Source of the DNA: Methanofollis aquaemaris
GTDB lineage: Archaea; Halobacteriota; Methanomicrobia; Methanomicrobiales; Methanofollaceae
Assembly (NCBI RefSeq): GCF_017357525.1
Contig: NZ_CP036172.1
Coordinates: forward strand, 434,001-498,000
Length of the DNA stretch: 64,000 bases
Reading direction: 5' to 3'
This document shows, piece by piece, positions 1-64,000 of this stretch. The notes under the pieces were generated by a model, which worked only from the letters and a program-made list of their open reading frames with translations, was not told where the DNA came from and made no database searches. A program made the position numbers and the translations under genes. The stretch's first letter is position 1; every line of letters begins with the position of its first letter.

Positions 1-1425
1 CTCCTCAGCGCCGAGTGCACCGATTATGCGAAGGTCCAACTCGACGCCGAGGAGGGGAAGAGGATCTTCTACTCCTCAGAACTCTCGAACGTGGCGCTCG
101 AACGCTGCACCACCGCGAGGGTCGCCGTCGAACTCGTCGGCAGCCTCATCGACACCTACGGCTATTACGGGACCGGCGAGACGCTCATCTTCGCCGACCC
201 GAAGGAGGCATGGGTCATCGAGATGTGCTCCAGTCCGGCAGGCACCGGCGGGCTCTGGGTCGCCGAGAAGATACCCGACGGCGAGGTCTTCGTGGCCGGG
301 AACGAGTTCAGGATCCGCACCGTCGCCGAAGGCGACGCGGACATCCTGCACACCCCCGACCTCTTCGCCGTCGCCGAGGAGTACGGGCTCCGGTCGCCCT
401 CGGAGGGAACCTTCGACTGGCTGGAGGCGACGAGCTACGGCGAATATTCTCATCCCTACTACTCGCTGATGAGGGTCTGGAGCATCCAGAACCGGCTTGC
501 GCCCTCGCTGAACCTGAGCCCCTATGTCGAGGACTCGTACACGACCGCCCTGCCCTTTACGGTCGCGCCCGACACACCGGTCAACCGCACGACCGCCCTC
601 TCGCTCTTCCGCGACCACTATGAAGGCACGGAGTTCGACCTCACCGCCGGCGTCGCCGCCGGGCCGTTCGGGAACCCGTACCGCTATCTCGGGCCCGCCG
701 ATGCCCACACGAATTTCCAGAACGAGTCCTTCATCGAGGTGCGGCCGGGCGCGAACCCGCGGCCGGTCTCGGCGATCTTCTGCAGTTACAGTTATGTCGC
801 CGAGGCGCGTGCAGACCTTCCCGATCCGGTCGGAGGCGTCCTCTGGTTCGGTCCGGCCGTGGCCTACGAGACGGTGTACGCACCGATGTATGCAGGATCG
901 GAGAATGTTTCGAGTGCTTACACCACCGGGACGCGGACCGCGTACGACCCCGCCGCCGCCTACTGGACCTTCGATTTCGTGACCAACTGGGCGATGCTCA
1001 GGTACGACGCGATGATCGAGGACATCAAGGCAGAACAGGCCGCGCTCGAAGCTGACTCGATCCGGCAGGTCGGGGAGACCGACGCACGGGCGGCCGCCAT
1101 GATCGCAGCAGGCGACGAGGCCGGCGCCCGCCGTCTCCTCACCGACTTCACGGTGCAGCGGGGCGACGAGATCATCGACGAGTGGCATGACCTCGCGGGG
1201 ATGCTGGTCGTGAAGTACTCGAACGGACTCATCACCGACCCGGCGACCGGGGAGGTCGATGAACCCGGATATCCGGCATGGTGGTACCAGGAGGCCGACT
1301 ACCAGTACGGCCCGAGGGTCTACGACCTCGAACGCCTCCGCGCCACGCCTGGCCTGAACTACACCGGCGAGAGTGTCTGGTTCCCCAAAAATGCGTCGAT
1401 CGACCAGATCCTGGAGAGGATCTGA
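1..1425 (+). CDS. Peptidase family C69 (dipeptidase-like), 5' truncated by window edge
   Basis: Frame 1 is open from the first base, so the gene starts upstream and the N-terminal catalytic cysteine of this Ntn-hydrolase family is not in view. The C69 signature YGYYGTGETLIFADPKEAW, followed by VIEMC, is clear near residues 53-78 of the visible part and matches the strand pair that follows the active-site domain in PepD-like dipeptidases. The visible 474 residues include the usual second half with the NxTT and Tyr/Trp-rich blocks. Such enzymes hydrolyse small peptides; many methanogen members are exported, but the signal region is missing here. It is followed after about 100 bases by an M3 peptidase lipoprotein on the same strand, suggesting a peptide-degrading neighbourhood. 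The family call is good; the substrate is unknown. Confidence 0.8.
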   Translation, partial: LLSAECTDYAKVQLDAEEGKRIFYSSELSNVALERCTTARVAVELVGSLIDTYGYYGTGETLIFADPKEAWVIEMCSSPAGTGGLWVAEKIPDGEVFVAGNEFRIRTVAEGDADILHTPDLFAVAEEYGLRSPSEGTFDWLEATSYGEYSHPYYSLMRVWSIQNRLAPSLNLSPYVEDSYTTALPFTVAPDTPVNRTTALSLFRDHYEGTEFDLTAGVAAGPFGNPYRYLGPADAHTNFQNESFIEVRPGANPRPVSAIFCSYSYVAEARADLPDPVGGVLWFGPAVAYETVYAPMYAGSENVSSAYTTGTRTAYDPAAAYWTFDFVTNWAMLRYDAMIEDIKAEQAALEADSIRQVGETDARAAAMIAAGDEAGARRLLTDFTVQRGDEIIDEWHDLAGMLVVKYSNGLITDPATGEVDEPGYPAWWYQEADYQYGPRVYDLERLRATPGLNYTGESVWFPKNASIDQILERI

Positions 1426-1523
1426 TTCTTTTTTTGCAGGTTTTTTCAGGGTTCCCCTATGCCCGGCCAGATCTCGCACGCCTTTATTTCTCTTCAAAGA
1501 GACGTACACTATCACTGATCCCC

Positions 1524-3596
1524 ATGCATACCATCCGCCGATACCATTTTTCATGGATCATTCTCCTGGCCGTCGTCATTCTCACGACCGCCGGATGCAT
1601 CGAGAACGCACGGCATGAAGAGTCCGCAGAGGGTGTCGGCCCCATCCGGACCCACTACTCGCCCGGCGAGATAACAAAAATGAGAGAGGCCGCAGAAGAG
1701 ACTGCAAACGCCTCGCTCGACGCCATCGCCGCGATTCCCCCGGACAAACGCACCTTCGAGACCACGGTCATCGCATTCGACCGGACACTCGCAGACTATT
1801 CCGACGCCGTCGGCCCCATCACGCTGATGGGTTCGGTGTACCCCGACACAAAAATCGCCGCAGAAGGCATGGCCTGTGAAGAATCTGCATCGGTCTTTTT
1901 CACCGGCGTGTATACCAGGCGCGACCTCTACGACGCTCTCCGGGACCAGAGCCCGCGCACTCCCGAGGAGTCCCGCCTCTACGACGTAACCATGAGGGAG
2001 TTCGAGAAGAACGGCCTGAAACTCCCTGAAGATCGTCTCGCAAAAGTGCGGGAGATGAGGACGGTGTTGAGCGGACTCGAGACCCAATACTCGGCCAATC
2101 TCAACAACGACAACACCACGCTCGAATGCACCGCCGACGAACTTGCCGGCGTGCCGTCGTCGTCGATGGCGGCGTTCTCGCAGACGCCGGAGGGAACCTA
2201 TCTCGTCACCGCGAAGCGCCCGGATTATGTCGCGGTGATGACCTATGCCGACGACGCCGGGACACGCAAGCGGATGTACGAGGCATACCACAACCGGCAG
2301 GCGGAGGCGAACACCCCGCTCCTCGAAGAGGCGATCGTGCTGCGCCAGCAGATCGCACGGGAACTGGGGTACGCCACGTGGGCCGACTACCAGATCGAGG
2401 GCAGGATGGCGGGGAACACGAGCAATGTGATGGCATTTCTCACCTCCATGCAGGCGCCCCTGAAGGAGAAATACACCGACGAGATGGCGGACCTTCTCGC
2501 GATCAAGACGCGTCTGGACCCGGCGGCGACGGCGGTCGAGTCCTGGGACGTCGCGTACCTCCAGGATATCCGCAAGCAGGAGGAGTATGCCTATGACGAA
2601 GAGGAGGTCCGGGAATATTTCCCGCTCGACACCGTCCTTCAGGGGCTTTTCGATACCTACGGGACGCTCTTTGGCGTCGGGTTTACCGAGGTCGAGGACG
2701 CTGCCGTCTGGGCGCCCGAGGTGAGGCTGTATGCGGGGAAAGACCTGGACGGGAACGAGACGATCGGCTACCTGTACCTCGACCTCTATCCGCGTGAGGG
2801 GAAGTTCGGGCATTTCTGTGCGACGCCGGTGATCGGCGGGAGGATGGAAAACGGTACGTACTCGGTCCCGGTCGTTGCGATCATAGGTAATTTCCGCACG
2901 CCCGAGGGGGAGAAGCCGTCGCTTCTGACCATGTACGAGATCGAGACGCTCTTCCACGAGACCGGGCATGCGATGCATTATCTCCTGACGACCGCACCCT
3001 ATGGCTCTCTTTCGGGGTTCAATGTGGAGTGGGATTTTGTCGAGACGCCCTCGCAGACGCTTGAGGAGTGGGCCTGGGATCCTGAGATCATGGAGTCGAT
3101 CTCAGGCCATTATACCAACTCGTCCGAAAAGATTCCGCCGGATCTTCGCGACCGCGTCATTGCGGCGCGAGCGATCGGGGCGGGGAATGTATATGCCGGG
3201 CATCTGCTTGTCAATTCTCTGGAGGATATGCGGTTTCACACCGCGACCGCACCGGTCAATGTGACCGAGGTCTGGTCCGCGACCTGCGAGGACGTGACCG
3301 GCAGGCGCCCGCTTGCCGGCACGCATCAGCCTGCGTCGTTCGGTCATCTCATGGGCGGGTACGATGCCGGGTATTACGGGTATCTCTGGTCGAAGGTCTA
3401 TGCCCTCGATATTGTCGACGAGTTCAAAGAGGAGGGGATGACCAACCGGACCACCGGGACGAGGTTCAGGGACGAGATTCTTTCACGGGGCAATATGGAG
3501 GACGGCACCGTGCTTCTGGAGAATTTCCTGGGGAGAGAACCGGGGCCCGAGGCGCTGTACCGGCACCTCGGGATAGAGATGTCCGGGGATAATTAA
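1524..3596 (+). CDS. M3-family oligoendopeptidase, predicted lipoprotein
   Basis: A 690-residue zinc metallopeptidase of the thimet oligopeptidase/PepF type. The zinc motif HETGH is at residues 478-482 and the third ligand Glu507 sits 24 residues after it in DFVETPSQ, exactly the M3 arrangement. The start at 1524 is chosen because the frame then begins with a short basic stretch, a hydrophobic helix and the lipobox-like LTTAGC near residue 27, so the enzyme is probably anchored outside the membrane. The frame stays open upstream to 1278, but that extension overlaps the end of the C69 gene and has no signal-like features. It would trim oligopeptides produced by other exported peptidases. Confidence 0.9.
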   Translation: MHTIRRYHFSWIILLAVVILTTAGCIENARHEESAEGVGPIRTHYSPGEITKMREAAEETANASLDAIAAIPPDKRTFETTVIAFDRTLADYSDAVGPITLMGSVYPDTKIAAEGMACEESASVFFTGVYTRRDLYDALRDQSPRTPEESRLYDVTMREFEKNGLKLPEDRLAKVREMRTVLSGLETQYSANLNNDNTTLECTADELAGVPSSSMAAFSQTPEGTYLVTAKRPDYVAVMTYADDAGTRKRMYEAYHNRQAEANTPLLEEAIVLRQQIARELGYATWADYQIEGRMAGNTSNVMAFLTSMQAPLKEKYTDEMADLLAIKTRLDPAATAVESWDVAYLQDIRKQEEYAYDEEEVREYFPLDTVLQGLFDTYGTLFGVGFTEVEDAAVWAPEVRLYAGKDLDGNETIGYLYLDLYPREGKFGHFCATPVIGGRMENGTYSVPVVAIIGNFRTPEGEKPSLLTMYEIETLFHETGHAMHYLLTTAPYGSLSGFNVEWDFVETPSQTLEEWAWDPEIMESISGHYTNSSEKIPPDLRDRVIAARAIGAGNVYAGHLLVNSLEDMRFHTATAPVNVTEVWSATCEDVTGRRPLAGTHQPASFGHLMGGYDAGYYGYLWSKVYALDIVDEFKEEGMTNRTTGTRFRDEILSRGNMEDGTVLLENFLGREPGPEALYRHLGIEMSGDN

Positions 3597-3645
3597 TCAG
3601 CCAGACCGTTTCTCCTCCGATCTTTTTTATTTCAGATCCGGTCCA

Positions 3646-4731
3646 TTACGGGATCTTTGCCGCGGCCTTCATGGCGAGGTCTTCGAGCAGTTCATAATCG
3701 GGATCAGGCCCGACGGTCACGAACATCTCATAGAGATCATATTGCGAGAAGGTGATCACGTAGTGAATGTGGTCCTCGGTTGCATTCCGGTGCCGGCCGA
3801 TCAGTTTGAATGCCGCGGAGTTCTCCCCGATGGCGGGCGGGTCGAGCACTTCGTTTCGTCCGATGGAGTAGGTCTCGTAGTCGGAGTCGACCATTCTGGT
3901 GGCGTTTCCTTCAGGGAAGGTGATGAGTTTCTGCGAGATGACAAGGTCCCCCGGCTTTGGTGCCGGTTCTTCTGAAAAAAATTCTACAAATCCGACATCA
4001 GCCCCGAACGCTCTCATCGTCGGGGAGAGTTTTGACTCAGGTATCAACTTGTATCTGGGCGGGGCATAATCTGCGGGGAGATCGTCTATGGTTAAGAAGA
4101 GGTCGAAGAACTCTGTTCTCTGGGTGTCGGGCGCCGGCGGCGTGGTCGCCACCGGTACAGGGGCATCTATGATGTCATCAGCATGCTCATCTGCCGATGG
4201 CACCGGCCCGATGAGCAGGACCGCCGCGATCATGGCGACCACAAAGACATACACCGCGGCCGGCACCCAGAACAGCCTGCTCTTCCCGGTGAATGCCGCG
4301 TCGCCCCGGTTGATTTTCTCCGCCGTCCTGTAGGCGTCGTATATGGAATGTCCGAGGATCGCGATCACCGCGAGGACGGCGAGGAGGAGCACTGCCGCGG
4401 ATACCCAGAACGAGACGAAGAAGAGCGGCACGACGAGCAGGGTGGCGAAGAGCGCCGTGACCGTATACGCCCCGAGATAGACGAGGCCGTCGTCGGTCCG
4501 CCCGTTATACCACTGCCCCCACCCGATCCAGAGGAGACTGCAAAGAGCGGCGACCAGGGGGTTGCGGATTTTTCTCACGTCAGGCGATTGAGTGGGGACG
4601 TTGTCGGATGGCGGCGATGGGGCGGCCGCGCCGTGCGGGAGGGAATCGTTTTGGGCACCGCAGAACGGGCAGGCAGGCAGGCTCTCGTCATAATAAATGT
4701 TACAGGAGGGGCATTCTCTGACCGGCGGCAT
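3646..4731 (-). CDS. Zinc-ribbon membrane protein with extracytoplasmic C-terminal domain
   Basis: 361 residues. The N-terminus has a zinc ribbon (CPSC at about 8-11, CPFC at about 21-24). A Pro/Ser-rich linker follows, then a hydrophobic block at about 55-125 with an SLLWIGWGQWYNGR segment resembling TM2-type membrane proteins, and one more membrane helix at about 150-172. The remaining 180 residues are polar and look like a small soluble domain outside the cell. No enzymatic motif was recognised. It converges with the M3 peptidase gene; the short spacer between them contains a T-run that could terminate transcription. Its function is unknown. Confidence 0.75.
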   Translation of the reverse strand: MPPVRECPSCNIYYDESLPACPFCGAQNDSLPHGAAAPSPPSDNVPTQSPDVRKIRNPLVAALCSLLWIGWGQWYNGRTDDGLVYLGAYTVTALFATLLVVPLFFVSFWVSAAVLLLAVLAVIAILGHSIYDAYRTAEKINRGDAAFTGKSRLFWVPAAVYVFVVAMIAAVLLIGPVPSADEHADDIIDAPVPVATTPPAPDTQRTEFFDLFLTIDDLPADYAPPRYKLIPESKLSPTMRAFGADVGFVEFFSEEPAPKPGDLVISQKLITFPEGNATRMVDSDYETYSIGRNEVLDPPAIGENSAAFKLIGRHRNATEDHIHYVITFSQYDLYEMFVTVGPDPDYELLEDLAMKAAAKIP

Positions 4732-4795
4732 GGATCAACTCTGATGAGAGAATGCCGCCGCACTTAATGTGCCTGTTGATCTTCTTTTCAACCCC

Positions 4796-5659
4796 TCACT
4801 CCCTCTCCGGGCAGACTCCCTGCGGTCGGGTCGCCGGGTTCTGGAGATACTCCATCACCCTCGCCATCACCTCGGGGTTCCTGGGCAGGCCGATATGGCA
4901 GTACTGCTCTGGCCTCTGCGCCAGGGACGCAGGATCCGCCGGGAGGATGTCCACGCCCGCGCCCGGCAGGTACGAGTCGGTGAGCGGCACGATGCCGTCG
5001 CCGGCATAGGTCGTCCGCCATTCGCCGTCGGGGCCGAAGGTCCAGGTTTTTCCCTCGAAGCAGGGGAAGAAGGCGGGGGTGGCCGTGAGGTTCGCGGCAA
5101 GGATCAGCCTGTACGCGATGTCGTCGCGGCCCTTCGCACGCCGCAGTGCGGCGATGGTCCTGCTGCCCGGCCTGAACTCCTGCACGATGACGTCGCCTTC
5201 GGGGTCGAAGGTGCGGGGCACGAAGACCCCGGCCAGGCGGTCGACGACCTCGGGGCCGTACCCGGGATCGCTGAAGAGTTCGGCCATGGAAGATCCGTTG
5301 TTCGGCGGCCCGAGACCGATCAACTGCCTGACCCGCTCTTCCCGCCGTCCCCCGTCGATCACCTCCAGGAGGTAGCGGGCGATGCCGGTCCCCATCGAGT
5401 GGCAGACCATGTCCACGGGTCCGGCATAGCCGGTCTCGTCCCGCGTCAGGGCGAGGAAGTCCCCGAACGCCGCGGCGATCTCGCCGGGCACGGCGTCGCC
5501 CATCTCGCTGTGGTCATAGATCCGGTACGGTATCGCCGCCGCCTCAAGGTGCGGTATCAGGCGTTTCCAGACGCCGGGATGGCTCCTCCACCCGTGGACC
5601 AGTACGGCCGGACAACTTCCTCGCTGCATCTCGCGATTCTTCTCTTCGTGAAACACCAT
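4796..5659 (-). CDS. Alpha/beta hydrolase, lipase or thioesterase-like
   Basis: 287 residues. The oxyanion-hole motif LVHGW is near the N-terminus, the nucleophile elbow is CHSMG (GxSxG-like with Cys in the first position) in VDMVCHSMGTG, and a C-terminal GDGIVPL plus HIGLP supply plausible Asp and His. This is the triacylglycerol-lipase/PGAP1-like pattern. The start at 5659 puts the first beta strand near the N-terminus; the frame is open to 5869 but that part is antisense to the neighbouring HEAT-repeat gene. It is transcribed divergently from that gene, with an A/T-rich atatat stretch between the two starts. No signal peptide is obvious. The substrate cannot be inferred. Confidence 0.8.
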   Translation of the reverse strand: MVFHEEKNREMQRGSCPAVLVHGWRSHPGVWKRLIPHLEAAAIPYRIYDHSEMGDAVPGEIAAAFGDFLALTRDETGYAGPVDMVCHSMGTGIARYLLEVIDGGRREERVRQLIGLGPPNNGSSMAELFSDPGYGPEVVDRLAGVFVPRTFDPEGDVIVQEFRPGSRTIAALRRAKGRDDIAYRLILAANLTATPAFFPCFEGKTWTFGPDGEWRTTYAGDGIVPLTDSYLPGAGVDILPADPASLAQRPEQYCHIGLPRNPEVMARVMEYLQNPATRPQGVCPERE

Positions 5660-5716
5660 GAGCCTTTGGCCTGGCCGGGGAAGAGATATATGGCATGGCC
5701 CAGATCTCAGCGGCAT

Positions 5717-6295
5717 ATGGACCGCACGATCCGGGCATTTGAGAAGGAGTCCTGGGACTGGAGAGAGGAGTTCACCGACCCTGGCGACGACGCCGGGGCG
5801 TCCCTCATAGAGAAACTCTCCGACGACGATATCGCCGTGCGGTGGAAGGCCGCCTGGGCCCTCGGCCATCTCGGCGACCCCCGCGCCGTCGACCCTCTCA
5901 TCGCCTCCCTGGACTTCGCCGCTCCTGTCGTCATGGGGGAGGGGGTATTCACCCTGAACATGGCCGCCGCCTGGGCCCTCGGAAAACTGAAAGACTCCCG
6001 GGCGGTCGAACCCCTGGTCCGGGGCCTCTCAAGCGCCTGCTCCGACTATGTCTGGGTCGCGGCCTGGGCCCTCGGCGAGATCGGGGACAGGCGTGCGATC
6101 GGGCCCCTGCAGAAGGCGCGGGAGCGGGACGAGTTCGAGTGTGTCTGGCAGGGTGACGCCTCGTGGAGCGGACGGGTGATTGATCCTGCCGAAAAAGTCG
6201 TCCTCGCTTCCATCACGGAGCGGACGTTTCACGCCCCGGAGACGCCGGTCGAGAAGGCGCTCGAAAAGTTGGGTGAAAAAGGGGATTTCACCTGA
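5717..6295 (+). CDS. HEAT-repeat (PBS-lyase-like) protein
   Basis: 192 residues with at least three HEAT-like helical repeats of the pattern AAWALGxLGDPRAVxPL, for example KAAWALGHLGDPRAVDPLI, then a longer spaced copy with KLKDSRAVEPLV and a third with EIGDRRAIGPL. Such scaffolds mediate protein-protein contacts and are related to phycobilisome-lyase HEAT domains. The start at 5717 is selected because the upstream open frame is antisense to the hydrolase gene. The last 50 residues lack repeats. The binding partner is unknown; divergent transcription from the hydrolase may reflect only a shared promoter region. Confidence 0.8.
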   Translation: MDRTIRAFEKESWDWREEFTDPGDDAGASLIEKLSDDDIAVRWKAAWALGHLGDPRAVDPLIASLDFAAPVVMGEGVFTLNMAAAWALGKLKDSRAVEPLVRGLSSACSDYVWVAAWALGEIGDRRAIGPLQKARERDEFECVWQGDASWSGRVIDPAEKVVLASITERTFHAPETPVEKALEKLGEKGDFT

Positions 6296-6319
6296 TCCGT
6301 TCCGCATCGCCGCGGTGAT

Positions 6320-7000
6320 TTATCCCTTCTTCCCCTTTCTGTCCTGTCCTTTTGTTTTTGTGTACTTTCTTGGGATAGATTGAATGATCTCCCGGCCTTT
6401 CTCAGATTTTAATACCGTGAGCACTGCATTCTCAAGCACATCACTATCAATTTCGATCGTGATCTTCCCCCTGTTTGCAGGGTTAGGTCCGGGATCTTCG
6501 ATTTGAGGAGCTGGTCTCTCCCCTCTCTTTTCGGTGAGATAACCTACATATTTTGGGATATCGAACTTCACTCCGTCGATCTGATCCCCGCGAGCTTGAA
6601 TTACAATTGCCCGACTATGTGCGGTCAATTTCTTTTTCTCGGTGATATTAATGATATTCGCCAGCATCTCCCGGTATCCCTGATGACACATGGGACAATC
6701 GCAGAAACCCAGCTTCTTTTTGCCACTGGCAAGAATCAGAATAAGATTCATGAAGAGTGAAAAGGACATCTCATACGAGTCACAGAGGGTACGGATCGTG
6801 CACCAGTGAATGACATCCCCGTCCTTCGGAGAATCTTTTTGCGAAGCGGATTTTTTTCCATTCCGGGAGGGTGGAGGTTTTTCAATAATGATCTCGGGTT
6901 CGTCCGAGCTTTTTGCCTCTCGTAAATCGACACCACACATGCCACAAAAAGAATTGGTATCACCAATGTCATTCCCGCAAATATCACATTTCTTTTGCAT
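6320..7000 (-). CDS. Zinc-ribbon protein of unknown function
   Basis: 226 residues. An N-terminal zinc ribbon CDIC-x11-CGMC is at about 5-22, followed by a charged Ser/Pro/Lys linker (about 25-60). The central part contains a second Cys cluster (CDCPMC, about 118-123) within an otherwise helical region, and the C-terminus is rich in Lys/Arg. No catalytic motif was recognised. Codon use is less G+C-rich than in the neighbours, and the downstream region to 7300 is also relatively A+T-rich, so recent acquisition is possible. It overlaps nothing and is divergent from the acetyltransferase at 7304. Confidence 0.65.
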   Translation of the reverse strand: MQKKCDICGNDIGDTNSFCGMCGVDLREAKSSDEPEIIIEKPPPSRNGKKSASQKDSPKDGDVIHWCTIRTLCDSYEMSFSLFMNLILILASGKKKLGFCDCPMCHQGYREMLANIINITEKKKLTAHSRAIVIQARGDQIDGVKFDIPKYVGYLTEKRGERPAPQIEDPGPNPANRGKITIEIDSDVLENAVLTVLKSEKGREIIQSIPRKYTKTKGQDRKGKKG

Positions 7001-7054
7001 TCAATGAACTAGAAATATTATCTGACTGATAATAGTGCCCATCGCGGGATTGCC

Positions 7055-7156
7055 GTGATTCGCATCGAACCCCTGGCCGGCGATGGAGAAACCATGGTTT
7101 TTGAGCACACCACGGAAGGCATTCTCAGAATGGATGTTCACGCTACGAAGAAGTGA
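7055..7156 (+). other. Short orphan open frame, possible gene tail
   Basis: A frame open from about 7017 and ending in TGA at 7154-7156 encodes a protein-like sequence (begins VIRIEPLAGDGE and ends DVHATKK) in an otherwise non-coding divergent region. There is no good ATG with a ribosome-binding site at the front; GTG at 7055 is the only early start. It may be the C-terminal remnant of a lost gene or chance coding in G+C-rich DNA. Low confidence. Confidence 0.2.
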
Positions 7157-7303
7157 AGATTTTACACCTTCATCTCTCTCTATCATCTCCGGGGAGTGGA
7201 AGCAGGAGAATTTTGGGATATGACCGATGAGAAAAACGGCAAAGATCGATCGAATAATACCTGGCAGATAAAAAGAAAATATACGTGCACGAGATATAAT
7301 ACG

Positions 7304-7834
7304 ATGAAACCGCCCCTCTGTATCCGGACAAAATCAGCATCTCTTCGTCCCTGGGAGATCGATGATGCACCCGCCCTTGCACGCCATGCGAACAATCCGG
7401 ATATCGCGGGTTCTATGCGGGACGGCTTTCCCTCCCCCTATACCCTGAACGATGCCGAGAATTTCATACATATGGCATCCGGCACGTCGTCCGCAATTCT
7501 GCTCGCAATAGAGGTGGACGGAGAGGCCGTCGGAGGGATCGGCGTCACCCCTCTGGACGACGTGTACCGAAATACGGCGGAGATCGGGTACTGGCTGGCC
7601 GCACCCTATCAGGGCAGGGGGATTGTAACAGAAGCGGTGAAGGCTCTCGTACCGGTTGCCTTCGAGCGTCTGGACGTTCTCAGAATTCAGGCGGGAATCT
7701 TTGAGAACAACTGTGCATCAGCGCGTGTCCTTGAAAAGTGCGGTTTTCAACGGGAAGCCATGCACAAAAAAGCGATCACAAAGAACGGAACGGTCATGGA
7801 CGAAGTGATATACGCCTGCTTCAGGGACGAATAA
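7304..7834 (+). CDS. GNAT acetyltransferase, RimJ/RimL type
   Basis: 176 residues with the full GNAT order: N-terminal TKSASLRPWEIDDAPAL (strand 1), IGYWLAAPYQGRGIVTEAV with the acetyl-CoA loop Q-G-R-G-I at about 105, then the conserved IFENNCASARVLEKCGF that closes the RimJ/L fold, and the terminal YACFRDE. Members acetylate protein N-termini, amino acids or antibiotics; the substrate cannot be assigned. The start at 7304 is chosen because the family begins just before the first strand; the frame is open further up to 7196. An A/T-rich stretch (gagatataat) lies immediately before the ATG, so the mRNA may be leaderless with a promoter slightly upstream. Confidence 0.88.
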   Translation: MKPPLCIRTKSASLRPWEIDDAPALARHANNPDIAGSMRDGFPSPYTLNDAENFIHMASGTSSAILLAIEVDGEAVGGIGVTPLDDVYRNTAEIGYWLAAPYQGRGIVTEAVKALVPVAFERLDVLRIQAGIFENNCASARVLEKCGFQREAMHKKAITKNGTVMDEVIYACFRDE

Positions 7835-8114
7835 ATGCAAAAACGATGGAACGGTTCATCTTTAAATGGCCCTGTTGAAACCTCTCTGGATCGATGTTTT
7901 GCCAGGACTCACCGACCGCCTGGCCCCTCCATAAGATAGCGCCGAGGAGGACGGCACCGCCATCTCTTACGGTTATCTTTCTGCCTTCCCGGCGCAAGCG
8001 TCTGGGAAGACATGATAATCAGACATGCCGCCGTCTCGCTCATTAAAAAAATCAATTCGAGAGATTCCTAACAAAGGATTCGATAGAGGATTTCCATGAA
8101 ACTCTCTTTTTTTT
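7835..8114. other. Intergenic region, no gene seen
   Basis: About 280 bases of mixed composition without a convincing coding frame, RNA gene or terminator. It ends in a T-run directly against the short mobile-element-like repeat at 8115. Confidence 0.5.
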
Positions 8115-8172
8115 GGCTCTGTAGAATCGGGCATGAGGCATGCGTTCGCTTCATGAGCAATTTTACAGAGCC
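8115..8172. repeat. 58-bp mini-element with IS-like inverted ends
   Basis: The segment begins ggctctgtagaat and ends attttacagagcc, two nearly perfect inverted ends. The same tip (ggctctgt / acagagcc) occurs at the ends of the broken IS at 33.4-35.8 kb and at the repeats ending at 31563 and 33477. The interior is only about 30 bases, so it cannot encode anything. It is probably a deleted IS or MITE footprint. No clear target duplication flanks it. It sits where the BASS-transporter fragment stops. Confidence 0.55.
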
Positions 8173-8212
8173 AGATTTTCAATATTCATCTCTGGATAAG
8201 AGGAGCGAGGCG

Positions 8213-8348
8213 ATAATGCCGAGTAGTCCCGGAAATAGCCCACGAAGAATGCGACAAAGAACCCTATGAGGGGGAGGCCGGATGCCTGGGACATGACCGG
8301 CGCGACGCTCTCTGCAATCTCCTCGTAGCGTGCCCGGACAACGAGGAC
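8213..8348 (-). pseudogene. Fragment of a BASS-family (bile acid:sodium symporter-like) transporter
   Basis: The translation contains VRARYEEIAESVAPVMSQAS followed by GLPLIGFFVAFFVGY. It aligns with VRARYQAIATGVAPVMSRAS and GLALVVLMIAFFVAYL in the intact BASS protein encoded at 28087-28941. Only about 45 residues survive: the first two membrane-rich thirds and the C-terminus are missing. The fragment starts immediately after the stop codon of the HxlR gene and ends near the 58-bp mini-element, so an insertion/deletion probably removed the rest. It suggests that a second BASS paralogue once lay downstream of the HxlR regulator. Confidence 0.7.
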
Positions 8349-8355
8349 GACGGCG

Positions 8356-8694
8356 CTACTCCGCCATATCTTTTTTATGGCGGACATATCGTCGCCCCCA
8401 TGCACTGATCACGTCCAGCACGGGGAAGACCGACTCGCCGAACTCAGTGAGACGGTATTCGACGCGGGGCGGTATCTCCGGGAATACGGTGCGGATCACG
8501 ATCCCGTCTGCCTCGAGTTCGCGGAGGTTCTTTGTAAGCGTCACCTGCGTGATGCCCGGGACCTTTTTCATCAGTTCCCCGAACCGGAGCGGCCCTTTGC
8601 GCAGGAACCAGAGGATCTCCGGCTTCCACTTCCCGCCGATAACCCGGATATAGACGTGGACCGGCAGGACGTCGGGATCTGATTCTGAGCTCAT
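8356..8694 (-). CDS. HxlR-family winged-helix transcriptional regulator
   Basis: 112 residues, typical for HxlR/DUF24. Conserved family blocks are all present: GGKWKPEILWFL (about 20-31), RFGELMKKVPGITQVTLTKN for the recognition helix (about 37-56), LEADGIVIR, and PPRVEYRLTEFGES for the wing. HxlR proteins are dimeric and often respond to electrophiles or redox change. It is divergent from the iron-sulfur flavoprotein gene at 8795, a common arrangement in which the regulator controls its neighbour. Two 12-base direct repeats in the shared spacer are candidate operators. The gene immediately downstream on its own strand is only a BASS fragment. Confidence 0.92.
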   Translation of the reverse strand: MSSESDPDVLPVHVYIRVIGGKWKPEILWFLRKGPLRFGELMKKVPGITQVTLTKNLRELEADGIVIRTVFPEIPPRVEYRLTEFGESVFPVLDVISAWGRRYVRHKKDMAE

Positions 8695-8705
8695 TTGACC
8701 ATTAG

Positions 8706-8736
8706 TACATTTTTTAACCCTATATACATTTTTTTA
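8706..8736. promoter_or_regulatory. Direct repeats between HxlR and flavoprotein genes
   Basis: The words tacattttttaa (8706-8717) and tacattttttta (8725-8736) are repeated with centres 19 bases apart, about two helical turns, in the divergent promoter region. An A/T-rich tatata lies between them and could be a TATA box. This is a plausible HxlR operator; binding is inferred, not shown. Confidence 0.45.
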
Positions 8737-8794
8737 TGCTGGTTTCTTTTTGGTACCAAGGCGCCAACAGAACTCTGTAACGAGGGAGAAAAAA

Positions 8795-9409
8795 ATGTCA
8801 CACCCCGAACCCCGGAAAAATGTCACGCTTCTCATGGGCAGCCCGCGAAGGAACGGCAGCACCCACCTGCTCGTACAGGAAGCAGCGCGTGCGCTCCACG
8901 ATCAGGGCGTCGCAACGCAGGAGGTCTTCCTGGACGACCTCACAATCCACGACTGCCGCGGCTGCCATGGATGCAAACAGGAGCATAACGGCCGCTGTGT
9001 CGTACAGGACGACATGCAGCGGGTGTACCGCATGATGGAATCATCCGGCGGCCTGGTTGTTGCAGCACCGGTCTATTTCGGGTACGTCCCGGCCATGACA
9101 AAGGCGTGGCTCGACCGCCTCGTGCCATATATCGGGATGGATATGTCCCCGACATTCCCCGGTTCCTGCCCGGTCTCATTCATCTTCGTGCAGAACATGC
9201 CCGACCCGTCGCTCTTCGAGCCGGCACTCCGTTCATTCACGGACGCGGTGGCAATGTCCGGCCTCGATGTGCGGGAGTGCCTGGTCGCAACCGACTGCGA
9301 GATGGGAGCAAAGCCGCCGGTCACGGAACGGCCCGACCTGATGGAGCGGGCATACGCCCTGGGGAGAGACCTGATTGCAATGCGCCCGGAGGCAAAAAAT
9401 GAGTTTTAA
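8795..9409 (+). CDS. Iron-sulfur flavoprotein (Isf-type, NADPH-dependent FMN reductase fold)
   Basis: 204 residues of flavodoxin-like fold. The FMN phosphate loop is [12 protein letters not shown] at about 16-27; the compact cysteine motif CRGCHGCKQ...C (about 57-73) is the Isf-type 4Fe-4S ligand set; [19 protein letters not shown] is the conserved flavin-contact helix. Isf homologues in methanogens transfer electrons and reduce O2 or H2O2. The start at 8795 follows a gagggag Shine-Dalgarno; the frame is open to 8750 without a better signal. It is divergent from the HxlR regulator, which probably controls it. Its stop overlaps the 3' end of the convergent UPF0210 gene by four bases. Confidence 0.9.
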
Positions 9410-10770
9410 TTTTTGAAACTGTGGATGGGCGCCGGGATCCTCCCGCCGCGGTTCACGAACGCCTCGCACCCGAACGGGTTGACCTGCTGCACCGGCGCAT
9501 ACCCGAGCAGTCCACCGAACTCCACCGTGTCGCCGACCTCTTTCCCGATGACCGGGATGAGCCGGACGGCGGTCGTCTTCTGATTGATCATGCCGATCGC
9601 CGCCTCGTCGGCGATCATGCCGGAGATGGTGGTGGCCGGCGTATCGCCGGGGATCGCGATCATGTCCAGGCCGACCGAGCAGACGCAGGTCATGGCCTCG
9701 AGTTTCTCGATCGAAAGGGCCCCGCGGTTGACGGCGTCGATCATGCCCTGGTCCTCGCTGACCGGGATGAAGGCGCCGCTCAGCCCGCCGACAAACGAAC
9801 TGGCCATCACCCCTCCTTTCTTCACCTGGTCGTTGAGGAGCGCGAGCGCCGCCGTCGTGCCCGGCGCACCGACCGACTCCAGACCCATCTCCTCTAAGAT
9901 TCCTGCGACGCTGTCGCCCACCGCCGGCGTCGGCGCGAGCGAGAGGTCGACGATCCCGAACGGCACCCCGAGCCTTTCCGAGGCCTCCTGGGCCACCAAC
10001 TGCCCGACGCGGGTGACCTTGAAGGCCGTCTTCTTCACCGTCTCGCAGAGCACCTCGAAGTTCTCGCCCCGCACGCCTTCGAGCGCGTGCTTCACCACGC
10101 CCGGCCCGCTCACACCCACGTTGATCACGGCGTCCGCCTCGGTCACGCCATGGAAGGCCCCGGCCATGAAGGGATTGTCGTCTGGGGCGTTGCAGAAGAC
10201 GACGAGTTTTGCACAGCCCAGAGAACTGTCCTCTTTCGTCGCCTCCGCCGTCTCCTTCACGATCTCGCCCATCAGTTTGACGGCGTCCATGTTGATGCCG
10301 GTCCTGGTGGACCCGACATTCACCGAACTGCAGACCCGCTCCGTGGATGCGAGGGCCTGGGGGATGGACCGGATGAGATTTTCGTCGGCCTTCGTCATGC
10401 CCTTGGAGACGAGCGCCGAGTAGCCTCCCAGGAAGTTCACCCCGGTCTCCTTCGCAGCCCGGTCAAGGGTCTTTGCGATCGTCACGAAGTCTTCGGGAGA
10501 GGTGCAGGCCCGTCCTCCCACCAGGGCGATGGGGGTGACGGAGATGCGTTTGTTGACGATCGGAATGCCATATTCAAGTTCGATCTCCCTGCCCGTCGAG
10601 ACGAGGTCTCGTGCGACGCGGGTGATTTTCTCGTAGATGTTCCGGTTGAGGGTGTCCAGGTCGGCGTCGATGCAGTCGAGAAGACTGATGCCCATCGTGA
10701 TGGTGCGGACATCGAGCTTCTCCTGCTCGATCATCGTGTTCGTCTCGTTGACCTCTAAGAAATTGATCAT
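9406..10770 (-). CDS. UPF0210/DUF711 family protein (PFL-like fold)
   Basis: 454 residues from the chosen start at 10770 (begins [10 protein letters not shown]), matching the usual size of UPF0210. Recognisable family blocks include [58 protein letters not shown] and [21 protein letters not shown]. The family is structurally related to pyruvate-formate-lyase-like barrels, but its reaction is not established. It is encoded 11 bases downstream of a small ACT-domain protein; this pairing (UPF0237 plus UPF0210) is conserved in many archaea and bacteria and suggests that the ACT protein senses an amino acid and regulates the enzyme. Confidence 0.92.
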
Positions 10771-10781
10771 CGGCACGCCTC

Positions 10782-11054
10782 TCAGATCCGGTGCATTTTC
10801 GTAAAGATGTCCTCGCGCTGGCACCGGATCCTGACCCCGATCTCGTCGCCGAGGGTTTCGAGATCACGGACCATCTCGCCGAAGGGTCTTGTCGACCCGT
10901 CGGTGTCGACGATCATCATCATATTGAAGTAGCCCTGCACGATGGTCTGGGAGATGTCCTCGACGTTCACCTGGTTCTCCGCGAGGTAGGTGCAGACCTT
11001 CGCGATGATCCCGACGGTGTCTTTGCCCACGACCGTGATGATGGTTTTTTTCAT
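10782..11054 (-). CDS. UPF0237 ACT-domain protein
   Basis: 90 residues forming a single ACT domain: [20 protein letters not shown] at the start, then [15 protein letters not shown] and a C-terminal helix with [17 protein letters not shown] domains bind amino acids and control enzymes; this GcvR-like stand-alone form is the standard partner of UPF0210. It is first in a two-gene unit, followed by the UPF0210 gene after 11 bases. The ligand is unknown. Confidence 0.92.
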
Positions 11055-11170
11055 GCCCTGTCACTCCTGGTAGTATATTGGTGCTCGCGGGAGATTAATT
11101 TCGTCGCGGGATGAGGTCTACGAAAAATTTTCGCCGGGTCAGATCCCGTCTGCGAACTTCCCCGGCATGT

Positions 11171-11671
11171 TCACGCTCTCCACATCCTGACTCTCAGTTC
11201 GCACTCCTCGCCCGGCAGCCAGCGCCCGTTCTGCCGCATCGTCTCGATCGCTCTGGCCGCCCTGCTCGGCGTCACGATCTCGCCGGCGACGAGGTGATCC
11301 ATGAGCCAGAGGGTGCCGTGGAGCACAACTCCTTCTTCCCGTGCGGTCTTTCGCAGCGGACCGTCCCCGGAGAGAAGGACGGCCCCGGTATGGCGTGCGA
11401 GGACCATCACCGAGATGTCCTCCATGGAAAGAGCAGGATAGTTCTTCCTGAGTTCGAGCATTTCGATGACCTGTTCGCCGGGAAGTTCCCTGATCTCGAG
11501 CCCACGCAGGTCCGTGAGCGGAACGGTCCTGACCTCATGGACGACGATGTCGGTGGTCAGGAAGACGCAGTCAAGAGAGAAGAGATCGTGCAGGATTCCC
11601 CCGGCAACGAGATCGAAGAGGACGTTTGCATCGACGACGCAGGTCGGGGGGATGCCCTGCGTCCGCCGCAC
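11171..11671 (-). CDS. PIN-like (DUF3368-type) protein, putative toxin
   Basis: 166 residues; start is GTG at 11671, immediately after the stop of the upstream Xre-IrrE gene, so the two are translationally coupled. The N-terminal TCVVDANVLFDL carries the first PIN Asp; MEDISVMVLARHTGAVLLSGDGPLRKTA supplies the later acidic residues and the typical strand-turn of DUF3368 PIN-like proteins. PIN domains are Mg-dependent ribonucleases and are frequent toxins. Pairing with an Xre-ImmA/IrrE antitoxin-like gene is a known predicted toxin-antitoxin arrangement. The C-terminal third is basic and could bind RNA. Activity is inferred. Confidence 0.78.
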   Translation of the reverse strand: MRRTQGIPPTCVVDANVLFDLVAGGILHDLFSLDCVFLTTDIVVHEVRTVPLTDLRGLEIRELPGEQVIEMLELRKNYPALSMEDISVMVLARHTGAVLLSGDGPLRKTAREEGVVLHGTLWLMDHLVAGEIVTPSRAARAIETMRQNGRWLPGEECELRVRMWRA

Positions 11672-12706
11672 CTACTCAACCCCTGCGGTGATCCCGGGCA
11701 GGTCGCCCCCGAAGAGTTCTCTGGCCCGCGACCGCGTGATCTTCTTCTCGTTCATGGCCCGCAGGATGAGCAGATGCATGTACGTGGGCGTTTCATGTCT
11801 CACCGGTTTCGCAGGCTTTTCCCTGCCGGCCTTCGCCTGGTTCAGCCGGGCATACAGCCCCTTTGCGGTCACCCCGGTGATGACCCCGAGGTCCTGGGCA
11901 CGACGGACCCAGGCTTTCATGCTCATCCCGTACTTGTGCTTGAGGAGATAGAGTTCCCGGAGATCGACGGCATGGCGTTTCTTCCCCAGTTCTTTCCACA
12001 CCATCTCGCGGGGCACAAGAAATGCGCCGGCAAACCGGTGCGCCGCCGCTTCTTCATCGAGCGGGTGCTCCACCCGGAGGAGCAGGTGCCCCAGTTCGTG
12101 GGCGCAGTTGTAGCGTTGGCGATCCCCGCTCATGGCGGTGTTGACCGCGATCACCGGCGTCCTCTCGTCGTGATACAATGTCAGGGCGTCGAAGGAGTCG
12201 GGTGCTTCGATGGTGCCGACCTTGATCCCGTGCTGTTCCAGGACGTCCATCACGTTCTCGATGGGGTCGAGGCCCAGGTCCCAGGCCTCGCGTACCCGCG
12301 AGGCGACCGCTTCCACCTCCTCCATGCCGGATGCCCGGCACTCTTCACGCGGCGGGAGGTCCAGATCGGCCCTGATGCCCGAGATCATCTCGATCTCCAG
12401 GTAGCGTTCCAGCCAGTCGGTCACCTTCGCGTGGATGATATGCTCCTCTTTTTTGGTGAGTGTTCGGTGGCACCGGTACTGCGGTGCGGAGAGGTGCACC
12501 GTGACCTGCCGGAAGAAGAAGTCGATGTTGACGTCCAGGGCCTCACCGAGGCGGATGAGCGTGCCCGAAGCCGGGACCACCTCTTCTCGTTCGTACTTCG
12601 AAATCGCCGTCGCACTTACTCCGACTGCCGCACCGAGTTCCCGCTGGTTCATCCCGGCACTTCTTCGGGCCGCCTTTATCCGCTCGGCAATGCTCATATG
12701 GCTCAC
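11672..12706 (-). CDS. Xre-type HTH fused to ImmA/IrrE metallopeptidase, putative antitoxin/regulator
   Basis: 344 residues. The N-terminal Xre helix-turn-helix spans about 5-62 (MNQRELGAAVGVSATAISKYE). A central ImmA/IrrE zinc peptidase domain contains HELGH at 203-207 with third ligand near Glu219 in DEEAAAHRFAGAFLVP. The last 60 residues are basic. COG2856-like proteins regulate their own operon, cleave or disarm repressors, and often pair with toxins; here the next gene is PIN-like with no gap. A perfect 11-bp inverted repeat upstream (12731-12768) is a likely operator for autorepression. An alternative ATG lies three codons downstream of the chosen one. Confidence 0.88.
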   Translation of the reverse strand: MSHMSIAERIKAARRSAGMNQRELGAAVGVSATAISKYEREEVVPASGTLIRLGEALDVNIDFFFRQVTVHLSAPQYRCHRTLTKKEEHIIHAKVTDWLERYLEIEMISGIRADLDLPPREECRASGMEEVEAVASRVREAWDLGLDPIENVMDVLEQHGIKVGTIEAPDSFDALTLYHDERTPVIAVNTAMSGDRQRYNCAHELGHLLLRVEHPLDEEAAAHRFAGAFLVPREMVWKELGKKRHAVDLRELYLLKHKYGMSMKAWVRRAQDLGVITGVTAKGLYARLNQAKAGREKPAKPVRHETPTYMHLLILRAMNEKKITRSRARELFGGDLPGITAGVE

Positions 12707-12730
12707 TCCTCTTCGACCTGGTTGCCGTGA

Positions 12731-12768
12731 AGTTTACAAAAGTTCTGGAGTTCGAGATTTTGTAAACT
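12731..12768. promoter_or_regulatory. Perfect inverted-repeat operator upstream of Xre-IrrE/PIN
   Basis: agtttacaaaa (12731-12741) and ttttgtaaact (12758-12768) are exact reverse complements separated by 16 bases, 25 bases upstream of the Xre-IrrE start. Position and symmetry fit an operator bound by two Xre units. Confidence 0.7.
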
Positions 12769-13070
12769 ATGCTCCAGTCTCCATCACGATATTTGAAGGT
12801 TGTGATCTTTTTTCTGGGGGGGTTCTCCGGGTGGAATGGGGGGTTGTGAGGTCTATTTTTTGGGCGGGATGGGAGCGGGAGGGGTGCCGTGTCTTCGTTC
12901 GAGGGGAGAAGGATTTGGTGGTGCGCCTCATGTTCTGGATTTTCGGCATCAAAAAATAGGGGAGGATGGAATGGAGAAGTACCCTTATATTAGATCTCTA
13001 TGATACTTGCAAAGATGGATATTAATACTTTATTTATCAAAATAGCCAATTCAAACAATAATGGAAAGGA
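12769..13070. other. Junction between G+C-rich backbone and A+T-rich island, no gene seen
   Basis: The first 190 bases are G-rich on the plus strand without a believable frame. After about 12960 the composition changes abruptly to A/T-rich, marking the left edge of the island. No tRNA or direct-repeat attachment site was recognised at the edge. Confidence 0.5.
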
Positions 13071-13080
13071 CTATATATTG
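13071..13080 (+). promoter_or_regulatory. TATA-box candidate for the ASCH island
   Basis: ctatatattg lies 48 bases before the ATG at 13128. It fits an archaeal TATA box with an initiation site about 25 bases downstream and a short leader. Confidence 0.45.
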
Positions 13081-13127
13081 AACATCTCTTATTTTATTAT
13101 TAAGGGCTGTTTCGGTTAGTGATCTCA

Positions 13128-14639
13128 ATGAAGTTGTTATTAGACACGAATATTCTTCTACATCGTGAAAGTAAAAATCCTGTTAACCAAGATATTGGGA
13201 GACTTTTTTCTTGGATCGATAAATTAGGATATGAAAAATGTATACATCAAGTCAATATCGATGAGATAGAAAAAATTAAAGATGAAAATGTTCGTAAGGC
13301 ATTTTTGATTAAAATTGATAGTTATCATCGTTTACCTACCGTGGCCCCACTTCATCCAGTTGTAAGAGAAGTATCAGAAAAATATGATACAAGTAGTAAT
13401 GACTTGAACGATACTGCTCTCTTAAATGAGGTATATTCTCAGCGTGTCGATTTACTACTGACCGAAGACCGAAAAATTCATAAAAAGGCTTTAAAGTTAG
13501 GGATTGACGAAAAAGTATTCACAATAGACTCTTTTTTGGAGAAAGTCACTTCAGAAAATCCTGACCTTGTTGACTATAATATTTTATCAGTACGAAAAGA
13601 ATACTTTGGAAATATTAATATAAAAGATGATTTTTTTGAAAGTTTAAAAGAAGATTATCAAGATTTTGAGAAATGGTTCGCGAAAAAATCTGATGAAAAA
13701 GCATATATCTGTCTTTTGGAAAAAAAAATAATTGCATTTCTTTATTTAAAATTAGAAAAAGAGAATGAACTCTATTCAGATATAAGACCTAATTTTTCAA
13801 AAAAAAGGCGACTCAAAATAGGTACATTTAAGGTTGATTTAAATGGTTACAAACTTGGAGAAAGATTCTTAAAAATAATCTTCGATAACGCGATACAGTA
13901 TTCTGTAGATGAAATATATGTTACAATTTTTCCAAAAAGCATTGGTCAATTACGTCTAATAAATTTGCTTAAAGATTTTGGTTTTGCATACCATGGCAAA
14001 AAAGAGTCAATTTCTGGGGAAGAAGATGTATATGTTAGGGAATTCTCACGAAATGCTTTGAAATCATCACCTAAGACAACCTACCCGTACATTGATAGTA
14101 AAGTCAATAAATATCTTGTTTCCATATATCCTGAATATCATACAAGCCTTCTACCAGACTCTATACTTTGTACTGAATCATCTGAGGATTATATTGAGAA
14201 CGAACCTCACAGAAATGCAATTTCAAAGATTTTTATATCGAGATCGTTTAATCGAGATTTAAACGTTGGGGACATTATAATATTTTATCGAACTGGGGGA
14301 TATCATAAGAGTGTAATTACCACCCTTGGGATTGTAGAAAACATCCACACAAATATTCAAGATGAAGATCACTTTATTAGCCTGTGCCGAAAAAGAAGTG
14401 TTTTTTCCACAGACGAACTTATCGCCAAGTGGAATGAAAAACCAAATTCCAGACCTTTTGTTGTAAATTTCTTGTATACCTATTCATTCCCAAAAAGACT
14501 AAATTTAAAGCGGCTCATTGAATTGGGAGTAATTAAAGATAGATCTTCGGCCCCACGAGGATTTGAAGAGATATCTGATCAGAGTTTTGAAAAAATAATT
14601 TCAGAGACAGGCACCAATCGGCACATTATTATCACGTGA
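13128..14639 (+). CDS. PIN-GNAT-ASCH three-domain protein
   Basis: 503 residues with three domains read by eye. Residues 1-140 are a PIN nuclease: Asp6 in LLLDTN, Glu46, Asp95 in LNDTALL and Asp114 in LTEDRK form the acidic set. Residues 165-305 are a GNAT-like domain (KAYICLLEKKIIAFLYLK, then LGERFLKIIFDNA as an acetyl-CoA-type loop and helix, and YVTIFPKSIGQLRLINLL). Residues 325-503 resemble a PUA-like ASCH/EVE domain (VSIYPEY, VGDIIIFYRT, TTLGIVENI, VFSTDELI). The start ATG 13128 puts the first PIN strand at the N-terminus; GTG at 13119 is the alternative. DNA is very A+T-rich compared with the backbone, so lateral transfer is likely. The architecture suggests a toxin or defence effector acting on RNA; the function is inferred. 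Confidence 0.8.
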   Translation: MKLLLDTNILLHRESKNPVNQDIGRLFSWIDKLGYEKCIHQVNIDEIEKIKDENVRKAFLIKIDSYHRLPTVAPLHPVVREVSEKYDTSSNDLNDTALLNEVYSQRVDLLLTEDRKIHKKALKLGIDEKVFTIDSFLEKVTSENPDLVDYNILSVRKEYFGNINIKDDFFESLKEDYQDFEKWFAKKSDEKAYICLLEKKIIAFLYLKLEKENELYSDIRPNFSKKRRLKIGTFKVDLNGYKLGERFLKIIFDNAIQYSVDEIYVTIFPKSIGQLRLINLLKDFGFAYHGKKESISGEEDVYVREFSRNALKSSPKTTYPYIDSKVNKYLVSIYPEYHTSLLPDSILCTESSEDYIENEPHRNAISKIFISRSFNRDLNVGDIIIFYRTGGYHKSVITTLGIVENIHTNIQDEDHFISLCRKRSVFSTDELIAKWNEKPNSRPFVVNFLYTYSFPKRLNLKRLIELGVIKDRSSAPRGFEEISDQSFEKIISETGTNRHIIIT

Positions 14640-14676
14640 ATCAAGATTTTCAAAAAAATTTTTTGGGAGAGATAAT

Positions 14677-14865
14677 ATGAATTTCAAAGATGAAAACCAA
14701 AATTATGATCCAAATCTTGGTTTCACGAAAAGATTTGCCGATCCAGCAAATCCCCATAATATTGATTCATACTTCAAATCTCCTCAAAATTATGGTTATA
14801 TTATCTCTTCAACAGAATTGCGACCACAGAAGGAAGGGATGGTAGTTAAAAATGTCACAATATAG
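14677..14865 (+). CDS. Small protein between the two ASCH fusions
   Basis: 62 residues, polar, rich in Asn, Tyr and Pro, with no recognised motif or membrane segment. It is preceded by a gggaga Shine-Dalgarno and its last codons overlap the ATG of the next gene (14852) by 14 bases, so it is probably translated and coupled. It starts 37 bases after the PIN-GNAT-ASCH stop. By position it could be an antitoxin or linker peptide; nothing in the sequence proves that. Confidence 0.55.
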   Translation: MNFKDENQNYDPNLGFTKRFADPANPHNIDSYFKSPQNYGYIISSTELRPQKEGMVVKNVTI

Positions 14866-16117
14866 ACTTGATCGGATCCTTCATGAAGAGGAAATTAGCC
14901 AATTAGAAAATTTACTAGTACCTATACTCACGAATGAGTATCCAAATTTTTCAAAATGGCTTGAAAAAGTCCAAATAGAGATAACAAACGGGAGTCGATT
15001 CGCGAATGGAATTTGGAAAGAAAAATTGATCGCTACCTCAATAATAAAATTGACTGCAAGTGGAATAGCAGAGTTAAAAAGTTTTTTTATTGATCCTAAT
15101 TTTCAACATTCAGGTTATGGTAACGACCTTTACGATGATACCGAAACACAATGTCGGAAAGCGGGGGTAAAGAGAATCATATCGTATATATACACCGATG
15201 ATACCCCCATGATAGAATTTTTGATATCAAAGGGGTTCTTGATATCAGGAAAAGAAGATCTTTATGGAAACTCAAGGGAATCCTATATTCTTTCAAAAGC
15301 ATTAGATCCAGAATACTTTGGAGATCCATTTGATTGGGAGGGGCTTGGAGAATGGTATCTTCAAACTAGGTTAAATGCGATAAATATAAAGGATCATCCT
15401 CTTGTTAATGATAGGCGATTTGATAGACATATGATGATCAGTCTAGGAGATTATTCGATTCATGCATTGGTCGAAGTAAAAGACCAAAAAGTCGATCTTG
15501 ACCCTGTATCAATTTTGCATAAACACTGTAATGAATCAGAATATCATTTACCAATCTTCATTGCTCGTGAGTTTACTGAAAGAGCTGAAAATTATGCTAA
15601 AAAGAATGCAGTAATTATCTTCAATTCTCGTGATATTGCTCAGTACCTCGGGAGGAAAACCCCAGTTATTTGTGAGGGCACCCCAAAAGGAATGATTGTT
15701 TCAATCAAGCCAGATTACCTTGAAAGACTTTTGAGACAAGATCCTCCCTATTATTATATAAAGGGGGGACCATCAGGTAAATCCCTTAAAGCCGGGCAAA
15801 CGTTAGTATTTTACTCAACAGCCCCCGAAAAGTGTGTAAAAGCACTTGGTAAAATAAGATCAGTTACAGTAGGCACTCCAGATGAAATATGGAACATGTA
15901 TAACCAGAATTTAGTCCTTAGTAAAGAAGAGTACTTCCGTTTTGCCTCTATTAAGCAAAAAATATTGGTTATTGAATTGAATGATGTTAGTGAGATAACT
16001 TCTATCAAAGAAGACGAATTAGACACAATTATTTCAAAAAAAGATAGAAGTGGATCGTATATTGATGAAAAAACCTTAAATGGAATTATAAAATTAGGTT
16101 CTGGGTTTGATGAATGA
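14852..16117 (+). CDS. GNAT - PD-(D/E)XK nuclease-like - ASCH fusion
   Basis: 421 residues. Residues 1-150 are a GNAT domain: ELKSFFIDPNFQHSGYGNDLY contains the Q-x-x-G-x-G acetyl-CoA loop at 85-90, followed by MIEFLISKGF. Residues 155-268 resemble an Mrr-type restriction nuclease core: Asp191 in RRFDRHMM, the E-V-K triplet at 208-210 in HALVEVK, and LPIFIAREFTERAENYAKKN plus IIFNSRDIAQYL, which matches the Mrr strand-helix tail. Residues 275-395 are ASCH-like (MIVSIKPDYLERLL, TLVFYSTAPEKCVKALGKI, LSKEEYF), close in pattern to the stand-alone ASCH protein at 16858. The gene overlaps the small upstream ORF. The nuclease assignment is the least certain part. Confidence 0.72.
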   Translation: MSQYRLDRILHEEEISQLENLLVPILTNEYPNFSKWLEKVQIEITNGSRFANGIWKEKLIATSIIKLTASGIAELKSFFIDPNFQHSGYGNDLYDDTETQCRKAGVKRIISYIYTDDTPMIEFLISKGFLISGKEDLYGNSRESYILSKALDPEYFGDPFDWEGLGEWYLQTRLNAINIKDHPLVNDRRFDRHMMISLGDYSIHALVEVKDQKVDLDPVSILHKHCNESEYHLPIFIAREFTERAENYAKKNAVIIFNSRDIAQYLGRKTPVICEGTPKGMIVSIKPDYLERLLRQDPPYYYIKGGPSGKSLKAGQTLVFYSTAPEKCVKALGKIRSVTVGTPDEIWNMYNQNLVLSKEEYFRFASIKQKILVIELNDVSEITSIKEDELDTIISKKDRSGSYIDEKTLNGIIKLGSGFDE

Positions 16118-16857
16118 GATAATTTGTGGATTTAAATTGTAGAAATACAGCAGTTTAAATAAAATCATCTTTTGAGGTTCTGTTTATGATTCTAATTTTG
16201 CAAACGTAGTTATTCAGCACAGGAAGAAAAAGATATTTGCGCGAAATCACCACTGAACAAAGATCGCTAATATAATGGGTTTCATAAGTCGAACATCCAT
16301 GATTGGTGTTTTATTTTCTGACTTATCTAACAAAGAGCATATCTCAGAAGTATCTTGGGCTCAATCAATCATCAGGATCGAGAAACTTTCCGACCATTCC
16401 TCTGCCTCCCCCACTTCAATCGCCATCACAGGGATCCAGGGGCGGTGGCCCCGGCGCGAGTGACGGAGGAAGGCAGGCCGATCAGACGTGCCGCCCACAG
16501 AGAGAATAAAGAATGTTTCCTTGCTGACACCCCAGCCCTCCCCACGACGAAGATAGGGGTGGGGCGGCAACAATCTCTTGAACGACACCATGCTTCAGAA
16601 ACGTCTCCCACTCCCCTATCAAGGCCTGGAGAGTTTTGGGATGACCTTAAACTATATTAAGTAACGTTCACTTTCACAATGCAGTCGAAATTACTAATAA
16701 ATTGGGGCTCTTAATATAGACAAGAAATTATTCCATCAAATACACAAGACTAAAAATTAGTCAAGTGGGACACAAATAATTTTCACACAAGATCCGCAGT
16801 TTATTACCTAAACTGATAATACAGACGACACATGGATTAAACAGCCGAGTGGAATCA
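16118..16857. other. 740-base non-coding stretch inside the island
   Basis: A/T-rich flanks surround a G+C-rich insert (about 16390-16640). No convincing frame or RNA gene was found. The insert includes ccccacgacgaagatag (16540-16556) and ggggcggcaaca (16561-16572); the same two words recur with identical 4-base spacing at 24782-24814, so a dispersed repeat lies here. Confidence 0.5.
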
Positions 16858-17235
16858 ATGCGAGTCATACTATCCATTAGACCAAAGCATGTCCGGAAAA
16901 TAATTAGTGGGAAGAAGAGATATGAATTCCGTAAAGTAATATTTAAAGACAGATCTGTTCATGAAATTTACGTCTATTCATCATCTCCTGTGAAGAAAAT
17001 TGTTGGTAAATTTAATGTTGGACAGATTCTTGAAGATCACCCTGAGGCTTTATGGGAAAAAGTGAAAGATGATTCTGGACTCACAAAAAGTGACTTTTAC
17101 AGTTATTTCTCTGGAAAAAATAAGGGATATGCTATAGAGATAGTAAACTTTGTTCTATTTGAAGAACCGATTGATCCAAAAAAGATCGATCCTAAATTCA
17201 TCCCTCCTCAATCGTTCATATATCTAAAAGATTGA
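16858..17235 (+). CDS. Stand-alone ASCH-domain protein
   Basis: 125 residues, a complete ASCH domain. It opens ILSIRPKHVRKIISGKKRYE, which contains the G-x-K-x-x-E-x-R signature (SGKKRYEFR), then IYVYSSSPVKKIVGKFNVGQ and SDFYSYFSG. ASCH domains are PUA-like folds predicted to bind RNA; some act as nucleases or amidohydrolases. The ATG at 16858 is preferred to GTG at 16849 because the family starts right at the first strand. It lies 740 bases after the GNAT-nuclease-ASCH gene on the same strand, and its spacing pattern of conserved residues matches the ASCH part of that protein, which argues for a shared origin or task. Confidence 0.88.
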   Translation: MRVILSIRPKHVRKIISGKKRYEFRKVIFKDRSVHEIYVYSSSPVKKIVGKFNVGQILEDHPEALWEKVKDDSGLTKSDFYSYFSGKNKGYAIEIVNFVLFEEPIDPKKIDPKFIPPQSFIYLKD

Positions 17236-17328
17236 ATCTTAATTTTTGCATTTATTTAGACAAATTGACTATTGTCTGATCAAATGTTGTTCTTGCTCGT
17301 TCGATCTTCGCGAACAATAACACCCTCC

Positions 17329-18438
17329 TCACCCCCTCTCAATCAACACCACCCCCCGCGTCGCCGCGTACCCCACCAACGTCGCGATCACCACCGCCGG
17401 CACGATATCCCACTGCAAAAAAACCATCGCGAGGAGGACGAGGACCACCGACGGCATCTTCAGCACCGCGACGGTCATCCCGGCCATGGCCGCAGGGACG
17501 GCGAGGGCGACGGGGACGCCGGGGGCGAGGAGACTCGCGGCCATGCCCAGGGTGCCGCCCGCAAAGAAGAGGGGGAAGACCGGGCCGCCCTTGAAGACCG
17601 TGGCCATGCACCAGGTGCTGGCGAGGATCTTGGCCGCGACGATCCCGATGAGCACGACCGCACCCATCGCCGCCCCTTCGGCAAGCACGGTCTGGAACTG
17701 CGTCTGGCCTGAGAAGAGGACGAGCGGGGCGAGGGTGCCGAGGATGCCGAGGCCCAGACCGCCGAGCAGGCCGCGGAGGAGGGGGCGGTCGGCGAGGGGT
17801 GCGACGAGGCGGGCGAAGAGGTGGTACGAATAGATGAAGCCCACGCCTGCCGCGGCGCCGACGAGGCCGAGGACCGTTGCATAGAGGAGGTCGACGGCGA
17901 CGAATTTGTAGGGCGGGACCGGGTACAGGGCGCCGGGCGGGCCGGTGAGGAGGAGATAGATTGCAAAACCCACCAGGCACCCGAGGAAGCCGACCGTCGA
18001 GAGGTCGCGGACGCGGTCTTTCAGGGCCGCCACCCGGTCGCCGAGGCGGGTGCCCATCCCGCCGCCCATATCGACGGCGGCCACCTCGGGCCCGAGACTG
18101 GCGCCGCCGACGAGGGAGAGATAGATGGTGAGCAGGCCGGCCGGGAGATACTGCGGTTCGAACCGGCCGGTCTCCTTGAAAGTTGCGAGGGTCTCCTGGA
18201 GCAGTCCCACGTGGTCACCGAAGAGGTGGAGGCAGAGCCCGACCGCGAGGCCGCCGGCGGTGGTGAGGAGGAGGGTGAAGTACGGGACCGGCGGCGATTC
18301 CGGCCAGATCAGTGCCACCCCCCCATACTGCACCGCGAGGAAGAGCACCATCGCTCCCGCGGCGGCCACCGCAAGCAGGACGGCCGCGAGTGCGAAACGC
18401 AGGGTGTGCCCGAAGGCGGCGGGATCGTCTGGCGGCAT
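17329..18438 (-). CDS. ClC-family chloride channel/transporter
   Basis: 369 residues, almost entirely hydrophobic, with ten or so membrane helices. The ClC motifs are recognisable in divergent form: GGASLGPE (about 112-119) for the G-x-E-G-P selectivity loop and VFKGGPVFPLFFAGGTLG (about 286-303) for the second conserved loop. The canonical gating Glu is not in its usual place in the first motif (S-L-G-P instead of R-E-G-P), so it may be a channel rather than a proton-coupled antiporter. It is shorter than the about 420 residues typical of the core. It is divergent from the membrane protein at 18578. The G+C-rich backbone resumes here. Confidence 0.82.
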   Translation of the reverse strand: MPPDDPAAFGHTLRFALAAVLLAVAAAGAMVLFLAVQYGGVALIWPESPPVPYFTLLLTTAGGLAVGLCLHLFGDHVGLLQETLATFKETGRFEPQYLPAGLLTIYLSLVGGASLGPEVAAVDMGGGMGTRLGDRVAALKDRVRDLSTVGFLGCLVGFAIYLLLTGPPGALYPVPPYKFVAVDLLYATVLGLVGAAAGVGFIYSYHLFARLVAPLADRPLLRGLLGGLGLGILGTLAPLVLFSGQTQFQTVLAEGAAMGAVVLIGIVAAKILASTWCMATVFKGGPVFPLFFAGGTLGMAASLLAPGVPVALAVPAAMAGMTVAVLKMPSVVLVLLAMVFLQWDIVPAVVIATLVGYAATRGVVLIERG

Positions 18439-18577
18439 CGGTCAGGCCAGGGGTGAGATGGGCGGGGTGGTATTTATAGGGACGCGGGACACCGGCGGCC
18501 TCTTCCAAAAGACAAGACATATCCCCTCTCCTGAGAGTGTACTGATACGATTTGCCCGGTACACAACGAACGAAACC

Positions 18578-19471
18578 ATGACCAGACTTGAAGAGTTCCT
18601 CGGACCCCTGGACCAGGGCGTATGGGAAGTCGCTGTCCCCAGAGAGGCGGTGACCGAACCGCTGGACAGCGGGTGGAAGCGGTCCAGGATCAATGTCCCC
18701 TCCCCGGGCACGCTGGCCAGTTACCGGAAAGGCAACTACCACCTCCACGAGACCGCCGCCGAGTGGCGGGTCCATTACGACCGCTACGACCCCAAACAGC
18801 ACCCGCTCCTCCACCTCGTCGACGACGCCCCGCTCATCCTGATGATCGGCGAAACTTTTCTCGCCCTGGTCACCAACGCCCGCACCGCGAGGAGCGACGA
18901 GACCACCCTCGTCCTCGAAGGTCAGCGGCGGACCTGGCAGTTCATGATCCTTGCCGGGTGTGCGGTGATCCTCGCCGCCCTCGCCATCCTCGCCCGCCCG
19001 GTCCACATCTTCGCCGCGGTCGTCTCGATCCTCATCCCCCTGCTCATCGCGGGCCTCGGCCTCCTCGTCGTGATGAACGGCGTCTCCCTCCACCCGCCGG
19101 CCGTCGCCTCGAAGGGCAGCGTCTTCCTCGGGCTCTGCGTCATGGCGCTGGGCGGCAGTTCGGCCTCCCTCCCGGTGGCGCTCTGGACCATGATCATCTT
19201 CGTCGTCCTGGCCGTCTGGATGTTTGCGAGCGCCCTCGTCTCGTTCAGGCGCGTCACCAGGGGCCGGCGGGCCGTACCCGAAGGCCTCTTCAAACGCCTC
19301 GCCCTCGGGATCCTCTCGCTCGTCCTCGGCTCGCTCATCTTCCTCGCACCGCAGGCCTTCCTGAAATTGATGCTCGACCTCCTGGCGCTGATCCTCGTCG
19401 CGCTCGGGATCGTCTTCATCGAGAACGGTGCGGAACTGAGGCGGCGGATGGCCGCAGGTATCGGGCAGTGA
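18578..19471 (+). CDS. Membrane protein with DUF308/HdeD-like C-terminal half
   Basis: 297 residues. The first 125 are soluble and have no recognised motif (Trp/Tyr/His-rich, with HYDRYDPKQHPLLHLVDD). The remainder has about six hydrophobic segments ending in a basic tail (ENGAELRRRM), similar in style to HdeD/DUF308 proteins. The start at 18578 is chosen because the upstream open frame is antisense to the ClC gene. A 6-bp inverted repeat gtgtac...gtacac (18537-18564) lies just upstream. The 3' end overlaps the convergent codB-like gene by about 56 bases, which is unusual but both frames are coherent. Confidence 0.7.
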   Translation: MTRLEEFLGPLDQGVWEVAVPREAVTEPLDSGWKRSRINVPSPGTLASYRKGNYHLHETAAEWRVHYDRYDPKQHPLLHLVDDAPLILMIGETFLALVTNARTARSDETTLVLEGQRRTWQFMILAGCAVILAALAILARPVHIFAAVVSILIPLLIAGLGLLVVMNGVSLHPPAVASKGSVFLGLCVMALGGSSASLPVALWTMIIFVVLAVWMFASALVSFRRVTRGRRAVPEGLFKRLALGILSLVLGSLIFLAPQAFLKLMLDLLALILVALGIVFIENGAELRRRMAAGIGQ

Positions 19472-20696
19472 CGCTGTAGAGCAGGAACGCGGCGATGGCC
19501 CCGTTGAGCGGGGGGATGCCCGGAGAAGAGACGGCGACGGCCGACGCCGCGATATAGGCGACGACCCCGGTCCAGCGAACGGCGCACCGGTCCGCCTCCT
19601 CGAGAGAGGGATACCGGCCTTTCTGAACAAGAATAAAGTCTGCAAGGATGATCCCGCCGATCGGCGGGATCAGGGTGCCGAGCATCTGCATATAGGGGAC
19701 GAGCCAGTCGTACATCCCGAGGAGCGCGAGGACGGTGCCCGCCCCCGCTCCCCCGAGCGTGATCAGTCGGCGCCGGTTCGTCCGCAGCAGGTCGCACCCG
19801 GCCACCGAGAAGTTGTAGATGGTGTTGTCCTGCGTCGTCCAGATGTTCATGAAGAGCATCACGACGCCCCCGATGAGCAGACCCTGGAGGCCGAGCATCT
19901 GCACGATGTCGCTCTCCCCGTAGACCAGCGCGCCGTAGGCGCCGACCAGGATCATCAGGCCGTTTCCCAGCAGAAAGGCGATCAACGCCGCACCCACCGC
20001 AGCGCGCGGGGTGTCGGAGAACCGCGTCCAGTTCGTCGCCTGCGTTCCTCCCGCGATGAAGGTTCCGACCACGATGGTCACCGCCTCGCCGACGCCCATG
20101 CTGGCCGCGGGCGCGATGGAGAAGACGCCGGCCACGCCCCCGCCGTCCCTGGTGGCGATCGTCATGCTCACGAGGATGAGGATGCACATCAGGGGAACCG
20201 AGACCATCGAAAGCCGTTCGAGCCCGCGGTACCCGATGAAGGCGGTCAGGCAGAAGGTGGCGCCGAAGAGTACCATGAGCGGCGCCTTCCACCCTTCGCC
20301 GAGGCCCAGGAGGTCGACACTGAGGATGGCGACCGTTGCCGTCCCCCAGGCGTACCAGCCGACCTGGGTGAGGCCGAGGACCAGGTCGGGCCAGCGGCTT
20401 CCGATCCTGCCAAAACAGTACCGGCCCATCAGCGCCGTGTTCAGTCCGCTCTTCTGAGAGACATAGGCAAGCGCCGCCACGTAACCTGCGAGCAGGAGGT
20501 TGCCGAGGAGGATGACGGCGATCAGGTCGGGCCAGAAGGGGAAGGCGACGCCGATGGTACCGCCCGCCCACATCGTCGCCGAGAAAAACGTGAAGCCGAG
20601 GAGGATGATGACGGTCGGGAGAAAGCCCCGGCGGGCATGCGGGGGGACGGGAGACTGGGGGTAGTCCTCGATGGTGTCTTCGTCGCCTTCTTTCAT
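19416..20696 (-). CDS. codB: Cytosine/purine permease, NCS1 family (CodB-like)
   Basis: 426 residues with the 12-helix NCS1 pattern. Family landmarks: WAGGTIGVAFPFW in helix 1, LNTALMGRYCFGRIGSRWPD, QVGWYAWGTA, IAGGTQATNWTRFSD, NIWTTQDNTIYNFSVAG and the late PPIGGIILADFILVQKGRY. These are the substrate-binding and signature segments of CodB-like cytosine importers. Start 20696 (MKEGDEDTIEDY) gives a normal short cytoplasmic tail. No cytosine deaminase gene is adjacent, but uracil salvage genes (uraA-upp) lie about 18 kb away in the same window, consistent with pyrimidine scavenging. Symbol by similarity only. Confidence 0.88.
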   Translation of the reverse strand: MKEGDEDTIEDYPQSPVPPHARRGFLPTVIILLGFTFFSATMWAGGTIGVAFPFWPDLIAVILLGNLLLAGYVAALAYVSQKSGLNTALMGRYCFGRIGSRWPDLVLGLTQVGWYAWGTATVAILSVDLLGLGEGWKAPLMVLFGATFCLTAFIGYRGLERLSMVSVPLMCILILVSMTIATRDGGGVAGVFSIAPAASMGVGEAVTIVVGTFIAGGTQATNWTRFSDTPRAAVGAALIAFLLGNGLMILVGAYGALVYGESDIVQMLGLQGLLIGGVVMLFMNIWTTQDNTIYNFSVAGCDLLRTNRRRLITLGGAGAGTVLALLGMYDWLVPYMQMLGTLIPPIGGIILADFILVQKGRYPSLEEADRCAVRWTGVVAYIAASAVAVSSPGIPPLNGAIAAFLLYSVTARYLRPSAASVPHRSR

Positions 20697-20790
20697 GTGG
20701 CACCCCCGGGTTGACTCTGAAAAACGTGGGAGTGGAGAGGTTTTCAGGGTTCTGATCGGGGTCATGGGGCCCTGGAGCCCGCGACGAAAA

Positions 20791-20843
20791 GTTTATATCC
20801 TCTCCGGAATGTACATGGTCGTGTATCGAACGGTTCGAAACCG
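20791..20843 (+). promoter_or_regulatory. Promoter and possible operator of the PadR-ABC operon
   Basis: gtttatatcc (about 20790-20800) resembles a TATA box. About 35 bases later cggttcgaaaccg (20831-20843) is a 5-bp-arm palindrome placed between the expected start of transcription and the PadR ATG at 20865, a suitable site for autorepression. Confidence 0.4.
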
Positions 20844-20864
20844 AAACATTACGCGACCACCACC

Positions 20865-21347
20865 ATGACAGGCATCTGGAAGTTTCCATCAAAGAACGGA
20901 CGGGAGCGGGGGCTCATGGCTCTCTACATCCTCCACTCTCTCGCCCAAAGCCCGAAGTCGGGTTACGACCTCCTCAAGGAGATCGAGGAAAAGACCGAAG
21001 GGACATGGGTGCCGAGCAAGGGAACCCTCTATCCTCTGCTCAAACAACTCGAAGAAGAAGCACTCATACGTCTCTTTGAGACCGGAAAACGTTCGAAGCA
21101 GGTCTACGAACTGACAGAGACCGGCGAGGAGACGCTGCGGGCCCATCGACAGCACCGGAGAGAGTCGAGAGAGAAGATGCTGCAGATGAAAAATCTGCTC
21201 GTCGAAATCTTCGGAGACGAAAAACGCGAGTTGAACGCCCTCTTCGTCGAGATCAGGAGTCTCATCGACGCACTCCCATCTGAAAAAGACGAAGAGGCAG
21301 GAAAAATCCTCGGGCAATGCCTCGAAGACCTGCGGAGGATCAAATGA
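20865..21347 (+). CDS. PadR-family transcriptional regulator
   Basis: 160 residues. Winged-helix PadR blocks: ALYILHSLAQSPKSGYDLLKE (about 18-38), WVPSKGTLYPLLKQLEEEALI (about 49-69), and the wing KQVYELTETGEE. The C-terminal half is a long charged helix typical of PadR subfamily 1 dimerisation. Its stop overlaps the start of the ABC ATPase gene (ATGA), so it is the first gene of a regulator-exporter operon. PadR proteins usually repress the adjacent multidrug pump and release DNA when a drug binds. Confidence 0.92.
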   Translation: MTGIWKFPSKNGRERGLMALYILHSLAQSPKSGYDLLKEIEEKTEGTWVPSKGTLYPLLKQLEEEALIRLFETGKRSKQVYELTETGEETLRAHRQHRRESREKMLQMKNLLVEIFGDEKRELNALFVEIRSLIDALPSEKDEEAGKILGQCLEDLRRIK

Positions 21348-22330
21348 CCGCGCTCGCCATCGACGTCCGGGAACTCACCAGAACCTTCGGCGACTTCGTC
21401 GCGGTCGACGCGATCTCGTTTGCGATCCGCAAAGGAGAAATCTTCGGCCTGCTCGGTCCCAACGGTGCCGGCAAGACCACCACCATCTCGATGCTGGCGA
21501 CCATGCTCAGGCCGACGTCGGGCCGGGCGACCGTCGACGGCCACGACATCCTGACCGACGAGGACGGCGTGCGCCGGTCCATCGGGATCGTCTTCCAGGA
21601 CCAGACCCTGGACGAAGAACTCACCGCCTATGAGAACATGGACTTTCACGGCCGCCTCTATAGGATCCCAAAAGACCTTCGGGAACGGCGGATCGCCGAA
21701 CTCATGGACCTGGTCGGCCTGGGCGAGAAGATGGACCAGCAGGTCAAGACCTTCTCCGGCGGGATGAAACGGCGCCTCGAGATCGCCCGCGGCCTCCTGC
21801 ACCGGCCGGCGGTCCTCTTCCTCGACGAACCAACCCTCGGCCTGGACCCCCAGACGAGAAACCATCTCTGGGCGTACATCGAGCAGATGAACACCGAAGA
21901 GGGGATCACGATCATCCTCACCACCCATTACATGGAAGAAGCCGACCGCCTCTGCGACCGGGTGGCGATCATCGATCACGGCAGGATCATCGCCATGGAC
22001 ACCCCGGAGAATCTCAAAGCCGCGATCGGGGGCGACATCATCACCATCGACTCGCCGGACGCGGAAGAGGCCTATGCCGGGATCGATGCGGCGTGGCCGG
22101 GCCAGGTCGAACGCCAGGGGAGCACGGTGACCGTACGCCTGCATCACGCCGAAGAGGAGATCACCGGGATCGTGAATCTCCTCAGTGCGCAGAGCGTCGG
22201 GATCAGGTCGATCTCCGTGCACACCCCGACCCTCGAAGACGTCTTTCTGCACATGACCGGGCGGGCGATGCGGGACGAACACGCGTCAGGCACAGACCAG
22301 ATGCGGATGCGCCACCGGGCGAGGCGGTAA
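21344..22330 (+). CDS. ABC transporter ATP-binding protein (DrrA/CcmA-like exporter)
   Basis: 328 residues. Walker A is GPNGAGKTT (about 38-46), the Q-loop IVFQDQTLDEELT, signature TFSGGMKRRLE, Walker B AVLFLDEPTLGLDP and the switch His in ILTTHYMEEADRLCD. The C-terminal 100 residues form the extra DUF4162-like domain of DrrA-type ATPases (ending TLEDVFLHMTGR). It starts inside the stop of padR and is followed one base later by its permease gene. Together they form a two-protein ABC-2 exporter for a drug-like or lipid substrate. Confidence 0.95.
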   Translation: MTALAIDVRELTRTFGDFVAVDAISFAIRKGEIFGLLGPNGAGKTTTISMLATMLRPTSGRATVDGHDILTDEDGVRRSIGIVFQDQTLDEELTAYENMDFHGRLYRIPKDLRERRIAELMDLVGLGEKMDQQVKTFSGGMKRRLEIARGLLHRPAVLFLDEPTLGLDPQTRNHLWAYIEQMNTEEGITIILTTHYMEEADRLCDRVAIIDHGRIIAMDTPENLKAAIGGDIITIDSPDAEEAYAGIDAAWPGQVERQGSTVTVRLHHAEEEITGIVNLLSAQSVGIRSISVHTPTLEDVFLHMTGRAMRDEHASGTDQMRMRHRARR

Positions 22331-22331
22331 C

Positions 22332-23081
22332 ATGGACATCATCTACACCATCTGGCTGCGAAACATCAAACTCTACCTGCGTTCGCGGAGCAGGATCGTC
22401 GGCAGCCTCGGGATGCCCCTCTTCTTCCTGGTGATCATGGGCTTCGGGCTGAACGAGGTGGTGCGGATCCCTGGAGCCGAGGATGGCTATGTCGCATTCC
22501 TCATCCCCGGCGTCGTCTCGATGAGCGTCCTCTTCACCTCCATCTTCTCGGGCATCCAGGTCATCTGGGACAAGCAGTTCGGGTTCCTCAAGGAGACCCT
22601 GGTCGCCCCCGTCTCCAGGATCGAGATCATGCTGGGCCAGACGCTGGGAGGCGCCACGACGGCGTTCATCCAGGGCGTGATCATCCTGGTGCTCTCGCTC
22701 TTCATCGGGCTGCAACTCACGAGTCTGTCCGGGTTCGTGATCGCATTTCTCTTCATGCTCCTCATCGGCGTGACCTTCACGGCCTTCGGGATCGCCATCG
22801 CATCCCGCATGGAGGATATGCACGGTTTCCAGCTCGTCATGAACTTTGTCGTCTTCCCGATCTTCGGGCTCTCGGGTGCGCTGTTCCCCATCAGCAGCCT
22901 CCCCTCGTGGATCCAACCGCTCACGCTCCTGGACCCCCTCACCTATGGGGTGGAAGGGATACGGTACGGACTCTCGGGATCGGCCCAGATCAGTCCGGTC
23001 ATCTGCGGCATCGTGCTGAGCGGGTGTGCCGTCGTGATGGCGGTCGTCGGGGCTTATCTCTTCAGAAAGATCACGGTGTGA
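22332..23081 (+). CDS. ABC-2 type permease (DrrB-like)
   Basis: 249 residues with six hydrophobic segments. The ABC-2 landmarks are present: N-terminal LRNIKLYLRSRSRI before helix 1, the conserved KQFGFLKETLVAPVSRIEI loop, MNFVVFPIFGLSGALFP, and LTLLDPLTYGVEGIR. It begins one base after the ATPase stop and is the last gene of the padR-ABC operon. The next gene (cardiolipin synthase) starts 71 bases later and could be co-transcribed. Confidence 0.93.
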   Translation: MDIIYTIWLRNIKLYLRSRSRIVGSLGMPLFFLVIMGFGLNEVVRIPGAEDGYVAFLIPGVVSMSVLFTSIFSGIQVIWDKQFGFLKETLVAPVSRIEIMLGQTLGGATTAFIQGVIILVLSLFIGLQLTSLSGFVIAFLFMLLIGVTFTAFGIAIASRMEDMHGFQLVMNFVVFPIFGLSGALFPISSLPSWIQPLTLLDPLTYGVEGIRYGLSGSAQISPVICGIVLSGCAVVMAVVGAYLFRKITV

Positions 23082-23152
23082 GAGGGGCAGGGCGCCGGCG
23101 CTCCCGGTGGGAGGTCGGCCCCCTCTCGAAACCCATATCTCGCCTCCCATCG

Positions 23153-24595
23153 ATGGGGATGATAATGGACTGGTCAATCATCCTCAGCGTCATCTTCTTC
23201 TTCAATGTCCTCTTCGCCATCGCCGTCGTCTTCTTCGAACGCAAAAATCCCACCGCAGCCCTGGCATGGCTGATGGTCCTCTTCCTCCTGCCCCCGATCG
23301 GGTTTGCCCTGTACCTGATCTTCGGGCAGAACTTCACCAGGCAGAAGATGTTCGCCCTCAAGAAGGAGGCCGACCAGTACCTCAAAGATCTCTTCGAGGA
23401 GCAGCACCAGGACCTGGTCGATCGCGGCTTCAGGTTCGCAAATCCGGCGGCAGAACAGTACCGCGACACCATCCTCGCCCTCCTCACGAACAACCAGGCG
23501 CTCGTGACCGAGAAGAACAAGGTCGAGGTCTATACCGACGGAAAAGAAAAGTTCGACGCTCTCTTCGAGGCCATCGGGGCGGCACGCCACCACGTCCACC
23601 TGGAATATTTCATCGTCAACAACGACGAACTCGGGCGCTCGGTCGTCCACGCCCTTGCGGAGAAGGCGAAGGAGGGCGTCGAGGTCCGCCTCCTCTTCGA
23701 CGCCCTGGGGACGAGGGCCGGCGGCGGGTCGAAGGAGGCCTTCCGTGAACTGACCGACGCCGGCGGCGAGATCGGGGTCTTCTTCCCCTCGCTGTACCGG
23801 GTGAACTACCGCAACCATCGCAAGATCGCCGTCATCGACGGGACGGTCGGGTTCATCGGCGGGTTCAACATCGGCGACGAGTACCTGGGCAAAGGTCCGC
23901 TCGGCTACTGGCGGGACACCGCGGTCAGGATCACCGGGCGGGCCGTGAACATGCTGCAACTGCGGTTCTTCCTCGACTGGAACCATGCCACCGGCGAATA
24001 CCGCGGTTCGGACCCGGTCTACTTCCCCGACCCCGACGTCGCCGGCACCGTCCCGGTCCAGATCGTCTCGGGCGGCCCCGACACCAGGTGGAGCCCGATC
24101 AAGGAGGGCTACATCAAGCTGATCAACTCGGCCAGGTCGTCGGTGTACATCCAGAGCCCGTACTTCATCCCTGACGAGAGCGTCACCGACGCCCTCCGCC
24201 TCGCGGCGCTCTCGGGCGTCGACGTGCGGGTGATGATCCCCTGCAAGCCCGACCATCCGTTCGTCTACTGGGCCAGCCTCTCCTTTGTCGCCGACCTCCT
24301 CGACGCCGGGGTGCGGGCCTACACCTACGACAACGGGTTCATCCACGCCAAGACCATCGTCGTCGACGGGACGGCGGGTTCGGTGGGGAGCGCCAACTGG
24401 GATGTGCGGAGTTTCAAGTTGAACTTCGAGGCGAACGCCTTCTTCTACGACGCAAACGTCGGGGGCGAGATGAAGAAGCGGTTTGTCCGCGACCTGGAGG
24501 TCTGCACCGAGATCACGCCCGAGCGGTATGCCGCCCGGTCCAGGTGGGTGAGGATGAAGGAGTCGGTCTCCCGTCTCTTCTCGCCGCTGGGGTAG
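23153..24595 (+). CDS. cls: Cardiolipin synthase, phospholipase D superfamily
   Basis: 480 residues. Two N-terminal membrane helices (IILSVIFFFNVLFAIAVVFF and ALAWLMVLFLLPPIGFALYL) precede two catalytic HKD modules: HRKIAVIDG with the GGFNIGDEYLG tail, and HAKTIVVDG with the GSANWDVRSF tail. This is the bacterial-type Cls layout; archaeal homologues make glycerol-bridged archaeal cardiolipins from two phospholipids. Start 23153 is the first of three close in-frame ATGs (23153, 23159, 23165). A longer upstream open frame runs over the permease gene and is rejected. Confidence 0.93.
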   Translation: MGMIMDWSIILSVIFFFNVLFAIAVVFFERKNPTAALAWLMVLFLLPPIGFALYLIFGQNFTRQKMFALKKEADQYLKDLFEEQHQDLVDRGFRFANPAAEQYRDTILALLTNNQALVTEKNKVEVYTDGKEKFDALFEAIGAARHHVHLEYFIVNNDELGRSVVHALAEKAKEGVEVRLLFDALGTRAGGGSKEAFRELTDAGGEIGVFFPSLYRVNYRNHRKIAVIDGTVGFIGGFNIGDEYLGKGPLGYWRDTAVRITGRAVNMLQLRFFLDWNHATGEYRGSDPVYFPDPDVAGTVPVQIVSGGPDTRWSPIKEGYIKLINSARSSVYIQSPYFIPDESVTDALRLAALSGVDVRVMIPCKPDHPFVYWASLSFVADLLDAGVRAYTYDNGFIHAKTIVVDGTAGSVGSANWDVRSFKLNFEANAFFYDANVGGEMKKRFVRDLEVCTEITPERYAARSRWVRMKESVSRLFSPLG

Positions 24596-24636
24596 GGGTT
24601 TGGGGTGAAAAAGATCTGGACGAATCTTTGTGCGGA

Positions 24637-24835
24637 GGGGGGCAGCGCCCCCGGCACGAAGATGGGGGAAAGCACGCCGTTCACATTCGCATCGAGAAGA
24701 ATCAGTGAGACCGAACGGGCCGCCCTCAATTGTAGAATTTTCCCCGTCATCTCGTGCCGGGGGGCTTTGCCCCCCGGAACCCCCCACGACGAAGATAGCC
24801 GAGGGGCGGCAACACCCTCCTCCCGGAGATCCCCT
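24637..24835. repeat. G+C-rich hairpins and dispersed repeat downstream of cls
   Basis: Contains a perfect hairpin ccggggggc-ttt-gccccccgg (24757-24777) and a second gggggc...gccccc near 24640-24652. The words ccccacgacgaagatag (24782-24798) and ggggcggcaaca (24803-24814) also occur at 16540-16572 with the same 4-base gap. The region separates the convergent cls and PHP genes, so the hairpins may also stop transcription. No gene seen. Confidence 0.5.
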
Positions 24836-25681
24836 CTACCTCCCCATCCCCTCAAAAAACGTCTCCCTGATCCGCGTCCTGAGAATCGGCAGGGCGTACG
24901 GGAGGTGGTGGGGCAGGACCGCCGCCCCCATCATCGCCTTCTCGGCGAGATTGCGTTCCCGCCCGACCACGACGCTCTCGCGGCGCACGATGGCATCCAG
25001 AAACTCTTCCACGCTCTCTGCCCTGGCACAGGTGACGACGCCGCCGAGTTCGCGGAGAAGGTGGGCGTCGGTCCCGCCGGTCCGGCCGAGATCGTGGCTC
25101 CGGGCGAGGTCGGCGGCGACGAGGTTGTGGGTGCGGCCCATCCCGCCGCAGATCACTTCGAGGGCGTCGAGACGATCGAAGGTCTCGGCCTCGATGCATC
25201 CTCGTTCGATTCCCTGCTGCATCCCTCGGTTCAGGAAGGCGTAGCCGCACGGGTGCGCCTCGACGGCGACGCAGTGGTAGCCCTCGCGGGCGTCCAGGAT
25301 CTCCGCCGCGGTCATCTTTATCGCGAGGCACGGGCCGTCCCTCTTCTTCTTCTCGATGTGGCGACGATAAAAGTCGGTGAGGTCTGAGAGTGCCGGGAAG
25401 TAGAGGAGGAGATGCGGGCCGTCGTCGGCGCTCACCTCGATCCCCGGAATGACCGGGACTTCGGTGCCGGCCCGGCACGCCTCGACGGCCCCGCCGACCT
25501 GGTTGTGGTCGGTGATCGCACACCCGATCCCCTGCCTCGCGGCCGACCGCAGGACGTCGCGCACTCTGGTGGACGAGTCTGAGTGGTTGGTGTGGACGTG
25601 AAGGTCGGCGGCGATGAAGCCGGGGCGTGCGGTCTCCTCGGGGGTCGGGGTCTTGAAGAGGATCGCGGCAGGTGTGGTCAT
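24836..25681 (-). CDS. PHP-domain phosphoesterase-like protein
   Basis: 281 residues. PHP metal-binding motifs: DLHVHTNHSD (about 26-35), CAITDHNQVGG (about 54-64), PGIEVSADDG, AVEAHPCGY and the late GTDAHLLRELGG. These supply the His/Asp set of a trinuclear metal site. Stand-alone PHP proteins hydrolyse phosphoesters such as nucleoside monophosphates, histidinol phosphate or pAp. It is encoded 75 bases downstream of the sulfatase-maturase gene on the same strand. The specific substrate is not evident. Confidence 0.88.
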   Translation of the reverse strand: MTTPAAILFKTPTPEETARPGFIAADLHVHTNHSDSSTRVRDVLRSAARQGIGCAITDHNQVGGAVEACRAGTEVPVIPGIEVSADDGPHLLLYFPALSDLTDFYRRHIEKKKRDGPCLAIKMTAAEILDAREGYHCVAVEAHPCGYAFLNRGMQQGIERGCIEAETFDRLDALEVICGGMGRTHNLVAADLARSHDLGRTGGTDAHLLRELGGVVTCARAESVEEFLDAIVRRESVVVGRERNLAEKAMMGAAVLPHHLPYALPILRTRIRETFFEGMGR

Positions 25682-25756
25682 CGGTGTGGTGATCGATCTC
25701 TTCTGTCTGTTTTCGGTGCGAGAAAAAAGGTCTCATCGTACCGGTCGGAGGGGCGC

Positions 25757-26971
25757 TCAGGATCCGCTTTTGTGGGGAGCCGTCTCCCCCATGACCGCCG
25801 CCGCCGGCTTCCCCGCCCGGATCAGCGCCGCCATCCGGCGCATGGGCCGATCGATATGAGCGAAGTACGCCTGATACCCCTCGCAGAGATAGTTCAGGCC
25901 GGGCTCGCCCCCCGGCGTCCCGACGACCCGGTTCTTCGGGCACTCGCCATGACAGGCAGGCCGCCACCGGCACGTCAGGCAACGGGCAGGGAGGTTCTCC
26001 AGTTTCATGCGGCCGAACCGGGCCTGCCGCGCCGATGCCGCCAGGTCGGCGAGCGGTTGTTCCATGATCGAGCCGAGGCGATGGTCGGGGTCGACGAAGT
26101 GGTCGCAGGCATAGAGGTCGCCGGTGTGTTCGAGGGCGAAGGCCGTCCCGCAGGTGGGGGCGAAGATGCAGGCCGCCGGCGGGTACCCTGCCCAGGCGGC
26201 AAGGGCGGCGTCGAAGTGGCGGACAAAGACCGAACCCACGTCACGCCGCACCCACTCGTCAAAGACGCCCCGGAGAAACCGTCCCCACTGGACCGGGCGC
26301 ACCGAAAACTCGGCCGCGCCTCCATGCCCGTCGGGTTCGACGACCGGGATGAACTGGATGAACCGCGCCCCGGCCTCGTCCCTGAAGAAGCGGTAGACCT
26401 CGCGGGGGTGGTCGGCGTTTGCGGCATGGACACAGGCGAGGAGGTTGTGCTCGACCCCATGACGCTGCAGGAGACGCAGGCCCGCCATCACCCGCTCGAA
26501 GGAGCCCCGGCCCTGCCGGTCCACTCGAAAGACGTCGTGATATGCCCGCGGCCCGTCGAGACTGATCCCAACGAGGACGTCATGCGCCCTGAAGAACCGG
26601 CACCACGCGTCGTCAAGGAGCGTGCCATTGGTCTGGAACGTATGCTCGACCCTCGTCCCGGGCCGGCGGTACTCCTCCACGAGTTCCATCGCACGCTCGA
26701 AGAAGGCCAACCCCATCAGGGCGGGTTCGCCCCCCTGCCAGGCGATGGTGACCGAGGGCCCTTGCTGGCTCCGGAGATACTGACCGATGAACGCCTCCAG
26801 CACCTCCTCCGACATCCTGAACCGGCCCTCAGGGTAGAGACGCGCTTTTGCAAGATAGAAACAGTACCGGCAGGAGAGGTTGCAACGCGCCCCGGTCGGT
26901 TTGACGAGGAGATGGAAGGGAGGCGACGGACGCATCGGCTCCTTCCCCCTTCTCTTCTGCGTCTCGTTCAC
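25757..26971 (-). CDS. Anaerobic sulfatase-maturating radical SAM enzyme (anSME)
   Basis: 404 residues. The radical SAM motif CNLSCRYC is at Cys30, Cys34 and Cys37 in KPTGARCNLSCRYCFYL, followed by the anSME-specific WQGGEPALMGL and QTNGTLLD. The C-terminal half holds SPASM-type auxiliary cluster Cys (CIFAPTCGT, CDHFVDP, CLTCRW...CHGECPKNR). anSME converts an active-site Cys or Ser of sulfatases to formylglycine without O2. A Cys-type sulfatase is encoded at 56349-58700 in this window and is the obvious candidate substrate. Its ATG overlaps the stop of the upstream LURP-like gene by four bases. Confidence 0.93.
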   Translation of the reverse strand: MNETQKRRGKEPMRPSPPFHLLVKPTGARCNLSCRYCFYLAKARLYPEGRFRMSEEVLEAFIGQYLRSQQGPSVTIAWQGGEPALMGLAFFERAMELVEEYRRPGTRVEHTFQTNGTLLDDAWCRFFRAHDVLVGISLDGPRAYHDVFRVDRQGRGSFERVMAGLRLLQRHGVEHNLLACVHAANADHPREVYRFFRDEAGARFIQFIPVVEPDGHGGAAEFSVRPVQWGRFLRGVFDEWVRRDVGSVFVRHFDAALAAWAGYPPAACIFAPTCGTAFALEHTGDLYACDHFVDPDHRLGSIMEQPLADLAASARQARFGRMKLENLPARCLTCRWRPACHGECPKNRVVGTPGGEPGLNYLCEGYQAYFAHIDRPMRRMAALIRAGKPAAAVMGETAPHKSGS

Positions 26972-27426
26972 TGCATCAGGTCCAGCGCCGCCGTGACGGC
27001 GAGAAAGAGAGCGGCGTCCTCTCCGGGTGCCACCTCAACGCCGTACGTGTCCCTGACGCGAAACCACTTCCTGGAGACCTCCGCAACCTGCTCGCGTCCT
27101 CTTTTGATCTGGTACTCGTGGTCCAGGATATTGCCCTGCACCGTCAGGTCGGGCCCGCCGGCGATCTCGACCGTCCAGCGATGGCGGAGCGGGGAGACCA
27201 GCGCTTTTTTCACCGTGGCCGCGACCTCGTCGCCCCGATAGATCTCCATCGTCTCCCGCACCCTGAGCACCTTCTCCCTGATTGTGTAGCGTTCCTCTCC
27301 CGCCACGGTGCGAAAGACCAGCGTATCCCTGAGCCTGAGGGCCTTGCCGTCCACATAAAAGGCCCTTGCACCCGCATCGTCCTCGATGAAATAGTCGTCC
27401 CCGATGGAGACGAGTTTCTCGCGCAT
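26968..27426 (-). CDS. LURP-one-related (tubby-like barrel) protein
   Basis: 152 residues from the chosen start 27426. The family pattern MREKLVSIGDDYFIEDDAG, then YVDGKALRLRDTLVF, EERYTIREKVLRVRETMEIY and RKWFRVRDTYGVEVA is clear. The fold is a 12-strand barrel related to tubby and scramblases; prokaryotic members have no settled function. It is the first gene of a probable operon with the sulfatase maturase (ATGA overlap). The upstream frame to 27489 is Arg-rich and unlikely to be translated. Confidence 0.85.
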   Translation of the reverse strand: MREKLVSIGDDYFIEDDAGARAFYVDGKALRLRDTLVFRTVAGEERYTIREKVLRVRETMEIYRGDEVAATVKKALVSPLRHRWTVEIAGGPDLTVQGNILDHEYQIKRGREQVAEVSRKWFRVRDTYGVEVAPGEDAALFLAVTAALDLMQ

Positions 27427-27496
27427 CTTATACCGATGACTTCCCCGTGAGCGGCGCACCAGGGCGCCTCTCCCTTCCCTTCCTCTCATGTTTTGC

Positions 27497-28018
27497 TCAC
27501 GCCGCAGGTGCTGCCACCTTCTTCTTCTCTTCGGGCGCCTCCCCGAAGGCCTCGCGGAGTTTTGCCTCGCTCTCCTCGGTCAGCGAGGTCTTGATCACCG
27601 TACCCCTGAACTCCTCCATCTCCTTGAGGAACTTGTCGGGGGTGACCTCCTTGATCAGCATGAAGACCGCCGAACCCCCCGGCTTTACGGTCTCCGAGAC
27701 CTCCCTGATGAAGGCGTCGTCGATCCCGTAGTCGGTGAGGTGCCCGGCCAGCGCCCCGGTGACGGCCCCGATCGCCAGTCCAAGGAGCGGCATCAGGAAG
27801 ATGATCCCGATGAGAAGTCCCCAGAAACTCCCGCTCAGCGCCCCCACCCCGGCAAGACTCATCGACTGTTTGATGTCGGCCTTCCCGTCCTGGTGGCGGA
27901 CGACGACGACCAGGTCTTCGAGCCCGATGAGGTGCTCCTTGCTCATTCGGGTAAGTTTGTCCCTCACCCGGAACCCCGTCTGTTCGTCGTCGAACGCCAC
28001 GACCACTAAATCACTCAT
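27497..28018 (-). CDS. DUF1269-family membrane protein
   Basis: 173 residues. The N-terminus SDLVVVAFDDEQTGFRVRDKL and the DLVVVVRHQDGKADIKQS block are typical of DUF1269; a glycine-rich double membrane segment (GALSGSFWGLLIGIIFLMPLLGLAIGAVTGALAG) follows, then a soluble domain and an Ala/Lys tail. Function unknown, often stress-associated. A remote paralogue may be the protein at 55757. It lies between the LURP-like gene and the BASS transporter on the same strand, about 70 bases from each. Confidence 0.85.
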   Translation of the reverse strand: MSDLVVVAFDDEQTGFRVRDKLTRMSKEHLIGLEDLVVVVRHQDGKADIKQSMSLAGVGALSGSFWGLLIGIIFLMPLLGLAIGAVTGALAGHLTDYGIDDAFIREVSETVKPGGSAVFMLIKEVTPDKFLKEMEEFRGTVIKTSLTEESEAKLREAFGEAPEEKKKVAAPAA

Positions 28019-28086
28019 GATTTACCCCTCCGGTCAACCCGGACAGGAAGCGGATCGCGCCGGCACGATATATAGGCATATGCCTC

Positions 28087-28941
28087 TCAGGCCCGCCTGC
28101 CCATCTCGCCGCCGACGACCATCAGGATCACGAGTCCGATCAGCCCGACTACCAGCACCATGACGATGACGTCGGGGTCGGTGAAGTTGACGGCCGCCAC
28201 CGCCGTCGCCGCCGCGAGGTTTCGCTGCGCCGTCCCGACGGCAAGCACCCGCCGAATCCCACCGATCTTCCCGCCGAGGACATACCCAACGGCGCAGGAG
28301 ATGAGGAGAAAGATCGCCGCGGCGAGGACGGCGGTGCTGCCGATGACTCCGAGGAGGTCGCTGAGATAGGCCACAAAGAAAGCGATCATCAGCACGACCA
28401 GGGCCAGGCCTGACGCCCGGGACATGACAGGCGCCACACCCGTTGCGATCGCCTGGTACCTGGCCCTGACGCCGAGGGCGAGAGCGAGGGGGAGGAGCAT
28501 CAGGAAAACAAGTGACCGTGCGATCTCCCATGGGCTGACAGCGATTCCAGGCAATGCCAGCGGGAGGACGAGGGGGAGGTAGGCAATGGTCACCACCATC
28601 AGGAGTACCATCAGACCCACCGAGAATGCGCGGTCCCCCTTCGCCACCTCGGCGAGTTTGGGCAGGAAGGGCGCACCTGCGGCACACCCGATGAGGAGCA
28701 GACCGATGGCGAGGCCTTCGGTGAGTGGAAAGATCACCAGGAGCACCACCGCAAGGAGAGGGACCAGCACAAAGTTTGCCGCCAGGGATCTCGCCACCAG
28801 CCGCCGGTCTCTGAGCGGTTCGAGGATTTCAGGCACAGTCAGGGTGAACCCCATCGCCAGCATGCTGCAGACCACAAAGACGAGTACGGCGAGATACCCG
28901 ATACTCTCAAGGAACTGGATGAAACTCACGGTTTCGACCAT
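28087..28941 (-). CDS. BASS-family (bile acid:sodium symporter-like) transporter
   Basis: 284 residues with about nine to ten hydrophobic segments. Typical blocks: VVCSMLAMGFTLTVPEILEPLRD (N-terminal), ANFVLVPLLAV, GCAAGAPFLPKLAEVAKGD, and the late GTAQRNLAAATAVA that resembles the conserved unwound helix of BASS proteins. Substrates range from organic anions to pantoate. The start at 28941 (MVETVSFIQFL) removes a non-conserved His/Pro-rich upstream part. A truncated copy of its middle region survives at 8213-8348, so the genome once had a second paralogue. Confidence 0.85.
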   Translation of the reverse strand: MVETVSFIQFLESIGYLAVLVFVVCSMLAMGFTLTVPEILEPLRDRRLVARSLAANFVLVPLLAVVLLVIFPLTEGLAIGLLLIGCAAGAPFLPKLAEVAKGDRAFSVGLMVLLMVVTIAYLPLVLPLALPGIAVSPWEIARSLVFLMLLPLALALGVRARYQAIATGVAPVMSRASGLALVVLMIAFFVAYLSDLLGVIGSTAVLAAAIFLLISCAVGYVLGGKIGGIRRVLAVGTAQRNLAAATAVAAVNFTDPDVIVMVLVVGLIGLVILMVVGGEMGRRA

Positions 28942-29111
28942 TCTCCCGTCACCTCGTTTTCTGGTGTTCGGTCCGCAGTGGAGGGACGGTGCATGGCCGT
29001 GCATTTATAGATATGGATGAACCGTGCGGAACATGGTGGCCCCCAAGGCTCTACAGATGCCAGGAATATTCGATCGATCCGAATAAATATCATGAAATTG
29101 TTTTCTAATCA

Positions 29112-30296
29112 ATGCGATCGCCGGAGCGGTACTTTTCAACAGCGATTTTATCAAAGAGAAACCTATTCGCCTGCATTATCGCCTTAATCGTCCTGATATC
29201 CCCCGGAGCGGCGGACCCCTGGGAGGTCACCAGGCTCTCTCCACAAGAGGATGTCTGGGATGAGGTGGCGATCTCCGGCGACCGTCTCGTCGCACGCGCC
29301 TCGCTTCCGACCGAAGGGATCGTCCTCTGTTCCCTCTCGACCGGCGAGTGTCAGTACCTTGACCGGGAAACCGAAGGTTTCGAGAATATCACACCCAGGG
29401 AACGGTATTCCCCTGGCCCCCCCGATATCTCGGGCAACTATGCCGTCTGGCTCAGAACTCCCGGCGACGAACCGGAGAACTTCACGACCGGACGCGGCCG
29501 GGTGGTCCTCGCCGATCTCGTGAACGGCACGCAGCAGGTGATCGACGAGGGGCACCGGTATGACGGGCGGGTCAGGATCGCAGGCGACCGCGTCTGCTGG
29601 ATGGAGCGCGAGCACGCGGGGGCGGCCGTCACCTCGACGCTCAGGGTGTATGGGATCCGTGAGGGCCGGGCCTGGAGCGTAAAGACCTTCAACGGTTCCG
29701 CGGTTCTCGGCAACATCGAGGGGGACCGGGCCATCTATATGAACCCTGAGCAGAAGAATGCGGTCGTGGCTCTCAATATCACAGACGGGAGCGAAGTCGT
29801 CCTCTCGGGCCCGGGTCGAAACCCGGACGATTTTTCGATCTCAGGAGTGTGCGTGCTCTGGGCGAAGAAAGACATCAACGGACGATTCAGCAAGAAACCC
29901 GGGGCGCTCCAGAAAATCTCGACAGACTCTCTCCTCTCCCTCATCTCTCTCCCGGACGGCGGCATCATTGACCTGGCGGCCGCCTCGCTCTCCGGCGAGG
30001 GCAGAGGGCCGGGAGATTTTGTGATGAACGGTGCCGATCTCGGGAGCGCCGCCATCGAGGGCGACCGTGCTGCATGGGTATTGAGAGAGTATGCGGGCCA
30101 GAACAGATCATCTGCGATCGTGGTGCGCCGGATCTCCGACGGTGCGGAGAGCAGGATCATAAGGAACGGCACGGTCAGGGCGTTGACGATCGCCGACGGG
30201 AGGCTGGTCTGGCAGGAGAGCGCGGGTCAGGTGTACCTCGCCGTCCCGACTGCTTCCCCTGACGATCCCTTTTGCAAGATGGCGATGAGGGGGTGA
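29112..30296 (+). CDS. Secreted beta-propeller (TolB-like) surface protein
   Basis: 394 residues. A signal-like segment (LFACIIALIVLISPGAADPW) is followed by repeats with the pattern ISGxxxxW and ISDGxE / LxxGTQQV, for example DISGNYAVWL, IAGDRVCWM, IEGDRAAWVL, typical of six- to seven-bladed propellers of methanogen surface proteins. There is no C-terminal membrane anchor, unlike the related protein at 41096. An A/T-rich stretch (aataaatat, about 29082-29090) upstream may be the TATA box. A role in the cell envelope or in binding is inferred. Confidence 0.78.
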   Translation: MRSPERYFSTAILSKRNLFACIIALIVLISPGAADPWEVTRLSPQEDVWDEVAISGDRLVARASLPTEGIVLCSLSTGECQYLDRETEGFENITPRERYSPGPPDISGNYAVWLRTPGDEPENFTTGRGRVVLADLVNGTQQVIDEGHRYDGRVRIAGDRVCWMEREHAGAAVTSTLRVYGIREGRAWSVKTFNGSAVLGNIEGDRAIYMNPEQKNAVVALNITDGSEVVLSGPGRNPDDFSISGVCVLWAKKDINGRFSKKPGALQKISTDSLLSLISLPDGGIIDLAAASLSGEGRGPGDFVMNGADLGSAAIEGDRAAWVLREYAGQNRSSAIVVRRISDGAESRIIRNGTVRALTIADGRLVWQESAGQVYLAVPTASPDDPFCKMAMRG

Positions 30297-30306
30297 CGCC
30301 CCCCCC

Positions 30307-30411
30307 TCAGATCCCGAGAAAATCGAAGAGTGTTGCGGCTGCGACGGCGGCGCAGAACACGACAAAAAGCCAGCAGATCAGACGTCGCATCCGCGGGTCG
30401 GGCTCGATCAT
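30307..30411 (-). CDS. 34-residue single-pass membrane peptide
   Basis: Too short for usual gene calls but convincing: ATG at 30411, stop TGA at 30307-30309. It starts MIEPDPRMRR, continues with one hydrophobic helix of about 20 residues (LICWLFVVFCAAVAAATLFD) and ends FLGI. It begins 7 bases after the DUF1700 stop on the same strand, so it would be the third gene of a padR-DUF1700 unit. The basic-then-hydrophobic layout predicts N-terminus inside. Coding status is inferred from codon pattern and position only. Confidence 0.5.
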   Translation of the reverse strand: MIEPDPRMRRLICWLFVVFCAAVAAATLFDFLGI

Positions 30412-30418
30412 AGCGGGA

Positions 30419-31015
30419 TCACATCTCATTGCCGTACGCCCTCCTGACGACCGAGAGGTTCATCCCGACGTACCGGGCCATCGCCCGCACGAAGAAACGT
30501 GCCGGGTAGACGCTCCCGACGGTTACCAGCAGGCCGGAGGCGATGAGCCCGACGGCCGTCGCAATCCTGGCAAGCGGCGTCTCGAAGGGCATGACCACCG
30601 TCATGCCGGCCGGTATGATCGAGGGCACGGCCGTGACGATGAGGGCCACGATGCCGCCGAATACGAGGGAAACGCCGGTCATGAAGATCGCGAAGATGAT
30701 GGAGGCGACGACGACGATCGGCGCCAGGGCGATACAGAAATTGAAGAGCCCGAGGCCGAGCGTCGCCAGTGCGGCGCGGCAGAGGGCGGAGAACGATCCG
30801 GTCCGCTCGGCGTTCTCGATATGCGAGGCGGCGAGCAGTTGTTTCCCGAGTTCGTCCGGGTCTCCGAGGGCGGCGGCGATCGCCGCCTCGGTCCGTCCGG
30901 CCTCGACGCCGGCGGCAAAGTGTTCTTCGTAATCGGCGACGATCTCTTGCACCTCGTCGTCGGGAAGACTGTTCAGGCGCGACTTCAGTCTTTCAAGAAA
31001 TTCGGATTTTTCCAT
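30419..31015 (-). CDS. DUF1700-family membrane protein
   Basis: 198 residues. The first 75 residues form the helical DUF1700/HAAS head (EFLERLKSRLNSLPDDEVQE, DYEEHFAAGVEAGRTEAAI, ALGDPDELGKQLL). Then four membrane helices span about 80-190. DUF1700 proteins are commonly encoded next to PadR regulators and are thought to be part of envelope-stress or transporter control. It follows the PadR gene by 18 bases and precedes a tiny membrane peptide. Confidence 0.88.
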   Translation of the reverse strand: MEKSEFLERLKSRLNSLPDDEVQEIVADYEEHFAAGVEAGRTEAAIAAALGDPDELGKQLLAASHIENAERTGSFSALCRAALATLGLGLFNFCIALAPIVVVASIIFAIFMTGVSLVFGGIVALIVTAVPSIIPAGMTVVMPFETPLARIATAVGLIASGLLVTVGSVYPARFFVRAMARYVGMNLSVVRRAYGNEM

Positions 31016-31033
31016 CTATCTCATCTCTCAGTA

Positions 31034-31363
31034 TCACTCGAAGGTTCTCTCATCTTCATCCCCGAGAAATCGGTTGACCTCTCCGACGAAGGAGAACCAC
31101 TCCTCCCGCAGGCGATGCTCGAAGGCGCTCCCGCTCTCGGTGAGGCGGTAATATTTCCTGGGCGGCCCTCCGGTCGATTCCCGGATGTACGTCTCAAGAT
31201 GCCCTTCCTTCTTCAGGCGCCGCAGGAGCGGATAGATCGTACCCTCCGAGATCTCCACGGTCTCTGAGATCTCCTGGACGATCTCGTACCCGTAGCACGC
31301 TCTCCTGGAGAGGAGCGAGAGGACGCAGAGGTCGAGGACTCCTTTTTTAAACTGGACATTCAT
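31034..31363 (-). CDS. PadR-family transcriptional regulator
   Basis: 109 residues, the short PadR type. Conserved blocks: [43 protein letters not shown], and the wing [14 protein letters not shown]. It heads a three-gene unit with DUF1700 and the small peptide. PadR regulators are normally autorepressed; the region upstream of 31363 has several tgtgt/acac words (gtgtgtcacac near 31390) that could be the operator. Confidence 0.92.
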
Positions 31364-31486
31364 GGACTCATCTCGTGCACTCCATTGTAGTGTGTGTCAC
31401 ACAGTATCGTGCAATGTACAATAGCGTATGACGATGCCATATTTACCCCTTTCTCCCCTCGACCTCTCCGATTCTGCGAAGGCCGG

Positions 31487-31563
31487 GCCGGGGGGCGGCG
31501 AAGTGCTCGGTTCCCGGCACCCCCAAGGCCGGGAGAAGAGGAATCGAGGGTTTTAACAGAGCC
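31487..31563. repeat. 77-bp repeat ending in an IS-like tip, copy 1
   Basis: This stretch (starts gccggggggcggcg, ends gagggttttaacagagcc) recurs at 33401-33477 with only a few differences. Both copies end in acagagcc, the tip also seen on the broken IS and the 58-bp mini-element. They are probably ends of related, decayed elements. It lies in the 264-base gap between the PadR and YIP1 genes, which otherwise shows nothing. Confidence 0.7.
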
Positions 31564-31627
31564 GAAAAAAAGGTTTCGTCAGGATCGAATCCCGGCACTC
31601 CATCCGGCATCCCATAAAATGGCGAGC

Positions 31628-32176
31628 CTACACCCAGGTGACCCATCCCGGCGCAGGCCAGAAGACCATGAAGCCCGGAGTCGTTGCGAGGAGGGCGAGG
31701 AGGAGGAGCGGGATGCCGAAGACCAGTGCCAGCGCCAGCACCGCCCTTGCCTTCGAAATGTCCTGGAGTTCCTGGAGTCCGAAATACACGATGACGATAG
31801 ACCAGAGGAACCCGATGAGGCCGACGCCGGGGATCCATCCCAGGAGTGCGGTCGGCGTCAGCCCGAAGATGACCACCCTGAAGGTGGCGCCGACTCCGCT
31901 CCGGCCCCCGAGCCCGTAGACAAAGAGATGGAGCCAGAACCCCCCGAGACAGACGGTCAGAAGCGATGTGATCACCATCGGGAGCATGAGTTCGGGGGTG
32001 AGTCCGCTCATCGCGGCAAGGGCGGTCATGACGAGGTTGAAGAGGACGATCACGAGGCCGTACGCAAGGACTGTCCCTGCACGCTCTTCCCTGATCTCCT
32101 GAAAAGTCCCGGTAGGATGGATGAGGGTTCGTACCGGCAGATGAAACAATTTTGCAACAAGCGTTGTGTGACCCAT
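31628..32176 (-). CDS. YIP1-family membrane protein
   Basis: 182 residues. The N-terminal LIHPTGTFQEIREERAG matches the Yip1 start (xxxPxxTFxxI), followed by five hydrophobic segments; WIPGVGLIGFLWSIVIVYFGLQELQDISKARA is the conserved final part. In archaea these proteins have unknown function in the membrane. The gene stands alone, flanked by repeat copy 1 on its 3' side and a second repeated region on its 5' side. Confidence 0.85.
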   Translation of the reverse strand: MGHTTLVAKLFHLPVRTLIHPTGTFQEIREERAGTVLAYGLVIVLFNLVMTALAAMSGLTPELMLPMVITSLLTVCLGGFWLHLFVYGLGGRSGVGATFRVVIFGLTPTALLGWIPGVGLIGFLWSIVIVYFGLQELQDISKARAVLALALVFGIPLLLLALLATTPGFMVFWPAPGWVTWV

Positions 32177-32211
32177 ACATATCCCTCAGAGTGTTTCAGA
32201 TTCAGATTGAA

Positions 32212-32380
32212 GTGTCCGGCCCCTGCGGGACACCGGTTCCGGGATCTATCGGACAAACTCTAATTCTGCGATTATATATCGCCTCCGATCGGGGTGTCTA
32301 TCATTCGGAGGACAATTAGACGATCTGTCCACAAAGTTTAAGGTTCCAGTCCCATACTCAGAGTATGCCGATACCATGCA
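32212..32380 (+). repeat. Diverged intergenic repeat, copy 1
   Basis: Colinear, almost gap-free similarity to 38512-38680. Shared blocks at an offset of 6300-6301 bases: cccctgcgggacaccg (32220 / 38521), tatata (32273 / 38573), ggag..caattagac (32307 / 38607), ccacaaag.ttaaggt (32329 / 38629) and gtatgccg..accat (32363 / 38663). In this copy a small hairpin catact-cag-agtatg lies at about 32354-32368. It precedes the winged-helix regulator gene at 32464. It could be a conserved regulatory leader, a small RNA or a decayed element. Confidence 0.5.
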
Positions 32381-32463
32381 GGCCCATCGCCGCGACACCC
32401 ACTGCTGCGCTCGCTCACGATACGAGGGCACGGAACGCCGATCCGATCACCAAAAGATGAGCC

Positions 32464-33255
32464 ATGCATCATAGAAACACCGCCGCCGTTTTTGTACTCG
32501 TCCTGACGCTGCTCCTCGTCTGGAGTCCGGCGGCGGCGAAGATCGTCGTCGAACCCGGACCGTCAGAGATCCCCACCGACGGGATCAATATCGACGACGA
32601 AGAACTCGTGCCGATCTGGACCGTCCCCCCGATGCGGCTGCTCACGTATTACACCCTCATCTACTGCCCCGCCCTCGCCGTCCCGGTCGGCCTCCTCTAT
32701 TCGTTCAGCACCCTTGCATTCCTCGGCTACCGTCGCGCCTCGCGTCAACGTCCATCCGAGAATACCACCAGGCGGCAGATCTTTGCGTGCATCAGGGAGA
32801 ACCCGGGCATCTCCATCCCCGAGATCGCCGCTGCAATGGATGTCAGCCGCACCACCGTGAATTACCATCTTTTCCGTCTGCAAAGGAGGAATCTTGTCCA
32901 CAGAAACATACAGGGAAACACCTTCGGCTACTTTGCATACACCGACGACCTCGACGCAACCGAGGAGCACCTCCTCATGCACCTCAAAAACCGGACCAAA
33001 AAGGATCTGCTCGCTCTCCTGCTGGAGGCGCCGGGGATTTCCCAGTCAGATGCCGCAGAGGCGATCGAGGTATCGAGGGCGACGGTCTCCTGGCATATGA
33101 AGCGGCTCATCAGAGACGGACTCGTCGAGGCCAGGAGAGAAGGACGGACGGTGCACTACCGGCTCACCGATGAGGGCGGGGAGGTGCTCGAAAAAGAGAT
33201 GGAGAATGTCGGAGCAGAAGAAGAGATGGGCGATGCGGGGCCGGCGGCGGCCTGA
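32464..33255 (+). CDS. Membrane-anchored double winged-helix regulator
   Basis: 263 residues. A signal-like helix (FVLVLTLLLVWSPAAAK), an external loop of about 40 residues, and a second membrane helix (YYTLIYCPALAVPVGLLYSF) place the rest in the cytoplasm. Two winged-helix domains follow: NPGISIPEIAAAMDVSRTTVNYHLFRLQRR and APGISQSDAAEAIEVSRATVSWHMKRLIRDG, each with a wing. This layout is common in methanogens and suggests a one-component sensor that links an envelope signal to transcription. It could bind DNA as a pseudo-dimer. The target genes are unknown. Confidence 0.88.
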   Translation: MHHRNTAAVFVLVLTLLLVWSPAAAKIVVEPGPSEIPTDGINIDDEELVPIWTVPPMRLLTYYTLIYCPALAVPVGLLYSFSTLAFLGYRRASRQRPSENTTRRQIFACIRENPGISIPEIAAAMDVSRTTVNYHLFRLQRRNLVHRNIQGNTFGYFAYTDDLDATEEHLLMHLKNRTKKDLLALLLEAPGISQSDAAEAIEVSRATVSWHMKRLIRDGLVEARREGRTVHYRLTDEGGEVLEKEMENVGAEEEMGDAGPAAA

Positions 33256-33400
33256 AGGGGATCATACTCGCGGTGGGGCCGTGCCGGATCTCAGAAGAAA
33301 AATAGCCCCGCAGAATTCCTCTTAAGACGCGATTGAGATGAGAAGACAGGCGATCAGAGGAACCGCCCCACCAGAAGGAAATTCTCAGTTGATCTCTTCC

Positions 33401-33477
33401 GCCGGGGGGCGGCGAAGTGCTCGGTTCCCGGCACCCTCAAAGCCGGGAGAAGAGGAATTGAGGGTTTCAACAGAGCC
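33401..33477. repeat. 77-bp repeat ending in an IS-like tip, copy 2
   Basis: Same sequence as 31487-31563 with a few changes, ending gagggtttcaacagagcc. Its tip abuts acaaaaac (33478-33485), one of the two inverted 8-bp duplications at the transposase breakpoints. Confidence 0.7.
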
Positions 33478-33895
33478 ACAAAAACCGGTACATGACATAA
33501 AACATGCAGAAAAACTCTTGAATCAATGTACCAGAACGAGGAGAACAGAATGTTACTGCATGGATCGGGGATATGACTCCGAAACACTCCATCAAAAGAT
33601 CAGGGAAGAAATCGGAGCGTATTCACTTATCCCGGTCAGAAAATGGAAGGGAAAGATAGACTCGGGACACTATAGACAAGAGATGTTCGACGGGTTTGAT
33701 CGAGAGAAATATCATTAGAGAAATAAGGTCGAAACAGCCTTTTCAGTTCTCAAAAGAAGATTCGGAGAGAGTCTGAAGGCGAGAAAATTTTACTCACAGG
33801 TCAAGGAGATCAAGATCAAAATCATACTCCACAACATCATGAAGGCTGTCCAAAATGAGATTTGTGTGATTGTGATAAAGGGATTCTACAGAGCC
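33478..33895 (+). pseudogene. C-terminal half of a DDE transposase (inverted piece of IS-A)
   Basis: The translation begins within KPVHDIKHAEKLL, includes the second catalytic Asp in CYCMDRGYDSETLH, the motif HYRQEMFDGF and, after an in-frame TAG at 33716-33718, the third catalytic Glu in RNKVETAFSVLKRRFGESLK. The IS5-like order D...E is intact apart from the stop, which probably replaces Gln (YHxRNKVE). The N-terminal half lies on the opposite strand at 33896-34385. The segment ends with gattctacagagcc, the IS right-end tip. Not functional as it stands. Confidence 0.8.
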
Positions 33896-34385
33896 GTTTT
33901 TGTGAGATCTTACAGAAGATGATGATCTGCTTTGCTGTATCGACTGCAATCGAAGTCTTCAGGAAGTTTTTCCGCGTTTTTCCCGTCCTCCAGGAATAAT
34001 AATGACTTGCGTACGAACTGGTGAACCCCGATGAATCGATCGCGGTTATGGGGATTATGTCTCCTCTTGAATAAAAGAGATCCAGAGTTTTCTTGAGGAT
34101 TTTGGTGAAGATTATTGAGGGTACTCTCTGGCTAAATTTGTGAAGAGTCGTATAGTGTGGAACGTGATCCAGCTGAAGAATTTCTTTGATTCTATCCATC
34201 AGATCGACGAGTTGGACCGTATCGCGGTAGCCTTCTCCGATGATCTCCCGGAAGATGATGAGAGACATCAGTTGAGGTTGAGTATAGGTTTTCCTGGAGA
34301 ATTTACAGGAATAGAGAGGAATATGGGCGTTTCTGATAACGTTGAGCGTAGTCTCAAGAAGGTTGATATAACTGTTCGTTGACAC
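33896..34385 (-). pseudogene. N-terminal half of the same DDE transposase
   Basis: From ATG 34385: [21 protein letters not shown], a helical N-terminal DNA-binding region ([20 protein letters not shown]), then the first catalytic Asp in [18 protein letters not shown] and the following KTSIAVDT. Continuity stops at KISQK, exactly where the C-terminal half on the other strand begins with KPVHD. The last codons run into the IS tip and are not native. The 5' flank of this half is interrupted by a second IS at 34479. Confidence 0.8.
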
Positions 34386-34478
34386 TGATTACTGCTCCTT
34401 GCGGTTGGTTTGGTCACTTACGCAAGAAGCAACGATTTTATCGATCTTTCGCTTTGGGAGTGATCACTCTACAGGAGG

Positions 34479-35733
34479 ATAGCCCCCTCCAAAATCCCCC
34501 CTCCCTTTATGCCTTTACGATGCGCCAATGCTCCATCTCATTGTTGAAATATTCTCCCCCTGCAAAAGTACATCCGCAAATATTCCTATTCTTGAAAATG
34601 TACCGGATAAAATCGTAAAATTGATCGTACTCGCAGGGGAAATCATGTTTGGTGAAACAAATGAAATCCCCACTCATTGTTGATCGTGAAGATACAAAAT
34701 GGCTTCTCCTTGATCAGGTTCTCTCGATGACAACTTCTCGTCGTTCCAGACAGGAGATGGCAAAACAAGGACTTATTCCTGTTCAGAATACTGGTTCGAT
34801 TCAGAGAATCCTTCTGATTACTCTCTTTTTCTCGTCTGAGATCACGTATGTCATTGATGAACTCACCAACCGCAAAGAACTCCGAGCCTTTGCCCATATC
34901 GAAGAGGTTCCTTCCGCTGATGATGTGTACCGGTTCATCAGCAGGATCGATGAAAGACAATTCATCGGGTTGATCAATGCTCTTCTCCATACCAACTGCA
35001 AACCACAGAGACGAACGCATCGAACCATTATCGTAGACGGTTCGGCACTCGTCCTTGACCTCAACATCTTCAAGAAGAAGATCCGCAAAGCCGATCTGGT
35101 TGAAAAAGACTACAAATGGGGCTACTGCAACACGAAAGGATACTATCTCGGATTCAAACTCACCCTTGCGATCGATTACCCATCACTCATACCCCTAGCC
35201 TTTCTCGTCCATCCGGAATCACCTGGCGATGCGCGGTTGTTTGCCGAGATCATGGACGAACTGAAACGGCGAAAGATCATCAGAACCGGGGATACTGTGC
35301 TGTTCGACCGGGGATATTACTCATACAACAACTATGCTCTAGGAATCACGAAATACAAGATTGTTCCGCTGATCTTTCCCAGAAAAAACTTTGACCCTGA
35401 GAAGATGATGAGAAAAATGAACTGTCCTCTCTCGATATTTTCCAGTCACCAATACCGGAAAAAACAGCAGGAATACAGGGGTCTCGTCCAGGAACTCAGG
35501 GAGAAGGTGAAAAAATGGAAAGAGTATCCTCCCATTCGATCGATCATCGAGGATCTCTTCAAAGTGGCGAAAGGAGCGTTCTCACTTCATAATTTGCACC
35601 GATATTCGGGCATATCGGTCACAAAATTCGTTGCATTGAATGTACTTTTGCTGGGGGCAGTAGTTACGGCGGGCGTTAACCAGAAGATCCAATTACAGAG
35701 ATTGGCAGAGGCATGAGATCTGGAGGGGGCTAT
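34479..35733 (+). mobile_element. Complete insertion sequence, IS4-like, nested in IS-A
   Basis: About 1255 bp. Ends are inverted: atagccccctcca at 34479 and its complement at the right end (ggagggggctat, 35722-35733). The 8-base target duplication acaggagg is present at 34471-34478 and 35734-35741, so insertion is recent enough to keep its footprint (the next two bases also match, so 8-10 is possible). It carries one transposase gene and sits between the left end (35742-35755) and the transposase start of IS-A. Confidence 0.88.
34661..35716 (+). CDS. IS4-like DDE transposase
   Basis: 351 residues, apparently intact. Catalytic blocks: first Asp in TIIVDGSALVLDLN, second Asp in VLFDRGYYSYNNY, and the conserved Glu in IIEDLFKVAKGAFSLHNLHRY. 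An N-terminal helical region with DDVYRFISRIDE matches DNA-binding parts of this family, and a Lys/Arg-rich stretch (RKKQQEYRGLVQEL) precedes the Glu. Start is uncertain: ATG 34661 is listed, GTG 34652 or TTG 34649 in frame are closer to an aggg ribosome site. It should be able to move this IS. Confidence 0.88.
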   Translation: MKSPLIVDREDTKWLLLDQVLSMTTSRRSRQEMAKQGLIPVQNTGSIQRILLITLFFSSEITYVIDELTNRKELRAFAHIEEVPSADDVYRFISRIDERQFIGLINALLHTNCKPQRRTHRTIIVDGSALVLDLNIFKKKIRKADLVEKDYKWGYCNTKGYYLGFKLTLAIDYPSLIPLAFLVHPESPGDARLFAEIMDELKRRKIIRTGDTVLFDRGYYSYNNYALGITKYKIVPLIFPRKNFDPEKMMRKMNCPLSIFSSHQYRKKQQEYRGLVQELREKVKKWKEYPPIRSIIEDLFKVAKGAFSLHNLHRYSGISVTKFVALNVLLLGAVVTAGVNQKIQLQRLAEA

Positions 35734-35741
35734 ACAGGAGG

Positions 35742-35755
35742 ATTTCTACAAAGCC
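35742..35755. repeat. Left terminal repeat of the broken IS-A
   Basis: atttctacaaagcc is the inverted counterpart of the right tip gattctacagagcc at 33882-33895. It shows that IS-A originally spanned both transposase halves and that the IS at 34479 landed between this end and the transposase start. Confidence 0.6.
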
Positions 35756-36040
35756 AATTTTTCTGTTCGTATGCTACCGTCACCTCCAGATCTCCCCGTG
35801 ATCATGTATCCATTATCAACGATAGGATCAATCGCCTTGACGTGGTTCATAGGCTTCAATCCCACGGTGCGGTCCTAGGCCTGATGACCGGCCATATCAA
35901 ATTTAATGAGGCGCATGTACGAAGGCCTACCGTCAGAGGCATAGGAAACTAAATACCTCCAATAGCCTCGTACTGATATATATCTGGCAAAAATCTATAT
36001 TTTATTCAAAAAAAATGTTTTAAATGTACAAACGTTCTGT
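35756..36040. other. Intergenic region, no gene seen
   Basis: About 285 bases, becoming A/T-rich toward 36000. No coding frame or RNA structure was convincing. Confidence 0.5.
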
Positions 36041-37087
36041 TCACATCAACATAATCATCCAAAATCCAAAGCCGATCAAAATAATGCCACTAATGATTTT
36101 TATAATGTCTCTGTGTTCTTTGACTCTTCTTGATGAACTATATCCCCCGATCATACCTACCCCAATAAACGGCGTGAGTAAACCAACTCCGAAAACCAAC
36201 AAGAGTGATAGATCCTGTATTGTACCATCAACTAGGATTTTACTCAGCAATATGAGTATCATTGGTGCAGCACAGGGGGCCTTAACAATCGAAAACAGCA
36301 CCCCCAATATAAATAAACCTGGTAGGGTAGTTGAATACTTCCATACAAATGACTGAATATAGTTGCCTGTGTCAATAGGAGATCTTAAAATTCCTATCAG
36401 ATTCATTCCGACAAGTACTACGATCAACCCTGCCGCGATCGTGAGATATCGACTATAACCGTTTAATGACATTCCCACCAGAAGGACACAGCAACCCATG
36501 ATAATATATGTAGCAACTAGCCCCAGGCCGAATACCAGTGAGTTCAGGACACTACTTCTCAGCCCCTCTCCAGAACCAGTGACATATACCAGTATAAATC
36601 CCAATATCGCCATTAAACATGGTGAAAAGCCAGAAAAAAGACCTAATGAGTAAGCAAGTGGAATGTTCCAGTTAATTGTTGGTAAGTTCTCCTTAGGCTC
36701 GATTCCAGAAAATGATTGCTCAATCGCTGCCCTAATCCTCTCTTCGGTGATTTCATCTTTGGGAATTTTTGTATTGCCATCCACAACCACTGCCGGGACT
36801 TCACGAAATCCATACTGTCGCCACCGATCTAGACCCTCTGGCGTGCGGACATCGATATAGGTGACTGACACAGACTCATCCAGATCGCACTCGATATCCT
36901 CTATCAAAGGCTTAACAAGGTCACAGTCGGAACATCCTTCAATAGAATAATACTCAATGGTGAGAGGAGATGCGCCAGCACAGTGAATCAAGTAGGTCAA
37001 GAACAGGATCAGGAACAATCCGGTACGAATGCTTTTGACTCCACCTCCTTCTGGTTTATTCAAGATAGATCCCTCAAGATCACCCAC
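36041..37087 (-). CDS. Thioredoxin-CcdA (DsbD-like) membrane fusion
   Basis: 348 residues. After a signal-like helix (TGLFLILFLTYLIHCAGA) comes a thioredoxin-fold domain with C-S-D-C at 52-55 (SIEGCSDCDLVKP) and the cis-Pro loop FREVPAVVVDG. Six or more helices of the CcdA/DsbD type follow, with the paired membrane cysteines in GFSPCLMAIL and KAPCAAPMIL. Such proteins pass reducing equivalents across the membrane to exported thiols. Start is uncertain: a strong aaggaggtgg (37041-37050) lies inside the frame about 11 bases before an ATT codon, whereas ATG 37087 has a weaker signal. It is last in a three-gene A+T-rich cluster. Confidence 0.85.
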   Translation of the reverse strand: MGDLEGSILNKPEGGGVKSIRTGLFLILFLTYLIHCAGASPLTIEYYSIEGCSDCDLVKPLIEDIECDLDESVSVTYIDVRTPEGLDRWRQYGFREVPAVVVDGNTKIPKDEITEERIRAAIEQSFSGIEPKENLPTINWNIPLAYSLGLFSGFSPCLMAILGFILVYVTGSGEGLRSSVLNSLVFGLGLVATYIIMGCCVLLVGMSLNGYSRYLTIAAGLIVVLVGMNLIGILRSPIDTGNYIQSFVWKYSTTLPGLFILGVLFSIVKAPCAAPMILILLSKILVDGTIQDLSLLLVFGVGLLTPFIGVGMIGGYSSSRRVKEHRDIIKIISGIILIGFGFWMIMLM

Positions 37088-37115
37088 ATCCTATAATAGA
37101 TCAGTTGGTTTGCCA

Positions 37116-37400
37116 CTACTTCTCAAGAGCTTTAAGCCGCTCTTCAATACTGGCGAGAGACGTCTGGATCGAAAGCAGCAAATCAGTGTTATTCGCAGAA
37201 CCAAGTTGGTTTTTCTGTAATATCTCTAAATAATGTTTATCTCTTTCTTTTGTCCATGACTTAAGGCTGCTAACAAGACTTTCAATAACCATCAATGTAA
37301 TCACAAATCCCCAGACCAGCCATAAGCCGGTAGTAACACCAATGATTGTCACCCCTATTGCTGCAAGAATATACAGAGTATTTTTTTTCTTTTCTTCCAT
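37116..37400 (-). CDS. Small membrane protein with C-terminal coiled coil
   Basis: 94 residues: two hydrophobic segments (about 8-42), then a charged helix with KERDKHYLEILQKN and a heptad-like tail (LLLSIQTSLASIEERLKALEK). A gaggag ribosome site precedes the ATG. It lies between the secreted protein (44 bases upstream) and the thioredoxin-CcdA gene (28 bases downstream), on the same strand and with the same A+T-rich composition, so it is probably co-transcribed. Function unknown; the coiled coil suggests an oligomeric adaptor. Confidence 0.7.
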   Translation of the reverse strand: MEEKKKNTLYILAAIGVTIIGVTTGLWLVWGFVITLMVIESLVSSLKSWTKERDKHYLEILQKNQLGSANNTDLLLSIQTSLASIEERLKALEK

Positions 37401-37444
37401 TTTATCGAACTCCTCACCGTTAATCTAACAAAAAAGGGGAATAA

Positions 37445-38383
37445 TTATGATGAACAGCCATCATCGATCACGGACACCCAAGCATTCTGAGAACCACCAT
37501 CGTCTGTTGTTAGCCATGCATTGCAACTAACCCATCCATCCATCTGGGCACGGTTATAGAGCATCCCAATTTTTAGATGACCATCCACCTGACCCGAGGT
37601 TGAACCTGAACCCGATGATGACGAACTATATTCACACTTACTCCATGGAGTATAAACATTCCATGTGGTTTGATCAGTGATTCCAGCAACTTTTTGTCCA
37701 TAATCTACGTAGAAGACTCCTTTCGTTACGAGTTTGCCTCTAACCATAAGACCATCTTTGTATTCATCAGTTCGGGTTTTTGTTACCGTATATTGATCTG
37801 CCATTGTAGTATCTGAATCAGGGGATCTGATAGGAACAGAGTAAAGACGAGTAAGTGTTTCAGTCGTGAAACAGAAATTTTCAGTATTCTTTCCTTCTAT
37901 CGACACTTTTTTTGGGCTGTAAGACAGTTTTTTTTCGCCTAACAATTCTGGAATGACATCATATGTTGTTACAGAATCTCCATCATAAATTGCTTCAAGC
38001 ATAGTATCTCCACGATCGATGAGAAGGATCTGATACTGATCCATATCGTAAAGCCCTATGACGGCCCCAGGATCGATATTAAACTTTGATTTTTCAATGA
38101 TTTCATCTACAAGGTCTTTAGCTTCATCATATGAGCGTAAGGACACATTAAAAGACGTTTTCGGTTCGCCAATACCAAATTCCCTCAGCAAGTTGTCCTC
38201 AGATCCAGATTCGTACGAGACAAAGCCACCGGTTTCTGGAATGGAGCACGAGGTGCACTCTCTGTCCTGAACTCCGAGAATCCCTTTTCCGGAAGTAATG
38301 TCCTGTGCAACTGCTAAAGACACTACTACCGACATCATAAGAAGTAACACCAATAAGGCTACTCCTATTTTTTTCAATTTCAT
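37445..38383 (-). CDS. Secreted Cys-containing protein of unknown function
   Basis: 312 residues with a clear signal peptide (KKIGVALLVLLLMMSVVVSLAVAQ) and a ggagg ribosome site. The mature part starts with a C-T-S-C pair (RECTSCSIPETGG), has one central Cys (ENFCFTT) and three more near the end (WSKCEYSS, VSCNAWL, DDGCSS) around a Ser/Gly linker. No homologous family was recognised. Association with a thioredoxin-CcdA fusion suggests that its cysteines are reduced or isomerised outside the cell. It could be a surface redox protein or an exported peptide precursor; no evidence decides. Confidence 0.75.
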   Translation of the reverse strand: MKLKKIGVALLVLLLMMSVVVSLAVAQDITSGKGILGVQDRECTSCSIPETGGFVSYESGSEDNLLREFGIGEPKTSFNVSLRSYDEAKDLVDEIIEKSKFNIDPGAVIGLYDMDQYQILLIDRGDTMLEAIYDGDSVTTYDVIPELLGEKKLSYSPKKVSIEGKNTENFCFTTETLTRLYSVPIRSPDSDTTMADQYTVTKTRTDEYKDGLMVRGKLVTKGVFYVDYGQKVAGITDQTTWNVYTPWSKCEYSSSSSGSGSTSGQVDGHLKIGMLYNRAQMDGWVSCNAWLTTDDGGSQNAWVSVIDDGCSS

Positions 38384-38511
38384 AGACTATTTTCCTCCAA
38401 ATTGTCACATCCCCGATTAAGCAGCAGAATCACAAAGGATATCACCTATGAAAGCCAATAGTCCCACTGCCTTCGGGCACGTTATAGGAGTCTGGATCCT
38501 GTCTCCACAAC

Positions 38512-38680
38512 TGGTCCAGACCCCTGCGGGACACCGTTCAGGCATCCACAGTAACCATACTATTTTTATTGCTATATAGTATTTGCTGCACATTTATTCA
38601 TAAATTGGAGCCCAATTAGACAACCGTACCACAAAGATTAAGGTAAAGGATTTTGGTAAGGGGTATGCCGCGACCATATG
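38512..38680 (+). repeat. Diverged intergenic repeat, copy 2
   Basis: Counterpart of 32212-32380 at an almost constant offset. It lies in a 477-base gene-free gap (38384-38860) between the secreted-protein gene and upp. No coding frame in the gap is credible. The conserved block structure with a TATA-like tatata in register suggests a promoter-plus-leader or a small RNA. Confidence 0.5.
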
Positions 38681-38860
38681 GGTATATTACCGTTGCATTC
38701 CCTGCGCCTATGACCATAGCCATACTATCAAACCAGATCAACAGTATCTCTACACAGCGGGATATGCCTATGAAGAACCAATAAACTGCGAAAATCTGGT
38801 AATCACTAGAACCAGAGTAAAAGGTCAAATAAACCCCAAAAAACCTCCAGGAAAAAAAGA

Positions 38861-39490
38861 TTATTTTGTCCCGAAGAGACGGTCGCCGGCATCGCCGAGA
38901 CCGGGCATGATGTAGCCCTTCTCATTGAGGTGGTCGTCGACCACCGCCGGGATGATCTCGACGTCGGGATGGTCCGCCTTCATCCGTGCAAGTCCCTCGG
39001 GCGCCGCAAGAATGCAGAGCACCTTGATGCTCTTCACGCCCGCCTTCTTCAGCATCGAACAGACCGCGGAGGTGGTCCCGCCGGTGGCGAGCATCGGGTC
39101 GAGGACATAGTTCCTCCTGAGATGCACGTTCTCCGCCAGTTTCGCATAGTAGAGTTGCGGTTCGAGCGTGTCCTCGTCGCGGTAGTAGCCGATGTAACTG
39201 ATCTTGGCGCTCGGGATGATGCTCAGGAACCCCTCCTGCATCCCGATACCGGCACGGAAGACCGGGACGATGGAAGGGTCTTCTTCCAGGAACATCTCGA
39301 CCTCCATCTTCCGACCCTGCCACCCGTCGATGGTGGTCTTCTCGAGTTCGAGGTCGCGGGTCGCCTCGTAGGTCAGCAGCGACGTGACCTCGGTCACGAT
39401 CTGCCTGAAGTCCTTGGGCCTTGTCCCGGCGTCACGAAGCATGTTGATCTTGTGCGTGATGACCGGGTGGGAGACTGGCCGTACGGTCAT
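38861..39490 (-). CDS. upp: Uracil phosphoribosyltransferase
   Basis: 209 residues. The PRPP-binding loop DPMLATGGTTSAVCSMLKK and the uracil-specific C-terminus YIMPGLGDAGDRLFG are diagnostic; HKINMLRDAGTRPKDFR and VFRAGIGMQEGF are the other conserved parts. It makes UMP from uracil and PRPP. The start at 39490 overlaps the stop of the uracil permease gene (ATGA), so the two form a salvage operon. Confidence 0.97.
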   Translation of the reverse strand: MTVRPVSHPVITHKINMLRDAGTRPKDFRQIVTEVTSLLTYEATRDLELEKTTIDGWQGRKMEVEMFLEEDPSIVPVFRAGIGMQEGFLSIIPSAKISYIGYYRDEDTLEPQLYYAKLAENVHLRRNYVLDPMLATGGTTSAVCSMLKKAGVKSIKVLCILAAPEGLARMKADHPDVEIIPAVVDDHLNEKGYIMPGLGDAGDRLFGTK

Positions 39491-40725
39491 TCCGCCGCCA
39501 CCCCCTCGGGTTCGGGGATCACCAGGTTGAGGACGACACCGATGATCGCCGCGAGGCCGATCCCGGCCAGTTTGAAGTCGCCGAACGGGATGAACAGCCC
39601 GCCGATCGCGGTGATCAGCACGATGGAGGCGATGACCGCGTTCTTCTGGGTCGTCAGGTCGACGTGGTTCCTGACCAGCTGGTTGATACCGAGACTTGCG
39701 ATGAGCCCGAAGAGGAGGATCATCACGCCGCCCATCACCGGGATGGGGATGCTGTGCAGGGCGGCGCCGATCTTGCCGACGAAAGCAAAGCAGATCGCAA
39801 AGACTGCCGCGGCGGTCATGATGAGCGGGTTGAACTGCTTGGTCAACGCCACCGCACCGGTCACCTCGGAGTAGGTGGTGTTCGGCGGGCCGCCGATGAA
39901 CGAGGCGACGAAGGTGGCGATGCCGTCGCCCAGCATGGTGCGGTGGACGCCGGGGTCTTCCAGATAGTTCTTGCCGGTGACCGACCCGATGGCCAGGATG
40001 TCGCCGAAGTGCTCGATGGCCGGGGCGATCGCGACCGGGACGATGAAGAGGATGGCTTCGAGGTTCCACTCAGGCAGGGTGAAGGCCGGGATCGCAAACC
40101 AGGCCGCGGTGATGATCTCTGAGTAGTTGACGATCCCGAGCGCGGCCGAGAGGGCGTAGCCTGCCGCAATCCCGCAGAGGATCGGGATCAGTCTGAGCCA
40201 TCCCTTCGTGAAGGTGAAGACCACCAGCGTCGTCAGGAGCGAGAAACCTGAGATGAGCAGCGCCGTCTCGACCGGCACGACCTGGACCCCGCCGGCGATC
40301 CCGAGCGCCATGTTCACGGCGGCAGGGGCGAGGGAGAGACCGATCGCGCAGATGACCGGACCGACCACCACGGGCGGGAAGAGCCTGTTGATGAGGCCCA
40401 CGCCGGAGACCCTGATGACAGCACTCAGCACCACATAGAACAGACCTGCCGCAGCAAGGCCGCAGAGGGTGCTGGGTATGCCCCATGCCGCGACACCATA
40501 GGTGATCGCCGGAATGAACGCAAAAGAAGAGGCAAGAAAGATCGGTACTTTCATTCGTGTAATCAACTGGAAGATCAGAGTCCCGATACCCGCCGTGAAG
40601 AGCGCGACATTCGGGTCCAACCCCGTGAGGAGCGGGACGATGACAAGCGCACCGAAGGCGACGAAAAGGATCTGAACCCCCAGGAACATTTCTTTTATAC
40701 TTATAGTCACTCGTTCGTGGCCCAT
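39487..40725 (-). CDS. uraA: Uracil/xanthine permease, NCS2 family (UraA-like)
   Basis: 412 residues, about 14 membrane segments. Family landmarks: LFVAFGALVIVPLLTGLDPNVALFTAG at the start, SSFAFIPAI, AIEHFGDILAIGSVTGKNY with the substrate Glu, GGPPNTTYSEVTGAVALTK, and IPIPVMGGVMILLFGLIASLGI. It is a proton-coupled uracil importer by similarity. It is directly coupled to upp downstream. An ATG at codon 13 is a possible alternative start. Confidence 0.95.
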   Translation of the reverse strand: MGHERVTISIKEMFLGVQILFVAFGALVIVPLLTGLDPNVALFTAGIGTLIFQLITRMKVPIFLASSFAFIPAITYGVAAWGIPSTLCGLAAAGLFYVVLSAVIRVSGVGLINRLFPPVVVGPVICAIGLSLAPAAVNMALGIAGGVQVVPVETALLISGFSLLTTLVVFTFTKGWLRLIPILCGIAAGYALSAALGIVNYSEIITAAWFAIPAFTLPEWNLEAILFIVPVAIAPAIEHFGDILAIGSVTGKNYLEDPGVHRTMLGDGIATFVASFIGGPPNTTYSEVTGAVALTKQFNPLIMTAAAVFAICFAFVGKIGAALHSIPIPVMGGVMILLFGLIASLGINQLVRNHVDLTTQKNAVIASIVLITAIGGLFIPFGDFKLAGIGLAAIIGVVLNLVIPEPEGVAAE

Positions 40726-41095
40726 AGGATTACCTCAGTCTGATGAACTGTGAATAGGAACGAGTCTGCACCGGCATGACGCATCAGACGCGGTGCTCCC
40801 AAACTTCCTGCTGAAATTTTTGCGATTCGTGATGAATATACCTATGCATCTCCTTTTCCGGGCCCTCTCTGATTATCGGTCTGATCGGCGGGCCGGGACG
40901 TCGGGATGGCGCGCGCTTCTCCAGGCATGCAGGTGGATCCGACTCCGACAGAGCGCCCGGATCGGAACGGCGGCGGGGGGGGCCGGAGACCGACCCTTCA
41001 CCGGAGTTCTTCTCATCCCCGCGCAGGGGCGGGAAGAACTGCGGGTCGATTTCGGAAGATATATGGTGCTGCGGGCAGAGGGCACTCTGAAGCGT
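40726..41095. other. Divergent intergenic region
   Basis: 370 bases between uraA and the propeller gene. A frame in register with the propeller is open from 40793 but has no signal peptide or family-like sequence, so it is treated as non-coding. No operator or RNA was recognised. Confidence 0.5.
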
Positions 41096-42199
41096 ATGGG
41101 TATGAGAATCAATCTTATCTGCGCCGCCTTCCTCCTGCTGGCCGGTCTGGTCGGTACTGCTGCCGCCGGCGACCTGCCTCAGGCGCCGGGCACCCTCGTC
41201 GCCCTCACCGACGGCGACGACCTCGTCGGCAGGCACTGGCCGGCGATCGACGGCGACCATGTGGTCTGGACATGGTACGACAGAGAGGACCGGACCGGCA
41301 TCGCCCTCCGGACCCTCTCGACCGGCGAGGAGGTGAACTTCTCCCGGCGGTTCCGTGCGAACAACAATCCCCGCGTCTCGGGAGATTTTCTCGTCCGGAT
41401 CGACGACAGCGAGCGCGAGCGCGACCCGCCGGGGCGCAGAGAGGACGTCTATCTCTATTCTATCTCGTCCGGGGAGACGACCTGCATCAGTTCAGAGACT
41501 GCCGGGCCGCGGAGTCTTGCCATCTCCGGGGATTATGTTGTCTGGGAAGACCTGCGGGACCGGCAGGGAGACATCTATCTCTACCAGATCAGCACCGGGG
41601 AGGAGCGGGCGGTCTGCACGGATTGGGCCTCGCAGAGCGGTCCCGATGTCTCAGGCGATCGGATCGTCTGGACCGACCGGCGCTGTGAGAATGACGACGT
41701 CTATCTCTATACCATCACGACCGGCGAGGAGCGGGCGCTCACCTCTGCGCCCACCGACGAGAGCGGACCCTCCATCTCAGGCGACCGGGTTGTCTGGGTA
41801 TCATCGTCCGGTGAAGTGCGCTTCCACAATCTCACCACCGGCCGCGAGCGCGTGCTCGCGAATTCATCGGCCACGAAGAGCGGCCCCTCCATCTCAGGCG
41901 ACCTGGTTGTCTGGACCGAGTATGTCTTCAGGGAGAGCGACGTCCCCGACGCCGACACCCATCTCTTCGACCTCATAACCGACGAAGAGATGATCGTCCA
42001 TCCCTTTGGTTCTCATTCCATGAGCGACGACCCCATCTCGGGCAACCGCATCGTCTGGGAAGAAGGAAATTCTGTCATGCTCTTCACCTATGAGCGCGAC
42101 GGGACGCCGCCGCCGGCGCCGACGACGGAGTCCCCGGCCTCGCTCGCTGCGGTCCTGGCCGCGCTGGCCCTGGTCTTCGCGGCCCGGCGGTGGGATTGA
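41096..42199 (+). CDS. Secreted beta-propeller protein with C-terminal membrane anchor
   Basis: 367 residues. Signal peptide MGMRINLICAAFLLLAGL, then about seven repeats of ISGDxVVWxxxR...DVYLYxITTGEERAL, a classic TolB/WD40-like propeller with the motif repeated almost unchanged. A Pro/Thr spacer (PPPAPTTESP) leads to a hydrophobic helix and RRWD end, resembling the sorting or anchor tails of methanogen surface proteins. Related to the propeller at 29112, which lacks the tail. A role on the cell surface is likely; the ligand is unknown. Confidence 0.85.
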   Translation: MGMRINLICAAFLLLAGLVGTAAAGDLPQAPGTLVALTDGDDLVGRHWPAIDGDHVVWTWYDREDRTGIALRTLSTGEEVNFSRRFRANNNPRVSGDFLVRIDDSERERDPPGRREDVYLYSISSGETTCISSETAGPRSLAISGDYVVWEDLRDRQGDIYLYQISTGEERAVCTDWASQSGPDVSGDRIVWTDRRCENDDVYLYTITTGEERALTSAPTDESGPSISGDRVVWVSSSGEVRFHNLTTGRERVLANSSATKSGPSISGDLVVWTEYVFRESDVPDADTHLFDLITDEEMIVHPFGSHSMSDDPISGNRIVWEEGNSVMLFTYERDGTPPPAPTTESPASLAAVLAALALVFAARRWD

Positions 42200-42271
42200 G
42201 TGCCGCAACCCATATATCCGGCGGCCACCTCTCCACCTCCAGTCCTGTCAGGGACACGGGAGGGGAATCGA

Positions 42272-42823
42272 GTGGCAAAAGTTGCACGAGAAATGGTTGA
42301 GAAGGCGGGTATCGACGTCGACAAACTGCTGGAGATGCTGGTCAAGAACGCTGCGGCTGAACTGACCACCTTTTATTATTACACCATCCTGCGGGCCAAC
42401 CTCATCGGCCTGGAGGGGGAGACGGTCAAGGAGATCGCGGAGACCGCACGGATCGAGGACAGGAACCACTTCGAGGCGCTGGTCCCGAGGATCTACGAAC
42501 TCGGGGGGAAACTTCCCGACGACATGGTGGAGTTCCACAACATCTCGGCCTGCCGGCCGGCGAGGTTGCCCCCGGACCCGTCGGACATCACGGCGATGCT
42601 CACGGTGCTCGTCGAGGCCGAGCGGTGTGCGGTCCACGGGTATACCGAGATCTGCAATTACACCGCAGGCAAAGACCACCGCACCTATGACCTGGCGCTG
42701 GCGATCCTCAACGAGGAGGTGGAGCACGAGTCCTGGTTCTCCGAGTTCCTTGGCGAGGGGCCGTCGGGTCATTTTCTCAGGAGAGGGGAGACGTCGCCTT
42801 TCGTCTCGAAGTTCATGCGCTGA
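42272..42823 (+). CDS. Ferritin-like (Dps-like) four-helix protein
   Basis: 183 residues from GTG 42272, which follows an aggagggg-like ribosome site. The four-helix ferritin pattern is visible: KNAAAELTTFYYYTILRANLI with the first Glu, ETARIEDRNHFEALVPRIYEL with E-x-x-H, VLVEAERCAVHGYTEICN, and ILNEEVEHESWFSEFL with the last E-x-x-H. Archaeal proteins of this type store iron or detoxify peroxide. It precedes a ZIP metal transporter by 6 bases, consistent with a joint role in metal handling. Confidence 0.88.
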   Translation: MAKVAREMVEKAGIDVDKLLEMLVKNAAAELTTFYYYTILRANLIGLEGETVKEIAETARIEDRNHFEALVPRIYELGGKLPDDMVEFHNISACRPARLPPDPSDITAMLTVLVEAERCAVHGYTEICNYTAGKDHRTYDLALAILNEEVEHESWFSEFLGEGPSGHFLRRGETSPFVSKFMR

Positions 42824-42829
42824 GATCTG

Positions 42830-43642
42830 ATGCAGATGATGCCCCTGCTGGAGGGCCTCGGCCCGATCTGGCAGGCCTTGCTTGCCGGGTGCTTCACCTG
42901 GGGGCTCACCGCCCTCGGGGCGGCGACGGTCTTTTTCACGCGGGGGGTGGACCGACGGGGGCTCGACCTCATGCTCGGGTTTGCCGCGGGGGTGATGATC
43001 GCCGCCAGTTACTGGTCGCTCCTGGCCCCGGCGATCGAACTCTCGGCCGGTCTTCCGGTGCCGGTCTGGCTCCCGCCGGTCGCGGGGTTTCTTGCCGGGG
43101 GGCTCGCGATGTGGGGGGCCGAGGCGCTTCTCCCCTATCTGCACCTCGACGCCGTCGACGATACGGGAGGCGGTGGCCGGGGGATGCGGCGGGGCAGTCT
43201 TATGCTCATTCTTGCGGTGACCATCCACAACATCCCGGAGGGTCTGGCGGTGGGGGTGGGCTTCGGCGCCCTGGCCGCCGCCCACCCGTCGGCGACCTTC
43301 GCCGGGGCGGTGGGGCTTGCCATCGGGATCGGGCTCCAGAACTTCCCCGAGGGGATGGCCGTCTCGATGCCCCTGCGGCGCGAGGGGGTCTCGCGCCTGC
43401 GGAGTTTCTGGTACGGCCAGCTCTCCGGCGTCGTCGAACCGGTGGCTGCGGTCGTCGGAGCGGCGGCGGTCATCGTCGCCGCACCGGTCCTCCCGTACGC
43501 CCTCGCCTTTGCGGCCGGGGCGATGATCTTTGTCGTGGCGGAGGAGGTGATCCCCGGTGCGCAGGGGAGTCCGCGACTCGCGACGCTCGGGGTGCTCGCC
43601 GGGTTTGCGGTGATGATGGTGCTGGACGTGGCGCTGGGATAG
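42830..43642 (+). CDS. ZIP-family divalent metal transporter (ZupT-like)
   Basis: 270 residues, eight hydrophobic segments. ZIP metal site: VTIHNIPEGLAVGVGF (H-N-x-P-E-G) and GIGLQNFPEGMAVSMPL (Q-N-x-P-E-G), then WYGQLSGVVEPVAAVVG and FVVAEEVIPGA. It imports zinc, iron or another divalent cation. It is closely linked to the ferritin-like gene upstream, so iron is a reasonable guess. Confidence 0.94.
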   Translation: MQMMPLLEGLGPIWQALLAGCFTWGLTALGAATVFFTRGVDRRGLDLMLGFAAGVMIAASYWSLLAPAIELSAGLPVPVWLPPVAGFLAGGLAMWGAEALLPYLHLDAVDDTGGGGRGMRRGSLMLILAVTIHNIPEGLAVGVGFGALAAAHPSATFAGAVGLAIGIGLQNFPEGMAVSMPLRREGVSRLRSFWYGQLSGVVEPVAAVVGAAAVIVAAPVLPYALAFAAGAMIFVVAEEVIPGAQGSPRLATLGVLAGFAVMMVLDVALG

Positions 43643-43936
43643 TTAAAATCGGGCATATTGGACTCCGCTTTGGGAAGGAACGCACCGATCCCGATTCATA
43701 TCATGGAGGTTTGAGTGCCTTACCGGTATGAAGCCTGTTTGGAAAAAATCCGCACGATCCATACTTTATCCCTGCTCCCAGACCCTCTGTAAATCCGAAG
43801 AGGATGGTTTCCTATCCCGACCCCAAAAGACAGGATAGAGAACCCCTAAAAAAACACCAGAAATCGCCCCGATCTGACGACGATCTCCCACAGAACCATC
43901 GCCACAGATCCCGAAAAAAACCAAAAAAAAGAATCC
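43643..43936. other. Convergent intergenic region, no gene seen
   Basis: About 294 bases with several A-runs (aaaaaaac, aaaaaaaag) near 43850-43930 that act as T-runs for the minus-strand gene and probably terminate it. No gene recognised. Confidence 0.5.
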
Positions 43937-44284
43937 TCACCCCGCGACCGCCCCACCGATCGCCCCGCCGATGAAGGCGAGGATCCCGTTGACGATGAAG
44001 ACGCTGATGATCAGGAGCGTCCCGACGGCGAACCCGGAGATGAGACCGATCCCCCCCAGGAACGCCGTCGCCCCGATGAGGATGAGGATCGCGATGATCA
44101 CCGCCCCGATGATCCCGGCGACCAGCCCGGCCACGCCGCCGTTCCACAACCCCCCCTTCGCGATGTATCCGGCCGCAAACCCGCCGACCAGGGGCCCGAT
44201 AACCGGGATGAAGATATTGACGATCATCATCAACACCCACCCGACGACGACACCCCACCAGAAGTTGCCCTCATTTTCTGCCAT
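43937..44284 (-). CDS. DUF5518-family membrane protein
   Basis: 115 residues with three to four glycine-rich hydrophobic segments: FWWGVVVGWVLMMIVNIFIPVIGPLVGGFAAGY, then GGVAGLVAGIIGAVIIAILILIG and IVNGILAFIGGAIGGAVAG. The GPLVGGFAAGYIAKG block is the DUF5518 hallmark in haloarchaea and methanogens. Start 44284 (MAENEGNF) is used. No function is known. Confidence 0.85.
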   Translation of the reverse strand: MAENEGNFWWGVVVGWVLMMIVNIFIPVIGPLVGGFAAGYIAKGGLWNGGVAGLVAGIIGAVIIAILILIGATAFLGGIGLISGFAVGTLLIISVFIVNGILAFIGGAIGGAVAG

Positions 44285-44400
44285 ACGACACCACCTGCCC
44301 GCCGATAGGGAGAGTGGCAATATAAAAGTATGCGGGGTCGGGCACCTGCCCGGTGTTTATATGGCATGGCCGACATCCCATCCCATGAGGTGCAGATATC

Positions 44401-45051
44401 ATGAAAGAGCGGCGGGGGGTCGTTTCGGTCATTCTCATCATCTCTCTGTTTCTGCTCAGCCCGGGGTGTGCCTGGGTCTGGGGGAGCCCCGAACAGATCG
44501 GCGGGGGGCCGCCCTCGCCGGGAGCGCTGGGGCCCGGACCGGCGGGCGGCGGGGTGGCGGCACTCTACGAACCCGACGCCCGCCCGGTCTCTGAGACCGC
44601 GGCGCGGGAGGCCCTGGAAACCTATGCGGCGGAGTTCGGTCCCACAGTGGAGGTCAGGAACTTCACAGCCTTCACGCAGAATTATTATGCCGTGCTGGTC
44701 GACCGGACCACCGGCCAGGCCGTCGGCGAGGCGATCGTCGACCGCTACACCGGCGAGGCCGGACCTGACCCTGGCCCCGCCCTGACCTGGCGGTGCTCGG
44801 TCCAAAACGGCGCGGCCCGATATGATCTGCACGCCGCGGAAGAGACCGCGGCGACCTTCCTGCGCACATTCCTGCCCGGAGCGACACTCCTTGAGAGCCG
44901 GACCTTCTCAGGCTACCACACCTTCGCGTATGGGCGCGGCGAGATGGAAGGGATGCTCAGCGTCAACGACCGGACCGGCCAGGTCTGGGTGCACACCTGG
45001 CACGGGCAATACCTCGGCGGTGAAGAGGAAGGCGGGCGCTCAGGGACATGA
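44401..45051 (+). CDS. Exported PepSY-like protein
   Basis: 216 residues. A signal segment ends in LLSPGCAWVWG, which fits a lipobox. The mature part contains two PepSY-like units: ETAAREALETYAAEF...YYAVLVDRTTGQAVGEAIVDRYTG and EETAATFLRTFLPGA...GMLSVNDRTGQVWVHTW. PepSY domains are often found in protease inhibitors or propeptide-like proteins outside the cell. A catatg-type TATA is not obvious. Related in theme to the exported peptidases at 1-3.6 kb. Confidence 0.65.
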   Translation: MKERRGVVSVILIISLFLLSPGCAWVWGSPEQIGGGPPSPGALGPGPAGGGVAALYEPDARPVSETAAREALETYAAEFGPTVEVRNFTAFTQNYYAVLVDRTTGQAVGEAIVDRYTGEAGPDPGPALTWRCSVQNGAARYDLHAAEETAATFLRTFLPGATLLESRTFSGYHTFAYGRGEMEGMLSVNDRTGQVWVHTWHGQYLGGEEEGGRSGT

Positions 45052-45187
45052 AGACGGAGAAAAGACTGCCAGGACTCGTCTCATATGATGAGCCCCGTCC
45101 TCGCGGCCTCCGGTGCCATGCTCTGATCCCGATGCACACCTTCATATCCTCAGCGTGCAATTATTCATGTGCAGCGCACACGTCTGC

Positions 45188-45370
45188 ATGAGTAACCGTA
45201 TGAACGGAAGAGACAATTTTGGTGGGCGGAGAGACTTCGGCCCCCGTGAGATGCACAAGACAGTCTGCTCTGACTGTGGCAAAGAGTGCGAAGTTCCATT
45301 CAAGCCCACCGACGGAAGGCCAGTCTACTGCAACGACTGCTTCCCGAAGCACAGAAAGCCCAGGTACTAA
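45188..45370 (+). CDS. Small CxxC-x(n)-CxxC zinc-binding protein
   Basis: 60 residues: a Gly/Arg-rich head (NGRDNFGGRRDFGPRE) followed by HKTVCSDCGKECEVPFKP and VYCNDCFPKHRKP. The two C-x-x-C pairs, with a further Cys, form a zinc knuckle common in small archaeal proteins of unknown role, probably nucleic-acid binding. ATG 45200 is an alternative start. A stem-loop right after the stop fits a terminator. Confidence 0.85.
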   Translation: MSNRMNGRDNFGGRRDFGPREMHKTVCSDCGKECEVPFKPTDGRPVYCNDCFPKHRKPRY

Positions 45371-45392
45371 TCTGAAATCCTCTGATTTCAGA
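45371..45392 (+). terminator. Stem-loop after the zinc-knuckle gene
   Basis: tctgaaatc (45371-45379) and gatttcaga (45384-45392) are exact complements with a 4-base loop, starting at the base after the stop codon. The following T-run is weak. Confidence 0.55.
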
Positions 45393-45476
45393 GATCTTTA
45401 AGATGGAGCGGTCCCCCGGATCGCTTCTCGATTTTGATCCGCACGTTTTTATCACACTGCCATAGATGACAGTGCG

Positions 45477-46280
45477 TCACTTCCCACCATAGGAGCGCAC
45501 ATGCTCCCAGGCGCGGTGCAGGTCTGGCCGGCGTTCACTTCTTGCATAGACCGAAGCGTCCTCTCTGCCGTAGAACACCCGGTCCTTCCCGATCGGGCAG
45601 ACCTTGATGCAGATCCCACACGGGGCAAGACGCCGCTTCTCCAATTCGGCACTGTTTCTCGCGCAGGCCCCCCGATCGGTCAGGCCCGCGGGATAGTCCT
45701 CGCGGTCGAGGGCGCTGGCCGGGCACATCTCCACGCACCGCATGCAGTGATTGCAGACCTCTTCGGTCATCACGGGGTCGGGCGGGAGGGGAGCGGCGGT
45801 GAGGATCGAACCGAAGCGTACCCGCGGGCCGTACTCCGGAGTGAGGAGCATGTTGTTCACCCCGAACGTCCCGAGCCCTGCGAAGTATGCGGCGTGGCGG
45901 TGGGAGAAGAACGCCACTGGTTTTTTTATGAGCGCCCCGATACCCCCGTACCCGTCCCGCGGCACAAAGACCGAGGGATACCCCTCTTCGTTGAGATATT
46001 CGGCCAGACGATAGGTGTACTGGTCCAGGAGAGCGTTCACCGTCAGGTAGGTCTCGCGGTACCAGATCGATGGAGCGCTCTCCAGGGCCGGGAGGTGGAC
46101 CGGGAGACCGATCACGATCACCGACCGCGCCTCAGGGAAGATGCGCTGCGGGTAGAACTCCTCCGGCATCCAGGGCCGGAAGGGCGGGTTCTCCCACCGT
46201 TCGACATCCGCCACCCCGACAAGAGGTATCTCCATCGCCCGGCACCGCCGGAGGAGGGCGGCCTTCAGATCGCTGCTCAT
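45477..46280 (-). CDS. QueG-like double 4Fe-4S protein
   Basis: 267 residues. The C-terminal part has two ferredoxin-type motifs: CNHCMRCVEMCPASAL and CGICIKVCPIGKD, as in epoxyqueuosine reductase-related proteins. Earlier blocks (ARSVIVIGLPV, YRLAEYLNEEGYPSVFVP, AAYFAGLGTFGVNNMLLTPEYGPRVRFGSI) match the cobalamin-binding domain family of QueG. Methanogen members may be reductive-dehalogenase-like or tRNA-modification enzymes; the exact role is unclear. Start 46280 (MSSDLKAALL) is preferred to longer frames. Confidence 0.85.
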   Translation of the reverse strand: MSSDLKAALLRRCRAMEIPLVGVADVERWENPPFRPWMPEEFYPQRIFPEARSVIVIGLPVHLPALESAPSIWYRETYLTVNALLDQYTYRLAEYLNEEGYPSVFVPRDGYGGIGALIKKPVAFFSHRHAAYFAGLGTFGVNNMLLTPEYGPRVRFGSILTAAPLPPDPVMTEEVCNHCMRCVEMCPASALDREDYPAGLTDRGACARNSAELEKRRLAPCGICIKVCPIGKDRVFYGREDASVYARSERRPDLHRAWEHVRSYGGK

Positions 46281-46385
46281 GCTGATCCGATATCTTCTCC
46301 GGAGCATGAAAGATATTGTGCTCAGACGCGATTGAGACCAAACACTCAAGAACCCCCATGCCATAGAAGAGCAGAAGGTGGTCGT

Positions 46386-47831
46386 GTGCCTGAGCGGTGT
46401 ATATTCAGTATCCCCAACGATATCTCACATCTGCCGCTGGTCGGATCCGCCGTCGCTCACATCTCCTCTCTCGCCGGGTGCTCGGGGGAAGAGGCGCACC
46501 ACATCGGCCGCTGTGTCGAGGATGTCGTCGCCCATATCATCGGCCATGCCTTCCCGGCCGGCGAGGAGGACATCATCACGCTCACCGGTGAATGGACGGA
46601 TGAGAGGCTTGAGATCTCCATCAGGGAGAAAGGAACACCCTACGACCCTGGAGTCGAAGCATGCCCCGACAAACTCCAGGGGTGGAAGGGCGTGCTGGAC
46701 GGCGTCTCATTCCACAATCTCGGCGCCGCGGGGAAAGAGACGCGGCTGTGGAAACGCCCCTCCTCATCAGGAGAAATGGAGGCTGACCCTGCTCCAGAGA
46801 CCGGGGATGCACCCCCACCCAGTCTCGACCGGCCGTTCGCCTGCGAGATCAGACCGACCCGCATCGACGAGGCCGTGGAGATCACCCGGCGCGCCTACAC
46901 CTGCTACGGTTACTCGTACGGTTACGAGGAGGTCTATTATCCTGACCGGCTCAAAGAACTCATCAGGAGCGGGCGGCTCAGTTCGTTCGTCGCCGTGCAC
47001 GACGGTGCGGTGATCGGCCATGCCGGTCTGCTCTTCGGGGACGACCCCGGCATTGCAGAGTTGTCGCTCGGGTTTGTGGACCCCCCTTTCCGCAAGCACG
47101 GGATCTTCAAGAGACTGATGGCGACAACCGTGCAGGAGGCCGAGCGGCGGGGCCTCATCGGGGTGAAAGGGCAGGGCGTCTGCACACATCCGTACTCGCA
47201 GAAATCTGTCGCCTTCCTCGGGATGAGCGAGTGCGCTCTCCTCCTCTCCCATTATCCGGTGATGCAGTTTACCGGGATCGCCACCGGGAACCAGGTCAGG
47301 GAGAGTGTCGTTGTCCTGTATCGATATCTGAGAAGACCGGAGCCGCGGACGTTTTTTGTGCCCGAACACCACGAAGGGGCGGTCAGAGCGATCTACCGGC
47401 GCCTCGGGGACGTGCCCCTCTTCGGGACGGCATGGGAGTGCCCGGCGCCCGGAAGCGATGCCGGGGCCGGCCTTGCCGTGGAGACCGAACCGTACGGCTC
47501 GGCCAGGATCCGCGTCCATTCCTATGGTGCCGATACCCTCCCCTCGCTCAGGACCGCCCTTCGAGACCTCTGCACCCGACGCCTGGAAGTCGTCTACCTC
47601 TCGCTCCCGCTCACCGACCCGATCACCAGGTGGATCACCGGCACGATCGAGGAGATGGGCTTCTTCTTCGCCGGGGTGGAACCCTCGTCCACCGGCGACG
47701 ACCGTCTCCTCCTCCAGTACCTCAACAATCAGGTCATCGACTATGACCGGGTGTTCATCGGTTCTGCGTTCGGAGAAGAGGTGAAGGAATATGTGTGCCG
47801 GTGCGATCCCGGACAGGAGAGGGATGCATGA
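46386..47831 (+). CDS. Anti-sigma-type ATPase domain fused to GNAT
   Basis: 481 residues from GTG 46386. Residues about 1-120 resemble an RsbW/HATPase_c-type kinase domain (GRCVEDVVAHIIGHAF as N-box, LEISIREKGTPYDP as the Gly/Asp box). Residues about 150-320 are a GNAT domain (TRIDEAVEITRRAYTCYGYS, ELSLGFVDPPFRKHGIFKRL with the acetyl-CoA loop). A C-terminal part of about 150 residues is unassigned, possibly a second degenerate GNAT. This fusion is known in some bacteria and archaea, but its partner and substrate are not. It is divergent from the QueG-like gene, with a 105-base spacer. Confidence 0.72.
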   Translation: MPERCIFSIPNDISHLPLVGSAVAHISSLAGCSGEEAHHIGRCVEDVVAHIIGHAFPAGEEDIITLTGEWTDERLEISIREKGTPYDPGVEACPDKLQGWKGVLDGVSFHNLGAAGKETRLWKRPSSSGEMEADPAPETGDAPPPSLDRPFACEIRPTRIDEAVEITRRAYTCYGYSYGYEEVYYPDRLKELIRSGRLSSFVAVHDGAVIGHAGLLFGDDPGIAELSLGFVDPPFRKHGIFKRLMATTVQEAERRGLIGVKGQGVCTHPYSQKSVAFLGMSECALLLSHYPVMQFTGIATGNQVRESVVVLYRYLRRPEPRTFFVPEHHEGAVRAIYRRLGDVPLFGTAWECPAPGSDAGAGLAVETEPYGSARIRVHSYGADTLPSLRTALRDLCTRRLEVVYLSLPLTDPITRWITGTIEEMGFFFAGVEPSSTGDDRLLLQYLNNQVIDYDRVFIGSAFGEEVKEYVCRCDPGQERDA

Positions 47832-48161
47832 TCCGCCTCATTTTCTCATCGATCTGATCTGATAGAGAAATCCACAATTACTATATTGGTTCGGCCACAA
47901 ATATAGTGACGGACATCGGCCAATAGTTTTGTCTGGTGGCACAGGCTCAGTCTATTTGACGTCCGTGAATCTCCCGGCACCCAATAGAACATTCAAAATA
48001 TCATCGACGATATTTTTCGGACCCCACCGGGACGGTCATTCTGTCCTGATCGTTCCCATTCTGCGATATACGCCTGTCCGTGCTGTCGGTTATAAATAAT
48101 CCTTAAAAAGAGGGATACCAGGAACAGAGAAAAAAACCAGGAAAATTACGAGACAAATGGT
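47832..48161 (+). promoter_or_regulatory. Intergenic region with TATA box for the MATE gene
   Basis: The 330-base gap holds a good TATA box ttataaata (about 48090-48098), 64 bases before the GTG start, implying a leader of roughly 40 bases. The rest shows no gene or RNA structure. Confidence 0.5.
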
Positions 48162-49577
48162 GTGGCTCTCCTGAAAGGAGACCCCAGAACCGCAATCCGG
48201 AGACTCTCGGGTCCGTTGATCGTCTCCATGCTCCTCCTCTCGGCCTTCAACATCGTGGACGCCATCTGGGTGGCAGGTCTCGGTGAGGAGGCCCTTGCCG
48301 CCGTCGGACTCGCCTTCCCGCTCTATATGATCATGGTCGGGTGCGGCGAAGGTCTGGGCGCCGGCGTCGGGACGGCGATAGCCAGGCGGATCGGCAGGAG
48401 CGATAGAGTCGGAGCCGAGGGTGTTGCGGCGCAGGGTATGATCCTTGCGGCCCTTCTTGCCGTAGTCTTCACGATCTCGATGCTCCTCTTCTCCGACACG
48501 ATCTTCGGACTCTTCGGGGAGGGCGAGGCCGCCACCCTTGCCGCGACATATGGGACGATCATCTTCGGGGCCTCGACGATCGTCTTCTTCTCCGAACTTG
48601 CCTATGGCGTGTTGAAAGGCGAAGGGGACACTAAAAGAGTGATGAAAGTCATCGTCGCCGCCGAGGTGATCAACTTCGTCCTCGATCCGGTGCTCATCTA
48701 TGGCGCCGGGATGGGGGTCGCCGGGGCGGCGTGGGCGACGGTGATCTCCCTGGTCGTCGAATTCCTGGTGATGGTCTTCTGGTTTGTCGTCAGAAAAGAC
48801 ACCTATGTCCCCCTCCGGGTCAGACGGACTCCGGTCAGGTGGCCGGTCGTCTCCGAGATCGTCAGGGTCAGCATCCCCAACACCCTCGGATGTTTCCTGG
48901 TCTCAGGCGTCGTCATCGTGATCAACGCCATCCTCACTTCCATCGCCGGGGATACGGCCATCGCGGTCTACACCTCAGGGTGGCGGGTCGTCACCTTCGC
49001 GCTGGTCCCGCTCTTTGCGCTCTCCTCGGCCGTGATGATGGTCGCCGGCGCCGCGATCGGGGCAAGGCTGTATCAGCGACTGGAAGAAGTCTTCAGGTAC
49101 GCCGTACGCCTGGGCGTGGGGATCGGTGTCCTGATGAGTGTCGTCGTCTACCTTTTCGCCCCCCAGATCACCCTGATCTTTACCTACTCTGAGGCCTGCT
49201 CGGGCATCGCCCCGGAGATCGTCGTCTTCCTCAGGACCGTCTGCCTCTTCTTCCCCGCCGTCCCGCTGGGAGTCATGGCCGGAGCGTTCTTCATGGCCTC
49301 AGGCCGGGGGACCGCCTCCCTCATCGTCACCTCTCTGGGGGTCGGCATGGTGGGCTGTCTCGCCTACCTCTTCGGGAATGTCATGGGCCTCGGCATAGAC
49401 GGCGTCTGGTGGGGGATCGTCGTCGGCGAAGTGCTCGGCAATGCCGTCGGGTTCCTCTGGATGAGACACGACCTCGGCACGCTGGTGGTGAGAAGCGAGG
49501 AGCGGGAGTACGCCGCGGCCGCAGGGCGTTCATCAGCCACCAGGACCAGAGCTCCCGCTCGTCAGAGCGACCTCTGA
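48162..49577 (+). CDS. MATE-family efflux transporter
   Basis: 471 residues with 12 membrane helices. Family features: LSGPLIVSMLLLSAFNIVDAIWVAGLGEEALAAVGL at the start, GVGTAIARRIG, FFSELAYGVLKGEGDTKRVM, the internal two-fold repeat with VSIPNTLGCFLVSGVVIVINAIL, and LGIDGVWWGIVVGEVLGNAVGF at the end. These are typical of methanogen NorM/DinF-like proteins that export drugs or cationic compounds with Na+ or H+. It starts with GTG, immediately downstream of aaatg in another frame. The last 25 residues are a polar tail. Confidence 0.94.
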   Translation: MALLKGDPRTAIRRLSGPLIVSMLLLSAFNIVDAIWVAGLGEEALAAVGLAFPLYMIMVGCGEGLGAGVGTAIARRIGRSDRVGAEGVAAQGMILAALLAVVFTISMLLFSDTIFGLFGEGEAATLAATYGTIIFGASTIVFFSELAYGVLKGEGDTKRVMKVIVAAEVINFVLDPVLIYGAGMGVAGAAWATVISLVVEFLVMVFWFVVRKDTYVPLRVRRTPVRWPVVSEIVRVSIPNTLGCFLVSGVVIVINAILTSIAGDTAIAVYTSGWRVVTFALVPLFALSSAVMMVAGAAIGARLYQRLEEVFRYAVRLGVGIGVLMSVVVYLFAPQITLIFTYSEACSGIAPEIVVFLRTVCLFFPAVPLGVMAGAFFMASGRGTASLIVTSLGVGMVGCLAYLFGNVMGLGIDGVWWGIVVGEVLGNAVGFLWMRHDLGTLVVRSEEREYAAAAGRSSATRTRAPARQSDL

Positions 49578-49586
49578 CCGCGACGT

Positions 49587-49925
49587 TCAGAGCAGTTTCG
49601 TCCCTTCAGTCGGGCGCGGCACCTTGACCACCAGCACCCTGAAGTCCCGGTCAGAGTCGTTGGACCACCGGTGCGGAACTCCGGCCGGACTCTCGACGAG
49701 ATGGTCTCTCTCCACGCGCGCTCCTTCGTCGCCGATCTCGACGACGCCGGTCCCCTCAAGGACGTAGAAGAAGACGTCCACCGGGGTGACGTGCCGTTTC
49801 AGGGCCTCTCCCGGTTTGAGGGCGATGACGACGGCGACGGCGTCTTTTGAGTCATAAACTTTCCTGGCGTCTACTCCATGGGGGTTGGGGTGGACCGGCA
49901 CCTCTGCGAGATTGACAATTTTCAT
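49587..49925 (-). CDS. Single-domain cupin protein
   Basis: 112 residues. The cupin barrel is defined by LKPGEALKRHVTPVDVFFYVLEGTGVVEIGDE and DHLVESPAGVPHRWSNDSD, with His48, Glu57 region and His83 as likely metal ligands. Small cupins act as sensors, isomerases or dioxygenases. It follows the CooS-like gene by 16 bases and is the last gene of that strand block, so it may be co-expressed with it. Confidence 0.9.
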   Translation of the reverse strand: MKIVNLAEVPVHPNPHGVDARKVYDSKDAVAVVIALKPGEALKRHVTPVDVFFYVLEGTGVVEIGDEGARVERDHLVESPAGVPHRWSNDSDRDFRVLVVKVPRPTEGTKLL

Positions 49926-49941
49926 CTCATTTCACCTCCTC

Positions 49942-51846
49942 TCATATGCCAAGTCCCTCTCTCTTCTTCTTGATGTGACCGGCGATCCCCTCGGCCGCCG
50001 CCCCGGCGTCCGTCTCAAGGGCAAGCACGCCGCCGGTGAGTCCCTGGATCTCGTCGGTGAGCAGGGCCACCAGGTTCGGCGCCCCGGTCACGGTCGGGAC
50101 CGGGTTGACATAGGTGTACAGCCCGAAGGCAAGGGCGAAGATGGCGTCGACCGTCGCCTTCTGCTCCATGTACTCGGGCGCCGCCACCGCCACCGGGAGG
50201 GCGGTCACCGGCACTCCGCCGAGGGCGGCGGCGATCGTCGCGACGAGGTCGGCGCACCGCCCGGTGTCGGTGCAGGTCCCAAAGGAGAGGACCGGCGGGA
50301 TGCCGAGCGCCGTGCAGATCTTTTTCAGCCCCGGCCCGGCATCCGCGGCGGCCTCAGGAGAGCAGAGGCCCGCGACCTGCATCGCCGCGTTCCCGCACCC
50401 CATCGAGAGGACGAGGATGTCGCGTGCGATCAGTTCCCTGGCCACCGCGACCGAGTGGACGTCCTGCCCGCTGTCCCGCAGGGTGGTGCAGGAGACGAGG
50501 GCGGTGACCCCCTGGATGCTCCCTCCCTTGATGGCGTCGAGGAGGGGAGTGAGACTCCCGCCGAGGGCGGCGACGATGCTCTCGGGCGAGAACCCCGCGA
50601 CCGCCTCGCCCATCGGAAGGCCGGCGAGCGGTTCGACGGTGCCGTGTCGCTCTTTGAAATTCTCGATCCCCATCCGGAGCAACCCGGCCGCCTGCGCATC
50701 GGCCTGCACCGGGTCATAGTCCACCCGTTCCTCGACCCCCTCGAAGGCGACGAGTTCTGAGACCGGGACCAATTTGAAATGATACTTCTCCGCATACGCG
50801 GGGTCGAGCGGGAGCGAGCAGTTCATGTCGGCCACAAAGACGTCGACCGCCCCGGTGGCGAGCACCGCCTCCTGCATGATCCAGTTGCCGGTATACCCCC
50901 AGAAGACCTCGTCCATCCGGAGACGCTGGACCATCTCCTGCCCGGTCTCGATGTTGGCGATGACCCTCAATCCCTTCGCCCCTGCCTCCTCTGCCGCCGC
51001 CTGCCAGGCCGGATCCCTCGCACGATCCACCAGCGCGAAACCGAGGAAGGGTTCGTGGCCGTTGGGGAGGATGTTCACATAGTCGGGGTCCAGGACGCCG
51101 AGGTCGACCCGGATCGGGTGGGGTGACGGCGTCCCGAAGAGGCAGTCCTGCAGGGTTTCGAGAACGACCTGGCTCTGGTAGGCCATCGCCACCCCGAGGC
51201 GCAGCGCCTTTTTTGCGAGGGAGAGATAGGAACCGTCCACGTTCGTGAGGCACGAACTGGTGGTGCGCATCATCTCCCCATAGATTCCGCCGGGAAAGAT
51301 CCCGAGGTCGCGCCAGACTTTCTTCCGTTCGGCCGGTGCAAGCCGCGTCACGATCACGCTCTCCTCCTCGGAGTGCCGGTGGAAATCTTTCTCCAGGATA
51401 TCGCAGAGGCGCAGCGCCACCTCCGCATCCTCGCCGCCGGTCAGGACACCGAGTCGTCTGGCGAAAGTTACGAGTTTTTCAGGCTCCCGGATCCGGTACG
51501 GCGTCCTGCCGCGGGCCGTCTCCCGCAGGGTCCGCACCGTCTGTTCGCAGTGGTAGTGGTAGGTCGAGGCGCCCATCACGTTGCGCAGGAGCATCATCCG
51601 CATCGCCATGCCGTCGGCCGAGATCCCGCAGACCCCGCGTTTGTCCTTTGCCGCGTCGGCCCGGCATGGCCCGTTGGAGCAGAAGTCGCAGCGGACGCCG
51701 CCGGTACAGAAGGCACAGCGTTGGTCGGGGTCGCCGCCCAGTCCCTGGGCCTCGTACCGGTCCCAGACATTCGAGATGCCGTCTTTTTTCAGGCGTTCAT
51801 ACGCCGTCTTCACCGACGCATGATATGAGATCCGTTCAGGTTCCAT
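49942..51846 (-). CDS. CooS-like Ni/Fe-S enzyme with hybrid-cluster-type ligand set
   Basis: 634 residues with the size and N-terminal cluster region of the CO dehydrogenase catalytic subunit. Cys44 and Cys47 form a C-x2-C D-cluster pair; Cys53, Cys56, Cys61 and Cys73 match the B-cluster. In the active site His264 (NGHEP), Cys343 (DMNCSLP), Cys453 (VSCTT), Cys484 (MGCGN) and Cys525 (FGTCTD) line up with CODH ligands, but the Cys of the C-T-G-N-E motif is replaced by Glu300 (IETGQE), and the C-terminal motif reads E561-Q-K563. A Glu at that place and an E-x-K pair are features of hybrid-cluster protein. So CO oxidation is doubtful; a hydroxylamine- or NO-reductase-like role is possible. No CooC or CooF gene is near. 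Confidence 0.85.
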   Translation of the reverse strand: MEPERISYHASVKTAYERLKKDGISNVWDRYEAQGLGGDPDQRCAFCTGGVRCDFCSNGPCRADAAKDKRGVCGISADGMAMRMMLLRNVMGASTYHYHCEQTVRTLRETARGRTPYRIREPEKLVTFARRLGVLTGGEDAEVALRLCDILEKDFHRHSEEESVIVTRLAPAERKKVWRDLGIFPGGIYGEMMRTTSSCLTNVDGSYLSLAKKALRLGVAMAYQSQVVLETLQDCLFGTPSPHPIRVDLGVLDPDYVNILPNGHEPFLGFALVDRARDPAWQAAAEEAGAKGLRVIANIETGQEMVQRLRMDEVFWGYTGNWIMQEAVLATGAVDVFVADMNCSLPLDPAYAEKYHFKLVPVSELVAFEGVEERVDYDPVQADAQAAGLLRMGIENFKERHGTVEPLAGLPMGEAVAGFSPESIVAALGGSLTPLLDAIKGGSIQGVTALVSCTTLRDSGQDVHSVAVARELIARDILVLSMGCGNAAMQVAGLCSPEAAADAGPGLKKICTALGIPPVLSFGTCTDTGRCADLVATIAAALGGVPVTALPVAVAAPEYMEQKATVDAIFALAFGLYTYVNPVPTVTGAPNLVALLTDEIQGLTGGVLALETDAGAAAEGIAGHIKKKREGLGI

Positions 51847-51927
51847 TCTTGAAGTCCCCCCGTGATGGTGGAGAAGAGGCGGGGGAGATGATGGTTGTTT
51901 CGCTCCACCTGGCGGCGGGGTGCCCTC

Positions 51928-53301
51928 TCACCCGACCCGGCGGATCGGTGGGAGGAGGTACGACCCGTCCAGCACCGCCCGGTCAGGCTGGTACATCCGC
52001 ATGATCGGCCGAAACTCTCCTTCAGGCGCCGGCAGCCAGTTCGATTCCTTCTCCGGGCCCGGCGAGTCGTGCTGGATATGGATGTCGAGCGAACCGTCGT
52101 CATGATACTGCACTCCGGGCGTCCGGTCGCCGATGGAGTAACGGCCGATGGGATTTTCGACCAGCATATAGTCGGGCGAGGAGTACATCGTCACCGACCA
52201 GAAGGCGCCGACCGGGGGGAGGCGGTCGAAGTGGAGGAGGTAACGGCGCTTGCCGGTGAGGAGTTCACCGGCGACGTCCTCGTAGGTCCAGGGATACGCC
52301 GCCTCGTAACCGTGGTTGCCGAAGAGCCCGGCCCGTGCCGCCGCCGCACGGCGCATGAAGTCCTCGGCCATCCAGGACTTCTCCTGCACTGTCCCGACCT
52401 CGAAGAAGCGGGTGTTGTAGTCCCAGAGGTGCGTGGTGTACAGCCATCCGTTCATCTTCTTGAGGGAGGTCCGGATATACGCCCTGATCGCCTTCTCGGC
52501 CGCCATCCGTCCCATGGTCAACGCCGCGGCGATCTCGGGTTCGGGGTCGAGGTACGGGCTCTCGGGATCGGTGAGCCCCAGCGGGGCGAAGCGATCGAGG
52601 TACTCGCGCTCCGCGGCAGGGGGCGGGCAGGCCTGCATCCAGACCCGCATCTCCTCCCATACCAGGAGGTCGGCCCTGACGCCCGGACGGGGTGCGGGCA
52701 GCGGCCAGTCTCCAGGGCGCCGCTCACCGGCGTCGGGGGCGGGGCCGGGCCAGGCGCGGAGCGGGGTGAGGGTATACTGCTGCTGGAGGGCACGGACCGC
52801 GGGGACGTCTTCAGCCCCGCTCACCGCCGTCCGACCGATGATGGCCAGCAGATCGGTCGGCGCCCTGACCATGGCCACGCCCTCAGGGAGACTTCCTTCC
52901 CAGTCGGGGCCGACAAAAGCATAGACCCCCTCCTCCGTCCCGGTCCCCCGCCGGCCGACATAGGCGAAGTTGTTTGTCCAGGCGTCCACGCACTGCATGA
53001 CATAGTAGCGCCCATGGGTGTCGGGGACATGGAGGACCATCGGTTCGGGCCCGAGGTCGACGACGGCGGTCGAGTACAGGGTGTCGTTGTTGGGCGAGAC
53101 CACCTGCCTGAACGCAGGACCGAGCAGTTGGTCGGCATGCCAGAAGGTGTTCACCGGGGCGCCCATCGCCCCCTCGGCCCCGCGGGTCATCTTCGCCAGC
53201 GTGCGGACACACTCGGTCAGCGGGTAGCCGTACAGGTAGGCCTCCCCCGCCAGGTCTACAAATTCCTCATATCTCCTCTCTTCTGCCAGTACAACTCTCA
53301 C
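51928..53301 (-). CDS. DUF1254/DUF1214-family protein
   Basis: 457 residues. DUF1254 blocks: AYLYGYPLTECVRTL, PNNDTLYSTAVVDLGPEPMVLHVPD, RYYVMQCVDAWTNNFAYVGRR and TDLLAIIGRT. The DUF1214 part at the end includes FWSVTMYSSPDYMLVENPIGRYSIGDR and HIQHDSPGPEKESNWLPAP, the most conserved signature. No enzyme activity is firmly assigned to the family. No signal peptide is seen, unlike many bacterial members. It lies 81 bases upstream of the CooS-like gene on the same strand. Confidence 0.92.
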   Translation of the reverse strand: MRVVLAEERRYEEFVDLAGEAYLYGYPLTECVRTLAKMTRGAEGAMGAPVNTFWHADQLLGPAFRQVVSPNNDTLYSTAVVDLGPEPMVLHVPDTHGRYYVMQCVDAWTNNFAYVGRRGTGTEEGVYAFVGPDWEGSLPEGVAMVRAPTDLLAIIGRTAVSGAEDVPAVRALQQQYTLTPLRAWPGPAPDAGERRPGDWPLPAPRPGVRADLLVWEEMRVWMQACPPPAAEREYLDRFAPLGLTDPESPYLDPEPEIAAALTMGRMAAEKAIRAYIRTSLKKMNGWLYTTHLWDYNTRFFEVGTVQEKSWMAEDFMRRAAAARAGLFGNHGYEAAYPWTYEDVAGELLTGKRRYLLHFDRLPPVGAFWSVTMYSSPDYMLVENPIGRYSIGDRTPGVQYHDDGSLDIHIQHDSPGPEKESNWLPAPEGEFRPIMRMYQPDRAVLDGSYLLPPIRRVG

Positions 53302-53393
53302 TCTACATCCCCCCGATGTGAGAGCCTTGACGCCGGAGTATATGAAAGTTCACCGACCGCGGCGGGGGGTGACGGCCAGGTCTCACTCTGTGT

Positions 53394-54086
53394 CTATCCC
53401 CCGCCTTCGAGCCTGAGCAGCGCCTCGGACGGTTCCCTGCCGGTCGCCAGCAGGGCCGCGGAGATCCGGTCGTCGACGATGAGGCGGTGGCCGGTCCGCA
53501 ACTTGAACTCATGGATGAGAAAAGAGAGGTGGTTCTGGTAGGTCTGGTCGCGGGTGATGACAACGAGGTCGTCCTCCGCCTCGTCGAGGAGGATCTCCCA
53601 GATCACCTCGTCCCCGACGGTCTGGCCCCGCTCGTTCTTCGGGGGGTTGCCGACGAGTTTGCGGCTCTGGGCCCGGCCCAGATGTTCGCCGGTCCATCTG
53701 ATCACCCGCACCCCGGAATCGGTGGCAAGGCGTTCGATGGCCGCCCAGACCGGGTCTTCCTTCTTATCGGTGATCATCGCCTCGATCTCGTCGGCGAGTG
53801 CCAGGAGAGAATGGCTGTACCGTTCGGCCGCCTCCTCGAAGGCGGCGGTCTCCGGCGAGTCCCTGAGAAAAGAGGGCGGGCTCTGGACGGCCCCGGCGGC
53901 GTTCCTCAACGCTTTTGCGTGGTGTCCGAGGAGCCGGTCCCTGTTGCGGAGGAACTCGTCGAGGACGGTCTCGGGGAGGAGCAGGTCGGGCTTCAGCCGT
54001 TCGATCTCCGCTATGACTGTCTGAAAATCCTCGCCGGCATCGTACAGCCCCAGGAACAGGTTGGTGTCGATGAAGACTCTGGTCAT
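53394..54086 (-). CDS. PIN-domain (DUF4935-type) protein
   Basis: 230 residues. VFIDTNLFLGL holds the first Asp; LLLPETVLDEFLRN gives the Glu; DEVIWEILLDEAEDDLVVITRD supplies the remaining acidic residues. The long helical insert between them and the DDLVVITRDQTYQNHLSFLIHEF tail fit the DUF4935 subgroup of PIN nucleases. These are often solitary and linked to defence or RNA processing. No antitoxin gene was seen next to it; the neighbour 92 bases downstream is DUF1254. Confidence 0.8.
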   Translation of the reverse strand: MTRVFIDTNLFLGLYDAGEDFQTVIAEIERLKPDLLLPETVLDEFLRNRDRLLGHHAKALRNAAGAVQSPPSFLRDSPETAAFEEAAERYSHSLLALADEIEAMITDKKEDPVWAAIERLATDSGVRVIRWTGEHLGRAQSRKLVGNPPKNERGQTVGDEVIWEILLDEAEDDLVVITRDQTYQNHLSFLIHEFKLRTGHRLIVDDRISAALLATGREPSEALLRLEGGG

Positions 54087-54179
54087 CCTTTTCGGGTGTC
54101 CAGTTGCACCGGGGGGTGATAAGAGTTTTGAGGGGTCTGGAGAAAACTTCTCGACCCCCTCCCGCCGACTCTCACCCCC

Positions 54180-55727
54180 TCACCACCCTCCCCCTCTCCT
54201 GGTCCGCGGGATCAGAAGAGATGCAAAGAAACCGATGAGGAGGAGGGCCGCGATCGCATCGAACGAAGATCGCATCGCCTGACTGATCGAGGCGTCCGCG
54301 ACCCGCTCGGCCTCCGCAAGCACCGCCTCGGGGATCTCCTCAGGCGCTCCGGTCTCCATCTTCTCGACCCACCGGTCGATCTCGACCGCGATCTCCTCCT
54401 TCTCCATCCCCTCGAAGTACCCCGAGGCATCGAGACCGGCGAGCAGGCCGGAGAAGATCGAGATAAGGAGGATGACCCCGATGAGGGCGGTCCCCACCGA
54501 GGTGCCGAGTTGCTTGGTCGTGTTCAGCACACCAGAGGCGTCGGTCTGCTCCTCTTCAGGGGCGGCCGAGAGGGTGAGGTTGGTGATCTGGGAGAGGACG
54601 AGCCCCATCCCGACCCCGAAGACCAGGGAACCGGGAACGATCATGGCGGCGGTTGTGTCTATCCCGAAGACGTCCCTGAGCATCACCGTACCCCAGATCC
54701 CCAGCGCCATCCCGATGAGGACGAGGTACTTCGGGTCGATCATCGACGAGAACCTGGCACCCCCGATCGAGACGATGAAGACTGCCATCGAGATCGGGAG
54801 CAGAGCGATCCCGGTCTCGAAGGCACCGATGCCGGTGACCGACTGGAGAAAGACCGGGATGATGAAGAGGAACCCGGCGAGCACCGCGGTCTGGAGACTA
54901 CCGACGATGTTGCCGACGAGAAACATCCGGTCGAAGAAGAGATCGATCTCGACGAGCGGCGTGCGCCCCATCCGTTTCAGCCGTCTCTCCCACCAGAAGA
55001 AGATCGCCAGCAGGAGGAGGCCGCCCCCGATGAAGAAGGGGATGACCCGCCACACCCCCAGGTTTTTGAGCTGGAGGATCCCGATGACGATGAGGAAGAG
55101 CCCGGCGGAGGAGAGAAGAGTTCCGACAAAGTCGAGGTTCCGGAATTTCTCGGTCGGCTTCGAGCCCGAGAGGAGGACCGAGGCGAGGAGGATGACGACG
55201 ACGACCAGGAGTTCGAGCCTGAAGGCCCATCGCCAGGAATAGAAGGAGGTGAGGTACCCCCCGATGATCGGACCGAAGGCCGCCCCGGCCGCGGCCACCC
55301 CGCCCCAGACCCCGAAAGCGACGGCCCGGTCCCGCCCCGAATACGCGGCGGTGAGGAAGGTGGCCGTCGCCGGCATCATGAATACTGCCCCCACTCCCTC
55401 GAAGACCGACCACCCGACAAGCAGCACCCCGAGGTTCCAGCTCATCGAGGCGACGAAGGTGCCGATGCCGTACAGCACCACCCCGAAGAGGAAGGCGCGT
55501 TTTCGCCCCATCACGTCCTGCATCCTGCTCCCGAAGAGCATGAACGAGGCCATGATCAGGGCGTAGATCGCGATGACCGACTGGATCGCCGGGACCGTGG
55601 TGTCCAGTTCGACGACCAGGGCCGAGATGGAGACGTTCATGATGGTCGTGTCGATGACCATGATGAAGACGGCCAGGCAGACGACGACGAGGACGCCCCA
55701 TTTCTGTATTCCTGTCTGCCTTTCCAT
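54180..55727 (-). CDS. MFS multidrug efflux transporter, DHA2 type
   Basis: 515 residues, 14 membrane segments. Motif C-like and A-like signatures are clear: VFIMVIDTTIMNVSISALVVELDTT at helix 1, GSRMQDVMGRKRAF in loop 2-3, GWSVFEGVGAVFMMPATATFL, FGPIIGGYLTSFYSWRWAF with the antiporter motif. It exports drugs or lipophilic cations in exchange for protons. Start 55727 (MERQTGIQKWG) fits the first helix. It is last in a probable four-gene unit with the DUF1269-like protein, the sulfatase and an HdeD-like protein. Confidence 0.93.
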   Translation of the reverse strand: MERQTGIQKWGVLVVVCLAVFIMVIDTTIMNVSISALVVELDTTVPAIQSVIAIYALIMASFMLFGSRMQDVMGRKRAFLFGVVLYGIGTFVASMSWNLGVLLVGWSVFEGVGAVFMMPATATFLTAAYSGRDRAVAFGVWGGVAAAGAAFGPIIGGYLTSFYSWRWAFRLELLVVVVILLASVLLSGSKPTEKFRNLDFVGTLLSSAGLFLIVIGILQLKNLGVWRVIPFFIGGGLLLLAIFFWWERRLKRMGRTPLVEIDLFFDRMFLVGNIVGSLQTAVLAGFLFIIPVFLQSVTGIGAFETGIALLPISMAVFIVSIGGARFSSMIDPKYLVLIGMALGIWGTVMLRDVFGIDTTAAMIVPGSLVFGVGMGLVLSQITNLTLSAAPEEEQTDASGVLNTTKQLGTSVGTALIGVILLISIFSGLLAGLDASGYFEGMEKEEIAVEIDRWVEKMETGAPEEIPEAVLAEAERVADASISQAMRSSFDAIAALLLIGFFASLLIPRTRRGGGW

Positions 55728-55756
55728 CTCTCGCTCCGGCCTGTCCTGGTCTTCCC

Positions 55757-56314
55757 TCAGCGTGCGGCGAGCGGCACCTTCATCTTCTTCTTCTCCTCTT
55801 CCTCGGCCGCCGCCACCGCCTCGGCGAGTTCGGCGCCGACACTCATCAGGACTTCGGGCGTCAGCATCCCCTGCGTGAGGACCACGCCCCCTGCCGACCT
55901 CACCGCATCCCGCAGGTCGAGCGCCCACCTATGCTCGACGAGCATGATCGCCGCGGCGGAGTTCGACGGGATCGAGAGACTGATGTCCTCAAGGTCGTCC
56001 TCGGTAAGCCCGAGATCGCGCTCTGAGACGGCCATCGCACCCATCTTTGCGCCGGCCCGCGCCCCTTCCCGGCCGGCGGCGCCGTACCCGATGAGCCCAC
56101 CGATGACGGCGCCGAATCGTGCGGCCTCCTCATCGGAAAGATCGGTCGCCTCAAAGGAGGAGATGTTCCCGTCCTCGTCCTTCCAGACAAACTGGAGATC
56201 GATGAGCCTGAGCAAACCCTCCTCCCGCACTTTTCTCAATTGTTCCAGGATCTCTCCGTGAAAGTCGGGGTTCTCAAACCCGATCACGAAGAGTTGTACC
56301 GGTCCGAATGCCAT
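55757..56314 (-). CDS. DUF1269-like (remote) protein
   Basis: 185 residues. The order resembles DUF1269: an N-terminal VQLFVIGFENPDFHGEIL strand-helix, the RLIDLQFVWKDEDGNI block, a Gly/Ala-rich middle (RFGAVIGGLIGYGAAGREGARAGA) and an Ala/Lys-rich tail (KKKMKVPLAAR), like the protein at 27497. The glycine-rich middle is too short for two membrane helices, so it may be peripheral. It is located between the sulfatase (35 bases) and MFS genes (30 bases). Confidence 0.65.
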   Translation of the reverse strand: MAFGPVQLFVIGFENPDFHGEILEQLRKVREEGLLRLIDLQFVWKDEDGNISSFEATDLSDEEAARFGAVIGGLIGYGAAGREGARAGAKMGAMAVSERDLGLTEDDLEDISLSIPSNSAAAIMLVEHRWALDLRDAVRSAGGVVLTQGMLTPEVLMSVGAELAEAVAAAEEEEKKKMKVPLAAR

Positions 56315-56348
56315 TGTTTTATTCCCCCCGTATGAGACTCCGAGCCGT

Positions 56349-58700
56349 TCATTCGCGGCTCATCATCGCCTCGCCTTCGGTCTCCAGGTGGACGTAGGGC
56401 TCCCCGCTCACGTCCACCAGCACCTTCCTGACCGTCCCGGTGAACTGCCAGGGGCGTTCGCCAGGATAGTCCGCGGTCACCGGACTTCCCCGCTGGAGCC
56501 CGACACTGATCCCGCCGCCGCTGAGCGAAAATTTTCCGGGCTGGGTCTTGATCTCTCCCTCACCCACCATCCTGTCGTCGATGTACAATGCAAGCCTGCC
56601 GTGGGCCGTCCCCTTCGGTTCCTCGCCGGTCTTGGTGAAGACGGCCGAGAGGATGCACGCTCCCTCGGTCACCTCGACGACGCTGCTGACCTGCTGCACG
56701 GTGCTGCCCGCAAAGTTGTAGACATAGTGGAGACGGTTCTCCCTGAGATAGAGGGCGTGCCCGCCGAAGGTGTCGCCCTGGGTAAAGAGCACGCCCTCGG
56801 CGCCGCCGTCCGGGATCTCCACATCGGCGGCGATGGCGTACGACTGGTTGCGGATGTTCACCCCCACCGCCTGGGGCACCGGGTTTGTACCCGGATAGTA
56901 GGCGAAGAGGTTTCGCCGCGGCGCTGGCTGTGGTCTGGGCGAGGTGAGCACCTCGATCGCCGGCCGGTCGTCGAGCGGAAGCCCGCCGTACCGTCCGGCC
57001 TCATGGAACCAGAGGGCCTTGAGGTGTTCGAGCATCTCTGGATTTCCTTCCGCGAGGTTCCGCACCTCCGAACGGTCGGTATCGGTATGATAGAGCTCCC
57101 AGGTGTCCTCCATGAACCGGCCCCAACCCGAGAGCGTCGGGTGGGTGGTGACCGCCTTCCAGCCCCGGTGCCAGATCCCCCGGCTCCCGAGCATCGTGTA
57201 ATACTGCGTCTCTTTGCGGCTTCCGGCACCCGGTGCGTCGAAGGAGTAGCGCATGCTCATCCCTTCGAGCGGCCACTGGGTGACGCCCTTCACGGTCTCG
57301 GGCATCTTGAGCCCGATACATTCCAGGATGGTCGGGGCGATGTCGACTGCATGGTGGTACTGGTGCCTCACCTCGCCCCTCGCCCGAAACCCCTTCGGCC
57401 AGTGGATGACGAGGGGGTCGGCGATCCCGCCGGCATAGCAGTAGCGTTTCCACATCTTGAAGGGCGTGTTGAAGGCCATTGCCCATCCGTTGCAGTAGTG
57501 GTTGTAGGTCTCCGGGCCGCCGAGGAGGTCGAGCATCGTGAAGTTCTCTTCCAGGCTCTCGGGAATCCCGTTGAAGAACTTGTTCTCGTTGACCGAGCCG
57601 TACGGCCCGCCTTCGGCACTGGCCCCGTTGTCAGAGAGCAGGACGACCAGGGTGTTCTCCAGTTCCCCGGCCTCCTCCAGGTAGGAGATGAGCCGGCCGA
57701 TCTGGTGGTCGGTGTGGCTGAGGAACCCGGCATAGACCTCGGCCATCCTGGAGAAGAGTCTTTTTTCCTCGGCTGAGAGCGAGTCCCAGGGGATGGTGTG
57801 GTCGGTCTCGGGGAAGGGATTCCCGTCAGGCCCCTCTCTGCTCTCAGGCGTGCCGATCGGGTTGATGGGCGGGAGTTCGGTCTCGTGCGGGACGATCCCC
57901 ATCTCCTTCTGTCGCGCCAGCACCTCCTTGCGGTAGTGCTCGTAGCCCTCATCGAACTTCCCGGCGTACCGCTCGATCCATTCCTTCGGGACATGGTGCG
58001 GGGCATGGGTGGCGCCGGGAGCGTAGTACATGAAGAAGGGTTTGTGCGGATCGATCTGCCTGAGGTCGCGGATGTAGGTGATCGCCTCGTCGGTGAGATC
58101 TTCGGTGAGGTGATACCCCTCCTCAGGCGTCGCCGGTTGGTCGACCGATTGGTTGTCCGAGACGAGGGCCGGGAAATACTGGTTTGTCTCGCCGCCCAGG
58201 AAACCGTAATACCTCTCGAACCCCCGGCCGACCGGCCAGTTGCGCCGCGTCGAGGCGAGGTGCATCTCCTCTTCAGGACAGAGATGCCACTTGCCGAGCA
58301 TGCAGGTGCCGTACCCCGCCTCGACGAGCACCTCGGCGAGGGTGGCGCACTCGAAGGGGATGTGCCCGTTCGAGTTCGGAAAACCGGTGGTCCCCTCGGC
58401 GATGCAGGCCATGCCGGCGGTGGTGTGGTTGCGGCCGGTGAGCAGGCAGGCGCGGGTCGGAGAGCAGAGGGCGGTGGTGTGCCACTGGGTGTACAGAAGT
58501 CCGTCTCCGGCGAGGCGGTCGATGTTCGGTGTCTCGATCAGGCCGCCGTAACAGGAGAACGCAGAGAACCCGACGTCGTCGAGGACGATCATCAGGATGT
58601 TCGGTGTATCCTTCGGCGCACGGGGGGCCTCGTAGGGGGTCCAGTCAGGGACCGAGTCCCTGATGTCCAGGTTGATCACTCCCTTGAACTGTTCAGGCAT
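56349..58700 (-). CDS. Arylsulfatase-type sulfatase, Cys formylglycine motif
   Basis: 783 residues. Start DTPNILMIVLDDVGFSAFSCYGG has the metal Asp41/Asp42; the active-site signature is C79-S-P-T-R83 with ACLLTGRNH, so Cys79 would be turned into formylglycine. Further sites are HLCPEEE, YYAPGATHAPHH and LVVLLSDNGASAEGG. The last 200 residues form an extra beta-rich domain (YAIAADVEIPDGGAEGVLF, GGGISVGLQRGSPV) found in the large arylsulfatases. No signal peptide, so it is probably cytoplasmic. The maturation enzyme (anSME) is encoded at 25757-26971. Sulfatases are uncommon in methanogens. Confidence 0.94.
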   Translation of the reverse strand: MPEQFKGVINLDIRDSVPDWTPYEAPRAPKDTPNILMIVLDDVGFSAFSCYGGLIETPNIDRLAGDGLLYTQWHTTALCSPTRACLLTGRNHTTAGMACIAEGTTGFPNSNGHIPFECATLAEVLVEAGYGTCMLGKWHLCPEEEMHLASTRRNWPVGRGFERYYGFLGGETNQYFPALVSDNQSVDQPATPEEGYHLTEDLTDEAITYIRDLRQIDPHKPFFMYYAPGATHAPHHVPKEWIERYAGKFDEGYEHYRKEVLARQKEMGIVPHETELPPINPIGTPESREGPDGNPFPETDHTIPWDSLSAEEKRLFSRMAEVYAGFLSHTDHQIGRLISYLEEAGELENTLVVLLSDNGASAEGGPYGSVNENKFFNGIPESLEENFTMLDLLGGPETYNHYCNGWAMAFNTPFKMWKRYCYAGGIADPLVIHWPKGFRARGEVRHQYHHAVDIAPTILECIGLKMPETVKGVTQWPLEGMSMRYSFDAPGAGSRKETQYYTMLGSRGIWHRGWKAVTTHPTLSGWGRFMEDTWELYHTDTDRSEVRNLAEGNPEMLEHLKALWFHEAGRYGGLPLDDRPAIEVLTSPRPQPAPRRNLFAYYPGTNPVPQAVGVNIRNQSYAIAADVEIPDGGAEGVLFTQGDTFGGHALYLRENRLHYVYNFAGSTVQQVSSVVEVTEGACILSAVFTKTGEEPKGTAHGRLALYIDDRMVGEGEIKTQPGKFSLSGGGISVGLQRGSPVTADYPGERPWQFTGTVRKVLVDVSGEPYVHLETEGEAMMSRE

Positions 58701-58750
58701 GGTCTCTCCTCCACGATCGCCTCTGCCATGCGTTCATCTCATATATCATT

Positions 58751-59287
58751 TCACCTCGCCTTTATCCCGGCCGCGATCGCCACGATCCCGCCGACGACGG
58801 CGAAGGCCCCGAAGACGAACGGGAGCGTCACGGCGCCGATGAGCGGGTTGATGATGAGGATTACCCCAAAGATCAGGCTCAGAAGTCCGAGGATGCCGGT
58901 TCCCACACCCCCGCCCCGCATGGCCCAGGCAAGTCTGGTGATCCCGTACACGATCCCCCAGATCCCGAGCAGGATGATCAGAAAGGTCAGGAGCACGAAC
59001 GGGGCGTAGACAGGATAGAGCAGGATCACGATCCCGGCGAGGATCCCGAGGACACCTGATAGGATATTCCATCCCCTGTTTTCACGGATCGATACCGCGC
59101 CGATGAGCGCCAGGACTCCTCCGAAGAGCCACAAGATCCCGAGAAACTGGACAATCACGACCATCGTGATGCCAGGACTGGTCAGGAGGAGTATCCCGAT
59201 GACGAGGGCCGCGATTCCTTCGAGCACCACGGCCCACCATGGCAGTTCAAAGCCCCCATATTCGAGAGGGGCACCAGTTTCTTCCAT
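58751..59287 (-). CDS. HdeD-family (DUF308) membrane protein
   Basis: 178 residues, six hydrophobic segments in the repeated DUF308 pattern: ALVIGILLLTSPGITMVVIVQFLGILWLFGGVLALIGAV, WNILSGVLGILAGIVILLYP and GLLSLIFGVILIINPLIG. It opens the sulfatase-MFS unit, 51 bases upstream of the sulfatase. Bacterial HdeD is linked to acid resistance; the archaeal role is unknown. Confidence 0.9.
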   Translation of the reverse strand: MEETGAPLEYGGFELPWWAVVLEGIAALVIGILLLTSPGITMVVIVQFLGILWLFGGVLALIGAVSIRENRGWNILSGVLGILAGIVILLYPVYAPFVLLTFLIILLGIWGIVYGITRLAWAMRGGGVGTGILGLLSLIFGVILIINPLIGAVTLPFVFGAFAVVGGIVAIAAGIKAR

Positions 59288-59442
59288 TTTTTCCCTCCGG
59301 CGTACCGTTCTCCAGACGAAAGGTGTGTCGGGTGCTGAAAGACGGCGGTCCGGTCGGTCGGTGATGTTCGGTGCGGTCAGGTCTGGTGATGGACGGCCTC
59401 ACTGGGTCGGGCCCGTGAATAAATCTTTCCCGCCTCCCGGCC

Positions 59443-59976
59443 TCAGAGGAAGATACTGACGAAGCCGAGGGAGGTGAGGAGTACGGCAAGGGAGGCGAGG
59501 AACCACCCGACGAGGATGAAAAGCACCGAAAACTTCCGTTCCCATCCGAAGATCCAGGCGATGACCGGGCAGGCGTACAGTCCCAGGCCCGGGATCCACG
59601 AGATGAAGATGAGGGAGTAGACGCCGTATTTGTCCAGGATCGTGATCTTTTTCGCTTTCTCGCCGATCCCCTGGATCCACCGGTTGACCCGTTCGGACTG
59701 TTCCGAGGAGGTGTCGCAGATCTGGAAGATTGCAAGCACCATCCCCAGGGCGAAGGAGGTCATGACCAGGAGGATGAGGGCCGGGTGGAGGCCGAGCGAG
59801 ACCCCGACGGCGGCCGCGGCCGCCTGAAAAATAAGACTCGAAGTGACCAGGCCGAGCAGCGGAGCGCCCTGGAGACCCAGCACCAGGTCAAGAAGAATAG
59901 GGATGCCAAGAGAGAAGACGAGGACATAGGAGAGTGCTCTGGAGACCTGGACCAGCAGGGTGATGAGACGGTGCAT
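59443..59976 (-). CDS. Small multi-drug export-like membrane protein
   Basis: 177 residues. A cytoplasmic-looking middle (ERVNRWIQGIGEKAKKITILDKYGVYSLIFISWIPGLGLYACP) sits between two pairs of membrane helices; the GVYSLIFISWIPGLGLY motif resembles the family PF06695 (putative small multidrug export). The transported compound is unknown. Stands alone with a 155-base spacer to the HdeD-like gene and a 138-base one upstream. Confidence 0.65.
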   Translation of the reverse strand: MHRLITLLVQVSRALSYVLVFSLGIPILLDLVLGLQGAPLLGLVTSSLIFQAAAAAVGVSLGLHPALILLVMTSFALGMVLAIFQICDTSSEQSERVNRWIQGIGEKAKKITILDKYGVYSLIFISWIPGLGLYACPVIAWIFGWERKFSVLFILVGWFLASLAVLLTSLGFVSIFL

Positions 59977-60114
59977 CGGACTCGCCGGTTCATGGGAAGT
60001 GCCGATGGCATAAAAGGATTGGGTGGGGAGAGGGGCGGCGATTGAGTGGTGTTCCCGCCCGCTACTCTGTCATGAGAAAAAGTGATCAAGGGTTTTCGGA
60101 CAGCCGAAAATAAG

Positions 60115-60549
60115 TTAGAAGGCCCTGGTCGCGATCCCGTTCAACTCGTCGATGAGTTCGGCCAGTGCCGGGGGGACCGCCCCGTCCTCTGCACGGACCG
60201 TCTTTCCTGCGGCCGTCACCTCATACGAGAAGAGGTCATAGCCCCGGGATGCCGGGCGATACTCCGGCCCGAGACTCAGGTAGGCCTCGGAGGCGATGAT
60301 CCCGGTGATATTGTCCATGGTCCCCTGCTCAAGGGGGACGAGGGTCTCTTCGCCGTGCCTGGAGACGACAGCGGTGTTGTTTGCATAGACGACGACGGTC
60401 TCGTTGGCGCCCATGATCCCGCCGCTGAGGTGGTACTCGACGAGCGTCCCGTCTACATTCTCGGGGGCGCCGGCCGCTGAGGTGCACCCGGCCGCGAGGA
60501 GGGCGAGGAGGAGGCAGCCCGAGATGAGGATAGTGTGGATCGTTTTCAT
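60115..60549 (-). CDS. Emfourin-like exported lipoprotein
   Basis: 144 residues. The lipobox LAAGC ends at Cys22. The mature domain has the pattern LVEYHLSGGIMGANETVVVYANN, then RPASRGYDLFSYEVTAAGKTV and VPPALAELIDELNGIA, similar to emfourin, a protein inhibitor of M4 peptidases. That likeness is by eye and should be treated as tentative. The neighbours do not include an M4 peptidase. Confidence 0.6.
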   Translation of the reverse strand: MKTIHTILISGCLLLALLAAGCTSAAGAPENVDGTLVEYHLSGGIMGANETVVVYANNTAVVSRHGEETLVPLEQGTMDNITGIIASEAYLSLGPEYRPASRGYDLFSYEVTAAGKTVRAEDGAVPPALAELIDELNGIATRAF

Positions 60550-60655
60550 ACTCTGAGTATGATCCGACGTCCTCTCCGATAACCAATCCTGTGACTGCGA
60601 TATTTTTCGCAGTTATCAGGGGAGTGCCCGTGAAGCCCTCTCAGAAGATCCCGGA

Positions 60656-61531
60656 TCAGGTTCCGACCGCCTTACCTCCGTTCCCCCCCTTCACAAACGT
60701 CCCTTCCCGGTACTCCCTGAACGCCTCCCGCACCTCCTCCAGAGTGTTCATCACGATGGGCCCCACCCAAGCGACCGGTTCCCCGATGGGCCGGCCCGAG
60801 AGGAAGAGGAACCTGAGAGGAAGATCATGAGCGCTGACGGCCACCTCGTCGCCGTCGCCGTAGAGGACCACCTGACGGTTGTGCGCCTCCCTCTCTCCGT
60901 CGTCGAAACTCCCCTCCCCGTCGATGACATAGGCAAAGACCGTGTAGCCCTCCTTCACCGGATGGACGAACATGGCGCCCGGCCCGACCGTCACGTCGAG
61001 GTACACCGGGTCGACGACGATCTCTTGCACCGGCCCGACGGCCCCGGCACAGTCGCCGGCGATCACCCTGACGGTCACGCCGGGGCCGGAAGAGACCGCC
61101 GGGATCTCGGCGGCCCGCACCTCCTGGTAGCGCGGGGCCATCATCTTCTGCGCCCGCGGGAGGTTCACCCAGAGCTGGAACCCTCCCATCGCCCCGTCGA
61201 CCGGCCCCGGCATCTCCTGGTGGACGATCCCGGAACCCGCGGTCATCCACTGGACGTCCCCGGCACCGATCGTCCCGGCATTCCCGATGCTGTCCCCGTG
61301 CTCCACCCGCCCCGCGAGCATGTACGTGACGGTCTCGATCCCCCGGTGCGGGTGCCAGGGGAAACCGGCGAGATAGTCCTCGGGCCGATCGGCTCGGAAG
61401 TCGTCGAGCATCAGGAACGGGTCGAAGAGCGGCACCTCCCTCGCCCCGAACGCCCGGTGCAGTCTCACCCCCGCGCCCTCGACGGTCTCGTGCGCCTCCA
61501 GCACGCGCACGACCTCTCGTCTATGGTTCAT
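60656..61531 (-). CDS. Pirin-family protein
   Basis: 291 residues with the two cupin barrels of pirin. The metal motif in the N-terminal barrel is FPWHPHRGIETVTYMLAGRVEHGDS, and VQWMTAGSGIVHQEMP gives the remaining His and Glu. The C-terminal barrel (LYGDGDEVAVSAHDLPLRFLFLSGRPIGEPVAWVGPIVMNT) is typical. Pirins may be quercetinase-like enzymes or redox regulators; the role in methanogens is unknown. Confidence 0.95.
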   Translation of the reverse strand: MNHRREVVRVLEAHETVEGAGVRLHRAFGAREVPLFDPFLMLDDFRADRPEDYLAGFPWHPHRGIETVTYMLAGRVEHGDSIGNAGTIGAGDVQWMTAGSGIVHQEMPGPVDGAMGGFQLWVNLPRAQKMMAPRYQEVRAAEIPAVSSGPGVTVRVIAGDCAGAVGPVQEIVVDPVYLDVTVGPGAMFVHPVKEGYTVFAYVIDGEGSFDDGEREAHNRQVVLYGDGDEVAVSAHDLPLRFLFLSGRPIGEPVAWVGPIVMNTLEEVREAFREYREGTFVKGGNGGKAVGT

Positions 61532-61559
61532 AGTCGGGAAAACGAGAAACGTGGACCCC

Positions 61560-61829
61560 TTACCACCTGAACCGCTCCTGTTTCTTCTTCAACTCCCCGA
61601 AGGGGACCAACTTGTAACTGTGAAGTTTGCCCTCCCTGTCAAGGGAAAGTTCGAGGTACAACCCCTGCCCGGTGTGTTCCATCGCCACCGTTGCCGGGTC
61701 GCCGCCCTGCTGAACAAAACCCATCCTGATCAGTTCGTCCTCGAAGAGCCGGATCGGCGTCCCCCCGTAGCGGTCGAGAAGAGCCTCCGCGTCTTTCATC
61801 ACATCGACCTGGAGTGTCTTGATGACCAT
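61560..61829 (-). CDS. Small protein of unknown function
   Basis: 89 residues, no membrane segment. Pattern KTLQVDVMKDAEALLDRYG, LIRMGFVQQGGD, LYLELSLDREGKLHSYKLVPFGEL; no family recognised. It begins 53 bases downstream of the VTT-domain gene and ends 28 bases before pirin on the same strand, so it could be co-transcribed with both. Confidence 0.6.
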   Translation of the reverse strand: MVIKTLQVDVMKDAEALLDRYGGTPIRLFEDELIRMGFVQQGGDPATVAMEHTGQGLYLELSLDREGKLHSYKLVPFGELKKKQERFRW

Positions 61830-61882
61830 GTCTGCCGATACTGCGCCGACTCCTATGAATAGATGCCGGTCAGGATGGGGAG

Positions 61883-62434
61883 TCAGGCCAGGAGCATCCC
61901 CCTGATGATCAATATGTACACGGAGAGCAGGACCCCCTCACCCGCCCCCACCCCGACCAGGCACTTCCAGAGCGGAACCCTGAGCGTGGAGGCGAGGTAG
62001 ACGACGAGGTCGGTCGGGACAATGGGGCAGATGCTCCACCCGGCGATGACGGGAAACTGGTGTTCCATGAGGTGGGCTCTGATCTGCTCCGATTGTTCGG
62101 GATACCGCTCCTCGAGGACGGCGTCGAAACCGAGGCGGCGTGCGCAGCAGTGGACCAGGGTGGAGGAGGTGAGGATGCCGAGCATGCTCACGACAAATGC
62201 CTCCAGGGGATCGAAGAGCACGATCCCGGATAGAAGGAGGGGCGTCGAGGGGACGAGGACCAGACCCCTGACCGAGAGGATGAGGAAGTAGAGAATGAGG
62301 GCGACGGCACGGTGCTCGTCGGTGGTGCCCTCGAGGGCGGCGAGGCTGAAGTACCCGGGGTGCAGCACATACGCCGTCAGGCCGAGGACGATCACGGAGG
62401 CCCAGATGAAGGGGACGGCCCGTCGCAGCCACAT
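61883..62434 (-). CDS. VTT/DedA-type (TVP38-like) membrane protein
   Basis: 183 residues with about five hydrophobic segments. VTT features include LVLVPSTPLLLSGIVLFDPLEAFVVSMLGILTSSTLVHCCARRLGFD (the re-entrant G/P motif region) and FPVIAGWSICPIVPTDLVVYLASTLRVPL. DedA and TVP38 proteins act in lipid scrambling or ion homeostasis. It starts a minus-strand run with the small unknown gene and pirin. Confidence 0.85.
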   Translation of the reverse strand: MWLRRAVPFIWASVIVLGLTAYVLHPGYFSLAALEGTTDEHRAVALILYFLILSVRGLVLVPSTPLLLSGIVLFDPLEAFVVSMLGILTSSTLVHCCARRLGFDAVLEERYPEQSEQIRAHLMEHQFPVIAGWSICPIVPTDLVVYLASTLRVPLWKCLVGVGAGEGVLLSVYILIIRGMLLA

Positions 62435-62625
62435 GCGTCAGGCCCCCCGCCGTTCGGTGCGGGAGGGTGCGGGGTGCGGGGCGTCGCTCTTTTGTCCTGC
62501 GGATGTGGCCATGTGCTGGTCACCCCTCTCTTCTCTCACCCCTCATCATGCTTTTGCCGGGGCCGGCATCTCGACCTGAGAGTGACACGGAAAAAAGATA
62601 AATAGAGAATATCCGAATGTGCACA

Positions 62626-64000
62626 ATGGATCCAGGAAAAAATGTATCTCATGGAATGGAACTCCTCGCTCTTCTCTCAGTACTGTTTCTTCTTTTCATC
62701 TCGTCCGGTTGCACCACGACCGGGCAGACGCAGGCCTCGGTCGCCGGCACCGTCACCGGCGACTACACCGCAGGACCGGTCTATGTCGTCGCCCTCGATG
62801 CAGACCGGTATGGTCCCCCGGATATCAGGGTGATGGAGACCGGCGAGCATCCCGAACAGTCGGAGTATGTCACCGCCTTCACAGCCCTCGCGGCGCCCGG
62901 CGCCTTCAGGATCGAGGGGTTGCCCGCCGGCAACTACACCCTATACGCCTGGGCCGACACCGACGACAACGGCTGGATCGACCATGCGGCATACCGCGAC
63001 CCGACCGGATGGCACAGCAGCGGAGAACGTCTTGGGCCCGGGACCATATCGCTCGCTCAGGGCGATTCTCTCCGGGACGTCGGGATCAGGCTCGTCGCCC
63101 CCTCAGCATACCCGGCCGAACTGAACATCTCGGTCGGTGAGGGGGGTGGGAGACTCACCGTCATGAAGGGCCGCCCTGTCCTCCAGCTCTATGGCACGCC
63201 CGACGAGCGGGCATATGCGATGGGGTATCTGGCCGGCCCGCAGATCAAGGACTGGATCGAGTACGTCCTCCTCGAGACCTTCTATCCGTCGGCCGAGGAG
63301 TATGACGACATCTTCATCCCCTATCTGAAAGCACACATGACAGGCGTGCTTGCAGGACGCGGCGACGAGTTCGATGCGGTCATCGACGGGATGGAGGCGA
63401 GAGGGGTCGACCTCTATTCCGATGCCCTGGGTCGAAACCTCACCCGCGAGGACATCCTCGCCGAGAACGCCTATTCCTTCCTCCTGTACTTCAGGCTCTA
63501 CGGCCTCGCCATGGGCGACCTCAACCTCGGAAACAACAGCGTCCAGGACGGAGGGCTCTCACCGCACCTCTGTTCGAGTGCGATTGCATGGGGGAACAGG
63601 ACAGAGAACGACGAACTCGGCGGCGGGGTCATCCACGGCAAGAACATGGACGGCGAGACCGACCTCAGGAAGGTGACGGTGAACAGTCTCCTGATCGTCG
63701 CCTCTGAGCCCCCGGCCGGGTCGGGACAGAAGCGTGTGGTGGGGTTCGACTGGCCAGGTTTCATCGGCACCTTCAACGGCATGAACGAGGACGGACTTGT
63801 CCTGGTCCCGCACTCCTCCCCCTCGGTCCCGGCCTGGAACGAGACAGACCTGCTTCCGTACGTCCTGCTGTACATGGACACCCTCCGGGGGGAGAGCAGT
63901 GTTGACGGTGCATGGGAGTACTGGCAGACGATGAACCGGACGCGGACGGGCGGGCATAACGCCGGGGTCTCGATGCCGTACCTGAACTCTTCGGGAAGCG
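62626..64000 (+). CDS. Exported C45-family acyltransferase/peptidase, cut at right edge
   Basis: 458 visible residues; the C-terminus lies beyond the window. Lipobox FISSGC near residue 29 predicts a lipoprotein. Residues about 35-155 form a carboxypeptidase-regulatory-like beta domain (VAGTVTGDYTAGPVYVVALD, GLPAGNYTLYAWADTDDNGW). The catalytic domain opens GRPVLQLYGTPDERAYAMGYLAG; the nucleophile is the Cys in HLCSSAIAWGNRT, followed by GGGVIHGKNMDGE, typical of autoproteolytic C45 acyl-CoA:6-APA acyltransferase relatives. The substrate is unknown; peptides or acylated amino acids are possible. Confidence 0.85.
   Translation, partial: MDPGKNVSHGMELLALLSVLFLLFISSGCTTTGQTQASVAGTVTGDYTAGPVYVVALDADRYGPPDIRVMETGEHPEQSEYVTAFTALAAPGAFRIEGLPAGNYTLYAWADTDDNGWIDHAAYRDPTGWHSSGERLGPGTISLAQGDSLRDVGIRLVAPSAYPAELNISVGEGGGRLTVMKGRPVLQLYGTPDERAYAMGYLAGPQIKDWIEYVLLETFYPSAEEYDDIFIPYLKAHMTGVLAGRGDEFDAVIDGMEARGVDLYSDALGRNLTREDILAENAYSFLLYFRLYGLAMGDLNLGNNSVQDGGLSPHLCSSAIAWGNRTENDELGGGVIHGKNMDGETDLRKVTVNSLLIVASEPPAGSGQKRVVGFDWPGFIGTFNGMNEDGLVLVPHSSPSVPAWNETDLLPYVLLYMDTLRGESSVDGAWEYWQTMNRTRTGGHNAGVSMPYLNSSGS

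Follow-up and report, generated by a model that had tools for sequence, protein, structure and literature searches.

The 634-amino-acid protein encoded on the minus strand of the window (the whole 64,000-nucleotide stretch of Methanofollis DNA that was analyzed) is very probably an archaeal Fe/S/O protein of the CooS-V, or CODH-V, type (structural group D-1). We base this identification on its best match in the PDB, on the fold comparison made with an AF2 model, on its position in a tree of related sequences, and on its invariant metal ligands. The high confidence applies to identity as a CooS-V-type Fe/S/O protein, and the physiological substrate lies outside it.

Proteins of this kind have been described before. 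Structural group D-1 was defined by Inoue 2019 through a Cys-to-Glu exchange at the C-cluster, a type III D-cluster, and a Tyr in place of the acid-base His, and its active-site residues, including a Glu two positions before a Lys, were noted to match those of hybrid-cluster protein (HCP) (PMC6344411). Crystal structures of CooS-V (Jeoung 2022, PMC9311411) revealed a CO dehydrogenase (CODH) scaffold that carries a bridging [2Fe-2S] cluster, a [4Fe-4S] cluster, and a nickel-free, morphing [4Fe-3S-nO] hybrid cluster that rearranges with the redox state. The same study found neither CO oxidation nor CO2 reduction, slow reduction of NH2OH (kcat of 0.13 per s), NO reductase activity not above background, and midpoint potentials approximately 300 mV lower than in E. 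coli HCP. CooS-V-type sequences are left out of the CODH counts of a later survey (PMC13240472). The first-pass annotation of this gene had proposed a protein of unknown chemistry, a description superseded by the CooS-V structures and assays and by the account of group D-1, so the chemistry of such proteins is answered in outline. Most of the novelty is thus gone, and what is added here is the genome context, a cupin neighbor, and the order in which residues changed within clade D.

Family assignment and metal-site residues

The protein scores 715 bits against TIGR01702 (the NCBIfam model for the anaerobic CO dehydrogenase catalytic subunit), for which the cut-off is 478, and Pfam places it in Prismane/CODH. 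Membership in the HCP family was rejected because the protein reaches only 23.4 bits with the HCP model TIGR01703, far under the cut-off of 360.8. Its top PDB match is Carboxydothermus hydrogenoformans CooS-V (7b7q; E value of 2.7e-199, 667 bits, full length, approximately 50% identity), and the next PDB protein, a Thermococcus CODH, follows at 372 bits. An AF2 model (pTM of 0.88, pLDDT of 83.5, weak around residues 46–50 and 584–588) superimposes on the CooS-V chains with Z scores of 48.8 and 49.0 (rmsd of 1.9, 622 residues, 49% identity); the corresponding Z scores are 42–47 for canonical CODHs, 27 for class III HCP, and 21.6 for class I HCP.

Table 1. Positions in the window of the putative CooS-V-type gene, its metal-site codons, and its neighbors
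Feature	Coordinates	Strand	Remarks
Putative CooS-V-type (structural group D-1) CODH-fold protein gene	49942..51846	minus	634 aa
Glu300 codon	50947..50949	minus	replaces ChCODH-II Cys295; equals CooS-V Glu295; counted from ORF start 51846
Glu561-Gln562-Lys563 codons	50158..50166	minus	Glu561 equals CooS-V Glu556 and D. vulgaris HCP Glu494; counted from ORF start
D-/B-cluster cysteines C44, C47, C53, C56, C61, C73	51628..51717	minus	type III D-cluster C-X2-C-X5-C
Small cupin gene (Cupin_2, 57.5 bits)	49587..49925	minus	112 aa; 16 bp downstream of the CooS-V-type gene; RBS GGAGGTGA
DUF1254/DUF1214 protein gene	51928..53301	minus	81 bp upstream of the CooS-V-type gene

The site residues named in the first-pass annotation are all present, namely His264, Glu300 (within N-I-E-T-G-Q-E, aligned with SIESGQE of 7b7q), Cys343 (preceded by Asn342), Cys453, Cys484, Cys525, and Glu561-Gln-Lys563. 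They pair with CooS-V residues (numbered as in PMC9311411) as H264/H259, E300/E295, N342-C343/N337-C338, C453/C449, C484/C480, C525/C521, and E561/E556, and the D- and B-cluster cysteines are common to both proteins. Likeness to CooS-V (7b7q, 7b7t, 7b95, 7b97, 7b9a; PMC9311411) therefore covers full-length homology, the seven cluster ligands, and the fold, and it extends to the Asn before Cys, the type III D-cluster with a Cys at the Gly41-to-Cys position (C44-X2-C47-X5-C53), the Tyr (Tyr96) at the acid-base His position, which is Tyr in all Glu-type sequences, and the (M)EQK motif. Because the D-cluster is of type III, a bridging [2Fe-2S] cluster is predicted, as in CooS-V. Every trait that defines structural group D-1 (PMC6344411) is found in the protein, and nothing excludes it from the group.

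Conservation was assessed in 81 sequences, consisting of relatives from 80 loci recovered by database scan (68–92% identity) and the copy in the window's own genome. The source records of the relatives include Methanofollis, Methanoculleus, Methanosarcina, Lokiarchaeota, Chloroflexi, Actinomycetota, Deltaproteobacteria, and WOR-3. All ligand positions, Asn342, and the cysteines at 44, 47, 53, 56, 61, and 73 are invariant (81/81), and chance or a sequencing error at Glu300 was rejected because Glu occupies this position in the entire set. The ligand set is kept in the 92% identical orthologue L001 and likewise in L125 and L126 (93–94% identical). One Glu-type homologue, L176 (G1340:C155), has its first cluster region out of frame (PGQEVPVLHGG), which looks like a draft-genome frameshift.

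A Cys elsewhere in the protein might have filled the C-cluster site, a case that the first-pass annotation had raised against its own reading. Among 38 Glu-type sequences (a set that partly overlaps the 81), the four C-terminal site cysteines are present throughout and Cys511 is the sole further fully conserved Cys. Since Cys511 also occurs in 50 of 54 canonical CODHs, it is no stand-in for a Cys at position 300. A substitute was rejected because no Cys is conserved specifically in the Glu-type sequences, and this pattern recurs in the crystal structure of CooS-V. Thus, the full C-cluster ligand set of Ni,Fe-CODH (one His and five Cys) is missing.

Compared with canonical Ni,Fe-CODHs of clades E and F (ChCODH-II and D. 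vulgaris CODH), the protein shares the scaffold, the B- and D-clusters, and five of the six C-cluster ligands, whereas those enzymes have Cys295, the acid-base His, a Gln preceding the next Cys, and in most cases Ser/Thr-x-Lys where the protein has Glu-Gln-Lys, at 30–37% identity. With HCPs of classes I–III (D. vulgaris 1e2u and 1w9m; M. marburgensis 7e0l) it shares the His, four Cys, E-Q-K, and Asn-Cys, and the same cluster type is expected, but the HCP fold is farther away (Z of 21–27) and has no bridging D-cluster. The E-x-K pair was correctly assigned to HCP at the outset, with EQK in every HCP and clade-D row aligned and S/T/D/H-x-K in every CODH row. The further statement that the equivalent HCP ligand is Glu stands in function and space, as it does for Fujishiro 2023 (PMC10502027), but not as an aligned residue; in the sequence alignment, the counterpart of the HCP cluster Glu (T-H-G-E) is the invariant Glu304 and not Glu300. 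All HCP ligand residue types (His, Glu, four Cys, and Glu) are nevertheless present. The CooS-V match and the modeled fold uphold the view of an HCP-like ligand set on a CODH fold, in which a Ni,Fe C-cluster is very unlikely.

Genome content and gene neighborhood

The genome is a single contig of 2.75 Mb (99.8% complete) in which the CooS-V-type gene encodes the sole PF03063 protein. Family searches of the whole genome, on which all of the gene absences rest, gave no match for CdhC, none above the cut-off for CdhA, and no HCP or other prismane-family protein. In contrast, C. hydrogenoformans CooS-V shares its genome with four CODHs and an HCP. Two further 99%-complete genomes from the order (G034 and G049) each hold only a Glu-type protein, at 74% identity to the 634-amino-acid protein, and in each of the eleven other searched genomes of the genus, between two and four prismane-family matches were obtained. 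According to Jeoung 2022, a CooS-V-type gene is never found without other CODH genes beside it (PMC9311411); this generalization does not hold for the Methanofollis genome or for G034 and G049.

The searches also revealed a locus in a Thermoplasmata MAG (L101:2-3790, minus strand; G134, the genome of L057) with an open frame of at least 1263 amino acids. It encodes a CODH-ACS fusion that joins a CooS-type CODH to the acetyl-CoA synthase domains CODH_A_N, CdhC, and ACS_CODH_B_C.

The small cupin gene immediately downstream (Table 1) is a probable operon partner of the CooS-V-type gene. A same-strand adjoining cupin from one of two families is found in 18 of the 81 loci, a count inflated by kinship among the loci, and seven further loci, mostly from Methanoculleus, have a cupin 1.7–3.5 kb downstream. 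Given that the whole Methanofollis genome has six Cupin_2 stretches above the cut-off, we roughly estimate the probability of chance adjacency at 1% or less per locus. The cupin gene lies upstream in some loci and downstream in others, which argues for several independent arrangements. Cupins of the two families (the window gene; L016, L029, L037, and L064) carry the motifs KkHiTPVDVFFYVLEG and FDedeGLSEHtAPyDA. No link between cupins and CooS-V-type genes was found in two context surveys or in the main text of openly accessible papers, and the Inoue 2019 account of group D-1 makes no mention of one (PMC6344411).

Other neighbors recur elsewhere. A ferredoxin-like 4Fe-4S protein of approximately 280 amino acids adjoins the gene in 14 of the 81 loci, an Rrf2-type regulator (IscR/NsrR family) is present in nine, and an FMN reductase in some, with neither an Rrf2 nor a Fer4 neighbor at the window locus. 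No CooF or Cdh gene adjoins the CooS-V-type gene, as had been remarked from the start, and Pfam analysis of the adjacent genes gave no CooC. The upstream DUF1254/DUF1214 gene was rejected as a functional partner because its adjacency is not kept in other loci, and it is probably unrelated or lineage-specific. The 81-bp gap that separates it from the CooS-V-type gene has no obvious AT-rich promoter. PADLOC gave no match indicative of a defense function.

Proposed mechanism and role

The protein is predicted to be a homodimer whose subunits are bridged by a [2Fe-2S] D-cluster and also carry a [4Fe-4S] B-cluster and a hybrid cluster of the Fe/S/O type; the cluster type, the lack of CO activity, the electron path, and the channel gating proposed here are transferred from the CooS-V crystal structures. 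His264, Glu300, Cys343, Cys453, Cys484, Cys525, and Glu561 would hold the nickel-free hybrid cluster. Electrons from a low-potential ferredoxin-type donor would enter at the subunit-bridging D-cluster (C44, C47) and pass through the B-cluster (C53, C56, C61, C73) to the hybrid cluster. On reduction this cluster would rearrange, with the persulfide sulfur on Cys525 moving into it, and the rearrangement would open a channel that lets a small oxidized substrate bind and be reduced. CO would not be oxidized. For the physiological reaction, we infer reduction of such a substrate, and the adjacent cupin may act in the same process.

The most likely role, which we put forward tentatively, is to reduce a small N-oxide or oxidant, for instance an NH2OH-like compound, in nitrosative or oxidative stress or in redox poising. 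Against this role, CooS-V itself turns over NH2OH very slowly and its NO reductase activity is at background (PMC9311411). The transfer from CooS-V as a whole bridges an identity of only approximately 50% and different branches of the Glu clade. A broader reading is possible but doubtful, namely that a widespread archaeal and bacterial sub-branch of CooS-V, with a dedicated cupin (elsewhere a 4Fe-4S protein and Rrf2), constitutes a stand-alone low-potential hybrid-cluster reductase that operates also in cells lacking CODH and HCP and whose reaction is undescribed.

The same Fe/S/O cluster could instead serve a low-potential redox sensor or regulator that works with the cupin (elsewhere with Rrf2), and only the role would differ. 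Bohm and Land 2026 proposed, without proof, that clade D proteins sense redox state or act in regulation (PMC13056359), and the slow turnover of CooS-V (PMC9311411) and the Rrf2 and cupin neighbors would suit this role. However, the redox-gated substrate channel of CooS-V suggests a reductase (PMC9311411), and the 634-amino-acid protein has no DNA-binding or signaling domain and no known partner interaction. We regard a sensor as rather unlikely.

Origin of the Glu ligand

The main tree comprised 76 sequences from which the ligand columns had been removed, with HCP as outgroup and no claim made for the root. CdhA was left out because in a quick tree that included it, its branch, 5.9 long, met HCP and was unreliable for rooting. 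The main tree unites the 634-amino-acid protein and CooS-V, in different sub-branches, within one Glu clade (29 rows, 100/100). This clade is nested within clade D (99/95 and 96/96), in which the deeper branches have Cys or Asp. L168 and L171, with Cys at position 300, are deepest (99/93 as a pair); L127 also has Cys, and L167 and L129 have Asp, the placement of L129 being weak (82/27). All five of these sequences have Asn342, Glu561-Gln-Lys563, and Gly47 (a type II D-cluster). With HCP as outgroup, the occurrence of Asn342 and Glu561-Gln-Lys563 in the Cys and Asp relatives indicates that the HCP-like residues predate both exchanges, Cys-to-Glu and Gly47-to-Cys. The latter two fall on one branch, and the Glu switch looks derived rather than an ancestral HCP-to-CODH state, a reading that depends on the HCP rooting with its long root branch and on only five non-Glu clade-D sequences. 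It agrees with the derived-trait view of Jeoung 2022 (PMC9311411).

This order of changes conflicts with the Fujishiro 2023 model of CODH-V as an ancestral stage between class III HCP and CODH (PMC10502027), under which Glu300 would be ancestral. The first-pass annotation had likewise suggested an intermediate between the two families. In favor of an intermediate, Asn342 and Glu561-Gln-Lys563 are common to HCP and all clade-D proteins, and a structure-based tree places CODH-V nearest class III HCP (PMC10502027). However, the HCP Glu and Glu300 occupy different alignment columns, and in the HCP-rooted tree, whose root is long and unsure, the Glu clade sits inside clade D, where the deeper branches have Cys (L168, L171) or Cys/Asp (L127, L167, L129). 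An intermediate with an ancestral Glu is therefore improbable, and we favor a Glu derived within clade D.

The Asp of L167 (G1290:C14:15290-17134) and L129 (G765:C3:80912-82774) is a natural Asp at the Cys295 position (MDTGQE), accompanied by Asn342 and EQK; a structure of the engineered C295D variant of CODH-II exists (7zx3). In the clade-D proteins L127, L128, L168, and L171, the Cys ligand is kept and the checked positions already show HCP-like residues, with Asn ahead of the next Cys and with Glu-Gln-Lys. L168 and L171 have Asn (Asn96) where the acid-base His or Tyr stands.

That the protein is a true Ni,Fe-CODH, with Glu300 replacing Cys while Ni is still bound and CO oxidized, is highly improbable: the TIGR01702 score, the CODH fold of the model, and a possible involvement of the M. 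acetivorans D-1 protein in CO oxidation (Rother 2007, as cited by Inoue 2019, PMC6344411) favor it, but CooS-V with the same ligands has neither Ni nor CO activity, the C295E or C295A exchange leaves CODH-II Ni-deficient and inactive (PMC9311411), and Tyr96 and the genome content argue against residual CODH function. With no Cdh or ACS genes found, the genome offers no CO or ACS pathway for the CooS-V-type protein to serve.

Annotation of such genes as CO dehydrogenases would wrongly credit this Methanofollis methanogen with CO metabolism. Because no other prismane-family gene is present in the genome, deleting this one in such a strain would expose the function of CooS-V free of interference from CODH or HCP. 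The Cys, Asp, and Glu versions within clade D represent natural steps from a cysteine-ligated to a carboxylate-ligated site.
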